A stretch of 49,023 nucleotides of DNA. Origin: Solirubrobacterales bacterium (GTDB lineage: Bacteria; Actinomycetota; Thermoleophilia; Solirubrobacterales; 70-9). Below are positions 1 through 49,023 of this stretch, in pieces. The stretch covers positions 1 to 49,023 of the forward strand of contig JAGQUQ010000010.1 of assembly GCA_020438425.1 (NCBI GenBank), written 5' to 3'. Every line of letters starts with the position of its first letter. Position 1 is the stretch's first letter. The notes under the pieces are model-generated. The model worked only from the letters and a program-made list of their open reading frames with translations. It had not been told where the DNA came from and made no database searches. The position numbers were made by a program, and so were the translations under genes.

Positions 1-688
1 CGTAGAGAGTCCCCTCCGGGCTCTGTTCCAGGTCAACCAGAGCCGGCGCAAGTTGCTGGATGAAGCTGCTTTCCATCGGTCCTAGAGCGGGATCGGCCAG
101 CTTCGAGGCGATCCGGCGGGCACCGAGGTCGATTCCGGTGAGGGACTCGTTGAGATAGCTGGACGCCCACTCGACCAGACCCGGATCAACCGGTGAAGTG
201 AAGGTGAAGGCCCGCCGGGTCACGTCACCGGCCGAAGTGATCACGATGACCATCACGACTTCGGGCTGGAGCAGTAGGGCTTCCACCCGGTGGATGCGGG
301 CCGTGCCGAGCGGCGGCGCCACGACCAGGGCCAGCAGGTCGGTCATCTGGGCCAGGGCCGAGGTCGCCTCCTGCATCGCCTCGTCGACTTCCCGGCGGAG
401 GGCGCTCAGATCAAGGTTCCCCGAGGTTTTCGAAGGGGTCACGGCCCGCGACTTCAGTGAATCCACGTACTGCCGGTACCCGAGGTCGGTCGGCACCCGG
501 CCGGCCGAGGTGTGGGGATGGGTCAGGTAACCGCCGGCTTCGAGCGCCGCCAGCTCCGCGCGCACCGTGGAAGCACCCCACTCCAGCCGCGGATCTTCGG
601 CGATCGCCTTCGACCCGACCGGCCGCCCGGTTTCCCGGTAGGCGTCCACCACAAGGCCGAGGATCAGTTCTTGGCGCTCAGAAAGCAT
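1..688 (-). CDS. hrcA: Heat-inducible transcription repressor HrcA (3' end outside window)
   Basis: This frame was read directly on the minus strand; 229 codons are visible and no stop is reached before base 1. The protein starts MLSERQELILGLVVDAYRE, followed by PVGSKAIAE and STVRAELAALEAGGYLTHPHTSAGRVP. This is the HrcA N-terminal winged-helix domain (about residues 1-75). The GAF-like sensor and dimerisation part follows and is cut off; the family is usually about 340 aa. HrcA represses groE and dnaK-type heat-shock genes by binding CIRCE operators. The ATG at 688 is chosen because an earlier ATG (694-692) runs into a stop after six codons. It lies 43 bp below hadB, with a TACAAT box 8 nt before the start. 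No CIRCE is seen upstream, so autoregulation is not evident here. Confidence 0.93.
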   Translation of the reverse strand, partial: MLSERQELILGLVVDAYRETGRPVGSKAIAEDPRLEWGASTVRAELAALEAGGYLTHPHTSAGRVPTDLGYRQYVDSLKSRAVTPSKTSGNLDLSALRREVDEAMQEATSALAQMTDLLALVVAPPLGTARIHRVEALLLQPEVVMVIVITSAGDVTRRAFTFTSPVDPGLVEWASSYLNESLTGIDLGARRIASKLADPALGPMESSFIQQLAPALVDLEQSPEGTLY

Positions 689-696
689 GAACGAGC

Positions 697-702
697 ATTG
701 TA
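697..702 (-). promoter_or_regulatory. Putative -10 box of leaderless hrcA
   Basis: TACAAT on the minus strand ends 8 nt before the hrcA ATG and no Shine-Dalgarno is present, so the transcript would start at or next to the ATG. No convincing -35 is seen. Confidence 0.45.
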
Positions 703-731
703 TTTAGCCCACGAAGCGGGCGGGTTCGGCT

Positions 732-1127
732 CTACGGGTAACTGATGTCAGCCGTGGCGTTGCGGATTACCTGATTTTCGCCCTGGGCGGCGATCAGGTC
801 GAAGGTCACGTCGGTTCCGTCGGCTTCGATCACCTCGCCCGAAACCTCGATCTCGGTTTCCGGCATGCTCATGCCGCGGAACTGGACCGAGAGACGCTTG
901 AGAGCCCGCGGGTCACCCCCGGCCTCGTCGGTCGCCGCCTTGGCGACCAGCCCCATCACGTAGAGACCGTGGAGGATGGTCGAGGGCAGGCCGACCATCT
1001 TTGCGAATTCGTCATCGATGTGGATCGGGTTGAAGTCTCCGGAGGCACCGGCGTAGCGATGCGGCACATACTTGTCCGGGGTTACCTTCAGCCCGGCGAT
1101 CTTCTCGCCCACTTGCTTCGCGCTCAC
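732..1127 (-). CDS. hadB: MaoC-type (3R)-hydroxyacyl-ACP dehydratase, HadB-like
   Basis: 131 aa with a single hot-dog domain. The hydratase-2 signature SGDFNPIHID sits at about residues 29-38, so Asp31 and His36 are the expected catalytic pair. It is followed by the family's conserved GLPSTILHGLYVMGL stretch. HadB is the catalytic half of the HadAB dehydratase of FAS-II, removing water from 3-hydroxyacyl-ACP during chain elongation. It overlaps hadA by 4 bp (ATGA), as expected for translational coupling of two subunits that form a heterodimer. A stand-alone enoyl-CoA hydratase role is possible, but the HadA-type partner directly upstream favours HadB. Length matches the family. Confidence 0.85.
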   Translation of the reverse strand: MSAKQVGEKIAGLKVTPDKYVPHRYAGASGDFNPIHIDDEFAKMVGLPSTILHGLYVMGLVAKAATDEAGGDPRALKRLSVQFRGMSMPETEIEVSGEVIEADGTDVTFDLIAAQGENQVIRNATADISYP

Positions 1128-1570
1128 TCTTCAATCCCCCTGACGATGTTGGTCCAGGTGGCCCGGCAGACGAGCTCACCGTTCTGGTTTTTCGACTCGG
1201 TCTCGAAGACGTAGAAGCCCTTGCCGTCTTTCGGGTAGATCTCCTTGCAGGTCGTGGTCGTGGAGATCAGATCGCCGGAGATGACCGGCTCGCCCCACTC
1301 GAATTCCTGGCCGCCGTGAACCATCGCGGCAAAGTTCATCTCCACGTCGGGGTCGAAGAGCACCGGACCCATCGCCCCCGCCGCGTATACGACCACGAAC
1401 ATCGGCGGCGCAACCACCCCGCGGAAGCCCGCATCCTTCGCCGCTTCGGGGTCGAAGTGAACCGGGTTGTCAATCCCGATTACCCGCGCGTACTCGGCGA
1501 TCTTTTCCCGGCCTATCTCGTACTCATGGGCCGGCCAGCTCTTGCCAACGGCATCGGTCTTGAGGGCCAT
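1124..1570 (-). CDS. hadA: MaoC-N (FAS1-like) dehydratase, HadA/HadC-like subunit
   Basis: 148 aa, hot-dog fold of the MaoC N-terminal type. The N-terminus (VGKSWPAHEYEIGREKIAEYARVIG) and the IDNPVHFDPEAA stretch match the non-catalytic, substrate-binding HadA/HadC subunit; it keeps the shape of the hydratase motif but lacks the Asp-x-Asn-Pro-x-His catalytic set. It is the first gene of a hadA-hadB pair (4-bp overlap) and should form the acyl-binding half of the dehydratase. The ATG at 1570 has no Shine-Dalgarno. TAGATT lies 6 nt upstream, which suggests a leaderless start. HadA and HadC cannot be told apart from sequence alone. Confidence 0.82.
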   Translation of the reverse strand: MALKTDAVGKSWPAHEYEIGREKIAEYARVIGIDNPVHFDPEAAKDAGFRGVVAPPMFVVVYAAGAMGPVLFDPDVEMNFAAMVHGGQEFEWGEPVISGDLISTTTTCKEIYPKDGKGFYVFETESKNQNGELVCRATWTNIVRGIEE

Positions 1571-1576
1571 GTCGGG

Positions 1577-1582
1577 AATCTA
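1577..1582 (-). promoter_or_regulatory. Putative -10 box of hadA
   Basis: TAGATT on the minus strand ends 6 nt before the hadA ATG, in the same arrangement as several other genes in this window. Confidence 0.4.
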
Positions 1583-1597
1583 CACCGGGGCAGGATT

Positions 1598-1645
1598 CAC
1601 CGAGAGCCGACTTTCTGCCGGAATACGGCAGAAAAGTGCATCCCG
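1598..1645. repeat. Dispersed hairpin repeat, copy 1
   Basis: This copy matches 17528-17575 at 43 of 48 positions. Its core is a perfect 8-bp inverted repeat, TTCTGCCG/CGGCAGAA, at 1613-1620 and 1626-1633 around a 5-nt loop (GAATA). Flanking ACTT/AAGT bases extend the stem with one bulge. It lies between the lepA stop (1661) and hadA, so it could act as the lepA terminator, but no U-tract follows. The conserved flanks outside the stem make a plain terminator less likely than a repeated element. Confidence 0.8.
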
Positions 1646-1660
1646 GTGTGCTCGGCGTCG

Positions 1661-3454
1661 TTATTCGTCGAGTTCGAGGACGGCGAGGAAGGCTTCCTGC
1701 GGTACCTCGACCCGGCCCACGTTCTTCATCCGCTTCTTGCCCTTCTTCTGCTTGTCGAGAAGTTTGTTCTTGCGGGTAACGTCGCCACCGTAGAGCTTCG
1801 CGGTGACGTCCTTGCGGACCGCCTTTACGGTCTCGCGGGCGAGGATGTTGGCGCCGATCGCTGCCTGGACCGGTATGTCGAACTGCTGGCGGGGGATCGT
1901 CTTGCGGAGCCGGGCGACCAGGTCCTTGCCCTGGTTGTAGGCGAAGTCCTTGTGGGTGATCACCGAAAGGGCGTCGACCTTGTCGCCGGCCAGCAGCACG
2001 TCGACCTTGACCAGGTCCGAGGGGCGCAGGCCGATCGGCTCGTAGTCGAGCGAGGCGTAACCCCTGGTCGAGGACTTGAGCACGTCGAAGAAGTCGAGCA
2101 CGATCTCGCCGAGCGGCAGGTCGTAGCGGATCTGGACCCGGGTCGGGCTGAGGTAATCCATGTCCACGTGGGTCCCGCGCCGACCCTGACAGAGCTCCAT
2201 CACCGGGCCGACGAACTCGGTCGGGGTGATCACGGTGGCCCGGATGTAAGGCTCCTCGATCCGGTCGATCGAACCGGGGTCGGGCATCTGGTTCGGGCTG
2301 GAGATCTCGGTCATCTGACCGTCGGTCGTGTGGACCTCGTAGCGCACGGTCGGGCTGGTCGCCATCAGTTCCAGGCCGTACTCGCGCTCCAACCTTTCGC
2401 GCACGATCTCCATGTGAAGCAGGCCGAGGAAGCCGCAGCGGAAGCCGAATCCGAGAGCTTCGGAGGTTTCCGGCTCCCAGGAAAGGGCGGCGTCGTTCAG
2501 GCCCATCTTGTCGAGGGCGTCGCGCAGGTCCTCGTAGCGGTCGGTGTCGATCGGGAAGAGCCCGCAGAAGACCATCGGCTTGACCTCGCGGTAACCGGCG
2601 AGGGCCTCGGCGGCGGGCTTCTCGAGGTTGGTCAGGGTGTCACCGACCCGGAGCTTCGAAACGTCCTTTATTCCGGTGATCACGTAACCGACCTCGCCGG
2701 TGTCGATTCCGTCGACCGGGGTCATGACGGGACGGAAGAAGCCGATGTCGTCGAGTTCGGCTTCGGTCCCGTTCTGCATCGCCAGTACCTTGCCGTGCTT
2801 CCTGAAACGGCCGTCCATCATCCGCACGTAGGCGATCACGCCGCGGTACTGGTCAAATTCGGAGTCGAAGATCAGGGCCCGGGCCGGGGCGTCCGGCTGG
2901 CCTTCCGGCGGCGGGATCCGGTCAACGACGGCTTCGAGCACCTCGATCACCCCTTCCCCGGTCTTGGCCGAGATCCGGAGAATGTCGTCCGGATCGACGC
3001 CGATCAGGTCGGAAACTTCGGCTGCGACCCGATCCGGCTCGGCCCCGGGCAGATCGACCTTGTTCAGGACCGGGATCAGCTCGAGTCCGTTCTCGATCGC
3101 CAGGTAGGTGTTGGCCACGGTCTGGGCCTCGACCCCCTGGGCGGCATCGACGACCAGCAGGGCACCCTCGCAGGCGGCCAGGGAACGGGAGACCTCGTAG
3201 GAAAAGTCGACGTGGCCTGGAGTGTCGATCAGGTGAAGGTGGTAGGTGACTCCGTCGGAGGCCGTGAATTCCACGCGCACGGCCTGGGCCTTGATCGTGA
3301 TTCCGCGCTCGCGCTCGAGATCCATCGAGTCCAGCACCTGGGCCTGCATCTTGAGCGGGTCCACGGCCTTGGTCAGTTCGAGGATGCGGTCGGCCAGCGT
3401 CGACTTGCCATGGTCGATGTGGGCGATGATCGAGAAGTTGCGAATGAGTTCCAT
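1661..3454 (-). CDS. lepA: Elongation factor 4 (LepA), ribosomal back-translocase GTPase
   Basis: 597 aa from the ATG at 3454, matching the usual length of about 600. The start gives [19 protein letters not shown], the canonical LepA N-terminus. The frame stays open to a GTG at 3517 and would add 21 unconserved residues. GTPase motifs: G1 AHIDHGKS (about 11-18), G3 DTPGHVDF (77-84), G4 NKVD (131-134). Domain II, the EF-G-like domains and the LepA-specific C-terminus ([21 protein letters not shown]) follow. EF4 acts on stalled or mistranslocated ribosomes. No clear Shine-Dalgarno supports either start. It lies downstream of murJ and the membrane gene, and upstream of hadAB and hrcA; in many bacteria hemW occupies the position between lepA and hrcA. 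Confidence 0.96.
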
Positions 3455-3527
3455 GAGGGGAGTGGAGAGTATGCCTGAGGAACCACCAGCGACACGCTGG
3501 CGGCCCATGAGGCTCACTCGCCAGCGC

Positions 3528-5609
3528 TCAATTGCAGGTTTTTTCCGAGAGCGGGCCGTTCAGCCTGAGGACCCCGCCGCCTTCCGTGACCTTGATTTCG
3601 CCGAGTGCGGGGTCGTTCCGTATCCAGGTGAGTTCACGTGGGTCTTTCAGTTTCTGGCCTTCGCGATCCAGAGTGAGGACCAGGTACTCGTAGTCGCCCC
3701 GGTTGGCCGCCTCCACGAACTCCTCGCAGGTCTCGGCTTCGACGAAGCCACCGTGAGGCCGCTTCAGGCCGATGAACTGGACCTCGTTGTCGAGGTCGGG
3801 ACCGAAGAGCGGGTACTGGCGGGTCGCATTTGTGCCGATCTTTGCCCCGCTCTGACCGTTGGCCCAGACGAATGCCTCGGACAGGGCCGGGATCGTGAAA
3901 TCGGGCGATTCGTAGCGGTTTTCGAAGTAGTACTTCTGGACGACCTGGCCACAGAGGAGCAGGAACACCAGCGCCAGACCTCCGGTCCAGGCGAGAATCT
4001 TCCGGGTCGAGCGCACCGAGAGTCGATGCTGCCTGGCCCTGAGCCGCCAGACCCCGAGAACCAGGAGGCAGACCATCCAGAATGCCCCGGCGGCGCAGAT
4101 GGCGAGCAGCCAGTGTTTGAAGTCCCAGCCTTCACCGAAGGCAATCGTGACCGGAGTCAGGATCAGGATCAGGCCGGTGACCAGCCACCGGGCCCGGCCA
4201 CCACGCTGACCCACGCCACTGCCGAGCAGGGCGAGGCAGACGGCCAGCGCCGGCGCGAGGTACCTGAGCCCGGAGACGAAACCGTTCGGTTCTCCCGTCG
4301 GTCCGGAAGCCGAGGTCGGGGCGAGAAGCCAGGCAAAGACCAGGGCGATCCCGACCGCCGCCCCGGTTCGCCTGGCCGGACCGGAATTCCGGTCGAGGCA
4401 GAGGACCAGACCGGTGATCGCCAGGACTCCGAGGAGGATCCACCCGGAACCGAATCCGTCCCCGAAACCGGGCAGGAACCAGTGACGGATCACGTCGGTG
4501 TCGGTCAGGTAACCCCAGACCGATCCGGCGTCACGGCCGCCCACATCCTGATCGGGCCCGGGCAGGGACAAGGGCCCGATGTGGTTTATCCACGGCAGCG
4601 GATTGCCTCCGTGGATCAGGTTCCTCAGGTACCAGTAGCCACCACCGAGGATCACCGCCCCGGCCCCGGCCAACCCGTTGCGGACCCGCCGTGACGGTTC
4701 CGAGAGAACCACCGTCCCGGCCAGCAGCACCATTGCCGCCGGGATGAAGTTCACCTTTGTGCCCGCCGCCAGGCCGGCCGCCAGGGTGACGATCAGGGCC
4801 GGTCCGAGAGTGATTCTGCGACCGCCGGCGGCGGCATTGACCATGACCGCGAGCGCGGCGAGCAGAAAGAAGGTCCCCACGATGTCATTGCGGGCTTCGC
4901 CGGCCTGGTCGGCCATCGCGGTTGCGCCCAGGACGAGGGCGACGCCGGCCAGCGAGATCGGCGCGGCACCATATGGCCTGCCGATGCACCAGGCCGCGAG
5001 CAGGCAGGCCACGAACCAGCCCAGGTTGATGAAGATCGAGAGCAGGTCGGTTCCGAAGGCCATCATTCCGAGGGCGTGGATGACCTCGGAGTTCTGAGGG
5101 TAGAACCAGCTCAGGAACTGCGGTGCCAGCAGGTGGAGCGACCAGGTGTCGCCGCTCTGGGCAATGCCGGCAACGAAGGGGCCGTGGTACCAGGTCGAGT
5201 CGAACCCGGTCATTCCGGTGCCGAGCCGGATCGCGGTACCGGCCACGAAGGCCCCGAAAGCACCGGCCGCCACCGCGGTCCCGGCCATGACCAGCCCCGG
5301 TGAAGCCGGTACCGAGACCAATGCGGGCCGGGCCTTCGCAATCGGCAGCCTTTCCTGCCAGCGCCAGAGGGCCGCGGCGATCGCGATCGCGAGCAGTAGC
5401 CAGCTCCAGCCGGTCAACAGGCCGAAGGTTCCGAGGATGATTGCGGGACCGATCGCCGCCCCGACCGCGATCAATGCCGTGGCCAGCCAGGCGACCGGAC
5501 CCTGCCAGCCCGGAACCAGCCGGGAGCGGATGACGGACCCGGCAATCAGCACGGAGGCGAGGCCGGCAAGGCTGCCGACGCATCCGAGCAGATACGTCCC
5601 GAAGCTCAC
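3528..5609 (-). CDS. Polytopic membrane protein, GT-C glycosyltransferase-like
   Basis: 693 aa from a GTG at 5609 whose GTGA overlaps the murJ stop by 4 bp; a longer upstream reading lies inside murJ and is low-complexity. About 11-13 hydrophobic segments run to about residue 540. An extracytoplasmic C-terminal domain of about 140 residues follows (ending [10 protein letters not shown]). The first large loop has [11 protein letters not shown], an acidic motif in the position where GT-C enzymes carry their catalytic Asp, then [14 protein letters not shown]. That architecture resembles polyprenyl-phosphate-dependent glycosyltransferases. The family was not identified, so substrate and activity are unknown. 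Translational coupling to murJ suggests a job in making or modifying envelope glycans. An O-antigen ligase-like protein is the main alternative. Confidence 0.75.
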
Positions 5610-7519
5610 GACGAGCGCCGCCGGACCAGGGCCGCCACCTGATCCAGTTCGGGGACCCGGAGCAGCTGACAGACCGCGACATAGGCGATCCCTCCGAGGC
5701 CGAGCCCGGCACCCAGCGAAATGATCTGGCCGATCAGTCCCCGCCCGAGGGCCTGGTCGAGCAGGTTCCACACCTCATAGGACACCCCGGCCAGGACGAC
5801 CGAAGCGACCACGATGCGGCCGCAGGAGAAGAGGAACTTTCCGAACTCGATCCCGTCGAGCCGGCTGCGAAGCATCACCGTCTGGATCACCACCGAAACG
5901 GCGGTCGCGATGGCGGTCGCGGCGACGATGCCGGCCACCCCGAAGGGCTTGTAAAGCAGGAACGAGCCAACCGCCGTGACGACCAGGTTGGCCCCCGCGA
6001 TCCAGGTCGGAATCCAGGGCTTCTGGAGCCCGAAGAAGGTCCGGCTGAGCAGCAGGTACATGCCGTTGGTCGGCAGCGAGAAGGCGAACCAGAAGAGCGC
6101 GGTCGCGACCACTTCGGTTTCGGCCGCGTTGAACTCTCCCCGCTGGTAAACGGCGCGGATCATCGGTTCGGCGAGCACCAGGATTGCCGCGCTGGCCGGG
6201 ATCAGGACGAAGATGATCTGCCTCATCCCCTTGGCCAGGGTGGTCCTGAGTGAATCGAAATCACGACGGTTGGCGAACCGGGCCAGGGTCGGGAAGAGAA
6301 CCGTGGCGATCGCGACCGAGAAGATCCCCTGGGGCAGCTGATAGATCCGGAAGGCCTTGTCGATCGCCGCCGGCGCTTCGTCATTGACCAGCGAGCCGAA
6401 GAAGCTGTTGACCAGCAGGTTGAAGTTGATCAATCCGAGGCTGAGGGTGACCGGGATCATCAGCAGCAGCACCCGCCTCACGTTGGGGTCCCCGAAGTTG
6501 ACCTTGAAGGTGAACCTGAACGGCGTATTCCGCAGATCCCAGGTCGGGATCAGAAGCTGGACCACGGTGCCGGCGACGACCCCGATCGCGTAGGCGTAGA
6601 TCTGCTTGTCCTCGGGAAAGAGCGGAACCGTGGCGACGACCACGGCGATGATGGTCAGGTTCCAGAACAGCGGCGAGATCGCGAAAGCACCGAAGCGGTC
6701 ATAGCTGTTGAGGATGCCGACCACGACTCCGGTGATGCCAAGCAGGACCAGGATCGGGAAGAGGATCTGGGAGAGGACCACCATCAGGTCCTCGGTCGCG
6801 CCGGTGAATCCGGGGGCGAACAGCGGCATGACCAGCCCCGCGGTGAGGATAAAGAAGGCGGTGATCGCCCCCAGCACCATGGTCACCAGCAGAAGCAGGG
6901 TCGAGGCCATGCGGAACGCCTCGCGATACTTGCCCTTCTCGATCTGCTCCGTGAAGATCGGCACGAAGGCCGGCTGCAGGGCCGCGTCGGCAAAGAGGGC
7001 CCGGATCAGGTTCGGAACCTGGAAGGCGACCGTGAAGGCGGACATCGGACCGGAAATACCGAAGTAGCCGGCGGCGACGACTTCCCGGCCGAGACCGGCT
7101 ACGCGGGATGCGGCAGTGGCGATCGAAAAGAAGGCGGTCGAACGGGCCAGGCGCCCCGGCTTGGACGCTCCGGACGATTTCTCCGGCTTCGCAGACCCCT
7201 TTCCGCCCTCCGGCTCCCGCAACACCGAATCGCTCTTGACCTCTTCCTCCTCGAAGACCGGGACCGGCGCGATCGCCCCACCCTCTTCCGAGAGGCTGGC
7301 CGCGGTTTCGATCAGGGCCTCTTCGCGCTCGATTGCCGGTTCGGGCTCCCGGACCGGCTGTCTGATCACGTTTTCGGCCTTCTCCGAGGTCGAACGGATC
7401 GCCTCTTCGGCGGCTCGGGCGGCCGCTTCGAAGGGGTCAGTTTGGGGGTCAGGGGGCGCGTTCAAGCTGGCAACGGTATAGTCGCTGGCCGCTCGTCGGC
7501 GGCAAACCTCCGCGAGCAC
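5606..7519 (-). CDS. murJ: Lipid II flippase MurJ with long N-terminal extension
   Basis: Up to 637 aa. The MviN/MurJ core begins near residue 127 (LARSTAFFSIATAASRVAGLGREVVAAGYFG) and holds about 14 membrane helices. Conserved motifs include VPNLIRALFADAALQPAFVPIF and SFFGSLVNDEAPAAIDKAFRIYQLPQGIFSVAI. It flips lipid II across the membrane for peptidoglycan synthesis. The first ~120 residues are Glu/Ala/Pro-rich and predicted disordered, with no helix. The start is uncertain: the GTG at 7519 is only 12 bp from the divergent rpsT ATG, and a TTG at 7465 or a later start is possible. The downstream membrane gene overlaps by 4 bp. Confidence 0.92.
   Translation of the reverse strand: MLAEVCRRRAASDYTVASLNAPPDPQTDPFEAAARAAEEAIRSTSEKAENVIRQPVREPEPAIEREEALIETAASLSEEGGAIAPVPVFEEEEVKSDSVLREPEGGKGSAKPEKSSGASKPGRLARSTAFFSIATAASRVAGLGREVVAAGYFGISGPMSAFTVAFQVPNLIRALFADAALQPAFVPIFTEQIEKGKYREAFRMASTLLLLVTMVLGAITAFFILTAGLVMPLFAPGFTGATEDLMVVLSQILFPILVLLGITGVVVGILNSYDRFGAFAISPLFWNLTIIAVVVATVPLFPEDKQIYAYAIGVVAGTVVQLLIPTWDLRNTPFRFTFKVNFGDPNVRRVLLLMIPVTLSLGLINFNLLVNSFFGSLVNDEAPAAIDKAFRIYQLPQGIFSVAIATVLFPTLARFANRRDFDSLRTTLAKGMRQIIFVLIPASAAILVLAEPMIRAVYQRGEFNAAETEVVATALFWFAFSLPTNGMYLLLSRTFFGLQKPWIPTWIAGANLVVTAVGSFLLYKPFGVAGIVAATAIATAVSVVIQTVMLRSRLDGIEFGKFLFSCGRIVVASVVLAGVSYEVWNLLDQALGRGLIGQIISLGAGLGLGGIAYVAVCQLLRVPELDQVAALVRRRSS
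7477..7482 (+). promoter_or_regulatory. Putative -10 box of rpsT
   Basis: TATAGT on the plus strand lies about 50 nt before the rpsT ATG. No good -35 is visible at 16-18 nt. It falls inside the longest possible murJ frame, which argues for a shorter murJ. Confidence 0.4.
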
Positions 7520-7531
7520 ACCAAAAAGATC

Positions 7532-7792
7532 ATGGCCAACATAGCCTCACAGAAAAAGAGAATCCTCCGCACCGAGCGTGAACGCGTCGAGAACCGGCGA
7601 CTCACCTCTGCGATCAAGACTTACTTCAACCGCCTCGAGAAGGCCGCCGAAGGCAGCGATGCCGACGCGGTCAAGGCCGAGCATCGAGCGCTCGTTTCGC
7701 GCATCGACAAGGCGGTTCAGAAGGGCGCGATTCACCGCAACAACGGTGCCCGCAAGAAGGCGCGCGCCAGTCGCATCGCGACTGGCTCGTAG
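7532..7792 (+). CDS. rpsT: 30S ribosomal protein S20
   Basis: 86 aa starting MANIASQKKRILRTERERVENR, the standard S20 N-terminus, and ending RKKARASRIATGS. The composition is Lys/Arg/Ala-rich, as expected for this three-helix, 16S-binding protein. Conserved features are the AIKTYFNRLEKA helix and KGAIHRNNGARKKAR. The frame is open for 30 codons upstream, but the ATG at 7532 gives the family length. The gene is on the plus strand between minus-strand holA (convergent, 5 bp between stops) and murJ (divergent). The holA-rpsT neighbourhood is conserved in many bacteria. Confidence 0.96.
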   Translation: MANIASQKKRILRTERERVENRRLTSAIKTYFNRLEKAAEGSDADAVKAEHRALVSRIDKAVQKGAIHRNNGARKKARASRIATGS

Positions 7793-7797
7793 GAACT

Positions 7798-8757
7798 TCA
7801 CCCAGTAGCTGCCAGCAGGGCGAGGTCGAGGGCGAGATCGTCCGGGTACTCGGCGCCGCCGCGGGTCCACAGTTCAAGTTCGGCCATCGCGATCGCTGCT
7901 TCGCGCATCGCCTCGACCGTGGTGCCGGAGACCGAGTTGATCAGCCTTCGGGCCACGAAGGGCGGAACTCCAAGTTCACGTTCGAGCCTTGACGGCTCGA
8001 CCCCGTTCTCAAGTCCGACCAGGGCCTTGTGGGCACGGCGGATCGAAGTCGAAGTCGTGTAAACGGTGCTGCCGGCCGTGACTCCCTGCGCCAGCAGACG
8101 TTCCGCCACTGCGATCACTTCCTGCCGGTCTCCGGAGATGATCGCGTCACCAAGCGCGAAGTTGCTCATTTCCGAAGTGTCGGCAACCATCTCTTCCAGA
8201 TCTTCGATTTCAACCGTGCCGCCGGGCCCGGCCCAGAGCGAGAGCCGGTCGAGTTCGGCCCCGAGCCGGGGCAGGCTTTCCCCCATCCGGGCGATCATGA
8301 ACCGGGCTGCTTCCGGGGTCAGCTCGAAATCCCTGCTCCGGGCACCTTCGATCAGATGGACCGGCAGCCGGGACCCCTCGGGCGCCTCGTAGCTCAGGTT
8401 CTCGCCGCCGACCTTCTTGACCGCCTCGGCGATTCCCCCGGGAACCTTGCCCCGGGCAATCAGCACCACGGTGGTCTCCTCGGGCGCGGCAAGCAGGGCT
8501 TCGGCCACGCCGGATGCCTGGTTCTTGCCCCACTTCTCGATCCGGTCGGCCAGCAGATACCGTCGGCCCGGAATAAGCGAAAGCGCGGTGATCGAGGCCG
8601 AGAGGGCGTCGGCATCGGGGCTGCCCTTGCCGTCGGCGGGCTCGAAGACCTCGAGCCCGCCAGCCCCGCTCTCGTTCTCGGCCCGCTGCCGCAACCGGGA
8701 GCGGGCCTGGTCGATCTTGGCGCTGTCGCTGCCGTGAATCAGATAGGCCGGTTTCAC
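7798..8757 (-). CDS. holA: DNA polymerase III subunit delta (HolA)
   Basis: 319 aa from a GTG at 8757 preceded by GGGGAG at 9-nt spacing; the frame stays open to 8820 and an ATG at 8775 is an alternative. The protein begins MKPAYLIHGSDSAKIDQARSRL, matching the delta-subunit N-terminus ('YLI.G.D..'). It continues through a degenerate AAA+ core (SLIPGRRYLLADRIEKW, TTVVLIARGK) to the helical collar (ELDRLSLWAG, ISGDRQEVIAVAERLLAQG, ELGVPPFVARRL). Delta opens the beta-clamp in the clamp loader. The longer starts would overlap comEC, which stops at 8804. It follows comEC in the conserved comEA-comEC-holA order. Confidence 0.88.
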   Translation of the reverse strand: MKPAYLIHGSDSAKIDQARSRLRQRAENESGAGGLEVFEPADGKGSPDADALSASITALSLIPGRRYLLADRIEKWGKNQASGVAEALLAAPEETTVVLIARGKVPGGIAEAVKKVGGENLSYEAPEGSRLPVHLIEGARSRDFELTPEAARFMIARMGESLPRLGAELDRLSLWAGPGGTVEIEDLEEMVADTSEMSNFALGDAIISGDRQEVIAVAERLLAQGVTAGSTVYTTSTSIRRAHKALVGLENGVEPSRLERELGVPPFVARRLINSVSGTTVEAMREAAIAMAELELWTRGGAEYPDDLALDLALLAATG

Positions 8758-8803
8758 TCCCCCATTCTCCCCCATGGCCCGGCGTCCGGGATCGTGCGCC
8801 GCC

Positions 8804-11113
8804 TCACCGACCCGACTCAACGCGATAACCGGATCCTCCGCCGAGAACGATCGAGACGGTGCCGTCCTCGTCCGTTCTCAGGGTTTCCACGCCATCGGTG
8901 GAGAGTTCATCAATGACCCCGGCCACCGGATGTCCGTAACTGTTGTCTTCCCCGACCGAAATGACCGCGACGCGCGGCGAAGTCTCCGCCAGCAACCCCG
9001 GCAACCCCGGATCCTCGCTGCCGTGATGGGAAACCTTAAGCACGTCGATCGGCCCCGGATGCATCGGCACCGACCCGGCCTCGGCGTCGCCGGTGAGCAG
9101 CATCCTGAACTTCCGCCACTCGAGCAGGGCCACGATCGATCGGAGGTTGGTTTCGGTTTCGCCCGCTGGCGGAACCGGGCCGGTCAATTCCGGTGGCCAG
9201 AGAACCTCCAGCCGGACGCCGCCACTGGCGATCGAGTCGCCGGCCTGAAGCCGGGCCGTCGCAGCCCCTGATCTCACGGCCAGCTCAAGCAGCTCCGGTG
9301 GAGAGTTGTCGAAGAGGAAGCGGTCGACGGGCATCAGGCCGAACAGGTCGAGCAGACCCCCGTAGTGATCGAGGTCGGGGTGGGTCAGGATCACCGCCGC
9401 CAGACGGTCGACACCCGCCGAAGCCAGGGCGCCGGCAAGATCCCCTCCCGGAGGTCCTCCGTCGATCAGGATCGGATCCCGCTCCGTTGGCCGGATCAGA
9501 ATCGCATCCCCCTGGCCGACGTCGAGCACTTCCACCCGCGCTCCTCCGGCCGGGGGCTGCCGGAGATCCCGGCGGCCCCCGTCCAGCAGACTCGGCACAA
9601 GGATTGCGGCCACGATCAGCAGGGCAGCCGCCGCGGCCAGCCAGCGGCCAGGCCTGGCGGGAACCCGGCTCACCCGCCATAACCGGAGCAACGCCACGCA
9701 GGTCGCTGTCAGGATCAAAGTCACGGCACCGAGAGCGATCGGGCTGCCGATCTTCAATTCGACCACCGCCCACCCCGGGCGGCCGAACCACTCGGCGACC
9801 TGGGCGATCCAGCCGAGGAAGACCGAGCCACCGAGGTTGAACGGCACGGCAAGGGCCGGGCTGAGCTGACCGGCCGCGACCCCGATCATCCCCGCCCACA
9901 TGGCCGGGGCTACCGCGGGCATCGCCGCCAGGTTGGCGAGGATCGTGGCAACCGGGAGCCGTTCGAAGTGAAAGGCGGTCAGCGGCGCCGTCGCAATCGT
10001 CGCTGCCAGCGTTACCGCCAGGCCCTCGGCGAAGGCCCGGCGCCATCCCGTACTCCCGACCAGCGGTTCGAGCCTGGCCTGAACCGGCCGGGCCAGCAGC
10101 ATGATCCCGATCACCGCGGCGAAGCTGAGTTGCCAGCCGATGTCACCGGATGCCCGCGGATTGAGGCCGAGAGTCACCAGTGCGGCCAGCGCGAGGGCAT
10201 AGATGCGGGACGGCGCCCTGGTCGCCGCGATCGCAACCAGCCCGGCGATCCCCATCACCCCGGCCCGCTGGATCGAGGGCCCGCCCCCGGCCAGCGGAAT
10301 GTAGATAAGGATCAAAACAGCGATCGCTGCCAGCCGGGCCCGCGGCCCGATTCCGAGCAGAGCCAGGAACGGGATTGCCAGGAGGGAAAGAAGGACCACA
10401 TTCTGCCCCGACACTGCGAGAAGGTGGCTGAGCCCGGACCGGCGGAAGTCCTCGACCGTCCGGGGGTCGATCCCGCTGTCGTCCCCGAGGACGAATCCGC
10501 GGGAGAGCGCCGCTTCCCGCTCTGGAACGGCCGTCCCCAGGGCGAGCATGGCCCGCTCGCGCATCCGGTCCACCAGCCCGGAAAGGCCGGACCGGTGTCG
10601 CCCGTCCGGCCGGACCGTCTCCGCCCGGAGGACCATGCGGATGCCCTGCCGCTCGAGATCCGCCCGCATCCATTCGGGGGCATGGCCGAGAGTCCCGTCA
10701 AGTTCCAGACCCGTTCCGGGTGAAACCTCCGTGGCCTTTCCCGGGGTGGTCTCAACCAGCACCCGCCCGCGATCGGTCGAAACCGCGAACCTCGCTGTCC
10801 CCCGCGATTCCGAGGGACTCTCGAGTGCGAATCCGTGGAGTTGAACCGGGCCAGGTCTGCCTTCGAGGGCGGAACCGTCGATCGCCTCGAGCCTGTCACC
10901 ACCGACCAGCAACCCGGCCATCACGGCAGCCGCCCCGACCAGGACCATGGCCACACCCTTCAGTTGCCCGCGGTCGATGAACAGGATTCTGGCCAGAACC
11001 AGGGCGACCAGCACCCTCGGCCACTCACCGCCGGGGTTCCAGAACGGGGAGATCAGCAGGCCGGCTGCTCCTCCGATTGCCAGCACCAGCCGCCAGTCGG
11101 CGGCGAACATCAT
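8804..11113 (-). CDS. comEC: DNA internalisation/competence protein ComEC/Rec2
   Basis: 769 aa. Hydrophobic N-terminal segments are followed by a soluble DUF4131/OB-like domain, then the Competence membrane domain (LAVSGQNVVLLSLLAIPFL; GGGPSIQRAGVMGIAGL). A C-terminal metallo-beta-lactamase domain carries DVGQGDAILIRP, THPDLDHYGGLLDLF and KVSHHGSEDPGLP, so the metal ligands appear intact. ComEC forms the inner-membrane channel for single-stranded DNA uptake during transformation. It overlaps comEA by 4 bp (ATGA) and is followed by holA. Length is typical for the full ComEC/Rec2 family. Confidence 0.94.
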   Translation of the reverse strand: MMFAADWRLVLAIGGAAGLLISPFWNPGGEWPRVLVALVLARILFIDRGQLKGVAMVLVGAAAVMAGLLVGGDRLEAIDGSALEGRPGPVQLHGFALESPSESRGTARFAVSTDRGRVLVETTPGKATEVSPGTGLELDGTLGHAPEWMRADLERQGIRMVLRAETVRPDGRHRSGLSGLVDRMRERAMLALGTAVPEREAALSRGFVLGDDSGIDPRTVEDFRRSGLSHLLAVSGQNVVLLSLLAIPFLALLGIGPRARLAAIAVLILIYIPLAGGGPSIQRAGVMGIAGLVAIAATRAPSRIYALALAALVTLGLNPRASGDIGWQLSFAAVIGIMLLARPVQARLEPLVGSTGWRRAFAEGLAVTLAATIATAPLTAFHFERLPVATILANLAAMPAVAPAMWAGMIGVAAGQLSPALAVPFNLGGSVFLGWIAQVAEWFGRPGWAVVELKIGSPIALGAVTLILTATCVALLRLWRVSRVPARPGRWLAAAAALLIVAAILVPSLLDGGRRDLRQPPAGGARVEVLDVGQGDAILIRPTERDPILIDGGPPGGDLAGALASAGVDRLAAVILTHPDLDHYGGLLDLFGLMPVDRFLFDNSPPELLELAVRSGAATARLQAGDSIASGGVRLEVLWPPELTGPVPPAGETETNLRSIVALLEWRKFRMLLTGDAEAGSVPMHPGPIDVLKVSHHGSEDPGLPGLLAETSPRVAVISVGEDNSYGHPVAGVIDELSTDGVETLRTDEDGTVSIVLGGGSGYRVESGR

Positions 11114-11715
11114 GGAGTCAGCGCCGCCCGGAGCGATTCCATGGTGACCGGACCGATCCCGCTGATCTGGTCGAGTTCATCGATCGACCCCAGGCCGCCA
11201 CGGGAATCCCGGAACTCGAGGATCTTCTCCGCCGTGACCGGACCGATTCCGTCGATCTCTTCGAGTTGTTCCTGAGTGGCGCTTCCCAGGCTGACCGGAG
11301 CTTCCGGCACCGAACCGCTGCCGGCAGCCGCGGCCACGATCCCTCCGCCCGCTCCGGCAGTCGAAGGCACCACCACCTGCTGACCGTCGGTCAGGGTGGC
11401 AGCCCGGTTGATGCCGTCGGTCACCGCCCGACTGGTGGTGCCTCCGGCCCGGGCGATCGCGTCGACGACCCGTTCTCCCTGACGGAAGCGGTAGACGCCG
11501 GGCCGCCGCACGGCCCCGGCCACGTCGACGATCAGCTTGCGGCTTCCGCCGGAAATCCTGAGGCCCTCTCCGGCACCGGACTTCGCTCCCGAACCGGGCT
11601 GGTTCCCGAACGAGGCTGATTCCGACTTCTCTCCCCTGATCGAGTTCAGGCCGACCAGCACCAGAACGGTGCCGGCCACAAGGTAGACGAGCAGTTGTCC
11701 GCTGATCCGGGGCAT
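11110..11715 (-). CDS. comEA: Competence DNA-binding protein ComEA (SLBB + helix-hairpin-helix)
   Basis: 201 aa: one N-terminal membrane anchor (about 7-25), a low-complexity Gly/Ser linker, an SLBB domain (about 58-118; IVDVAGAVRRPGVYRFRQGERVVDAI) and two C-terminal helix-hairpin-helix motifs (EIDGIGPVTAEKILEFR and QISGIGPVTMESLRAAL). ComEA binds incoming double-stranded DNA outside the membrane and hands it to ComEC. It is translationally coupled to comEC. It is 95 bp downstream of leuS and may have its own promoter, since an inverted repeat lies in between. Confidence 0.95.
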   Translation of the reverse strand: MPRISGQLLVYLVAGTVLVLVGLNSIRGEKSESASFGNQPGSGAKSGAGEGLRISGGSRKLIVDVAGAVRRPGVYRFRQGERVVDAIARAGGTTSRAVTDGINRAATLTDGQQVVVPSTAGAGGGIVAAAAGSGSVPEAPVSLGSATQEQLEEIDGIGPVTAEKILEFRDSRGGLGSIDELDQISGIGPVTMESLRAALTP

Positions 11716-11780
11716 GCCCGAAGCCTGCCCGGAAAAACCTCACATGTGGCTCTACAGGTGCAACGATTCAGCAACAGCCA

Positions 11781-11802
11781 TCGGGGCGGTTCTTGGCCCC
11801 GA
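11781..11802. terminator. Hairpin between leuS and comEA, possible terminator
   Basis: A perfect 7-bp inverted repeat, TCGGGGC/GCCCCGA, around an 8-nt loop, 9 bp after the leuS stop. No U-tract follows, so intrinsic termination is only possible, not clear. Confidence 0.35.
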
Positions 11803-11810
11803 CTCGCGGA

Positions 11811-14336
11811 TCAGCCCGGCTTGACGACCAGGTTGACGAGCTTGCCGGGTACGACGATCTCCTTGACGATCGTCATCCCCTCGAGGTGCCTCGCCACATT
11901 CTCCGCCGCCTTGGCGACGGCAAGGATCTCTTCCTCCGGGGCGCCTTCGGCCACCTCAATGCGGTCGCGCACCTTGCCGCCAACCTGGACCACGATGGTC
12001 ACCGTCTCCGACCTGAGCATCTCCGGGTCAGCCTGCGGCCAGGCAACTTCCCAGACCCGCTCCCCGGTCACCTTCTCGTAAACCTCGGCGGCCAGGTGAG
12101 GGGCGAACGGCTGGATCAGTGAAGCCGCCGTCGCCGTAGCGAAGGCGACTGCTCCGGCGTCATATGCCTTGGTGTCATCGAGTAACGAATCCTTGTTGCG
12201 GTAGATCTCGTTAACCAGTTCCATGACCGCCGCGATGACCGTGTTGAACTGAAAATCCCGGTTGAAGTCGTCGGTCGCCTTCTGGATGGCCCAATGGGAC
12301 TTCATCAGGACCTTCGCGGCATCCGCTTCAATCGACTCGCTGAGATCGACGCGGCTGAAGTCTCCGCCGTCCGGGATCGCAGCGTTGCTTCCTTCAAGTT
12401 CTTCGCCGAGGCGCCAGAGCCGGGAAAGGAAACGGTGAACGCCTTCCACGCCTTCGTCGGTCCAGTCACCGGACCGCTCCGGCGGGCCCATGAAACAGAC
12501 GTAGGTCCGGGCGGCGTCGGCCCCGTGGCGGGCGACGATCTCGGCCGGACTCACCGTGTTGCCCTTCGACTTGGACATCTTCGCCCCGTCCCGGGTGATC
12601 ATGCCCTGGGTGAAGAGGTTGGCGAAGGGCTCGACCACGCCGATGTGACCCATGTCCTTCAGGGCCTTGGCGAAGAAACGCGCGTAGAGCAGGTGGAGAA
12701 TCGCGTGCTCGACCCCGCCGATGTACTGGTCGACCGGCATCCAGTGGTCAGCCGCAGCCCGGTCCCAGGCAGCCTCGGAGTTCTGCGAATCGAGGTAGCG
12801 AAGGAAGTACCAGGAGGAATCCACGAAGGTGTCCATCGTGTCGGTCTCGCGCTCGGCTGCCGCCCCGCAGGCCGGGCAGGTGGTCGCGACCCAGTCGGAA
12901 GCGGCCGCGAGGGGGCTCTTGCCCTTCGGGGAGTAGTCGTCGATTTCGGGGAGCCGCACCGGCAACTGGTCCTCCGGCACCGGAACCATGCCGCATTCAT
13001 CGCAATAGACGATCGGAATCGGGGCGCCCCAGTAACGCTGGCGGGAAACCAGCCAGTCCCGCAGGCGGAAGTTAACCGAGGCATCACCCCGGCCTTCGAG
13101 CTTCAGCCACTCGACGATCTCGGCGTAAGCCTCGCGGTTGTTCATGCCGTCGAAGCGACCGGAACCGGTCATCGGGCCGTCGCCGCTGAAGGGCAGGCCG
13201 TTCGCGTCGCCGCCCTCCTCCGGCTCACCCTCGATTACGCGCTTGACCGGCAGGTCGAAGACCCTGGCGAACTCGAAGTCCCGCTCGTCGTGACCGGGAA
13301 CGGCCATGATCGCGCCGGTGCCGTAATCCATCAGCACGTAGTCGGCGACGAACATCGGGATCTCCTCGCCGTTGACCGGGTTGGTCACGGTGCGGCCCAG
13401 CGGCACGCCGGTCTTGGGTCGGGCCTCGTCGCCACGCTCGGCAACCGATTCCCGGGCGACCGAGTTCACATACGCGCGAACCTCGTCCTCGACCTCGGTG
13501 CCCTCGATTAGCTGGTCGAGCTCCGGGTGTTCGGGCGCCATCACGAAGAAGGTCGCCCCGAAGAGCGTGTCGGGCCGGGTGGTGAAAACGGGGAAGTCGA
13601 GGTTGGCCGAGTCGCAGCGGAAAGTCACCTCGGCCCCTTCCGAGCGGCCGATCCAGTTCTTCTGCATCGTGATCACATGCGGGGGCCATGACTCGAGCTC
13701 GTCGAAATCGTCCAGAAGCTGCTGGGCGTACTCGGTGGTCTTGAAGAACCACTGCCTCAGGTTGCGGGTCTCGACCTCGGTGCCGCAGCGCTCGCAGCGT
13801 CCGTCCACGACCTGCTCGTTGGCCAGGACCGTCGCGTCCTTCGGGCACCACTGGACCGGCGCCTGGGTTCGGTAGGCGAGCCCACGCTCGAAGAGCTGGA
13901 GGAAGATCCACTGGGTCCAGCGGTAGTACTCGGGGGTGTGGGTCGCCAGTTCCCGGGACCAGTCGATCGAAACCCCCCAATCGGCGAACTGGCGGCGGAA
14001 GGATTCGATCGAGCGTTCGGTCGCGACCAGCGGGGCCTCGCCGGTCTTGATTGCGTTGTTCTCGGCCGGCAGCCCGAAGGAGTCGAATCCCATCGGATGG
14101 ATGACCTCGAACCCGTTGCGGCGCCTGAAATGGGCGATCGCGTCACCCAGCGAGTAGCACTTGAGATGCCCGACGTGGGGCTCGCCCGAGGGGTAGGGAA
14201 GCATCTCGAGCACGTAGCTCTTCGGCTTCTCCGGGTCGAAACCCTCCTGCCCGGGGTTGGGCACCTCCCAGGTGCCTTCGTCCGCCCAGACCTGCTGCCA
14301 TTTGCCCTCGATCTCGCGAGGCTCGTACCGACTCAT
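11811..14336 (-). CDS. leuS: Leucyl-tRNA synthetase
   Basis: 841 aa, close to the bacterial LeuRS norm. It starts [23 protein letters not shown]. The HIGH-type motif is PHVGHL near residue 53-58 and KMSKS lies near 585-590 ([13 protein letters not shown]). Between them are the CP1 editing region ([35 protein letters not shown]) and two Cys-x-x-Cys knuckles (CERCG, CPACG). The C-terminal [13 protein letters not shown] domain is present. It charges tRNA-Leu. The ATG at 14336 has no Shine-Dalgarno; TAGACT lies 8 nt upstream. No T-box leader is present. Confidence 0.97.
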
Positions 14337-14344
14337 CGGCGCGG

Positions 14345-14350
14345 AGTCTA
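14345..14350 (-). promoter_or_regulatory. Putative -10 box of leuS
   Basis: TAGACT on the minus strand ends 8 nt before the leuS ATG, consistent with a leaderless transcript. No recognisable -35. Confidence 0.42.
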
Positions 14351-14409
14351 TTTCTATGCCGAGATCGGAGAAGTGAGCGCTATATGGCCACTTTCGCCAT
14401 CTCGATGGT

Positions 14410-15402
14410 CTAGGGGCGCCACTGCGTGACGTCGGGGATCGGCCTGAGGTTGGGCTCGACCTGTTCCCGGACCGATTCGAAATCGGGTGGCAGGGAGAGT
14501 CGCTCGCCGAGGTGATCGGGGTCCTCGTCGGTGGCGAAACCGGGACCGATGGTCGCCAGCTCGAACAGGATGCCGCCCGGTTCGCGGAAATAGAGCGCCT
14601 TGAAGTAGAAGCGGTCGATCACCGGCGTGATGTAGAGCCCGGTCGCGGCAACCTTTTCCCGCCACTCGGCGTGCTGCTCGATCGGTGAGGCCCAGGCGAT
14701 GTGGTGGACGGTGCCGGCCCCGGGGATCGCCCGTTCCTCCGGTGGCTCGTCGAGGAAGTAGCAGCCATTGCGGGCCTCGAAACCCTCCCCAGCCTCGCCG
14801 GCGAGATGCCAATGGTCTTCGCCCTCGTCGGTGAAGCCGAGAACCATCCCGAGGACCTGCCTCGTCACTTCCGGGTTTCCGGAGAAGGCCCGGGCCCCGT
14901 GGAAGCCCTGGATCGCGTGCTCGGCCGGAACCTCGCTGTGGGCCGGGATCAATGGCGAGTCGGGGCCTTCGTAAACGAGGATCTCGTGAGTCAGTCCTTC
15001 CGGGTCCTGAAAGAGCAGGGTGTCGCCGCCGCCAGTCGGCCCGACCCCGAAGAACCCGGCTTCGTCATCGCTGGAGCGAACTGTCTCGACACCGGCCGGG
15101 CCGAGCCGGTCGGCCCAGTAGTCGAGAGAAGCCGATGAGCCGACCCGCCAGAGGATCCGGTGGATCATTCCCGCCCCCGCCCGTCCCTCACGGGAGCCGG
15201 GATACTCGAAGAAGGTCAGATCGAACCCGGCGCTTCCCTTCTCGTCGCCGTAGAAGAGGTGGTAAACCGATGGATCGTCCTGATTCACGGTCTTCTTGAC
15301 GAGCCGCATGCCGAGCAGACCCGCGTAGAACTCGACGTTGCCGGGAGCATCGCCGGTGATGCAGCTGATGTGATGGACGCCGTTGAGGTTCAGATCGGTC
15401 AT
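14410..15402 (-). CDS. Ring-cleaving dioxygenase, two-domain VOC/glyoxalase fold (MhqO-like)
   Basis: 330 aa from the ATG at 15402 ([26 protein letters not shown]); the frame is open 9 codons further, but this start fits the family. Two vicinal-oxygen-chelate modules are visible, about residues 8-140 and 150-290. Probable metal ligands are His in VHHISCI, His in TVHHIAWAS and Glu in [12 protein letters not shown], as in type-I extradiol and hydroquinone dioxygenases. The likely role is oxygenolytic cleavage or detoxification of (hydro)quinones or catechol-like compounds; the substrate is inferred from family only. It is divergent from the SRPBCC gene across a 50-bp gap. TATCTT lies 6 nt before the ATG. 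Confidence 0.8.
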
Positions 15403-15408
15403 GGATCC

Positions 15409-15414
15409 AAGATA
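15409..15414 (-). promoter_or_regulatory. Putative -10 box of the dioxygenase gene
   Basis: TATCTT on the minus strand, 6 nt before the ATG at 15402. It shares a 50-bp divergent spacer with the SRPBCC gene's box. Confidence 0.4.
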
Positions 15415-15439
15415 CCCGGGTCGTGTCACCGGGTCGGGA

Positions 15440-15445
15440 TAGCAT
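15440..15445 (+). promoter_or_regulatory. Putative -10 box of the SRPBCC gene
   Basis: TAGCAT on the plus strand ends 7 nt before the ATG at 15453; no Shine-Dalgarno is seen. Confidence 0.42.
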
Positions 15446-15452
15446 CCGGGAC

Positions 15453-15899
15453 ATGGGAATTCTTGAAGCCTCTCGCGTCGTCGAAATCGACGCCCCGATA
15501 TCCGAGTGCTACGCGATCATCGCCGACCTGCCTTCCACCCCGGAGTGGCAGGAATCAATGAATGCGCTGAAAGTTCTCGAAACCGACTCGGAAGGCCGGG
15601 CCAGCCTGGTCGAGATCAAGTCCGACGCGAAGGTCCGTGAGGTCACCTCGCGGGTGGCTTTTGAATACCAGCCCGAAACCGGCATGTCATGGGAGCAGAT
15701 CAAGGGCGACCTGAAGTCGATGCACGGCAGCTGGACGCTCGAGGATCTCGGCGACGGAAAGACCAGGGCCACCTACGCCCTCAAGGGCGACACCGGCCGC
15801 ATGCTCGGCCTGCTGATCAAGGGTCCGGTCCAGGACAAGCTGAAGGAGTGGCTGACCAAGGACGCGGCCGAAGGCCTCAAGGCCCGCGCCGAGAGTTAG
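15453..15899 (+). CDS. SRPBCC (START/polyketide-cyclase-like) family protein
   Basis: 148 aa beginning MGILEASRVVEIDAPISECYAIIADLPSTPEW, the classic start of SRPBCC proteins (beta strand, then 'aP...vy..iaD...'). The C-terminal helix is LIKGPVQDKLKEWLTKDAAEGLKARAES. The fold makes a hydrophobic ligand pocket; the ligand is unknown. A frame start 10 codons upstream is possible, but the ATG at 15453 matches the domain boundary and has a -10-like box 7 nt upstream. Its stop overlaps that of the convergent agmatine deiminase by 4 bp. The divergent neighbour acts on aromatic compounds, so a shared aromatic or lipid substrate is imaginable but not shown. Confidence 0.8.
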   Translation: MGILEASRVVEIDAPISECYAIIADLPSTPEWQESMNALKVLETDSEGRASLVEIKSDAKVREVTSRVAFEYQPETGMSWEQIKGDLKSMHGSWTLEDLGDGKTRATYALKGDTGRMLGLLIKGPVQDKLKEWLTKDAAEGLKARAES

Positions 15900-16888
15900 C
15901 TGACCGCCGGGATCTGCTGCGTGATGCAGTGAATGCCCCCGCCGCCGAAGGCGAGGGTGCTTCCGTCGATTCCGATTGCCTCGCGGCCGGGGTAAAGGCG
16001 ACCGAGTAATTCAAGTGCCTGGGCATCCATGTCCGGGTCGTATCCGCTGACCGGCACGATCAGGGCACCGTTAGCGATGTAGAAGTTCGTGTACGGCACG
16101 ACGATTGACTCGCCGTCCCGATCGATCCGGGGCAAGAGGTCGAGTTCAACCACCTCCACCCCGGCCTCGTTCAGGATCTCGAGATTGGCCCGCGCGTTCT
16201 CGAAATTCGGGTCACCCTCCGGTGCGGTCTGAAGCAACGCCCTTTCCCGATCGATGAAGGCGCAGATGTTGTCGACGTGACCATCGGTGTCACCGTCCTC
16301 GACCAGTCCCTGGTGAAGCCAGATGAACCGGTCGACGCCGAGCTTCGATCCCAGTTCGGCCGCAATCGAATCCCGGTCGAGGCCGGGATTGCGGGTCGGA
16401 TCAAGCAGGCACTGCTCGGTGGTCGCGAGGATCCCGTCCCCGTTGACCGCGATCGAACCACCCTCGAGGACGAGGTCGGAGTCGATCTTCTCGATGCCGA
16501 GATGATCGAGGATCCGGCCGGCGATCGCCGCGTCAGCGTCATAGGGCGTGAAGGCCTCGCCCCAGGAGTTGAAGGTGAAGTCGACGCCGGCCCGTCTGCT
16601 GCCGTCCGTGACGATGATCGGGCCCGAGTCCCGAAGCCAGGAATCGTCAATCGGCGCTTCGAAAATTTCAACGTTCGCCGAAGGCACCCGGCGGGCTGCG
16701 TCCGCCGCATGCTCCGGAGCGACCACCAGCAGCACCGGCTCGAACTCGCTGATCGCCGCCACCACTTCCGCGTGGGTGTCGCGAGCTTCTTCGATCGTGG
16801 TCCCACGCCAGGCTTCTTCACGCTGCGGCCAGGCGACAAGTGTCATGTCGTGGGGAGCCCACTCGGCGGGCATGCGGAAATCGCTCAT
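15896..16888 (-). CDS. aguA: Agmatine deiminase (peptidyl-arginine deiminase family)
   Basis: 330 aa from the ATG at 16888 (MSDFRMPAEWAPHDMTLVAWPQ), fitting the family's 'mPaEw..h...w..WP' start. Active-site motifs are intact: DDSWLRDSGPI, LVLEGGSIAVNGDG, GDTDGHVDNI and the catalytic Cys in GGGGIHCITQQIP. It converts agmatine to N-carbamoylputrescine and ammonia in polyamine or arginine breakdown. No aguB (N-carbamoylputrescine amidase) is adjacent, so the next step must be encoded elsewhere. TACACT lies 6 nt before the ATG. It is divergent from the small secreted gene at 16982. Confidence 0.9.
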   Translation of the reverse strand: MSDFRMPAEWAPHDMTLVAWPQREEAWRGTTIEEARDTHAEVVAAISEFEPVLLVVAPEHAADAARRVPSANVEIFEAPIDDSWLRDSGPIIVTDGSRRAGVDFTFNSWGEAFTPYDADAAIAGRILDHLGIEKIDSDLVLEGGSIAVNGDGILATTEQCLLDPTRNPGLDRDSIAAELGSKLGVDRFIWLHQGLVEDGDTDGHVDNICAFIDRERALLQTAPEGDPNFENARANLEILNEAGVEVVELDLLPRIDRDGESIVVPYTNFYIANGALIVPVSGYDPDMDAQALELLGRLYPGREAIGIDGSTLAFGGGGIHCITQQIPAVS

Positions 16889-16894
16889 ACGGCG

Positions 16895-16900
16895 AGTGTA
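16895..16900 (-). promoter_or_regulatory. Putative -10 box of aguA
   Basis: TACACT on the minus strand, 6 nt before the aguA ATG, with no Shine-Dalgarno. Confidence 0.42.
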
Positions 16901-16911
16901 TCCCCGGGCCC

Positions 16912-16940
16912 TTGCCTGATTCCGGGCTGCCGGGTAGTCT
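16912..16940 (+). promoter_or_regulatory. Promoter of the secreted NTF2-like gene
   Basis: TTGCCT (16912-16917), an exact 17-nt spacer, then TAGTCT (16935-16940). This is a complete -35/-10 pair. A leader of about 35 nt with a GGGAGA ribosome site precedes the ATG at 16982. Confidence 0.6.
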
Positions 16941-16981
16941 CGGCAAAGCAACTCTTGCCGCACCGACCACAGGGAGACCTC

Positions 16982-17491
16982 ATGGCAGCCACAAGTCCGC
17001 GCTCGTCGCGCTCGATCGCATTCGTTCTTTCGGCGATTCTTCTCGCCCTCGCATTCGCCTCTTCACCGGCGGTTTCGGGCAGTGACGCCAAGCTGGCCTC
17101 GACCCCGGCCAAGTCCGGAGTCCTCAAGGGATGGCCGACCAAGCAGCGCCTGGCGACCGAGTTTCTGCGCCTGCTCAAGAACGAGGACAAGCCGGGGCTG
17201 AGGCGCTTCCTCGACCCGGCCTTCCTGCTTCAGCGCGGTGATGGCAGTTACCTGAACAAGACCGAGTACCTGAAGGATCCGGCGATCGTCTCGGCTTTCC
17301 AGGTCCGCAACATCGTCGCCACCCACAACGAGAACGTCCGGGTGATCCGCTTCGAGGCGAAGACCGACCAGATCATCGACGGCAACCAGGTCCCCGGGGT
17401 GTTCATCCCCCGCCTCTCCACCTTCAAGAAGACCGGCAAGGTCTGGCGCCTGATCTCCCACGCCAACTTCCTCCCGCCTCCCACCTCGTAG
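16982..17491 (+). CDS. Small secreted protein, NTF2/SnoaL-like
   Basis: 169 aa. A signal peptide covers about residues 1-33 (basic start, then FVLSAILLALAFASSPAVSG). The rest is a compact domain: WPTKQRLATEFLRLLKNEDKPGLRRFLDPAFLLQRGDGSYLNKTEYL near its start and VWRLISHANF at the end. That helix-strand pattern ('f...l...d...l..fl.p.f....gg') resembles secreted SnoaL/DUF4440 proteins, many of which have no assigned function. The ATG at 16982 has a GGGAGA site 6 nt upstream and a TTGCCT-N17-TAGTCT promoter. Codon use is like its neighbours. Function unknown. Confidence 0.78.
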   Translation: MAATSPRSSRSIAFVLSAILLALAFASSPAVSGSDAKLASTPAKSGVLKGWPTKQRLATEFLRLLKNEDKPGLRRFLDPAFLLQRGDGSYLNKTEYLKDPAIVSAFQVRNIVATHNENVRVIRFEAKTDQIIDGNQVPGVFIPRLSTFKKTGKVWRLISHANFLPPPTS

Positions 17492-17527
17492 AACAAGGCG
17501 CGCGGCCGGGTGAGGGTCCACCGGTTT

Positions 17528-17575
17528 CATCGAGAGCCCACTTTCTGCCGGTATACGGCAGAAAAGTGCTTCTCG
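17528..17575. repeat. Dispersed hairpin repeat, copy 2
   Basis: Second copy of the element at 1598-1645 (43 of 48 identical). The inverted repeat TTCTGCCG (17543-17550) and CGGCAGAA (17556-17563) surrounds loop GTATA. It lies between the stop of the secreted gene and the convergent tRNA-Ala, where it could serve as a terminator. Confidence 0.8.
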
Positions 17576-17627
17576 CGGTCCGGTCACCGGGGTCGTGAGA
17601 GGCCACCCGGCCCCACCGCGTCGATAC

Positions 17628-17658
17628 CGGCACCAGGCCGGATTGCTGCCCGGTGCCG
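17628..17658. terminator. Hairpin downstream of tRNA-Ala
   Basis: A 7-bp inverted repeat, CGGCACC/GGTGCCG, with a 17-nt loop, about 25 bp past the tRNA 3' end. No U-tract. It may be a trailer or terminator structure. Confidence 0.3.
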
Positions 17659-17681
17659 CTACTTCGAGGAGGAACTACGAG

Positions 17682-17754
17682 TGGAGCTGAGGGGGATCGA
17701 ACCCCTGACCTCCGCCATGCCATGGCGGCGCTCTTCCAGCTGAGCTACAGCCCC
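17682..17754 (-). tRNA. tRNA-Ala (anticodon GGC)
   Basis: Read on the minus strand, a 73-nt cloverleaf is complete. The acceptor stem GGGGCTG pairs with CAGCTCC (one G-U). The D arm is GCTC/GAGC. Anticodon stem CCGCC/GGCGG encloses loop ATGGCAT, giving anticodon GGC. The variable loop is AGGTC and the T arm is AGGGG-TTCGATC-CCCCT. The discriminator base is A73. The CCA end is not encoded (CTC follows). It sits just after rsfS on the same strand, 25 bp from its stop. Confidence 0.97.
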
Positions 17755-17779
17755 GAAGGGATGTTGGATCTTACCGGGA

Positions 17780-18166
17780 TCAGGCGGCCGAGGCGGACTT
17801 GTCTGATGCCTGGTCGAGGCCGAGCTCGAGGTGGGGTGCTTCGTGCCACAGATCTTCGAGGTCGTAGCGCTCCCGGGCTTCCTCGGTGAAGATGTGGAGG
17901 ACGCAGTCGAGGTAGTCGAGCACCGTCCAGCCGACGTCACTCGACCGGTCGGGGTTGACGGGCAGCAATGACTCGTCGTGTTTGAGGCGCAGATGAACCT
18001 CCTCGGCGATCGCTTCCGCCTGCCGCTCGTTGCGGGCGGTACAGATCATGAGGTAGTCGGTGTAGGTGACGAGTTCGCGCATGTCGAGACAGACGATGTT
18101 CTCGCCGAGCTTGTCATCCACCAGCCGGGCGATTTCCCGACTCAGGTCTTCACTGCTATTCGCCAT
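17780..18166 (-). CDS. rsfS: Ribosomal silencing factor RsfS
   Basis: 128 aa from the ATG at 18166, which has AGGA 7 nt upstream; an ATG 4 codons earlier (18178) is also possible. The RsfS/Iojap fold is recognised from LVDDKLGENIVCLDMRELVTYTDYLMICTARNERQAEAIAEEV and from DVGWTVLDYLDCVLHIFTEEARERYDLEDLW. RsfS binds uL14 on the 50S subunit and blocks subunit joining when nutrients are short. The start overlaps the 3' end of nadD by 11 bp, the usual nadD-rsfS coupling. Confidence 0.93.
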   Translation of the reverse strand: MANSSEDLSREIARLVDDKLGENIVCLDMRELVTYTDYLMICTARNERQAEAIAEEVHLRLKHDESLLPVNPDRSSDVGWTVLDYLDCVLHIFTEEARERYDLEDLWHEAPHLELGLDQASDKSASAA

Positions 18167-18755
18167 ACAGTCCTTCATTGTCGATCATTTCCGCCACCCC
18201 ATGCGGTACCAGGTGTTTCCATGGCCTGCCCAGGCCGATCCTTTCCCTGACCAGGGAAGAGGAAATCTCGATCCCGGGCATCTCGAAAAACTCGAGTCTG
18301 TCGCTGGCTCCAAGCTCCTCGAAAGACTTCGAAACCGCCTCGCGAGCGATCTCCGACCTCGATGCAACAGCGAAACTTGCCAGCTCGAGTACCCGTTCCG
18401 GCCGGTGCCAGTCCCCCACCCCGAGAGCCGCGTCAGTGCCCGCGAGAAAGATGATCTGGTTGTCTGGATTCAGAGAATGGATCTCCTCAAGAGTGTCAGA
18501 TGTGTAGGACGGACCCTCCCGCCTGACCTCAGAATCCGAGATTTCAAGTCCTTTGCGCCCTTCGAAGGCGGCTCGGGCGAGGCCGAGACGCATCGATCCT
18601 TCCGGGACTCCACTCGTGACCTTGTGCCAGGCCTCGCCGGTCGGCACGACCACTATCCGCTCCAGGGAAAGCTGCCATCCGGCTTCCGCCAGCAGGACGT
18701 CGTGAGCCAGCGTCGGCGGGTTGAAAGAAGAGCCGAAGACCCCGAGCCGGGTCAC
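18156..18755 (-). CDS. nadD: Nicotinate-nucleotide adenylyltransferase (NadD)
   Basis: 199 aa, typical for NadD. The nucleotidyltransferase signature GVFGSSFNPPTLAHDVLL is at the N-terminus, with VVVPTGEAWHK, the conserved FLAGTDAALGVGDWHRPE and the C-terminal ISSSLVRERI (SxxxxR) motif. It adenylates nicotinate mononucleotide in NAD synthesis. It begins with GTG immediately after the proA stop (no spacer) and overlaps rsfS, so proA, nadD and rsfS look like one operon. Confidence 0.95.
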   Translation of the reverse strand: MTRLGVFGSSFNPPTLAHDVLLAEAGWQLSLERIVVVPTGEAWHKVTSGVPEGSMRLGLARAAFEGRKGLEISDSEVRREGPSYTSDTLEEIHSLNPDNQIIFLAGTDAALGVGDWHRPERVLELASFAVASRSEIAREAVSKSFEELGASDRLEFFEMPGIEISSSLVRERIGLGRPWKHLVPHGVAEMIDNEGLYGE

Positions 18756-20021
18756 TTAGCCGCGGACCTGGCCGTCGCCACGGACCACGTACTTGATCGT
18801 GGTCAGCTCGCGAAGACCGACCGGGCCGCGGGCATGAAGCTTCTGGGTCGAGACCCCGATCTCCGCCCCCATCCCGAACTCGAATCCGTCGGTGAAGCGG
18901 GTCGAAGCGTTGACATAGACCGCCGCCGAATCGACCCCCTGGGCGAAGAGATCGGCGGCCTGCCCGTTGTCTGTGATGATCGCGTCGGAGTGGCCGCTGC
19001 CGTGACGGTTGATGTGTTCGATCGCTTCTTCCAGTCCGTCGACCACCTTGACCGCGAGCTTCAGGTCGAGGTACTCGGTGTCCCAATCCTCGGAGGTGGC
19101 CTCTCCGACGGGAGTTTCACCCGCGTTCTCGCGCGTGGTTTCGTCTCCGACGAGTTCGACGCCACCTTCGGCCAGTTCGGCCAGGGCCGGGGGCAGAAAG
19201 GCGGGCGCGACCCCGGAATCGACCAGCAGCGTCTCGGCCGCATTGCAGACACCGGGGCGCTGGATCTTCGCGTTGTAGGCGACTGCCCGGGCCATTTCCA
19301 GATCTGCATCCGAGTGAACATAGACGTGGCAGATCCCCGCCGCCGCGAAAATGACCGGAACCGTCGCGACCTCTTCGAGGGTCTTCTTCAGGCCTTCTCC
19401 GCCCCGGGGAATCAGCAGGTCGACCACGCCGTCCTGGGTGGCGAGGTCGGCGATCGACTCGCGACCGCCCCCGACCGACATCACGACCGCGTCTTCCGGC
19501 AGGCCGGCCTCGACCAGCCCCTCCCGCACCACCTCGGCCAGGGCGGTGTTGGTCCGCTCGGCGTAGCTTGAACCCTTGAGCAGGATCGAGTTGCCTGACT
19601 TGATGGTCAGCGCGGCGCAGTCGATGGTCACATTGGGGCGGGCCTCGTATACGACTGCGACGACGCCGAGGGGCACCCGGACCTTGTTCATCTCGAGACC
19701 GTTTTCGAGCGTATTGGTCTCGAGGATCTCGCCGACCGGATCCTCGAGCGACGCGACTTCGCGAACACCGGTCGCCATAGCCTCGATCCGCTCCGGGGTC
19801 AGGGTGAGCCGGTCGATCAGCGCTTTGCTGAGGCTGCGGGCCCGCTCATCAGCCAAATCCGCGCGGTTGGCTTCCAGAATGGCATCGACTGATTCGCCCA
19901 GTCCCCGGGCGATTACTTCGAGGGCCTGATTCTTCGTTGCGGTTGAGGCAGCGCCCATTGCCCGGGCTGCGCTCTTTGCCCGGACCGTGTCGGCGGCAAT
20001 GTCGGTGGCGGTCGCTTCCAT
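18756..20021 (-). CDS. proA: Glutamate-5-semialdehyde dehydrogenase (gamma-glutamyl phosphate reductase)
   Basis: 421 aa from the ATG at 20021 (MEATATDIAADTVRAKSAARAMGAAS), the family length; the frame runs open far upstream but that part is not ProA. Recognisable parts: VPLGVVAVVYEARPNVTIDCAALTIKSGN, LLKGSSYAERTN, the catalytic Cys in QRPGVCNAAETLLV and AVYVNASTRFTDGFEFGMGAEIG. It reduces gamma-glutamyl phosphate, made by ProB, to the semialdehyde in proline synthesis. It heads a proA-nadD-rsfS run. Its partner proB lies 3.6 kb away on the same strand, beyond two opposite-strand genes. TACGCT lies 6 nt before the ATG. Confidence 0.96.
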   Translation of the reverse strand: MEATATDIAADTVRAKSAARAMGAASTATKNQALEVIARGLGESVDAILEANRADLADERARSLSKALIDRLTLTPERIEAMATGVREVASLEDPVGEILETNTLENGLEMNKVRVPLGVVAVVYEARPNVTIDCAALTIKSGNSILLKGSSYAERTNTALAEVVREGLVEAGLPEDAVVMSVGGGRESIADLATQDGVVDLLIPRGGEGLKKTLEEVATVPVIFAAAGICHVYVHSDADLEMARAVAYNAKIQRPGVCNAAETLLVDSGVAPAFLPPALAELAEGGVELVGDETTRENAGETPVGEATSEDWDTEYLDLKLAVKVVDGLEEAIEHINRHGSGHSDAIITDNGQAADLFAQGVDSAAVYVNASTRFTDGFEFGMGAEIGVSTQKLHARGPVGLRELTTIKYVVRGDGQVRG

Positions 20022-20027
20022 GCGAAA

Positions 20028-20033
20028 AGCGTA
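20028..20033 (-). promoter_or_regulatory. Putative -10 box of proA
   Basis: TACGCT on the minus strand ends 6 nt before the proA ATG. proA therefore appears to have its own leaderless promoter rather than reading through from proB. Confidence 0.42.
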
Positions 20034-20052
20034 CCGGCTGACCGATCCGGGC

Positions 20053-20081
20053 TTGACCTCGAGGTTCACTGGCGCTAGCTT
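20053..20081 (+). promoter_or_regulatory. Promoter of the ELWxxDGT gene pair
   Basis: TTGACC (20053-20058), an exact 17-nt spacer, TAGCTT (20076-20081). This is the clearest sigma-A-like promoter in the window. It reads into the TTG start at 20115 through a short leader with GGGGGA. Confidence 0.62.
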
Positions 20082-20114
20082 CGGGGAAACGACGCTGCTC
20101 CGGGGGAAGCTGGC

Positions 20115-21827
20115 TTGATCACAATCGTCCGAGGATTCAAAGGCAGGGCCATCATCAGATGGATGGCCCCGGCGGTCGTCGCCCTTGGCTTTCTTGTGGT
20201 GCCGTCGGCGGCGGCTGCTCTGCTGGCCCCGAGCCTGGCGGCTGATGCCATGAAGGGACCCAGCAGTTCCAGTCCCAGCGATATAGTCGAGTTCAAGGGC
20301 GATCTCTACTTCGCCGCAACCGGATCCCTGGGATCCGAGCTTTACCGGTATGACGGGAGCAAGGTTCGTCTGGTCAAGGACATTCTCCCCGGCTACAAGA
20401 GCTCCGACCCGGATTTCATGACGGTCCTGGGCAATCACCTCTACTTCCGGGCGGACACGGAAGCCACCGGCGATGAAATCTGGAGGACGGACGGGACCAC
20501 CACATCACTTTTTGCCGATATCAATCCGGGCGAAGAAGATTCTTCGCCGAACGATCTGGTCACGGTCGGGGGTCGTCTCTATTTCGAAGCCGAATCGGCC
20601 GGAACGGGTTCCGAGCTCTACAGCACCGATGGCACGTCAGCCTCGCTGACCGGTGACCTCAACCCCGGAACCGACTCATCGTTCCCGAGTGATCTGATCG
20701 CATTCGACGGGGAGATCTACTACCAGGCCCGTACCCCGGCCCTCGGCATCGAGCTTTACCGATCCGATGGCGGAACCCCGGAACTCGTGTATGAAATCGA
20801 ACCCGGTGGCTCCAGCGGCGATCCGGAGAACTTTGCCGTTATGGGCGGCTTTCTGTACTTCAATGGAGACAACAGTGCCTCCGGGGAGGAGTTGTGGCGC
20901 AGCGACGGGACGACTACCGCGATCGTCGCCGACATCTTGCCCGGAGCCAATGGGTCCAGCCCGAATGATCTCGTGGCAAGCGACAACCAGCTCTTCTTCG
21001 AGGCTGACGACGGAACCACCGGGTTCGAACCCTGGAAGACCGATGGAGTCACCACGGCCATCGTCGAGGACATCGACCCGGGAGCCGACGGCTCCTACCC
21101 TGATGAACTGACCGCGCTGCCGGGCGACCGGATCGCCTTTACGGCCGACGACGGGACGAACGGCTACGAACCCTGGATCAACGACGGCAGCACGTCGATT
21201 CGGTGGGACGTTGAACCCGGCGAGGACTCCTCGGACCCGGGCTTCTTCTTCGAGTCAGGCGGGGTCGTCTACTTCCGGGCCCGCAAGTCCCTCCTCGGAC
21301 AAGAGCTCTGGGCGATCGAGAACGGCGGCCTCAAACTCGTCAAGGAGATCCTGCCCGGATCCGACGGTTCTTCACCCCGGGACTTCATCGCTACATCCCT
21401 CGGGGTCTTCTTCACTGCGGACGACGGCACCCGCGGACGCGAGCTCTGGCAACTGGCAGTACCGGACGAGATGGTCACCGTCAGATTCGGCAAGACCCTC
21501 CGCTTCAAGCAGGGACGTCCGTCAACTCTGAAGATCACCTGCCCGGTGGCAGAAGCGTCGGGGCCCTGCAGCGGAAGCTTCACACTCTCGACCGCCCGGA
21601 AGGTCAAAGCCGGTGGCAGGAAGATCCGCATGGTTCTCCAGAGGGGAACCTTCAGCGCCGCGGCGGGCAAGTCGGCATCGGTGAAGGTCCGGCTGAACCG
21701 GACCGAGAGGAGGCTGCTCAGGAAGAATCCCGCGGCCCGCAAGCTGGTCTTGAAGATCAAGGTGAGTGACAGGGCAGGCAACACCAGGAACATCAACGGG
21801 GCCGTCAAGGCGCAGGTGACCGGATGA
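20115..21827 (+). CDS. Secreted ELWxxDGT-repeat protein, first of tandem pair
   Basis: 570 aa from a TTG at 20115 with GGGGGA 8 nt upstream; an ATG at 20163 would shorten the signal peptide. The N-terminus is basic then hydrophobic (about 17-44), a secretion signal. Nine repeats of about 46 aa follow, each with G-x-E-[LIP]-[WY]-x-x-[DN]-G...[DE]-[ILV]-x-P-G and a LYF-like strand, e.g. GDEIWRTDGTTTSLFADINP and GEELWRSDGTTTAIVADILP; this suggests a beta-propeller. A C-terminal module of about 110 residues has TCPVAEASGPC, a Lys/Arg-rich middle and SDRAGN near the end. No LPXTG or anchor is seen. The ligand is unknown; an extracellular or wall-associated role is inferred. It overlaps the next gene by 4 bp. 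Confidence 0.82.
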   Translation: MITIVRGFKGRAIIRWMAPAVVALGFLVVPSAAAALLAPSLAADAMKGPSSSSPSDIVEFKGDLYFAATGSLGSELYRYDGSKVRLVKDILPGYKSSDPDFMTVLGNHLYFRADTEATGDEIWRTDGTTTSLFADINPGEEDSSPNDLVTVGGRLYFEAESAGTGSELYSTDGTSASLTGDLNPGTDSSFPSDLIAFDGEIYYQARTPALGIELYRSDGGTPELVYEIEPGGSSGDPENFAVMGGFLYFNGDNSASGEELWRSDGTTTAIVADILPGANGSSPNDLVASDNQLFFEADDGTTGFEPWKTDGVTTAIVEDIDPGADGSYPDELTALPGDRIAFTADDGTNGYEPWINDGSTSIRWDVEPGEDSSDPGFFFESGGVVYFRARKSLLGQELWAIENGGLKLVKEILPGSDGSSPRDFIATSLGVFFTADDGTRGRELWQLAVPDEMVTVRFGKTLRFKQGRPSTLKITCPVAEASGPCSGSFTLSTARKVKAGGRKIRMVLQRGTFSAAAGKSASVKVRLNRTERRLLRKNPAARKLVLKIKVSDRAGNTRNINGAVKAQVTG

Positions 21828-23506
21828 AACGGTTGACAACGACTCTGGCCCTGCTGCTCATTTCCCTCTGGGTCGTGATTCCGGCCAATGCCGCTGTGCC
21901 ACAGGCTCAGCTCTTTAGGGATCTCAATCCGGGACCGAGCGGTTCCGATTTCGGGAGCTTCATCTCGCTGGACGAAAGGCTCTGGGGGTTCGGCTTTACT
22001 CCTTCGGCCGGATACGAACCGCTTTCGATCGGGCCCGGTTCTTCGGTCAACATCGGCGACACCGTCCCGGGTCCGGATTCTTCGGGGGGCGGGAACGGGA
22101 TCCGCTTCGGCGACGTCATCTACTTCTCTGCCAGTGACGACACCCACGGCACCGAGCTCTGGAAATTCGACGGTGTCTCTTTCGATCTGGTCGAAGACAT
22201 CAACCCGGGGCCGAACTCCTCCTACCCGTCGGGATTCACGATCCTGGGCGATCACGTCTACTTCATGGCCGAAACCCTGGCCGCCGGGGCCGAGCTTTTC
22301 CGCGTGGGAGCGGGCGGAGTGGACCTGGTCGCCGACATTGAGCCCGGTGCCAACGGTTCCTACCCCTCGAGCCTGGTCGAGATGGGTGGCCATATCTACT
22401 TCCAGGCCAGCAACTCGACCGTCGGACCGGAACTCTGGCGAACCGACGGGACGATCACGAACCTGGTCGCGGACCTGCTTCCCGGGGTCGACGGATCCTA
22501 TCCGTACAACCTGACCCCGGTCGGAGACACGGTCTTCATGGTCGCCTATTCCGCGGCAAACGGAACCGAGCTTTTCAAGACCACGGGTGTCGGTGTTTCG
22601 CTGGTCAGCGACATCGAACCAGGCGGCGGGGACTCCTACCCGGGTGGCCTGACGCCGTTCGGAAACCGGGTTGTCTTTTACGCCTCCGAGCTGGCGGGCG
22701 GTAGCGAACCCTGGATTGCCGATGGTTCAGGGGCGACCCGGATCGCCGACATCGTTCCCGGTCCCGAAGGTTCCAACCCGGCGTATTTCACCGAAGTCGG
22801 AGGCCAGCTTGTCTTCGTTGCGCACACCGAGGAAACCGGTCCGGAGCTGTGGTCTTCGACGGGTTCGGGAGCGTCGCTCCTGTCCGATCTGATTCCGGGC
22901 GAGGATGGCTCCAGTCCCTACAACCTGGTCGAAATGGACGGACAGCTCTACTTCCTCGCGCTCAGGCCCGGACTCGGTTACGAGCCCATGGTCCTTGACG
23001 GGCAGACCCCCAAACTGATTCGGGATCTGCTTCCCGGCCCGGGCAGTTCCAACTCGTCCCAGTTCACGAAGCATGGGAACTCGATCATTTTTGCGGCAGA
23101 CGACGGCACCCACGGCTATGAGCCGTGGAGGCTCTTCCCCGACCGCGAGGTGAAGGTGAAGCTGGTCGGCAAGCGGACCGGTGTGTCCCGCAAGGGCTTT
23201 GCCGCTCTCAAGCTGACCTGCCCGGTGAGCGAGGCAAACGGTCCCTGCTCGGTCAAGGTCACGGTGACCACGCGGAAGAAGGTCAAGGTCGGCAAGAAGC
23301 GAAAGAAGCTTGTCCTGTCAAAGAAGTCGATGCCGGTGCTGCCCGGCCGAACCGGGACCGCCCGAATCACATTCAGCAAGTCGGAAATCGCCCTGCTGAA
23401 CCGCTCCGGAGCCGCCCGCAAGGTGACGGTGACGATCAAGGCATCAGACCGGGCAGGAAACCGAAAGACCACCCGCCAAAAGTTCACACTAGGCCGACCC
23501 GCCTAA
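21824..23506 (+). CDS. Secreted ELWxxDGT-repeat protein, second of tandem pair
   Basis: 560 aa, translationally coupled to the first (ATGA overlap). A clean signal peptide (MKRLTTTLALLLISLWVV..., cleavage near ANA-AVP, about residue 24) is followed by nine repeats, e.g. GTELWKFDGVSFDLVEDINP and GPELWRTDGTITNLVADLLP. Several repeats have lost the DG core (GPGS, VGAGG, TTGVG), so this copy is more diverged. The C-terminal module matches that of the first protein: TCPVSEANGPC, strongly basic KKVKVGKKRKKLVLSKK, then ASDRAGN. Architecture and length are nearly the same in both, so an old tandem duplication is likely. Function unknown; a secreted propeller-like protein. Confidence 0.82.
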   Translation: MKRLTTTLALLLISLWVVIPANAAVPQAQLFRDLNPGPSGSDFGSFISLDERLWGFGFTPSAGYEPLSIGPGSSVNIGDTVPGPDSSGGGNGIRFGDVIYFSASDDTHGTELWKFDGVSFDLVEDINPGPNSSYPSGFTILGDHVYFMAETLAAGAELFRVGAGGVDLVADIEPGANGSYPSSLVEMGGHIYFQASNSTVGPELWRTDGTITNLVADLLPGVDGSYPYNLTPVGDTVFMVAYSAANGTELFKTTGVGVSLVSDIEPGGGDSYPGGLTPFGNRVVFYASELAGGSEPWIADGSGATRIADIVPGPEGSNPAYFTEVGGQLVFVAHTEETGPELWSSTGSGASLLSDLIPGEDGSSPYNLVEMDGQLYFLALRPGLGYEPMVLDGQTPKLIRDLLPGPGSSNSSQFTKHGNSIIFAADDGTHGYEPWRLFPDREVKVKLVGKRTGVSRKGFAALKLTCPVSEANGPCSVKVTVTTRKKVKVGKKRKKLVLSKKSMPVLPGRTGTARITFSKSEIALLNRSGAARKVTVTIKASDRAGNRKTTRQKFTLGRPA

Positions 23507-23533
23507 AACTGAGCCGACCCGCCTGAGAACTGA
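23493..23533 (+). repeat. Two tandem ~20-bp direct repeats across the ELWxxDGT stop
   Basis: GCCGACCCGCCT followed by A/G-rich bases and ACTGA occurs at 23493-23512 and 23513-23533. A third, partial unit (GCCCCACCCA) starts at 23534. The first copy contains the stop codon of the preceding gene. Confidence 0.7.
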
Positions 23534-23605
23534 GCCCCACCCAACCATCATCTAAAGCAAGTGGGTGGGGCGGGTTAAGATTGGAGGGCGGGTCCGACCC
23601 CGCCC
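23534..23605. terminator. Double hairpin between convergent ELWxxDGT and proB genes
   Basis: The first stem is 10 bp, GCCCCACCCA (23534-23543) with TGGGTGGGGC (23562-23571), and has an 18-nt loop. The second is 7 bp, GGGCGGG (23586-23592) with CCCGCCC (23599-23605). They lie between two convergent stops and can fold on either strand, so a bidirectional terminator is likely. There is no U-tract. Confidence 0.5.
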
Positions 23606-23613
23606 GACTCCTG

Positions 23614-24702
23614 TTAAGAGAGCACGAAGTAGTCGCGGTGGATCAATTCCTCCGCGGCCTGGGGCATCAGTTCGAGCACCTCGGCACTCTTCATGCCCTT
23701 GATCCGGTCAGCTTCCCCGGATGAGTAGTTGGCGATTCCCTTGCCGATCACGGCTCCGCCCGCGACCACCTCAACCGCGTCACCGGCCTCGAAGCTGCCT
23801 TCGACTCCGGTCACCCCGACCGGCAGGAGGCTCGATCCGCTCTTCCTGAGCACCCGGGCAGCCCCGTCATCGACAACGATTCGTCCGGCCACCGGTTTGG
23901 CGTAGCGAAGCCACTGCTTGAAGGCGGGCGCGTCGCTTCGCATGGCGAGAAAGGCGGTCCCGGCAGCTTCGCCGGAGGCGGCCTTGGCGAGGGTCCCGTC
24001 GACAGTTCCGTTGCAGATCCGGACTTCGATCCCGGATCCGCTGGCCATTCCCGCCGCCGCAACCTTGCTGCGCATGCCGCCGGTACCGAAGACCGAGGTG
24101 CGGTCGCCGATATCCATTGCTTCGAGGTCGGAGGGATCACTGACCCGCTCAATCAGTTTCGCCTCCGCATCCCGGGCAGGGTCGGCTGTATAGACGCCGT
24201 CGGTGTTGGTCAGGAGGACCAGCAGCCGGGCTTCGAGCATGATCGCCACCTGGGCGGCGAGGAAGTCGTTGTCGCCGAAGGTGATCTCGTCGGTGGCGGT
24301 GGTGTCGTTTTCGTTGATCACCGGGACCACCCCCCAGTCGAGCAGCCGCCTCAGGGTCTGGCGAGCGTTGACATAGGAGGTGCGATTGGCGACATCCGAG
24401 GCGGTCAACAGGACCTGGGCGGCCGCGGCTTCCCCCGTCTCCAGCCTCGATTCGTACTCGCGAAAGAGCGATCCCTGCCCAACCGCCGAGGCGGCCTGAA
24501 GCTCGTCAATCGCCCGGGGCCTCGCCTCGAGCCCAAGCAACCTGATCCCGCGCGCGATCGAACCGGATGTGACCATCACCAGCGGCTCCCCGGCTCGCCT
24601 CAGCGCAGCCGCCTGCGAGCAGACCGAATCGAGAACCTCCTCGCGAAGGCTCCCGTCATCCGCCGAGACGATCGACGATCCAAGTTTCACCACCAAAGTC
24701 AT
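23614..24702 (-). CDS. proB: Glutamate 5-kinase (ProB) with PUA domain
   Basis: 362 aa. The N-terminal amino-acid kinase domain has VVKLGSSIV, MVTSGSIARG, VVPVINENDTTATDEITFGDNDFLAAQVA and GTGGMRSKVAAAGMASGSG. A C-terminal PUA domain begins near residue 275 (GRIVVDDGAARVLRKSGSSLLPVGVTGVEG). It phosphorylates glutamate as the first step of proline synthesis and is normally feedback-inhibited by proline. It starts 7 bp after obg, so it is probably the last gene of the long mreC-to-proB run. Its partner proA is not adjacent. Confidence 0.96.
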   Translation of the reverse strand: MTLVVKLGSSIVSADDGSLREEVLDSVCSQAAALRRAGEPLVMVTSGSIARGIRLLGLEARPRAIDELQAASAVGQGSLFREYESRLETGEAAAAQVLLTASDVANRTSYVNARQTLRRLLDWGVVPVINENDTTATDEITFGDNDFLAAQVAIMLEARLLVLLTNTDGVYTADPARDAEAKLIERVSDPSDLEAMDIGDRTSVFGTGGMRSKVAAAGMASGSGIEVRICNGTVDGTLAKAASGEAAGTAFLAMRSDAPAFKQWLRYAKPVAGRIVVDDGAARVLRKSGSSLLPVGVTGVEGSFEAGDAVEVVAGGAVIGKGIANYSSGEADRIKGMKSAEVLELMPQAAEELIHRDYFVLS

Positions 24703-24709
24703 TGCGTTC

Positions 24710-26002
24710 CTAATACAACTCGAATTCGAGGTCTCCTATCCGAATCTCGTCCCCTGACTCGAATCCTGCTTTCTTGAGCTCGGACATGACGCCGATTTCG
24801 GTCAACCTGGTTTCGAGGTAGGCGAGCGCCTCGTCGTTGCCGGTATCGAACCGTTCGAACAGCACCTCGATGCCGTGACCGTGAATCCGGAAGGTCCCTT
24901 CGCCTTCTTTCTCGACCGAGTATCCACCCTCACCCTTCGGCCGGTAGGTCAGGTGTTCGGCTTCGAAATCGACCTCGACCCCGTTCGAACCGGTGACCAC
25001 CGGCGCTTCGACATGGTCGGGTACGAACCGGACGATCGCTTCCTTGAGCTTTTCCAGGCCCGCCCCGGTCGCCGACGAGACGGGAATGATCCCGAGCACT
25101 TCGTCGCCGAGTTCACGGTCCCAGTCCTCGACCTGATCGGCGATGTCGGCCTCGGTCCAGAGATCGGACTTGGAGAGGACCAGCAGCTCGGGTAACGATT
25201 CGAGCCCGGTGTTGTGGGCAGCCAGCTCGGATCGCACTGCCCTGTAGTTCTCGACCGGCTCGCCGTCAGAGGGCGCAAGTTCGACCACGTGGACCAGCAT
25301 CGCGCAGCGTTCGACGTGAGCGAGGAACTCGTGTCCGAGTCCGGCCCCTTCGGCCGCGCCCTCGATCAGCCCGGGGATGTCCGCCATCACGACCTGCCGG
25401 TCCTCGGTTTCGATCGTGCCGAGCACCGGTTCGAGTGTCGTGAACGGGTAGTCGGCGACTTTCGGGTCGGCCCGGGTGAGTCGGGAGAGCAGCGAAGACT
25501 TGCCGGCGTTGGGCAGGCCGATCAGGCCGGCGTCGGCGAGCAGCTTCAGCCTGAGCTCGACCCAGCCCGATTCGCCCGAAGTTCCGTTTTCGGCGAATCG
25601 CGGCGCCTGCCGGACCGAGGTCGAGAAACGTTTGTTGCCGTGACCGCCTCGGCCTCCGCGTGCCAGCACCGCAGTCTGGCCTGGCTCGGTCAGGTCGATC
25701 AGGGCTCCGTCGACCGAGGTCGCCTGGGTTCCCGGCGGAACCGGGATCACGGTGTCCTCGCCACGAGCCCCCTGCTTGTTCGAACCTTCCCCGTGGTGGC
25801 CGCGCTCGGCCCGGAAATGCTTCGACCGCAGCGCCCCGAGATCCCGGCGGGAACTGTCGCAGAGCAGCACCACTCCGCCGCCGTGGCCGCCATCACCACC
25901 GTCGGGCCCGCCCCGGGGAACATGTGCCTCGCGACGAAACGAAATCGATCCGTTGCCGCCGCCGCCACCCTCGACGTAAATTTTCGCCTTGTCGTAAAGC
26001 AC
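24710..26002 (-). CDS. obg: Ribosome-assembly GTPase Obg/CgtA
   Basis: 430 aa from a GTG at 26002 (MLYDKAKIYVEGGGGGNGSISFRRE); the frame stays open upstream but this is the conserved start. Domains: glycine-rich Obg fold (about 1-155), GTPase (G1 GLPNAGKSSLL, G3 DIPGLIEGA, G4 LSKSD) and a C-terminal OCT domain (about 350-430, FRIHGHGIEVLFERFDTGNDEALAYLETRL). Obg binds the 50S subunit and links ribosome maturation to (p)ppGpp and growth state. It stands between a DUF6544-like gene and proB. In most relatives rpmA is directly upstream; here the DUF6544-like gene separates them. Confidence 0.96.
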   Translation of the reverse strand: MLYDKAKIYVEGGGGGNGSISFRREAHVPRGGPDGGDGGHGGGVVLLCDSSRRDLGALRSKHFRAERGHHGEGSNKQGARGEDTVIPVPPGTQATSVDGALIDLTEPGQTAVLARGGRGGHGNKRFSTSVRQAPRFAENGTSGESGWVELRLKLLADAGLIGLPNAGKSSLLSRLTRADPKVADYPFTTLEPVLGTIETEDRQVVMADIPGLIEGAAEGAGLGHEFLAHVERCAMLVHVVELAPSDGEPVENYRAVRSELAAHNTGLESLPELLVLSKSDLWTEADIADQVEDWDRELGDEVLGIIPVSSATGAGLEKLKEAIVRFVPDHVEAPVVTGSNGVEVDFEAEHLTYRPKGEGGYSVEKEGEGTFRIHGHGIEVLFERFDTGNDEALAYLETRLTEIGVMSELKKAGFESGDEIRIGDLEFELY

Positions 26003-26007
26003 TGGAT

Positions 26008-26673
26008 CTAGGGTACGGAGATGCCGGCAATCGAGGCGATGCGAGCCTCGAAAAAGGGTTTGAACACCCCGGAAACCCACCCGGCGACCAGACCCTCGGG
26101 AACTGTCATCCCGTTGAAGGTCCGTTCGCCCGAGAAGCGGCACCTGAAGGGAACCATCTCTCCCTCCCGGTTCTTCTCCTTGCGCCAGCGGAGCGCTTCC
26201 ACCTCTGAGGGGCGTCCGTCTTCTTCGATCCGGATCGTCACTTCGCCGGCTTCGGCGATTTCAGGTCGGTGAAAGCGGATTTCCCGGTCGGAGTCCGCAG
26301 CCCACCTGACTCCGGAGGAAGGCAGCAGGGTCGCGGGAGCGAGTGTGGATTCCATCACGGCGCGGGTTGCGGCCGAGCGGGCCGCGTCGGCCCCGGTGTC
26401 GGCAAACAACTTGCGGCCGGCCAGCCGGCCCACGGTGCCGCCCCTGCCCTGATCGTAGGAATCGGTCACTTCCAGAAGCGCGAATCGATCCGAAGGCACC
26501 CTGGCTCGCCACGTAAATGACCTTCCGTCTGTTGACTGGAAGGCCGAAAACGGGAGCTTCACACCGACCCTGATCTTCCCCCTCATGGTCAAACCCCAGG
26601 CTTCCGCGAGAACGGCGCCCGGGGCCAGGGAGTGCTCGAGGTATCGACGGACCGGAAGGTCGAGACCTTCCAA
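26008..26673 (-). CDS. Uncharacterised DUF6544-like protein between rpmA and obg
   Basis: Up to 221 aa from a TTG at 26673, 5 bp upstream of obg. No signal peptide or helix. The sequence has strands rich in R/F/W (GKIRVGVKLPFSAFQSTDGRSFTWRARV) and ends GMTVPEGLVAGWVSGVFKPFFEARI. It resembles DUF6544/DUF6920 proteins, but I place it there only from the general pattern. The start is weak: GGAGAG touches the TTG, and the frame stays open upstream past the rpmA stop. Its position inside a ribosome-assembly operon (L21, L27, Obg) is the only functional hint. Confidence 0.65.
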   Translation of the reverse strand: MEGLDLPVRRYLEHSLAPGAVLAEAWGLTMRGKIRVGVKLPFSAFQSTDGRSFTWRARVPSDRFALLEVTDSYDQGRGGTVGRLAGRKLFADTGADAARSAATRAVMESTLAPATLLPSSGVRWAADSDREIRFHRPEIAEAGEVTIRIEEDGRPSEVEALRWRKEKNREGEMVPFRCRFSGERTFNGMTVPEGLVAGWVSGVFKPFFEARIASIAGISVP

Positions 26674-26702
26674 CTCTCCGGGGTCGAATGTGGTTCGAAT
26701 CG

Positions 26703-26957
26703 CTACTCCGAGGGAGTAACCGAAATGGTCCTGCCGCGGCGGCCGGGCTTGAACTCGACGGTGCCGGGGCGGGTGGCGAAAATGGTGTGGTCGCGGCCGA
26801 GGCCGGTCCCCTCGCCGGGCCAGAACCTCGTGCCACGCTGACGGACGATGATCTCGCCGCCGGTTACTGCCTGACCGGCAAAGACCTTCACCCCGAGCAT
26901 CTTGGGGTTGGAGTCACGACCGTTCCTTGAGGATCCGAGTCCTTTCTTATGCGCCAT
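26703..26957 (-). CDS. rpmA: 50S ribosomal protein L27
   Basis: 84 aa starting [24 protein letters not shown] and containing [29 protein letters not shown]. It is complete and typical, with no cleaved N-terminal extension of the Firmicutes type. L27's N-terminus reaches the peptidyl-transferase centre. The ATG at 26957 has a perfect AAGGAGG 6 nt upstream, and that site lies inside the last codons of rplU, which it overlaps by 11 bp. Confidence 0.97.
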
Positions 26958-27486
26958 CGGTGTCCTCCTTCTTGGCCGCCGGCTTCTTCGCGGCTGGCTT
27001 CTTGGCCGCCGGCTTCTTCGCGGCAGCCTTGGTTTCAGTCTTGGTTTCGGCCTTGGCCGCCGGCTTCTTCGCGGCGGGCTTCTTCGCCGGAGCCTTCTTC
27101 TCGGCGGTCTCCGCCTTGGCCTCGGTCTTCGGCTTCTCTTCAGCCTTGTCGGCAGCAGCCTTCTTCGGCGCGGACTTCTTTGCACCGCCCAGTGAAGTGA
27201 CCTCGAGCTTCGTCAGCTCGGACCGGTGGCCGGCCCGACGGCTGTAGCCCTTCTTGGCCTTGTACTTGAAGACCTTGATCTTGTCGCCGCGCAGGTGCTC
27301 GGTGACCTTGGCCTCGATCTTCACCTTCTCCAGCGCCTTGGCGTCGACGACGAGTTCGTCGCCGCTGACCATGACCGGACGGAGCGCGACCTTGTCGCCC
27401 TCTTCGGCCTTCAGGCGATCGACGACCAGGACCGTGCCCTTTTCGACCCGGTACTGCTTGCCACCACTTTCTACAACCGCGTACAT
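26947..27486 (-). CDS. rplU: 50S ribosomal protein L21 with basic C-terminal tail
   Basis: 179 aa, whereas L21 is normally about 100-105. Residues 1-100 are standard L21 ([25 protein letters not shown] ... [28 protein letters not shown]). After about 103 comes a tail of about 75 residues made of Ala, Lys, Pro and Glu with repeated KKPAA units, like a histone H1 tail, ending KKEDTDGA. The tail is encoded by a minisatellite. L21 binds 23S rRNA; the tail's role is unknown. It overlaps rpmA by 11 bp. A hairpin lies in the 57-bp spacer after rng. Confidence 0.95.
26964..26970 (-). promoter_or_regulatory. Strong Shine-Dalgarno of rpmA inside rplU
   Basis: AAGGAGG on the minus strand, 6 nt before the rpmA ATG. 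In rplU it encodes the Lys-Lys-Glu-Asp end of the tail. It is the best ribosome site seen in the window. Confidence 0.8.
26971..27075. repeat. 24-bp minisatellite coding the rplU tail
   Basis: Three identical 24-bp copies at 26971-26994, 27001-27024 and 27052-27075, plus shorter partial copies. They encode Ala/Lys/Pro runs of the L21 tail on the minus strand. Exact identity implies recent expansion or conversion. Confidence 0.8.
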
Positions 27487-27515
27487 GTCTTTAACTCGAA
27501 TCCTTGTCTGGTCTT

Positions 27516-27541
27516 CTCAGCCGCAAGTTGGCGGGACTGAG
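27516..27541 (-). promoter_or_regulatory. Hairpin in the rng-rplU spacer (possible L21 leader or terminator)
   Basis: Outer CTCAG/CTGAG and inner CGC/GCG pairs close on a 6-nt loop in the 57-bp gap before rplU. It could be an autoregulatory leader for L21, or a terminator for rng. No family match is claimed. Confidence 0.35.
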
Positions 27542-27543
27542 GA

Positions 27544-29559
27544 TCAACTGCCGGCGTCGGTCTTCTTGCGACCACGCCTGCGTCGTCCGCGCCTCAGGCC
27601 GAACGGGCCCGATTTTACCGATTTATCGTCCGCTTCACCATCTTCGTCCTTTTTCGGGGCGGATTCGGCTTCGGGCTTGGGCTTGCCGCCGTTCTTCGCC
27701 GGCTTCGGAGATCCCGAAGATTCGGCCTTCGGCCCGGACCCGCCCTCCCGGGCGGGCTTCTTTTTCTGCTGCTGCTGATTCGGCTTGCCGTTGCCCGAAC
27801 CGTTCTTCTTCGGCTTGCTGCTCTTTCTGGCTTCCTCGGGCTGTGCCTCTTCCGGCAGGAGCTCGGCGACCGCCGAGGCTCGCTCGACCGACTGGATCCG
27901 GACCATCTTGCGGTCACCGACCACCTCGGCGGCTCCGGTGATGCTGATGATGTACGAATCGATCCTCGCGATCGCGTCGTCCGCGATGTACATGTGCGGC
28001 TCTTCGACCTTGACGAAGACTTCCTCGCCCGGCCGGAACGGCAGCGCCCGCTCCTCGATCGCCGAACGCTCACCGGACTCGATCAGTTCGAAGTTGTCGA
28101 TGGCCAGCGCTTCGCCACCTTCGAAGTGGAACTGCTTGCCGGTTTCCTGCTCGAGTTCGAGCAGGCCCGAGTCGGTGTCGTTGAGCAGCGCCGCCACCTT
28201 CGGGTGGACCCTGACCAGGAAGGCCTCATCACCGGGATGGTCGGCGGCGATCTCCTTCATCTTGCGGAGACCTTCGAGGGCGACCGTTTCGGCCGAGAGC
28301 ACTACCCCGTCGCCGTCACAGGTCGGGCACTTGACGGTGAGGATCTCGCGAACTCCGTCGGTGATGTTCTGCCTGGTCATCTCGACCAGTCCGAGCGGCG
28401 AGATCTCGACCAGGTAGCTCTTCGACTTGTCGGCGTCCAGCGCTTCGCGCAGGGTGCCGAGCACCTTGTCGCGGTTCCTGCCCTTGGCCATGTCGATGAA
28501 GTCGATCACGATGATGCCGCCGATGTCCCGCAGCCGGAGCTGGCGCACGACCTCGGTGGCCGCCTCCGTGTTGACCTTGGTGATCGTCTCTTCGAGACCA
28601 CCCTTGCCGCGACCGGTGAACGATCCCGAGTTGACGTCGATCACGGTCAGGGCCTCGGTGTAGTCGATGATCAGGTAACCACCGGAGGGCAGGTCGATCC
28701 GGCGACCGAGGGTCGACTGGATCGCCTTCTCGATCTCCCATTTTTCGAAGAGCGGCTTCTTGCCCTGGTAATGCTCGACCCCTTCGACCAGTTCCGGCGC
28801 GGTGCGCTGGAAGAAGCTGGTCACCCGGTCGAACTGCTTCTGGTCGTCGATGATCGCCTTGTCGAACTCGTTGAGGAAGACGTCGCGAAGCACCCGGACC
28901 GGCAGATCCTGCTCCTGGAAGACCAGGGAAGGTGCCTTGACGCCTTCCTGGCGCTTGTCGAGCACGGCGTTCAACCGGTGGAGGTAGGCGATCTCGCGGG
29001 TGAAGTCGGCCTTCTTCGCGCCGTGGGCGGCAGTACGGACGATCAGCCCGCCCGGTCCGTCATATGTCCGGCTGACCATGCGGCGCAGGCGGTCGCGTTC
29101 CTTGTCGCCGAGGCGGCGGCTGACGCCGACACCGGAACCGTTCGGCGCGTAGACCAGGTAACGGCCGGCGATGGTCACGTTCATCGAGAGGCGGGCGCCC
29201 TTCGACTTGATCGGATCCTTGATCACCTGGACCAGGATCTCCTGCTTGGGCTTGATCAGCTCGTCGATGCGACGGCCCTGACCGCGGCCCCGGCGGGGAG
29301 CCTGCTGGCCGTCGGGCAGCAGGATCTCGTCGACGTGGAGGAAGCCGTTTCGTTCCAGGCCGATGTCGACGAATGCCGCTTCCATCCCGGGCAGGACGTT
29401 GTCGACCTTGCCCAGGTAGATGTTTCCGACCAGGGAGCGGCCGCCCCGGCGTTCGATGTAGACCTCGGCGACCTCACGCTTTGACTTGACGGTCTTGGCC
29501 TCGAGTACGGCAACCCGGGTCTCGCCCTGGTCGGCCGATACAACAATGGTTTTTTTCAT
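27544..29559 (-). CDS. rng: Ribonuclease E/G family endoribonuclease
   Basis: 671 aa. An S1-like segment early on (GNIYLGKVDNVLPGMEAAFVDIGLERNGFLHVDEI) precedes the RNase E/G catalytic domain. The metal-binding Asp residues are in LTVIDVNSGSF (about 307) and IVIDFIDMA (about 353). A Zn-link motif, CPTCDGDG, lies near 411. A TRAM-like stretch (FRPGEEVFVKVEEPHMYIADDAIARID) follows near 510-540. The last ~110 residues are low-complexity with Gln and Lys runs and end in RRGRRRRGRKK, likely an RNA-binding disordered tail. It processes rRNA and turns over mRNA. It sits between rodA and rplU. Confidence 0.94.
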   Translation of the reverse strand: MKKTIVVSADQGETRVAVLEAKTVKSKREVAEVYIERRGGRSLVGNIYLGKVDNVLPGMEAAFVDIGLERNGFLHVDEILLPDGQQAPRRGRGQGRRIDELIKPKQEILVQVIKDPIKSKGARLSMNVTIAGRYLVYAPNGSGVGVSRRLGDKERDRLRRMVSRTYDGPGGLIVRTAAHGAKKADFTREIAYLHRLNAVLDKRQEGVKAPSLVFQEQDLPVRVLRDVFLNEFDKAIIDDQKQFDRVTSFFQRTAPELVEGVEHYQGKKPLFEKWEIEKAIQSTLGRRIDLPSGGYLIIDYTEALTVIDVNSGSFTGRGKGGLEETITKVNTEAATEVVRQLRLRDIGGIIVIDFIDMAKGRNRDKVLGTLREALDADKSKSYLVEISPLGLVEMTRQNITDGVREILTVKCPTCDGDGVVLSAETVALEGLRKMKEIAADHPGDEAFLVRVHPKVAALLNDTDSGLLELEQETGKQFHFEGGEALAIDNFELIESGERSAIEERALPFRPGEEVFVKVEEPHMYIADDAIARIDSYIISITGAAEVVGDRKMVRIQSVERASAVAELLPEEAQPEEARKSSKPKKNGSGNGKPNQQQQKKKPAREGGSGPKAESSGSPKPAKNGGKPKPEAESAPKKDEDGEADDKSVKSGPFGLRRGRRRRGRKKTDAGS

Positions 29560-29600
29560 TTGGAAGTCGTTTTCCGTTCAGATTGGATGCCCTTGGATTC

Positions 29601-30788
29601 TCAGTCGATCCAGGGGCTCCTCTGTGCGGCGTGCGACTCGATGTGAATGCTCTGCAGGACCCCGATCATCAGGAAGGTCGAAATAATCGCCGACCCTCCG
29701 TAGCTCATCAGCGGCAAGGGTATGCCGGTGATCGGCATGATGCCGAGGTTCATTCCCACGTTTACGAAGACCTGGAAGATGATCGCGGCGGCAATTCCGG
29801 CCGCGACCAGGGTTCCGTAGAAATTCTTCGAGAGCGTCATCAGACGCAGCGCCCGCCAGAAGAGCAGGGCGAAAAGGGATAAGACCAGTGCCGCGCCAAC
29901 GAATCCGTAACGCTCGGCGACCACGGCGAAAATGAAGTCCGTGTGCCGCTCGGGAACGAATCCGAAACGGGACTGGGTGGCCTGGTCGCCTCGGCCGGTG
30001 GTTCCACCGGCTCCGATTCCGACCTTGGCCTGATTCTGTTGGTAACCCGCGTCTCCGATGTCGGAGGACGGGCTGAGGAACGACGTGAGCCGTTCCTGCT
30101 GATACTCCTTGAGCACCGGCGTCCCGGCCGCCGGAAGGGCGACCAGCACGAAGGCGACAAAAGCTGCGAGGACGACCCCGATCGCGGCAAGGTGCGACCA
30201 GCGAACGCCGGCCGCGACCATGATCGCGAAAGTTATGCCTGCGAAAACGAGTGACGTGCCGAGGTCCTGAAGCAGGACCAGGCCCGTCGGCACGAGGCCG
30301 AGGCAAAGAATCCGGATCGTCCTTTGACCTTCGGAGCCCCTGCGGGCCCCGTCGATCACGAAACCGGCCAGGGCAAGAATCAACAGCAACTTGCCCAGCT
30401 CGGCCGGCTGGAAGGTGAAGAAGGGAAGTTCAAGTGAATTCGTCGATCCGCGTGCGGCCACGCCAAATGCGAACACCGCGAAGATCGAGGCGCACAGGAA
30501 CGTGTAGATACCGACACGTAGTTCCCTGAAGCGGGAATAGTCGATGCGGGATACGGCAATCATTCCGACGATTCCGACCAAACCATAGAGAGCCTGCCGC
30601 TGAACGTACTGCTCGGGTGCGCCCACGATGTTCGCCGCGGAAGCTTCGTAAAGGGTGTAGAGCGAGCAGGCGAGCAGGCCCAGAGCGGAAAAAGCCAGCC
30701 AGCCGTCCATCCCCGCGAGACCCACCCGCTCGAGCAGGTTGAGGCGCGGTTCCGGGGCCTGCCGGGGAAGGCGCGAGGATTCCATCAC
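29601..30788 (-). CDS. rodA: Peptidoglycan glycosyltransferase RodA (SEDS)
   Basis: 395 aa with about 10 membrane helices. SEDS-family motifs include FTFQPAELGKLLLILALAGFV, LLQDLGTSLVFAGI, VPERHTDFIFAVVAERYGF and the C-terminal GIMPITGIPLPLMSYGGSAII. RodA polymerises glycan strands in side-wall elongation with its partner PBP2, encoded directly upstream. The GTG at 30788 overlaps the mrdA stop by 4 bp. FtsW is the alternative, but the mreCD-mrdA context points to RodA. Confidence 0.94.
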   Translation of the reverse strand: MMESSRLPRQAPEPRLNLLERVGLAGMDGWLAFSALGLLACSLYTLYEASAANIVGAPEQYVQRQALYGLVGIVGMIAVSRIDYSRFRELRVGIYTFLCASIFAVFAFGVAARGSTNSLELPFFTFQPAELGKLLLILALAGFVIDGARRGSEGQRTIRILCLGLVPTGLVLLQDLGTSLVFAGITFAIMVAAGVRWSHLAAIGVVLAAFVAFVLVALPAAGTPVLKEYQQERLTSFLSPSSDIGDAGYQQNQAKVGIGAGGTTGRGDQATQSRFGFVPERHTDFIFAVVAERYGFVGAALVLSLFALLFWRALRLMTLSKNFYGTLVAAGIAAAIIFQVFVNVGMNLGIMPITGIPLPLMSYGGSAIISTFLMIGVLQSIHIESHAAQRSPWID

Positions 30789-32656
30789 TCGACGCTCCCG
30801 GTCCCGCCGGAAACCGCCTTGGCTTGCTTGTCGAAGTAGGCCTGGAGGATCTGAAGGGCGACCGGAGCGGCGGTATCGGCGCCGAAGCCGCCTTCTTCCA
30901 CGGTGACGATCACGGCGATCTCGGGGTTATCGGCTGGTGCCAGCGCGGCGTACCAGGCCTGGTCGGCCTTGGGCTGGCGCTCGGCCGTGCCGGTCTTGCC
31001 CGCAACCTTGACCGGGAACCCGCCGAAGACCTTGTAGGAAGTTCCCTCCGGGGCCTGGGCCGCGTCATGGAGACCGTCCATGATGTCCTGGCGATACGCG
31101 GGGTCCATCTCGAAACTGGAAACGACCTCGGGCTCGGCTTCCTTCAGCACCCGGCCCGCCGCGTCCTCGGTCTGCAGGTAGAGCTGAGGCTTCAGCACGC
31201 TGCCGCCATTGCCCAGTGCGGAATACGCGACCGCCATCTGCAGCGGGCTGGCCTGGAAGTAGCCCTGGCCGATTGCGAACTGGATGTTCTGTCCGATCAC
31301 CCAGGGGTCGTAGTAGTCCGGTTCTTCCTTGTGCGCTTCATTCAGCCACTTCGGGGTCGGCACCAGTCCTTCCGACTCGCCGGGGATGTCGATGCCGGTG
31401 GCCTTGCCGAGCCCGAAGTTTCCGGCCCAGTCCTGAAGCTGCCGGGTTCCGTTCATGTCGGCACCGAGCAGGTAGTAGTAGACGTCCGACGAGACTTCGA
31501 GCGAGCGCCGCAGGTCAACCGGGCCGTGTGCCTGTTTTCCGGCGTTGTCGAATTCCTGGTCGGCGATGGTGATCGTGCCGGCGTCGTTGACCACGTCAGA
31601 GGGCGAGATGTAGCCGCCGTCGAGACCCGCGAGGGCGGTGATCGGCTTGAAGATCGAGCCGACCGGATACTGGCCGCCGATCGCCCGATCGAAGAGCGGC
31701 GCGCCGAGATCCTCGTCGTAGAGGTCGTCGACCTGCTTCTGGGTCAGCGGCCTGGTGAAGATCGAGGGATCGAAGGTCGGGTTCGAGCCGAGCCCGAGCA
31801 CCTGGCCGTTGTTGACGTCCATGGCCACGAAAGCACCGGGAAGGCCGATGCTCTGCAGCGACGTCTCCCCCGCCACCTGGACGTCTTCGTTGATCGAGAG
31901 GCGAATCGAGTCGCCGGGATCGGGCATGGTCGACGGGAGCTGGCTGACGATCCGCCCGGTCGAGTCGACCTGAAGCCGGGTGTCGCCCGGACTGCCGCGA
32001 AGCTCGTCGTCGTAGGTCTGTTCGATCCCGGTCTTGCCGAGCGTGTCGCCGGCCGCCAGGTCCTTGTCCGGGTTCTCTTCGAGGTCCTCGGCGGTCACCT
32101 CGCCGATCGACCCGAGGATGTGGGCGGCGAGGAGACCCTGCGGATACTTCCGCACGAAGATCCGGTTCACCTGGACCTCGGGGAACTCGGCCTGATGTTC
32201 CTGCAGGTAGTAGACGATGTCGTCGTCCACGTCCCGGTCGAGGGTGATCGGGCTGCCCGGCGGATCGTTCTCGATCGAGTCCAGGTACTTGCGCCTGACC
32301 CAGTCGGCGTCGTTCCCGAGAACCTCGCCGACCCTTGTGAATAGTTCGCGCCGCTCGGCCGGCTCGGTCGGAATTTCGATCGGGTCAAGCTGAAGGGCCA
32401 TGCTGGTCCGGTTGTCGACCAGCACGTTTCCGTCGCGGTCCAGGATCCGGCCTCGCGGCGCGGGAACCCTGACTTCGCGGGTCCGGTTCTGGTTTGCCTC
32501 CGCCAGGTACTTGTCCCCGGTCACGATCTGAAGGGACCAGAGCCGGAAGAAGAGGATCCCCAGCAGGATCAGACCGACCGCGCCGATCACGGCGAAGCGC
32601 CTCGACGGCAGGCTCCGCTTCTTTCTGGGTCTGGGGATTACGGGTTCAATTCTCAT
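30785..32656 (-). CDS. mrdA: Penicillin-binding protein 2 (MrdA), elongasome transpeptidase
   Basis: 623 aa: a basic N-terminus, one membrane helix (about 22-45), the dimerisation domain (PRGRILDRDGNVLVDN) and the transpeptidase domain. The SxxK Ser is in YPVGSIFKPI, the SxN-type motif reads SSD (as in other PBP2 proteins) and KTG is in VAGKTGTAER. It cross-links peptidoglycan with RodA during elongation. It overlaps mreD and rodA by 4 bp each. Confidence 0.95.
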   Translation of the reverse strand: MRIEPVIPRPRKKRSLPSRRFAVIGAVGLILLGILFFRLWSLQIVTGDKYLAEANQNRTREVRVPAPRGRILDRDGNVLVDNRTSMALQLDPIEIPTEPAERRELFTRVGEVLGNDADWVRRKYLDSIENDPPGSPITLDRDVDDDIVYYLQEHQAEFPEVQVNRIFVRKYPQGLLAAHILGSIGEVTAEDLEENPDKDLAAGDTLGKTGIEQTYDDELRGSPGDTRLQVDSTGRIVSQLPSTMPDPGDSIRLSINEDVQVAGETSLQSIGLPGAFVAMDVNNGQVLGLGSNPTFDPSIFTRPLTQKQVDDLYDEDLGAPLFDRAIGGQYPVGSIFKPITALAGLDGGYISPSDVVNDAGTITIADQEFDNAGKQAHGPVDLRRSLEVSSDVYYYLLGADMNGTRQLQDWAGNFGLGKATGIDIPGESEGLVPTPKWLNEAHKEEPDYYDPWVIGQNIQFAIGQGYFQASPLQMAVAYSALGNGGSVLKPQLYLQTEDAAGRVLKEAEPEVVSSFEMDPAYRQDIMDGLHDAAQAPEGTSYKVFGGFPVKVAGKTGTAERQPKADQAWYAALAPADNPEIAVIVTVEEGGFGADTAAPVALQILQAYFDKQAKAVSGGTGSVE

Positions 32657-33246
32657 CGGAGTGCCTCGGGACCGTTTCCGGTCGGCGGATCCAGCTCATC
32701 CGGCCAGTGATCCGGCCCGGCGGACCTTCGGCTCGTCGCCGGTTCGCGAATCAGCGCTGGCCTTAGAACACGGTGAATCAGCGCGTAGAGCGGAACCGCC
32801 AGAAGGACACCATAGAAAGTCTGCAGGATGAGGTCGGGCACCAGCGAGGGACTGAGCGATGAATCGAAGCCGACGATGACCGTGTAGAAGCCGAGCATCA
32901 GGTTGGCCCCCAGCGTCGCCAGACCGCAGGCGACCAGCACGGTCGGCCGGTCGACGAAGTCTCCGCGCTCACGGTAGGTCCCGGCCAGGTAGCCGACCGC
33001 CATGAAGATCAGGCAACTGCTGCCGAGCGGACCGTCGGTCATCGCGTCCCCGAGAAAGCCGAAGGTGAATCCGACCGTGGCCCCGATCAGACTGCCGCCG
33101 AGCAGGCCGAAGATCGCCGCGCAGGCAGGCAGTATCCACATCGAGGATCCCAGCAGCTCGACCTGGGAGAAAAAGGCAACCTGGAAGATCGCGAGCAGCA
33201 GGATCAGTCCGATGATCCGGGCGGCCGAGTTCGTCGTGATGATCAT
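32653..33246 (-). CDS. mreD: Rod-shape protein MreD
   Basis: 197 aa with about 5-6 membrane helices. The order (ARIIGLILLLAIFQVAFFSQVELLG, a Gly-rich second helix GLLGGSLIGATVGFTFGFLGD, then TDGPLGSSCLIFMAVGYLAG) is typical of MreD. MreD helps MreC control PBP2-RodA activity. It overlaps mreC and mrdA by 4 bp. The soluble C-terminus is slightly longer than usual (about 40 basic residues). Confidence 0.9.
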   Translation of the reverse strand: MIITTNSAARIIGLILLLAIFQVAFFSQVELLGSSMWILPACAAIFGLLGGSLIGATVGFTFGFLGDAMTDGPLGSSCLIFMAVGYLAGTYRERGDFVDRPTVLVACGLATLGANLMLGFYTVIVGFDSSLSPSLVPDLILQTFYGVLLAVPLYALIHRVLRPALIREPATSRRSAGPDHWPDELDPPTGNGPEALR

Positions 33247-34091
33247 CCGCGGTTGCCTCCGGTCAGGACCTGGAGCGTGTCCAGGTTCCTGAGGTCCGCG
33301 AACGGCCTGAGTTCGACCGACTGGATCGCCTCACGCTCGTCGATCGGCGCGCGACTGATCTCGCCGATCGGTATTCCCCTCGGGTAGAGCGAGGAAAGCC
33401 CTTCGCCCCGCCAGCCGGAGGTGACCACCGTCTGGCCCGCGGAGACGTTCCTGGTTTCGTCGAGGAACTCCAGGACCAGAGTCTCCGGATCCCCGACCTT
33501 GGCCCGGACCACGCCCTGGGCTCCGCCGGGAAGGATTCTCGCGCTGACCGCGCTGGAGGTGTCGGAGATCAGGCTGACCACCGACCCCGAACCGCTGACC
33601 GAACTGATTCGACCGACCAGTCCGTCACCGCTGATCACCGGATCGTTGATCGCGACACCGTCAGAGGAGCCCGCGTTCACGCTGACGGTGGTGAACCAGA
33701 CGGTTGGCGACCGGCCGGTGACGTTGACGGTCACCGGGTCGTAGGAGTCGGGAATCCTGCCCGCTTCTTCCAGGTTGACCAGCTTGCGGAGCTGCCGGTT
33801 GTCTTCGAGTGCGACCTGACCGGCGATGGCGAGCCCGCGGGCTTCCTCGAGTTCCCGCTGGAGCTGGTCCCGCTCACCCCGGGCCTCGAGGGTTTCGTCG
33901 AACCAGTTGACCAGGTCACGAGCCGGCTTCAAAGCCCGTGAAGCTCCGTTGGTGACCGGATCAAGGACTGTTCCCAGCGCTCCCCCTGCCCCGCCCGAGC
34001 CACTTCCGAAAGTGAAGGTGAGCAGCAGGAATCCCAGCACGATGAGGCCGATAAGTACGGCTCTGCGACGTCGGACTTGCTTGCGGTACAC
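33243..34091 (-). CDS. mreC: Rod-shape protein MreC
   Basis: 282 aa from a GTG at 34091 (MYRKQVRRRRAVLIGLIVLGF). The frame is open to an ATG at 34193, but that would add 34 residues unlike MreC and would cover a structured region. Parts: a basic cap, one membrane helix (about 10-29), a coiled coil (about 60-100, ERDQLQRELEEARGLAIAGQVALEDNRQL) and the beta-domain (TVWFTTVSVNAGSSDGVAINDPVISGDGLVGRI). MreC is the periplasmic or extracytoplasmic scaffold that activates PBP2. No mreB lies upstream; maf does. Confidence 0.92.
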   Translation of the reverse strand: MYRKQVRRRRAVLIGLIVLGFLLLTFTFGSGSGGAGGALGTVLDPVTNGASRALKPARDLVNWFDETLEARGERDQLQRELEEARGLAIAGQVALEDNRQLRKLVNLEEAGRIPDSYDPVTVNVTGRSPTVWFTTVSVNAGSSDGVAINDPVISGDGLVGRISSVSGSGSVVSLISDTSSAVSARILPGGAQGVVRAKVGDPETLVLEFLDETRNVSAGQTVVTSGWRGEGLSSLYPRGIPIGEISRAPIDEREAIQSVELRPFADLRNLDTLQVLTGGNRG

Positions 34092-34127
34092 GGTGGGCTC
34101 TGAGTGGTTTCGAGGGAAGGGCGCGGC

Positions 34128-34237
34128 AGGGTTGCCCGGAGCGGATTCGCTTCGGACAGGCGACTTTCTCACCTCGGCGAGAAAGCCGTACATCCAGACA
34201 GGTCGCTGCGGGAAGGATTGCAGCCTCGGGCAACCCT
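34128..34237 (-). other. Possible structured leader RNA between maf and mreC
   Basis: An 11-bp perfect inverted repeat, AGGGTTGCCCG with CGGGCAACCCT (34128-34138 and 34227-34237), closes a 110-nt element that lies wholly between the maf stop and the likely mreC start. Read on the minus strand it encloses hairpins GCTGC/GCAGC, a 9-bp stem including CTTTCTC/GAGAAAG (34164-34170 and 34179-34185, one G-U) and AGCG/CGCT. No known riboswitch was recognised. Confidence 0.45.
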
Positions 34238-34257
34238 ACAGAGAGTGTTTCAGGGCT

Positions 34258-34824
34258 TCATAAAGCCAGTTCGGGAGCCAGATCCAGCAACAATCCGACC
34301 GGCAGGCCGATCACGTTGGCGATGTCGCCATCGACGCCGGCCACGAGGGCCGATCCGCGACCCTGGATCGCGTATCCCCCGGCCCGCCCGCGCCACTCAC
34401 CGCTGGCAAGGTAGCGGCCGATTTCCGCTTCACCCAGTTCCCGGAAGCGGACCAGTGACTCGGCGACCCCGGTTCGCTCCTGCCCCGGCCCCGGTCCGAT
34501 GATCGCCAGGCCACTGAGAACGCGGTGGGTCCGCCCCGAAAGACGGTTCAGGTATTCCCGCGCCTCGGCCTCGTCCTTCGGCTTGCCGATGATGGAGTCT
34601 TCGAGCACCACGTCGGTGTCGCAGCCGATCACGAGGCGACCCGGAGCTTCATCGGCAACCGCGCGGGCTTTCAGGAGTGCGTTTTCAAGGACGACTTCGG
34701 CCGGATCCCCCAGCACGATCTCCTCGACTCCCGAGACCCGAACTTCGAACCCGATCCCGATTCGCTCGAGTATCTCCTTCCGCTGCGGCGAGCCGGAAGC
34801 GAGGATGACCCCGGACCGGCTCAC
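34258..34824 (-). CDS. maf: Maf/HAM1-like nucleotide pyrophosphatase
   Basis: 188 aa from a GTG at 34824 that overlaps the tetR stop (GTGA). The start MSRSGVILASGSPQRKEILERIG is the classic Maf nucleotide-binding loop. VIGCDTDVVLEDSIIGKPKDEAEAREYLNRLSGRTH and GGYAIQGRGSALVAGVDGDIANVIGLPV follow. Maf proteins hydrolyse dTTP, UTP and modified nucleotides and are linked to septum control. The common QR-S-W variations cannot be assigned to a subfamily here. In many bacteria maf sits beside mreB or mreC, as here. Confidence 0.92.
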   Translation of the reverse strand: MSRSGVILASGSPQRKEILERIGIGFEVRVSGVEEIVLGDPAEVVLENALLKARAVADEAPGRLVIGCDTDVVLEDSIIGKPKDEAEAREYLNRLSGRTHRVLSGLAIIGPGPGQERTGVAESLVRFRELGEAEIGRYLASGEWRGRAGGYAIQGRGSALVAGVDGDIANVIGLPVGLLLDLAPELAL

Positions 34825-35387
34825 CGGGTCGAGTCTGTCGCCCGGACCAGGGTGTCCATCGCCCTGATCGCCCGGTCGATCTCCGGTTCGGAGCGGACGG
34901 CGATGTTGCCCCACTCGTAGGCCATTCCGATCTGGGTCAGCACGTCGGCGAGCTCGGCTGCCTTTTCGCCTTCCCAGCCGGGGCGGGTCTTCTCGATTTC
35001 GGCTTGAAGTTCCGTGGTGATCGCGGTCGAAACCCCCGAGCCCGGGGCCAGCATCACGCGAAGGCCGAGTTCCGGCTCGGTCTGGATCAGGTGACGCAGA
35101 GGGGCGAACCCGGCCGTGGTGACCATGAAGCGACGCATCCCGTCCAGAATCCGCTCGAGCCCTTCTCCTTCGGCTTCGTCGATCGCGGTACGGATCACCT
35201 CGATCACCATCCCGGAAAGCATTTCCGAGATCAGTTTGTCGCGATCGCCAACCCAGCGGTAGAGGGTGGTCCGTCCGATCCCGAGCTCGAAGGCAAGCGA
35301 CTGCATGTCGACCCGTTCGAGCGCCAGGTAATGGCGACGCGCCAGGCGAATCGCGTCATCGCGCCGGACTTTCTCGGAAACGCCCAC
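34821..35387 (-). CDS. TetR-family transcriptional regulator (QsdR-like)
   Basis: 188 aa from a GTG at 35387. A helix-turn-helix covers about residues 12-55 (MQSLAFELGIGRTTLYRWVGDRDKLISEML). The C-terminal ligand-binding half has ILDGMRRFMVTTAGFAPLRHLIQTEPELGLRVM and FALGV-like helices. The 'YRWVGDRDKL' recognition region resembles QsdR-type TetR regulators; that label is tentative. It overlaps maf by 4 bp. TAGGAT lies 6 nt before the start. Two large inverted repeats lie 60-155 bp upstream and could be its operators. Ligand and targets unknown. Confidence 0.85.
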   Translation of the reverse strand: MGVSEKVRRDDAIRLARRHYLALERVDMQSLAFELGIGRTTLYRWVGDRDKLISEMLSGMVIEVIRTAIDEAEGEGLERILDGMRRFMVTTAGFAPLRHLIQTEPELGLRVMLAPGSGVSTAITTELQAEIEKTRPGWEGEKAAELADVLTQIGMAYEWGNIAVRSEPEIDRAIRAMDTLVRATDSTR

Positions 35388-35393
35388 GCAGCA

Positions 35394-35399
35394 ATCCTA
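35394..35399 (-). promoter_or_regulatory. Putative -10 box of tetR
   Basis: TAGGAT on the minus strand, 6 nt before the GTG at 35387. Confidence 0.4.
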
Positions 35400-35448
35400 G
35401 ACCCGCCCCGGGACCAGACGTCCGAGCCCCCGGATCAGGTGGGTATGA

Positions 35449-35470
35449 GAGTTGTCTATATAGACAACTC
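35449..35470. promoter_or_regulatory. 22-bp perfect palindrome, probable operator
   Basis: Half-site GAGTTGTCTAT is followed by its exact inverse, with no spacer. It lies 62 bp upstream of the tetR start, between tetR and ndk. The size and symmetry fit a dimeric regulator such as TetR; the bound protein is not known. Confidence 0.65.
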
Positions 35471-35497
35471 CGATAGGCACCAGCCCCGGATCGGGAG

Positions 35498-35544
35498 GAG
35501 TGTGTCGACTTTCCTCACCGACAGTGATGAAAGTCGACACACTC
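35498..35544. promoter_or_regulatory. Long hairpin with 16-bp perfect stem
   Basis: GAGTGTGTCGACTTTC (35498-35513) and its exact inverse (35529-35544) enclose 15 nt that themselves pair TCAC with GTGA. No U-tract. It could be an operator, a terminator for ndk, or a small structured RNA. Confidence 0.6.
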
Positions 35545-35587
35545 GGAAGTCTGGGCGCGTTGCCCGGCCTGACCTGCTGCCTCATGT

Positions 35588-35615
35588 GAAAGGGCGGCCT
35601 TTTGGCCGCCCTTTC
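35588..35615. terminator. Terminator downstream of ndk
   Basis: A 12-bp perfect stem, GAAAGGGCGGCC/GGCCGCCCTTTC, around a TTTT loop, 32 bp after the ndk stop. It is the strongest single hairpin in the gap and fits ndk termination. Confidence 0.65.
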
Positions 35616-35646
35616 GGTGCTTCAGGTGCTTGCTGGTACTTCGGGG

Positions 35647-36054
35647 CTAGATGCCCTCGGGGAACCAGATCGCGATCTCGCGGGCGGCGGACTCGTCCGA
35701 GTCGGAGCCGTGGACCATGTTGAAAGTCACTTCGAGGGCGAAATCTCCGCGGATCGAGCCGGGAGCGGCCTCGACCGGGTTGGTGGAACCGATCAGCTGC
35801 CGGGCGGCGACGACTGCCTCGGGACCTTCGAGTACGGCGGCGACCAGCGGGCCGCCGGTGATGAACTCGACCAGTTCTCCGAAGAAGGGCTTCTCCTTGT
35901 GCTCGGCGTAGTGCTCGTTGGCGATCTGTTCGGTCGCGGTCAGTTTCTTGAGGGCGGCGATGCGGAGGCCCTTGCGCTCGAAACGGGCGAGAACTTCACC
36001 GGTGAGGGCGCGTTCGAAGGCATCGGGCTTGACCAGGATGAGAGTCTGGGACAT
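35647..36054 (-). CDS. ndk: Nucleoside diphosphate kinase
   Basis: 135 aa, standard Ndk. It starts [30 protein letters not shown] and carries the phosphohistidine in [12 protein letters not shown] (His about 115). Kpn-loop and substrate residues ([22 protein letters not shown]) are present. It balances NTP and dNTP pools using ATP. GGAG lies 9 nt before the ATG. It follows the zinc-ribbon gene by 64 bp and a hairpin lies in that gap. A strong stem-loop lies 32 bp after its stop. Confidence 0.97.
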
Positions 36055-36085
36055 GTGGTGGTACTCCGTGTGGTTGGTGTTGGTT

Positions 36086-36115
36086 CGGGGCTACGGGCCA
36101 GCGGGCCCGACCCCG
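36086..36115. terminator. Hairpin between zinc-ribbon gene and ndk
   Basis: An outer CGGGG/CCCCG stem encloses GGGCC-AGC-GGCCC. It is GC-rich with no U-tract. It may terminate the zinc-ribbon transcript before ndk. Confidence 0.35.
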
Positions 36116-36118
36116 GTA

Positions 36119-36880
36119 TCAGTTGTCGCCGCGGTTGATCGGCTCGGACGAATCGTCGCCCTCGACCGTGACCCTGCGGCGGGCCGAACGCGGGGCGCGC
36201 GGCTTTTCGGCCGGATCGTCGCCGGAGGAACGGGAGACCCGACGGGTCGATTCCTCGCTGCGATCCTTGGATGAAGAACGGTTTTCCTTGGCCGACGCCT
36301 CGGCCGGCGCCTTGCCGGACCGGCGACGACGCTCGTCCTGCTGCTCGGGCCTGTCGGATCGTCCGGACCTGGACGAGGATCGGCTCGTTGACTCACCCTT
36401 GGGTCGCTTCGAGCCGCTCCTGGAAGAGCGCTTCGGGGCGATCAGGGTAGTTTCGCAGTAGGGGCAGACCTTCCAGTTGAGACCGACCGGCTTCGAGCAG
36501 GTGGGGCAAGGCTCCTTGAGCCGGGTGCGGCAGGCCGGGCAGCGAATGAAGTCGCTCTCGACCGGCGAGCCACACTTGTGGCAGGAAGAGTGCTTGAGGT
36601 GGCGGAGCCTCACCTCGGACTCGTTGATGTCGGTCTCGCGCTCGCGGATGTCGTCGAGGAACTCCGGCGGGCGGAGGATCGTGTAGACGAGAGTGCCGAC
36701 GAAGGGGAAGAAAGAGGCGGCGGTGGCGCAGCCGACCAGGAAGGGATCGGCGATCCGGCGGCGGGCGTCGGTGAAGGTGAACACGATCAGGGCGATCCAG
36801 ATCGCGACCAGCATCAGGATCACCAGGGTGACGGCCAGGTTCAGTGCGGTGTTTTCAATTCCGAAGATGGCGAGAGGCAT
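36119..36880 (-). CDS. Membrane protein with zinc ribbons and disordered basic tail
   Basis: 253 aa. Two membrane helices (about 10-35 and 45-67) are followed by a cytoplasmic zinc-ribbon pair: CHKCG...CPAC and CPTC...CPYC (about 100-145). From about residue 150 the protein is a Ser/Arg/Lys/Glu-rich low-complexity tail rich in RSS, SRS and RRRR patterns. Such double zinc ribbons with a TM pair occur in actinobacterial membrane proteins of unknown function. The gene follows a 39-aa ORF by 6 bp, so the two are probably coupled. No catalytic motif is seen. Confidence 0.82.
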   Translation of the reverse strand: MPLAIFGIENTALNLAVTLVILMLVAIWIALIVFTFTDARRRIADPFLVGCATAASFFPFVGTLVYTILRPPEFLDDIRERETDINESEVRLRHLKHSSCHKCGSPVESDFIRCPACRTRLKEPCPTCSKPVGLNWKVCPYCETTLIAPKRSSRSGSKRPKGESTSRSSSRSGRSDRPEQQDERRRRSGKAPAEASAKENRSSSKDRSEESTRRVSRSSGDDPAEKPRAPRSARRRVTVEGDDSSEPINRGDN

Positions 36881-36886
36881 GGCGTG

Positions 36887-37006
36887 CTAGAGGAACATCC
36901 TTCCGAATAGGTACCCGATGCCGAAAAAGACGAGGATCACGATCGCCACGACCGCAGCGACCAGCGCCATCATCGACAGCAATTGGGAGCCAGTCTGACG
37001 ATTCAC
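36887..37006 (-). CDS. 39-aa single-helix membrane protein upstream of zinc-ribbon gene
   Basis: GTG at 37006, TAG at 36889-36887. The peptide MNRQTGSQLLSMMALVAAVV then continues VAIVILVFFGIGYLFGRMFL: a short polar N-terminus and one strongly hydrophobic helix with a Gly-rich end. It is only 6 bp upstream of the zinc-ribbon start on the same strand, so it is likely translated with it. The spacer has no obvious Shine-Dalgarno, and an internal ATG (36973 or 36970) would leave a 27-28-aa helix. Small-ORF status is inferred from composition and context. Confidence 0.55.
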   Translation of the reverse strand: MNRQTGSQLLSMMALVAAVVAIVILVFFGIGYLFGRMFL

Positions 37007-37076
37007 CTGCTAATCGTGACATAACCGGCGGTTACCCAACCGGCTGGCTTGGCTCCTGACAGTCCTTGCCCGGCGA

Positions 37077-38327
37077 TCACCCGCCCGCCCCGGACATCGC
37101 GCCCGGAGCAAGGAGGAAGTGGGATCCGGTTATCAGGACCGTCCCACCGGCTTCCAGAGCCATTTTGCGAGCCTTCTCGACCGCCTCGGCCGGGCTCGCA
37201 GCAGTCGAGGAGGGCAGATCGAGTCCGGTCGCGATCCGGCTCAGCTCCTGCGGTGCCCAGGCCCGCGCACCGGGCCGCCCCCAGGCCGCCAGGGCCTCGT
37301 CCGGCAAGCCCGTGAAAACAACCGATCGGAGTGAACGGGCCAGCTCGGCCAGCATTCCGGGAGCATCCTTGTCGGCCAGGACGCCGATCACACCGAAAAC
37401 CGGCCCGTCGCCCGCCGCTTCGGAAAGCGACTCCGCCAGGGCGCGGGCACCGGCGGGATTGTGAGCCACATCGGCCAGCACCAGCGGATTCTCGGCCAGC
37501 TTCTCGAGCCGGCCGGGAATGACCATCCCGGACACCGCCTGTTCCGACTTGGAGCGTGAAGTCTCACCGAGGAAGCAGGCGGCGGCTGCCTCGGCGACCG
37601 CAAAGTTCGTGCGCTGGAAACTTCCACCCGCCGAATCGACCTCCCGGATCTCGCATTCCCTCTCCTGGGCCGTGGCGCGAGCGAGCGCCTTCACCTCGGG
37701 TGAGAGCGGACCGGTGACCAGGATGCTGCCGGGTCTGAGCACGGCGAGCTTCTCGACCGCGATCTCCTGCTCCGTATCCCCGAGATACTCGGTGTGGTCG
37801 AGACCGATCGAGGTGAGCACCGTGGCCAGCGAGTTGATCGAGTTGGTCGCGTCGAGCCTCCCGCCAAGGCCGGCTTCGATCGCGGCGACCTGCACCCCGG
37901 CTTCGGCCAGGGTCAGGAAGGCGGCGGCAGTAGCCAGTTCGAACTGGGTGACCTCCTCGCCGTCCAGCCTGTCATTGACCCGCGCTGCGGCTTCTGCGGT
38001 TCTCTCCACGCATTCGGCGAAAAGGTCGGGTTGCTCGCCGCCGGAAATCACGACCCGCTCCGACCAACGGGCCAGATGAGGCGAGAGCGAGCAGCCGGCC
38101 CGGTAGCCGTGGGCCTCGCAGATCGCGGCGATCATCCTCGAAACCGACGACTTGCCGTTGGTCCCGACCACATGGATCGTCGCGTAGGAGTCCTGCGGCC
38201 GGCCGAGCTCGTCGCTCAGCATCTCCATCCGCTCGAGGCCGAGCTTCCAGCCGATCGGCTCCAGCGAGTTGAGGCAGGTCTCGGCGTCGAACGGGCTTTC
38301 GGGGGCCTCGTCGGCGGGGCCGGTCAC
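37077..38327 (-). CDS. folC: Bifunctional folylpolyglutamate/dihydrofolate synthase
   Basis: 416 aa. The P-loop is HVVGTNGKSSVSRM (about 52-65). FolC motifs are GCSLSPHLARWSERVVI, IEAGLGGRLDATN and TSIGLDHTEYLGDTEQEIAVEK; the C-terminal Rossmann-like domain has VLADVAHNPAGARAL and TGSHFLLAP. It makes dihydrofolate and adds the polyglutamate tail. It lies 7 bp after valS, the conserved valS-folC order. Confidence 0.95.
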   Translation of the reverse strand: MTGPADEAPESPFDAETCLNSLEPIGWKLGLERMEMLSDELGRPQDSYATIHVVGTNGKSSVSRMIAAICEAHGYRAGCSLSPHLARWSERVVISGGEQPDLFAECVERTAEAAARVNDRLDGEEVTQFELATAAAFLTLAEAGVQVAAIEAGLGGRLDATNSINSLATVLTSIGLDHTEYLGDTEQEIAVEKLAVLRPGSILVTGPLSPEVKALARATAQERECEIREVDSAGGSFQRTNFAVAEAAAACFLGETSRSKSEQAVSGMVIPGRLEKLAENPLVLADVAHNPAGARALAESLSEAAGDGPVFGVIGVLADKDAPGMLAELARSLRSVVFTGLPDEALAAWGRPGARAWAPQELSRIATGLDLPSSTAASPAEAVEKARKMALEAGGTVLITGSHFLLAPGAMSGAGG

Positions 38328-38334
38328 CGGTGCC

Positions 38335-40881
38335 TCAGCCGAGTTCGGCCAGTTCGGCCTGAAGCCGCTCGACCTTCTCGCGTTCCTCGGCCACGACCTC
38401 GGCCGGGGCGTTCTCGACGAATCGCTCGTTGGAGAGCTTGCCTTCGATCTTCTTCAGTTCCGTTTCGAGCTTGCCGCGACGGGTTTCGATCCTGGCGGTA
38501 ACCGCTTCCATGTCGAGCTCGTCGGAGGGCAGGATGCCGAAGCCGGCGACGGTAGCGACCGGATCACCATCAACCGCGCCGATGTTGACCCGGCCGAGCC
38601 GCGGCACGAATTCCGGAACCGAACCGGGATCACCGGCTGCGTCAAGCACGACCTTGGGCGGAACGCCGGCCATGTCCCGCCAGCCGCGGAGCTGCCGGGT
38701 GATCCGGATCGCCTCGCCGAACTCGGCCTCGACCGCCCTGGCGACCCTCGAGGAATCGGCTTCAGGGAAGGGATGGACGACCAGGCGGCCTTCGCGATAA
38801 GGGTGGTATTCCCAGATCGTTTCGGTCACGAAGGGCATCACCGGATGGGCCAGGGCCAGGGTCCGTTCCAGCGCGTGAAGCAGCACCTGGCTGATCTCCG
38901 GGTCGCCGTCATAGATCCGCGGCTTGGCGATTTCCAGGTACCAGTCGCAAAGGTCGGAGAAGACGAAGGAGTAGAGCTCCTGGGCCGCATGGGCGAAGTC
39001 GTACTCGTTGATCAGACGGGTGTAAGTCTCGATCGTCGACTCGAGCCGGGAGAGGATCCATCGGTCCTCGAACGCGATCGGATCGCCCGGGACCGCGCGC
39101 TCGGCTGGCGCTTCGGTGTTGAGCAGGATCAGCCGCGAGGCATTCCAGAGTTTGGTTGCGAGGTCACGGCCCTGCTGGACCTTGGCATCCGAGTAACGAA
39201 CGTCCTGGGTCGATGACATCGCCAGCAGGCCGAAGCGAAGCGCGTCGGCCCCGTGCTCATCGATCTCGCCGAGCGGGTCGATCCCGGTCCCGAGACTCTT
39301 CGACATCCGGCGCCCGTCGCGGGCCTGGATCACCGAGTGGACGTAGACGTCCTTGAACGGCACGTCACCGGCGAACTCGATCCCGGTCATGATCATCCGG
39401 GCAACCCAGAGGAAGAGGATCTCCCGCGCGGTGGTGAGGAAGTCGGTCGGGTAGAAGGCCTTCAGTTCGTCGGTTTCATCGGGCCAGCCCAGCGTCGCGA
39501 AGGGCCAGATCGCCGAGGAGAACCAGGTGTCGAGGACGTCCTCGTCCTGGACCCAGCCTTCGCCCTCCGGTTCGACCTCTCCGACATAGGTTTCTTCGCC
39601 GCGGTACCAGACCGGGATCCGGTGACCCCACCAGAGCTGACGGGAAACGCACCAGGGGCGGATCTCCCGCATCCAGTTGAGATAGACGCCCTTCCACTGG
39701 TCGGGAGCGATGTTGACCCGGCCGTCTTCGACCGCTTCGATCGCCGGCCTGGCCAGTTCGTCCATCTGGCAGAACCACTGCAGTGAGATCAGCGGTTCGA
39801 TCCGCTCGCCGGAGCGCTCGGAGAAAGGAACCGAGTGAACGTACTCCTCCTCCCCGCTCAGCACGCCTTCTTCCTTCAGCGCCTTGACCACCTCGACCTG
39901 GGCTTCGGCCACCGTCATGCCTTCGAAGCGCTCGCCGGCCATGCCGGTCATGCGGCCGTCTTCGCCGATCACCGAGATCTCTTCCAGCCCGTGGCGGCGG
40001 CCGATCTCGAAGTCGTTGACATCATGGCCGGGGGTGATCTTCAGGGCACCGGTTCCGAACTCGATGTCGACGTGGTCGTCGGCGATGATCGGCAGGCGGC
40101 GGCCGACCAGGGGCAGGATGCAGTGCTGGCCGATCAGGTCGGCGTAACGCTCGTCCTTCGGGTTCACGGCGACCGCGGTATCGGCCATCATCGTTTCCGG
40201 GCGGACCGTGGCGACGGTCAGGACCCGGTCGCTTCCCTCAACGGGGTAATCGACCGAGAAGAGCGTGTCGGTCATCTCCTCGTTGACCACTTCCAGGTCC
40301 GAGATCGCCGACTGCGAGCCGGGGTCCCAGTTGACCATGTAATGGTCGCGATAGATGTAGCCCTTTTCGTAAAGGGAGGTGAAGACTTTGCGGACCGCGC
40401 GGGCGTAGCCGTCGTCGAGGGTGAAGCGCTCGCGCTCGTAGTCGACCGAGGCGCCGAGCCGCTGGTACTGCTCGCGGATCGAGCCGCCGTACTGTTCCTT
40501 CCACTCCCAGACCTTTTCGGTGAAGGCATCGCGACCGATCTCGTGGCGGCTCACGCCCTCGGACTTGAGCTTCTTCTCGACCACTGTCTGGGTGGCGATC
40601 CCGGCGTGGTCCATGCCGAGAATCCAGAGGGTGTTCTTCCCGCTCATCCGGTTCATGCGGATCAGGGCGTCCTGCATCGAGCCGTTGAGGGCGTGGCCCA
40701 TGTGGAGCACGCCGGTGACGTTGGGCGGCGGGATCGCGATCGAGTAGTTCTCGCTGGCGGATCCTGTCGCCTCGGGATGGAAGTAGCCGCCCTCCATCCA
40801 CTCGGCGAAAATCCGCGCCTCGGTCTCGCCGGGTTCCCACCGGGTGGTCTCTTCCAGCTTCTTTCGTGCCGAGTCGTCCAA
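38335..40881 (-). CDS. valS: Valyl-tRNA synthetase
   Basis: 848 aa from a TTG at 40881 (MDDSARKKLEETTRWEPGETEARIFAEWMEGGYFHPE). HIGH-type motif HMGH at 60-63 (IPPPNVTGVLHMGHALN); the KMSKS loop reads RRMSKSLGTG near 522-526. The editing CP1 region has TVRPETMMADTAVAVNP and a conserved GHDVNDFEIG. A C-terminal coiled coil (RRGKLETELKKIEGKLSNERFVENAPAEVV) matches the ValRS arm. It charges tRNA-Val and edits threonine. The start has no Shine-Dalgarno; TAAGAT lies 8 nt upstream, so leaderless translation from TTG is likely. Confidence 0.96.
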   Translation of the reverse strand: MDDSARKKLEETTRWEPGETEARIFAEWMEGGYFHPEATGSASENYSIAIPPPNVTGVLHMGHALNGSMQDALIRMNRMSGKNTLWILGMDHAGIATQTVVEKKLKSEGVSRHEIGRDAFTEKVWEWKEQYGGSIREQYQRLGASVDYERERFTLDDGYARAVRKVFTSLYEKGYIYRDHYMVNWDPGSQSAISDLEVVNEEMTDTLFSVDYPVEGSDRVLTVATVRPETMMADTAVAVNPKDERYADLIGQHCILPLVGRRLPIIADDHVDIEFGTGALKITPGHDVNDFEIGRRHGLEEISVIGEDGRMTGMAGERFEGMTVAEAQVEVVKALKEEGVLSGEEEYVHSVPFSERSGERIEPLISLQWFCQMDELARPAIEAVEDGRVNIAPDQWKGVYLNWMREIRPWCVSRQLWWGHRIPVWYRGEETYVGEVEPEGEGWVQDEDVLDTWFSSAIWPFATLGWPDETDELKAFYPTDFLTTAREILFLWVARMIMTGIEFAGDVPFKDVYVHSVIQARDGRRMSKSLGTGIDPLGEIDEHGADALRFGLLAMSSTQDVRYSDAKVQQGRDLATKLWNASRLILLNTEAPAERAVPGDPIAFEDRWILSRLESTIETYTRLINEYDFAHAAQELYSFVFSDLCDWYLEIAKPRIYDGDPEISQVLLHALERTLALAHPVMPFVTETIWEYHPYREGRLVVHPFPEADSSRVARAVEAEFGEAIRITRQLRGWRDMAGVPPKVVLDAAGDPGSVPEFVPRLGRVNIGAVDGDPVATVAGFGILPSDELDMEAVTARIETRRGKLETELKKIEGKLSNERFVENAPAEVVAEEREKVERLQAELAELG

Positions 40882-40889
40882 GAAAGCCG

Positions 40890-40895
40890 ATCTTA
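40890..40895 (-). promoter_or_regulatory. Putative -10 box of valS
   Basis: TAAGAT on the minus strand, 8 nt before the TTG start. A TTGACG (40896-40901) next to it on the plus strand could serve the divergent beta-helix gene, but no well-spaced -10 follows it. Confidence 0.42.
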
Positions 40896-40952
40896 TTGAC
40901 GGGCCACCGGGTTAGGGTGTTCGGTACTTCACTGTCTCACCGGGAAGGTTTG

Positions 40953-42797
40953 ATGAAGCGGGCACTGCTGTTGACATGGATTGGCCTTGCGTCAATCGCG
41001 GCTTTCGGGGCCGCGCAGGCGCAGGCCAACACTTACTGCGCGGAACTGCCCGGTGATTCGAGCTGCACCCAGAACTTCACCGGCACCGAGACCTCGGTCC
41101 AGGCGGCTGTCGAGGCGGCCGCCGACAACCCGGGACCAGACACGGTCAAGGTTGGCCCGGGCAATTTCGTCATGCCAACCCCCGTCTTCCTCTCCAGCCC
41201 CGGCGATGACAACAAGCTGACGCTGACCGGTTCGGGAACCGATCCCGGGACCGGGACCGTCCTCTCAGGTAACGATCCGGATTCTCCGGACATCCATTTC
41301 AGTGGCGGCACGGGCTCGAGCATCAACAACCTCACGGTCAGCATTCCCGATGACGCTGGCCCCCAAGACAAGATCGGTCTGGCTCTGGATGACGGCGCGA
41401 CCGGTAGCGGGCTGAACGTCACCTTCGAACAGCACCTGGTCAACGGAGACCCCAGCCTCGCGGTCAGGACGACGGGAGTGAGGCTCGTCGACGGGGCCAC
41501 CCTCAAGGATTCGACCGTCAGGCTCTACAGCAGCAACTTCAACCGCGCGGTGACCGTCTACGGCGGCGGCAACGTGGTCGGCTCCCATCTCAACGCATAT
41601 TTCAATGTCCTGCAGGGGGACGCGACGGGACCGGTGGAGATCCGCAGGTCGACCCTGGAAGCGATCTACTCGGGTGCCCAGACCGAAGGCGGAACCATGA
41701 ACATCCGCGACTCGTTGATCCTGAATCCCGACGGTGGCATCGGCATCGTTGCGGACAACTTCGACGCCCCGGGAAACGTCTTGATCGACGGCTCGACGAT
41801 CCTGGGTGCTCCCGGCTCTATCGGAGCTCAGGTCCAGGCCTTGGGGGAATCGGGCGGTGACAACGGCGTCACCGATTTCCGCCTCAACAACTCGATCATC
41901 TACGGGCAGAACCAAGCCATCGCCTACCAGGAACAATTCGACGCGGGCACCCTTACCATCAACGTCGACTCGTCTGCCTACAACTCGTCCAGGCTTGTCG
42001 AACAGGAAGGTGAGGGCACACCGACGCTCACAATCAAGGAGCCGGTCGAACTCAATGGCGTTGACCCGATGTTCACCGACCCGGGCAACGGCGACTACTC
42101 GCTGAAGGCAGGGTCGCCGCTTATCGATGCCGGCCAGACCACCCTGCCCGCGGCCGGCTCACTCGACTACCCCGGAAACCCGCGCGCCTGCGACGGCAAT
42201 GACGACGGCACCATCCAGCGGGACATCGGGGCCTTCGAGTTCAGGTCCGACCCGAATGACGACTGCACCTATCCGGCGGCTACGGTCGGCGATCCGCAGG
42301 GAACCGCGACCAGCACCAGCCGGACCTTCACCCTCACTTCATCAAAGCCGAACTCGACCTACCTCTGCTCGCTGGACGGGGCGGCATTCACCGCCTGCCA
42401 GACGCCCTACACCGCCTCCGGACTTTCGGTCGGAAACCACAACCTGAAGGTCAAGGCCAGGGACATCTACGGCAACGTCCAGGCCTCCCCGACCGAGAAG
42501 ACCTTCAAGGTCGAAGCGCTGACGCCGGCCGACACCACCGCCCCGAAGGTGATCGGGGTGAAGGCTCCGAAGAAGACAAAGGCGGCCTGGGTCAAGGTCA
42601 GCTTCAAGTCAAACGAGAATAGCTCCGCCTTCAAGTGCCGTTTGAACAAGGGCAAGTGGAAGAGCTGCAAGTCGCCGTGGAAGACCCCGCGGCTGAAGCA
42701 GGGCAAGAACACGATCAGCATCCAGGCCATCGACCGGGCCGGTAACAAGTCCAAGGTTGCCAAGCGAGTCATCAAGAAACTCAGGAAGCGCAACTAG
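40953..42797 (+). CDS. Secreted right-handed beta-helix protein, first of pair
   Basis: 614 aa from the ATG at 40953 (GGGAAGG site upstream). A signal peptide covers 1-25 (MKRALLLTWIGLASIAAFGA, cut after AQA). The next ~370 residues are short strands with IxNLTV, LRDSLI-like repeats, typical of right-handed beta-helix or pectin-lyase-like folds. After a DIGAFEF (choice-of-anchor Q-like) segment come an Ig-like domain (NSTYLCSLDGAAFTACQTPY ... ARDIYGN) and a C-terminal Lys-rich domain, APKKTKAAWVKVSFKSNE...FKCRLNKGKWKSCKSPWK, ending AIDRAGNKSK. No active-site motif is clear. It is divergent from valS by 71 bp. Probably a surface or extracellular glycan-associated protein; function unknown. Confidence 0.8.
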   Translation: MKRALLLTWIGLASIAAFGAAQAQANTYCAELPGDSSCTQNFTGTETSVQAAVEAAADNPGPDTVKVGPGNFVMPTPVFLSSPGDDNKLTLTGSGTDPGTGTVLSGNDPDSPDIHFSGGTGSSINNLTVSIPDDAGPQDKIGLALDDGATGSGLNVTFEQHLVNGDPSLAVRTTGVRLVDGATLKDSTVRLYSSNFNRAVTVYGGGNVVGSHLNAYFNVLQGDATGPVEIRRSTLEAIYSGAQTEGGTMNIRDSLILNPDGGIGIVADNFDAPGNVLIDGSTILGAPGSIGAQVQALGESGGDNGVTDFRLNNSIIYGQNQAIAYQEQFDAGTLTINVDSSAYNSSRLVEQEGEGTPTLTIKEPVELNGVDPMFTDPGNGDYSLKAGSPLIDAGQTTLPAAGSLDYPGNPRACDGNDDGTIQRDIGAFEFRSDPNDDCTYPAATVGDPQGTATSTSRTFTLTSSKPNSTYLCSLDGAAFTACQTPYTASGLSVGNHNLKVKARDIYGNVQASPTEKTFKVEALTPADTTAPKVIGVKAPKKTKAAWVKVSFKSNENSSAFKCRLNKGKWKSCKSPWKTPRLKQGKNTISIQAIDRAGNKSKVAKRVIKKLRKRN

Positions 42798-42821
42798 GCA
42801 ACCGAACACAGGGGATCAGGC

Positions 42822-44702
42822 ATGAACTCGAAGCGAATCTCACTCTTCACCGCTGCCGCTTTGGTGGCGATCGGCCTGTTCGGCGCCCAGGCGGCCCAGG
42901 CGAACACCTACCGCGCGCTTTCGCCCGGAGATCCGGACACGGGATCCTGCTCCACCACTCACACGAATACCGCGACCGCGGTCGTGGAAGCGGTAACCGA
43001 TGCCCGGAACAATCCCGGGCCCGACACCGTCAGGATCGGCCCCGGTGAGTTCACCGCTCCCTCGGCGATTTCGCTTGAAGGTTCCGGCACCGGCAACACC
43101 GTGACCATCACCGGCCAGGGCGCGGCCACCATCCTTTCGGTCGCCGATTCCGAGGCACCGACGATTACCTTCGATGCCGGTGCCGGCTCATCCCTGAATG
43201 ACGTGACCATCAAGATCCCCGCTTCCGCCACCCCGGCCCCGAAGGAAGGGTTGGTAGTGAGGAACTCCTTTGACGGAGAGCCGCCGGTGGTTCGCAACCT
43301 GGATATGTACGTGGCCGGGGGCGGCGAATCCAGGAACCTGTATGCCGTGGTGCTGTACAGCGGGTCGGATCTCGACAACTCGTCGGTCGATGTGCATTCC
43401 GCCAACTACTTCACCGGGGCGGTAAAGGCGAACGGATCGGGCAGCGATGTTTCGCGCACCTACATGGCCGGAAATCTCGGTGCGATCCAGAACGTCACCG
43501 AAGGTGACATGACGATAAGCCGTTCCGAGATCAACGCCACCGGTCACGGCGTCCAGAACGCAAGCGGGCTGCTTTACGTCAAGGATTCTCTGATCGTGCT
43601 CTCCTCCGGGAACGCTCAGGCAGCGGTCCAGAACACGGGTGGAAATACCGGCTCCGGCGACCTTTACCTCAACGGATCGACCGTCATCGCCAACGCCGGC
43701 TCGGGCATCAAGGCAATGGCTTCCGAGGGTGCGGCGAATGCCAACGTCTTCTTCGACAACTCGGTGCTCGCCGGGGCCGCAGGAACGATCGAACTCACCG
43801 CCACCAACCCCGGAGACTCGGTCTACTTCGGTTCCGATTCCGGCGCCTTCGACAGCACGAAGATCTCGACCTCGGGCTCCGGCGATACGTTCATCGATCC
43901 GGTTGACGTGATCGACCTGAGTGCCGTCTCGCCGGGATTCGCCGATGCGGGAGCCGGCGACTATCGCCTCGCTCCGGGCTCGGCCCTGATCGATTCCGGC
44001 CAGGACGTAGACCCGGCGGAGGGCGCGCTCGACTATCAGGGCTACCCGCGGGCCTGCCACGGCAAGGCCGATGGGGTGATCCGCCGGGACATCGGGGCCT
44101 TCGAGTTCAAGACCGACCCGGCAGACGACTGCACCTACCCGGAAACCTCGATCCTCGCCGGCCCCCAGAGCCCGACCGGAAACCTGACCCCCTCCTTCAC
44201 CTTCGCTACGACCAAGAATCCCGGCACCTACCTCTGCTCCTGGGACGGCGGACCGGAAACCGGCTGCACATTCAACGCCACCGCACCGGATCTCGGACTC
44301 GGCCCCCACACCGTTTCGGTCCGGGCCAGGGACCAGTACGGAAACATCGACCAGAGTCCGGAGTCCTTCGACTACGAAGTGATCGAGAACGTCGTGCCCA
44401 CCTGCGACACCGATCCCTCGCTCTGCCCGAAGGACACCACCGCCCCGAAGGTGACCGGAGTCAAGGCTCCGAAGAAGACAAAGGCCGCCAGGGTCAAGGT
44501 CCGCTTCAAGTCGAACGAGAAGGGCTCGACCTTCAAGTGCCGCCTGAACAAGGGCAAGTGGAAGAGCTGCAAGTCACCCTGGAAGACCCCGAAACTCCGC
44601 AAGGGCAAGAACTCGATTTCCATCCAGGCCACCGACAAGGCCGGCAACAAGTCGAAGGTCGTCAAACGGAACATCAAGAGGTCCACCGGAAAGGGTCGCT
44701 AG
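42822..44702 (+). CDS. Secreted right-handed beta-helix protein, second of pair
   Basis: 626 aa, 24 bp after its paralogue, with AGGGGA upstream of the ATG. A signal peptide covers 1-27, then NTYRALSPGD, matching the NTY mature start of the first. The middle is beta-helical (SLNDVTIKIP, SDLDNSSVDVHSANY, DMTISRSEINATGHGVQN), followed by DIGAFEFKTDPADDCTYP and an Ig-like domain (ARDQYGN). The C-terminal ~85 residues are nearly identical to the first protein's (SFKCRLNKGKWKSCKSPWK region), far more alike than the helix domains. This suggests a shared attachment module. Function unknown. Confidence 0.8.
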   Translation: MNSKRISLFTAAALVAIGLFGAQAAQANTYRALSPGDPDTGSCSTTHTNTATAVVEAVTDARNNPGPDTVRIGPGEFTAPSAISLEGSGTGNTVTITGQGAATILSVADSEAPTITFDAGAGSSLNDVTIKIPASATPAPKEGLVVRNSFDGEPPVVRNLDMYVAGGGESRNLYAVVLYSGSDLDNSSVDVHSANYFTGAVKANGSGSDVSRTYMAGNLGAIQNVTEGDMTISRSEINATGHGVQNASGLLYVKDSLIVLSSGNAQAAVQNTGGNTGSGDLYLNGSTVIANAGSGIKAMASEGAANANVFFDNSVLAGAAGTIELTATNPGDSVYFGSDSGAFDSTKISTSGSGDTFIDPVDVIDLSAVSPGFADAGAGDYRLAPGSALIDSGQDVDPAEGALDYQGYPRACHGKADGVIRRDIGAFEFKTDPADDCTYPETSILAGPQSPTGNLTPSFTFATTKNPGTYLCSWDGGPETGCTFNATAPDLGLGPHTVSVRARDQYGNIDQSPESFDYEVIENVVPTCDTDPSLCPKDTTAPKVTGVKAPKKTKAARVKVRFKSNEKGSTFKCRLNKGKWKSCKSPWKTPKLRKGKNSISIQATDKAGNKSKVVKRNIKRSTGKGR

Positions 44703-44767
44703 AGCGACGGCAGTTCATCCGGTCGGGGTGATCCCCACCCGCCCGCTCTTCTGAGAGAGTTCCGGTC

Positions 44768-46828
44768 ATGGAGGGGCTGAACGAACCCGAGGCGCACCGG
44801 CACCCCTGGCGCCTCACTTCACGCATTCTCGTCGTCGTACTCATCGATGCCGCGGCGCTGCTCCTGATCGAGGCCGCACTGCCCGGATTCGACATGCACG
44901 GCCGGTTCGCAGCCCTGCCGACCGCGATCGGCGTCGGTCTCGTCAACGCCCTGATCTGGCCCGTCCTCTCCCGCTTCACCCTGAAACTCAGTGTGCTCAC
45001 CCTGGGACTCTGGGGGTTGTTTCTCAATGCGGTGCTGATCGGCCTGGCCCTGATGGCGATGCCCTGGGTGCAGATCGACGGACTTTTCGAGGCGATCGTG
45101 ATCTCCTTCGGCATGGCGATCATCACCTCGCTTATCTCCTCGCTTTTCGCGATCGACGAGGACAGCACCTGGTACTACAACGTCGTCCGCACCCAGTTGA
45201 AGCGCCGCGGCCAAGTGATCGAAACCGACGAGCCCGGAGTCGTCTTCCTCGAGATCGACGGCCTCGCCCACGACATCCTCAGAAGGGCGATGACCAACGG
45301 CAATGCCCCGGCGATGGCATCCTGGGTCCGGGAAGGAAGCCACAGGCTGGAAGGCTGGGAAACCGACTGGTCCTCGCAGACCGGCGCTTGCCAGGCCGGC
45401 ATCCTCCACGGCAACAACCACGACATGCCCGCCTTCCGCTGGTGGGAAAAAGACACCGGCCGGGCACTGGTCACGAACCACCCGAAGGACGCCGCCGAGA
45501 TGGAAGCCAGGCAGTCCGACGGCCACGGCCTGCTCGCCGATGACGGCGCCAGCCGGGCCAACATCCTTTCCGGTGACGCCCCGCACTCGATGCTGACCAT
45601 GAGCACGGTGATGAAGCGGCGCGGAAAGATCGGCCAGGACTATGCCGCTTACTTCGCCCGGCCCTACGGCGTGATCAAGACCTTCATCCACACGATCGCC
45701 GAGATTGCCCGGGAACGCCGCGACAACCGCCGGCAGGAAAAGACCGGGATCGAACCCAAGATCGAGCGTTCCAGGATCTACGCGATCATGCGTGCCTGGG
45801 CGACCGTGATCCAGCTCGACCTGCAGATCTCCGGCGTGGTTGGTGACATCCTGGCCGGCCGGCCCTCGATCTACACCACCTTCCTCGCCTACGACGAGGT
45901 CGCCCACCACTCCGGAATCGAGCGGCCCGAGTCGCTCTACACCCTGAGCAAGGTGGACCGGGAGATCGACCGGATCCGGCGAGTGGTCGACGAAGCACCC
46001 CGCCCGTACCACCTGGTCGTGCTCTCCGATCACGGCCAGTCCCAGGGCGCGACCTTCCTGCAGCGATACGGAATAACCCTGGAGCAGGTGGTCGAGAATG
46101 CCACCGGCAAGGCGGCGGTCGGGGCCGGCGAAGAAGGCGAGCAGAATCCCCGGGCTTACATCACGGCGAGCACCGAGGAAGCCAGCCATGAAGACGGAGC
46201 GATCGGAAGCGCGGCAACCGCCCTCGCCAAACGGGATTCAAACCGTGACGACCTCGGCCTCGAAGGTGGCCCCGACGACCAGGACCCGGGGGACAGCAAG
46301 GACGAGATTCCCGAGCTGTCGGTGATGGCCTCGGGCAATCTCGGTTTGATCACCTTTCCCCGGGAACCCGGCCGCCTGACCCGGGAGCGGATCGATGAGC
46401 TCTACCCCGGCCTTCTGGATACCCTGAGAAATCACCCGGGGATCGGTTTCGTGATGGTCGATTCCGAACACGGCGGCGTCGCTCTCGGGGCCGACGGTCT
46501 CAACTACTTCGAGATCAGCGATGTCGAGGGGATCGACCCGCTGGCCGCTTTCGGACCCGGTGCGGCAGACCATGTGCTCCGCACACACAGGTTCGGCAAC
46601 TGCCCCGACATCCTGGTCAACAGCACCTGGTGGGAGGAGATGGACGAGGTCGCCGCCTTCGAGGAGCTGGTCGGCTCACACGGCGGTATGGGCGGCACCC
46701 AGGCCCATCCTTTCGTGCTTCATCCGGTTGACCTCGAATGGCCCGACTCACCGGTCACCGGAGCCGAGCAGGTTCACCACATTCTCAAGAGCTGGCTGCC
46801 GGGCAGTTCAAAGTCTCTCCGGGCCTGA
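44768..46828 (+). CDS. Holin-type membrane domain fused to alkaline phosphatase/phosphodiesterase
   Basis: 686 aa. Residues about 15-130 hold four membrane helices of the phage-holin-superfamily-IV type (LPGFDMHGRFAALPTAIGVGLVNALIWPVLSRF). From about 155 to the C-terminus is an alkaline phosphatase/phosphodiesterase-superfamily domain with the likely metal set: Asp164 (FLEIDGLAH), Thr205 nucleophile (SSQTGACQAG), DEVAHHSG (about 376-380), LSDHGQSQG (421-422) and SHGG near 636. A low-complexity acidic stretch (about 470-510) interrupts it. The catalytic side (in or out) cannot be told, and the substrate is unknown. Known in actinobacteria as a 'phage holin family protein', yet no phage genes surround it. 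Its stop overlaps the convergent MBL gene by 44 bp. Confidence 0.85.
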   Translation: MEGLNEPEAHRHPWRLTSRILVVVLIDAAALLLIEAALPGFDMHGRFAALPTAIGVGLVNALIWPVLSRFTLKLSVLTLGLWGLFLNAVLIGLALMAMPWVQIDGLFEAIVISFGMAIITSLISSLFAIDEDSTWYYNVVRTQLKRRGQVIETDEPGVVFLEIDGLAHDILRRAMTNGNAPAMASWVREGSHRLEGWETDWSSQTGACQAGILHGNNHDMPAFRWWEKDTGRALVTNHPKDAAEMEARQSDGHGLLADDGASRANILSGDAPHSMLTMSTVMKRRGKIGQDYAAYFARPYGVIKTFIHTIAEIARERRDNRRQEKTGIEPKIERSRIYAIMRAWATVIQLDLQISGVVGDILAGRPSIYTTFLAYDEVAHHSGIERPESLYTLSKVDREIDRIRRVVDEAPRPYHLVVLSDHGQSQGATFLQRYGITLEQVVENATGKAAVGAGEEGEQNPRAYITASTEEASHEDGAIGSAATALAKRDSNRDDLGLEGGPDDQDPGDSKDEIPELSVMASGNLGLITFPREPGRLTRERIDELYPGLLDTLRNHPGIGFVMVDSEHGGVALGADGLNYFEISDVEGIDPLAAFGPGAADHVLRTHRFGNCPDILVNSTWWEEMDEVAAFEELVGSHGGMGGTQAHPFVLHPVDLEWPDSPVTGAEQVHHILKSWLPGSSKSLRA

Positions 46829-47546
46829 GTACCCGTATTTCGAGGTCAGGGGCAAGCTCACCCATCTGCTGTTCGAAGGCTCTGACAGGCTTCTCCAGCA
46901 AAGCACCGCGGATCCCGGTCATGCCGATCGGAAAGTAGGTGCCCCAGTGGATCGGGATGGTCACCTCGGGCCTCAGCAGCGCGGCTGCCTGCGCGGCTCC
47001 GCGCGGGTCCATGTGCCCGGGGCCGAGTTTGTGGCCCCAGCCCCAGATCGGCAAGAGCGCCACATCGAGCGATTCGGTCAGCTCGCCGAGCCGGGGATGC
47101 AGGTCGGTGTCGCCGGCAAACAGGATCCGGTTCGCCTCGCCCTCGACCACGAAACCGACCGCGTCGATTTCAAGTCCGAAAGGGTGCCGGCGGCCGTCAT
47201 GGTCGGCGGGCACGGCGAGCACGGTGACCGGCCCGACCTCCGTGGCCTCGCCCTCCTGGAGCCCGACCACATCCCGGAAGCCGTGCTTCCGGATCATCGC
47301 CTGTGCCCCGTCGGGGACGATGATCTTCGTGCCCCGGTCGTACCGCTTCAGGGTCGGAACGTCGAGATGATCGAAGTGGAGATGAGAGATCAGGACCGCG
47401 TCCACGTTTTCGATGAAAGCCGGTCCCGGATCCGGCGTGTGCCGACGCAGGTGAACGACCCGGTTTCTCAGGACAGGGTCGGTCACCAGCCTGACCCCGT
47501 CGATCTCGATCAGGACGGTCGCATGTCCGCCCCAGGTCACTTTCAA
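46785..47546 (-). CDS. MBL-fold metallo-hydrolase (UlaG/NAPE-PLD-like)
   Basis: 253 aa from a TTG at 47546 (MKVTWGGHATVLIEIDGVRLVTDPVL), just after the clpX stop; longer frames to 47597 would run into clpX. The zinc site SHLHFDHLD (His55, His57, Asp59, His60) is intact, with NRILFAGDTDLH and IPIHWGTYFP downstream. The fold resembles L-ascorbate-6-phosphate lactonase and NAPE-PLD-type hydrolases; substrate unknown. The last 44 bp overlap the 3' end of the convergent holin-phosphodiesterase. It is the last gene of the clpX transcript, or read just after it. No Shine-Dalgarno supports any start. Confidence 0.75.
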   Translation of the reverse strand: MKVTWGGHATVLIEIDGVRLVTDPVLRNRVVHLRRHTPDPGPAFIENVDAVLISHLHFDHLDVPTLKRYDRGTKIIVPDGAQAMIRKHGFRDVVGLQEGEATEVGPVTVLAVPADHDGRRHPFGLEIDAVGFVVEGEANRILFAGDTDLHPRLGELTESLDVALLPIWGWGHKLGPGHMDPRGAAQAAALLRPEVTIPIHWGTYFPIGMTGIRGALLEKPVRAFEQQMGELAPDLEIRVLRPGETLNCPAASS

Positions 47547-47547
47547 T

Positions 47548-48846
47548 TTATGCGGTCTGTTCCTCGCCGAAGATGTCTTCGTCATGCGGGTCGGCAACCG
47601 CGCTCGGCTCGGTGACCAGCATCGGTGCCTGACCCTTCTCGATCGACTCGCGGGTCACCACACACTTGCTGACGTCCTCGCGGGAGGGCAGCTCGAACTG
47701 GACGTCAAGCAGGGAGTCCTCGATGATCGACCTCAGGCCTCGGGCACCGGTCTGGCGAGCCAGCGCCCGGTCGGCGATCGCCTCAAGCGAATCCTCGGCG
47801 AAGACGAGCTCGATCCCGTCGAAGTCGAAGAAACGCTGGAACTGGCGCACCAGGGCGTGCTTCGGCTCGGTCAGGATCCGGACCAGGTCGGCCTGGTCGA
47901 GCTGATGCAGCGCCGCCACGACCGGCAGGCGACCGATGAATTCGGGGATCAGGCCGTACTCGACCAGGTCCTCCGGCAGCACCTGTTCGAATAGCTCGCC
48001 CGGATCGTCGTGACCTTCCTCGTTTACGACGGCCCCGAAGCCGATGCCCTTGTTGTCGACCCGACGCTCGATCACCTTCTCGAGCTCGGCGAACGAACCG
48101 CCGCAGATGAAGAGGATGTTGGTGGTGTCGATCGAGAGGAACTCCTGATGCGGATGCTTGCGACCACCCTGGGGCGGAACCGAGGCCGTGGTGCCCTCGA
48201 GAATCTTCAGCAGGGCCTGCTGGACGCCTTCGCCGGAAACATCACGGGTCAGCGAGGGGTTGTCCGCCTTGCGGGTGATCTTGTCGATCTCGTCGATGTA
48301 GATGATCCCGGTCTCGGCCTTGGCGACGTCGTAATCGGCCGCCTGGATCAGCTTGAGGAGGATGTTCTCCACGTCCTCGCCGACGTAGCCCGCCTCGGTC
48401 AGCGCCGTGGCGTCGGCGATCGCGAAGGGGACGTTGAGGATCCGGGCCAGGGTCTGGGCGAGCAGGGTCTTGCCGCAGCCGGTCGGACCGAGCAGCATGA
48501 TGTTCGACTTCTGGAGTTCGACGTCCCCGTCTCCGTCCTCGGCCATTCGAACCCGCTTGTAGTGGTTGTAGACAGCGACGGAGAGGGCACGCTTGGCGGT
48601 CTCCTGACCGACCACGTACTCGTCCAGCACCGAATTGATCTCCTGCGGGCGGGGCAGACGGTCAAGGTCGAGCCCGGCCGGAGCCGCGGCGGAAACCGAT
48701 TCCTCGTCGATGATCTCGTTGCAGAGGTCGATGCACTCGTCGCAGATGTAGACACCTGGACCGGCGATCAGCTTCTTCACCTGCCGCTGCGACTTGCCGC
48801 AGAAGCTGCAGAGAAGTTGTTCGTTGCTATCGGTCGGACCGGCCAT
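47548..48846 (-). CDS. clpX: ATP-dependent Clp protease ATP-binding subunit ClpX
   Basis: 432 aa, typical. The N-terminal zinc-binding domain has Cys13, Cys16, Cys35 and Cys38 ([10 protein letters not shown] ... CDECIDLC). Walker A is GPTGCGKT (120-127) and Walker [11 protein letters not shown]; sensor and arginine-finger regions include [14 protein letters not shown] and [14 protein letters not shown]. ClpX unfolds tagged proteins and feeds them to ClpP. GGAGG lies 4 nt before the ATG at 48846. clpP is not in the window. A TAGAGT box lies about 40 bp upstream of the start. Confidence 0.97.
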
Positions 48847-48992
48847 CTACCCTCCGGGGTCGCGAGCGGGATCGCCTTGTCCCACTCTAGAAGAAGCGCC
48901 GCCGCGGCCTTTCAAAATCGGTCGCAGGCGACGTTGGACTCCTTCTACGCCGACCCTACCCGGCTCCCTTCCCAAGCAACAGTTCTTGCCGC

Positions 48993-48998
48993 TACTCT
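48993..48998 (+). promoter_or_regulatory. Putative -10 box of the gene at the window edge
   Basis: TACTCT on the plus strand, 6 nt before an ATG at 49005. Confidence 0.3.
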
Positions 48999-49004
48999 CG
49001 GGGC

Positions 49005-49023
49005 ATGAGCGAGATCAGAGCTG
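49005..49023 (+). CDS. Start of a plus-strand gene cut by the window end
   Basis: Only ATG plus five codons (MSEIRA) are visible. A TANNNT box at the usual leaderless distance supports a real start divergent from clpX. No product can be named. Confidence 0.3.

What the first reader, a model, noticed from the sequence alone, without database searches (positions are those of the whole stretch)
34128..34237. Candidate structured RNA leading into mreC
A perfect 11-bp stem (AGGGTTGCCCG/CGGGCAACCCT) closes 88 nt with three inner hairpins, together exactly filling the maf-mreC gap. The 34 codons before the likely mreC start are not MreC-like. This could be a riboswitch or regulatory leader controlling cell-wall elongation, with no known family recognised.
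Basis: partly seen in the sequence, partly recalled or inferred. Interest (0 to 1): 0.65.

Follow-up and report, generated by a model that had tools for sequence, protein, structure and literature searches.

The report
Two-box control element outliving mreB
The stretch in front of the cell-shape gene mreC is not a shared folded RNA switch; it is the last remnant of a lost neighbouring gene (mreB), in which two short DNA words at a fixed distance have been kept, probably because they are a control site for mreC.

Summary
The 110-nt fold exists in this genome (minus strand, -57 kcal/mol, z -5.9), but it is not a conserved RNA. The 11-bp closing stem is only 63% paired in an alignment with seven close relatives. 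Its left arm overlaps a conserved -10-like TAGGGT, and RNAalifold finds no pair across 15 genus members. What is conserved is sequence: TGCAA(N9)CA and TGAGAAAGTC, starts 51 nt apart in 15 of 18 genus genomes (50 in one; two keep only the second box), while the sequence between and around them is essentially random. The source is clear. In sister genera the same boxes, at the same spacing, lie inside the 3' end of intact mreB just upstream of mreC. There they use rare synonymous codons: of 255 amino-acid-invariant codon columns in ten mreB genes, exactly two are codon-invariant with a rare codon, CAA in box 1 and GCA in box 2. MreB itself is absent from all 18 genus genomes. The best reading is a bipartite cis-regulatory element, older than the mreB loss and kept as the gene eroded around it, controlling mreC-mreD-PBP2. 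A DNA-level operator or internal promoter is favoured over RNA. The factor that reads it is unknown.

The parts
34162..34222 (-). Conserved 61-nt block derived from the 3' coding end of mreB; TGCAA-N46-TGAGAAAGTC
   Evidence: Pattern hits in 28 of 232 genomes, 26 of them at this site; single copy; gap-free alignment
34218..34222 (-). Box 1 core TGCAA (plus CA at 34207-34208, ten nt further)
   Evidence: Invariant in 15 of 15 aligned genus members and in all 10 intact mreB genes compared from sister genera
34162..34171 (-). Box 2, TGAGAAAGTC (TGGCAGAGTC inside intact mreB)
   Evidence: 8 of 10 positions invariant in 15 genus members; GCA codon invariant in intact mreB
34233..34238 (-). -10-like hexamer TAGGGT (TAGAAT, TACAAT or TATGAT in other genus members), overlapping the left arm of the reported stem; probable transcript start just downstream (inferred)
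   Evidence: Read from sequences; no transcript data
34227..34237 (-). Left arm of the reported 11-bp stem; not conserved as a stem
   Evidence: 62.8% of cells paired, no covariation above shuffles
34128..34138 (-). Right arm of the reported 11-bp stem; 34136-34138 also belong to the competing 3' hairpin
34136..34155 (-). Small hairpin after box 2, kept in the close clade of eight genomes (CCGGRGC/GCYCCGG); weak compensatory support
   Evidence: 91% paired, but covariation not above shuffles
33243..34091 (-). mreC, downstream gene (GTG start)
   Evidence: PF04085, E 2.7e-36
34258..34914 (-). maf, upstream gene (ORF; true start probably inside this interval)
   Evidence: PF02545, E 7.3e-52
32653..33246 (-). 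mreD-like membrane protein, next gene of the operon
   Evidence: ORF; position and hydrophobicity only, no Pfam hit
30785..32656 (-). PBP2-like transpeptidase (mrdA)
   Evidence: PF00905 and PF03717

Best explanation
The maf-mreC leader holds a bipartite cis-regulatory element (box 1 TGCAA-N9-CA and box 2 TGNSARAGTC, starts 51 nt apart). It arose inside the 3' coding end of mreB, before mreB was lost. Shown by sequence: the common origin, the synonymous constraint, the retention after mreB loss, the fixed spacing and the absence of a conserved fold. Inferred: it is read on DNA, by a regulator (or as an internal promoter, box 2 being an extended-10-like TGN-SARAGT) that contacts two sites about five helical turns apart, and it sets transcription of mreC-mreD-PBP2. 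After mreB was lost, the mre operon still needed this control, so only the 61-nt unit survived while the rest of the gene eroded.
For: 1) Same two boxes, same 51-nt spacing, in non-coding leaders of the genus and inside intact mreB of sister genera g9 and g11. 2) In ten intact mreB genes, 255 degenerate columns are amino-acid-invariant and 94 codon-invariant; only two of these carry a rare codon (CAA 13.5% of Gln, GCA 3.5% of Ala), and they are the two boxes. Outgroup mreB genes use CAG, and GCC or ACC/ACG, there. 3) MreB is absent from all 18 genus genomes (only DnaK-level hits). The MreC tree puts element carriers in one supported clade and implies separate losses, in the genus ancestor and in G032. 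In G032 the block is 53/61 identical to G025 mreB, with flanks at chance (17/60 and 12/40). 4) Among diverged genus members, identity is 100% in TGCAA and 93% in box 2, against 33% between the boxes and 29% upstream. 5) Box 1 to box 2 spacing is 51 (once 50), while box 2 to mreC ranges 6-104 nt. 6) Single copy per genome. 7) No consensus RNA pair in 15 sequences.
Against: No regulator identified. The TetR gene next to maf in the window is not syntenic in the relatives checked. A -10-like hexamer lies upstream of box 1, so the boxes may be transcribed and act in RNA. Box 2 is a poor -10 (G/C at -12) and is conserved more strictly than a -10 need be. Within the close clade, hairpins around each box are largely preserved. 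Two basal genus members (G008, G016) have lost box 1, and three g11 relatives whose local mreB is gone have lost box 2, so neither box is indispensable everywhere.
Confidence: 0.55

Rival explanations
1. RNA-level element: the boxes act in the mreC 5' leader (and in the mreB mRNA) as a target for an RNA-binding protein, RNase or small RNA, without a conserved fold.
For: In both contexts the boxes are probably transcribed, downstream of a -10-like hexamer and 6-156 nt before the mreC start. In the close clade box 1 sits in a 97.5%-paired hairpin and box 2 in an 83%-paired hairpin.
Against: Fixed 51-nt spacing with free sequence between is unusual for single-stranded targets. No consensus pair across the genus. 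In G002 and G005 box 2 ends only 6 nt before mreC.
Confidence: 0.3
2. Riboswitch or structured leader RNA, as first proposed.
For: z -5.9 in this genome; three inner hairpins are partly kept in the close clade of eight, with a compensatory pair in the central hairpin (U56-A73 to C-G).
Against: Closing stem 62.8% paired, covariation equal to shuffles; no consensus structure across 15 genomes; stability not shared (z -3.15 to +1.03 in the 17 other genus members); no Rfam match; left arm overlaps a conserved -10-like hexamer.
Confidence: 0.06
3. Functionless mreB pseudogene remnant, still decaying.
For: It does derive from mreB (tblastn of G032, E 2.7e-7).
Against: Flanks and middle are near chance identity, the boxes at 93-100%. 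Synonymous constraint was present before the loss. The mreB-less g3, g8, g10 clade keeps nothing of mreB by tblastn.
Confidence: 0.03
4. Protein-coding: an N-terminal extension of MreC or a small ORF.
For: The frame is open upstream of mreC in this genome.
Against: Distance of box 2 to mreC is not constant in frame. Box 2 is kept as nucleotides while the residues change (LAES to LRKS or VRKS). In the mreB frame stops occur in G003, G004 and G005 (sequences).
Confidence: 0.03

Closest known systems
Internal promoters and operators inside the coding region of an upstream operon gene (general class)
   Same: A nucleotide signal overlapping codons of the preceding gene and controlling the next
   Different: Here the host gene is lost in several lineages and the signal persists as a two-box unit; factor unknown
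NrdR-type paired operator boxes (from memory, as an analogy only)
   Same: Two short boxes at a fixed distance of about an integral number of helical turns upstream of an operon
   Different: Different sequence, about five turns instead of about three; no evidence of NrdR; no family membership claimed
Mre operons of cocci that lack mreB but keep mreCD (ovococci, abstract of PMC4607420)
   Same: mreC and mreD kept without mreB
   Different: No embedded element known to me there; different phylum

Membership tests
Riboswitch / conserved structured RNA | Conserved secondary structure supported by covariation | tested here: not met
Riboswitch / conserved structured RNA | Match to a known Rfam family | tested here: not met
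Riboswitch / conserved structured RNA | Ligand-dependent expression | not testable with these tools
   needs probing or a reporter
mreB pseudogene | Homology of the leader with mreB at the syntenic place | tested here: met
   51-nt spacing and identity to the mreB consensus beyond shuffles (p 0.013 or less in each genus member tested)
mreB pseudogene | Neutral, uniform decay | tested here: not met
Cis-regulatory element embedded in coding sequence | Synonymous-site constraint in the host gene | tested here: met
Cis-regulatory element embedded in coding sequence | Retained when the coding function is gone | tested here: met
Cis-regulatory element embedded in coding sequence | Effect on expression of the downstream gene, identified binding factor | not testable with these tools
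   no expression or binding data
Sigma-70 extended -10 promoter (box 2) | TGN-TANNNT | tested here: inconclusive
   TG, A-11 and T-7 present and box 2 lies 6 nt before the mreC start in G002 and G005, but -12 is G/C

The most novel reading that the evidence does not exclude
A dedicated, previously undescribed regulatory module of the elongasome operon whose target site evolved inside mreB, was paid for with rare codons, and was strong enough to persist as an isolated 61-bp unit after independent losses of the bacterial actin gene, read by an unknown factor that measures 51 bp.
Probability: 0.4. Interest if true: 0.7.

Novelty: new variant of a known kind. Interest (0 to 1): 0.52.

Why it matters
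It gives a natural experiment: a regulatory signal hidden in codons can be seen because the gene around it disappeared. It also marks a lineage (Solirubrobacterales genus 67-14 and kin) that lost the bacterial actin MreB but kept mreC, mreD and PBP2 under what looks like the old control. The factor reading the element would be a new regulator of cell-wall elongation and is now directly searchable.

Tried and rejected
Repeat or mobile element: only one copy in the genome. Rfam families at gathering and at E<=10: only chance-level hits. Structured RNA by covariation: rejected. MreC N-terminal extension or small ORF: rejected by frame. Other copies of box 2 (STGAGAAAGTCR) in the genus: about the number given by the reversed control apart from the mreC site. 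Resemblance of box 2 in G003 to a matS-like palindrome: noted from memory, not kept in relatives. Literature: no paper found on mreB or riboswitches in this group.

Full report
Observation. The inverted repeat and fold are real in this genome. On the coding (minus) strand 34128-34237 folds at -57.3 kcal/mol, z -5.91 (plus strand z -4.66). It lies between maf (stop at 34258) and mreC (GTG at 34091), but it does not fill the 166-nt gap exactly. The window is contig C11 of a fragmentary genome, and its nearest named relatives are Solirubrobacterales MAGs, including '67-14'. The sequence is single copy and has no Rfam match.

The fold is not conserved. In an alignment of the window with seven close relatives the 11-bp stem is paired in 62.8% of cells, with covariation equal to shuffles. 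Its left arm contains the hexamer TAGGGT, kept as TAGG[GC]T in all eight and replaced by TAGAAT, TACAAT or TATGAT at varying distance in several more distant genus members. It looks like a -10 element, so most of the left arm would not be transcribed from it (inference). RNAalifold on 15 genus members, aligned without gaps, predicts no pair. The same region in the 17 other genus members has z from -3.15 to +1.03. Within the close clade three small hairpins around the boxes are largely kept; they may be real there, but they are not a genus-wide structure.

What is conserved. Two boxes are invariant or nearly so: TGCAA (with CA ten nt on) and TGAGAAAGTC. Their starts are 51 nt apart in 15 of 18 genus genomes and 50 in one (G004); in G008 and G016 only box 2 remains. 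Among diverged genus members identity is 100% in TGCAA and 93% in box 2, against 33% in positions 18-51 and 29% in the 60 nt upstream. The box 2 to mreC distance varies from 6 to 104 nt. Spacing is therefore constrained while the sequence between is nearly free.

Origin. In sister genera (g9, g11) the same two boxes, with the same spacing, lie in the 3' coding end of intact mreB, which directly precedes mreC (...LLQGLEQRLRDECQMPCQLAESPL...). MreB (PF06723) is missing from all 18 genomes of the genus; at most DnaK-level hits remain. The leader of genus 67-14 is thus the remnant of mreB: identity of the 61-nt block to the mreB consensus exceeds shuffles in every genus member tested. A g9 genome that has lost mreB (G032) keeps this block at 53/61 identity to G025 mreB, with flanks at chance.

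The element is older than the loss. In ten intact mreB genes of g9 and g11, 255 degenerate columns are amino-acid-invariant and 94 codon-invariant. Exactly two of the codon-invariant ones use a rare codon: CAA (13.5% of Gln) in box 1 and GCA (3.5% of Ala) in box 2. These ten genes were picked by their CTGCAA, so CAA is partly built into the sample; GCA is not. One further g11 genome with intact mreB, G072, has CAG and GCG there, so the element is not universal in g11. Outgroup genera use CAG, and GCC or ACC/ACG, at these places. In the genus the box 2 nucleotides persist while the encoded residues would change (LAES to LRKS or VRKS), so selection acts on nucleotides.

Phylogeny. An MreC tree groups g1, g9 and g11 in one supported clade that holds all element carriers. 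mreB is lost in g1, in G032, and locally in G034, G064 and G065 of g11 (G034 has mreB elsewhere; G064 and G065 have none). G034 and G065 keep only box 1 and G064 keeps neither. The separate mreB-less clade g3, g8, g10 has no detectable mreB remnant, which shows that mreB can be erased without trace. The pattern TGCAA-N46-TGVSARAGTC occurs in 28 of 232 Solirubrobacterales genomes; 26 of the hits are this site.

Mechanism (inferred). Strict short words at a strict distance, with free sequence between, fit two contacts of a DNA-binding protein on one face of the helix, or a promoter (box 2 as TGN-SARAGT) with an upstream activator site. In G002 and G005 box 2 ends 6 nt before the mreC start codon, as the -10 of a leaderless message would. 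Against a plain promoter, box 2 has G/C at -12 and is conserved too strictly. RNA-level action cannot be excluded, because an upstream -10-like hexamer probably makes the boxes part of the leader.

Limits. Most genomes are MAGs, some incomplete; gene absence rests on 18 concordant genomes. The sequences are related, so invariance counts are not independent. No expression or binding data exist. The tree is from one protein.

Noticed in passing
Genera g3 (G019), g8 (G024), g10 (G026, G033): A second mreB loss in the same family, with mreC kept and no mreB remnant.
   Followed up: partly
G034:C66:9444-10415 (L093, L150): mreB sits away from mreC, next to a sterol-desaturase-like ORF (by eye); its box 1 codon is still CAA but the box 2 codon is GCC, while the mreC leader keeps only box 1.
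   Followed up: partly
Upstream of mreB in G063, G066, G067, G068, G070 (g11): A conserved stretch around AATTAATCCTGCAAG-N5-GGATTTTCTGCG before the mreB promoter contains the box 1 heptamer CTGCAAG; TTAGC repeats lie upstream in most of them.
   Followed up: no
g9 and g11 maf-mreB gaps: Extended -10-like motif of the form TTTGNRATCATNG upstream of mreB, with a non-T at -12.
   Followed up: no
window 34821-35387 (-): TetR-family gene (PF18598) beside maf, overlapping the listed maf ORF start; not found beside maf in the relatives checked.
   Followed up: partly
window 34136-34155 (-): Small hairpin after box 2 (CCGGRGC/GCYCCGG) kept in the close clade of eight; other genus members seem to have unrelated hairpins at a similar place.
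   Followed up: partly
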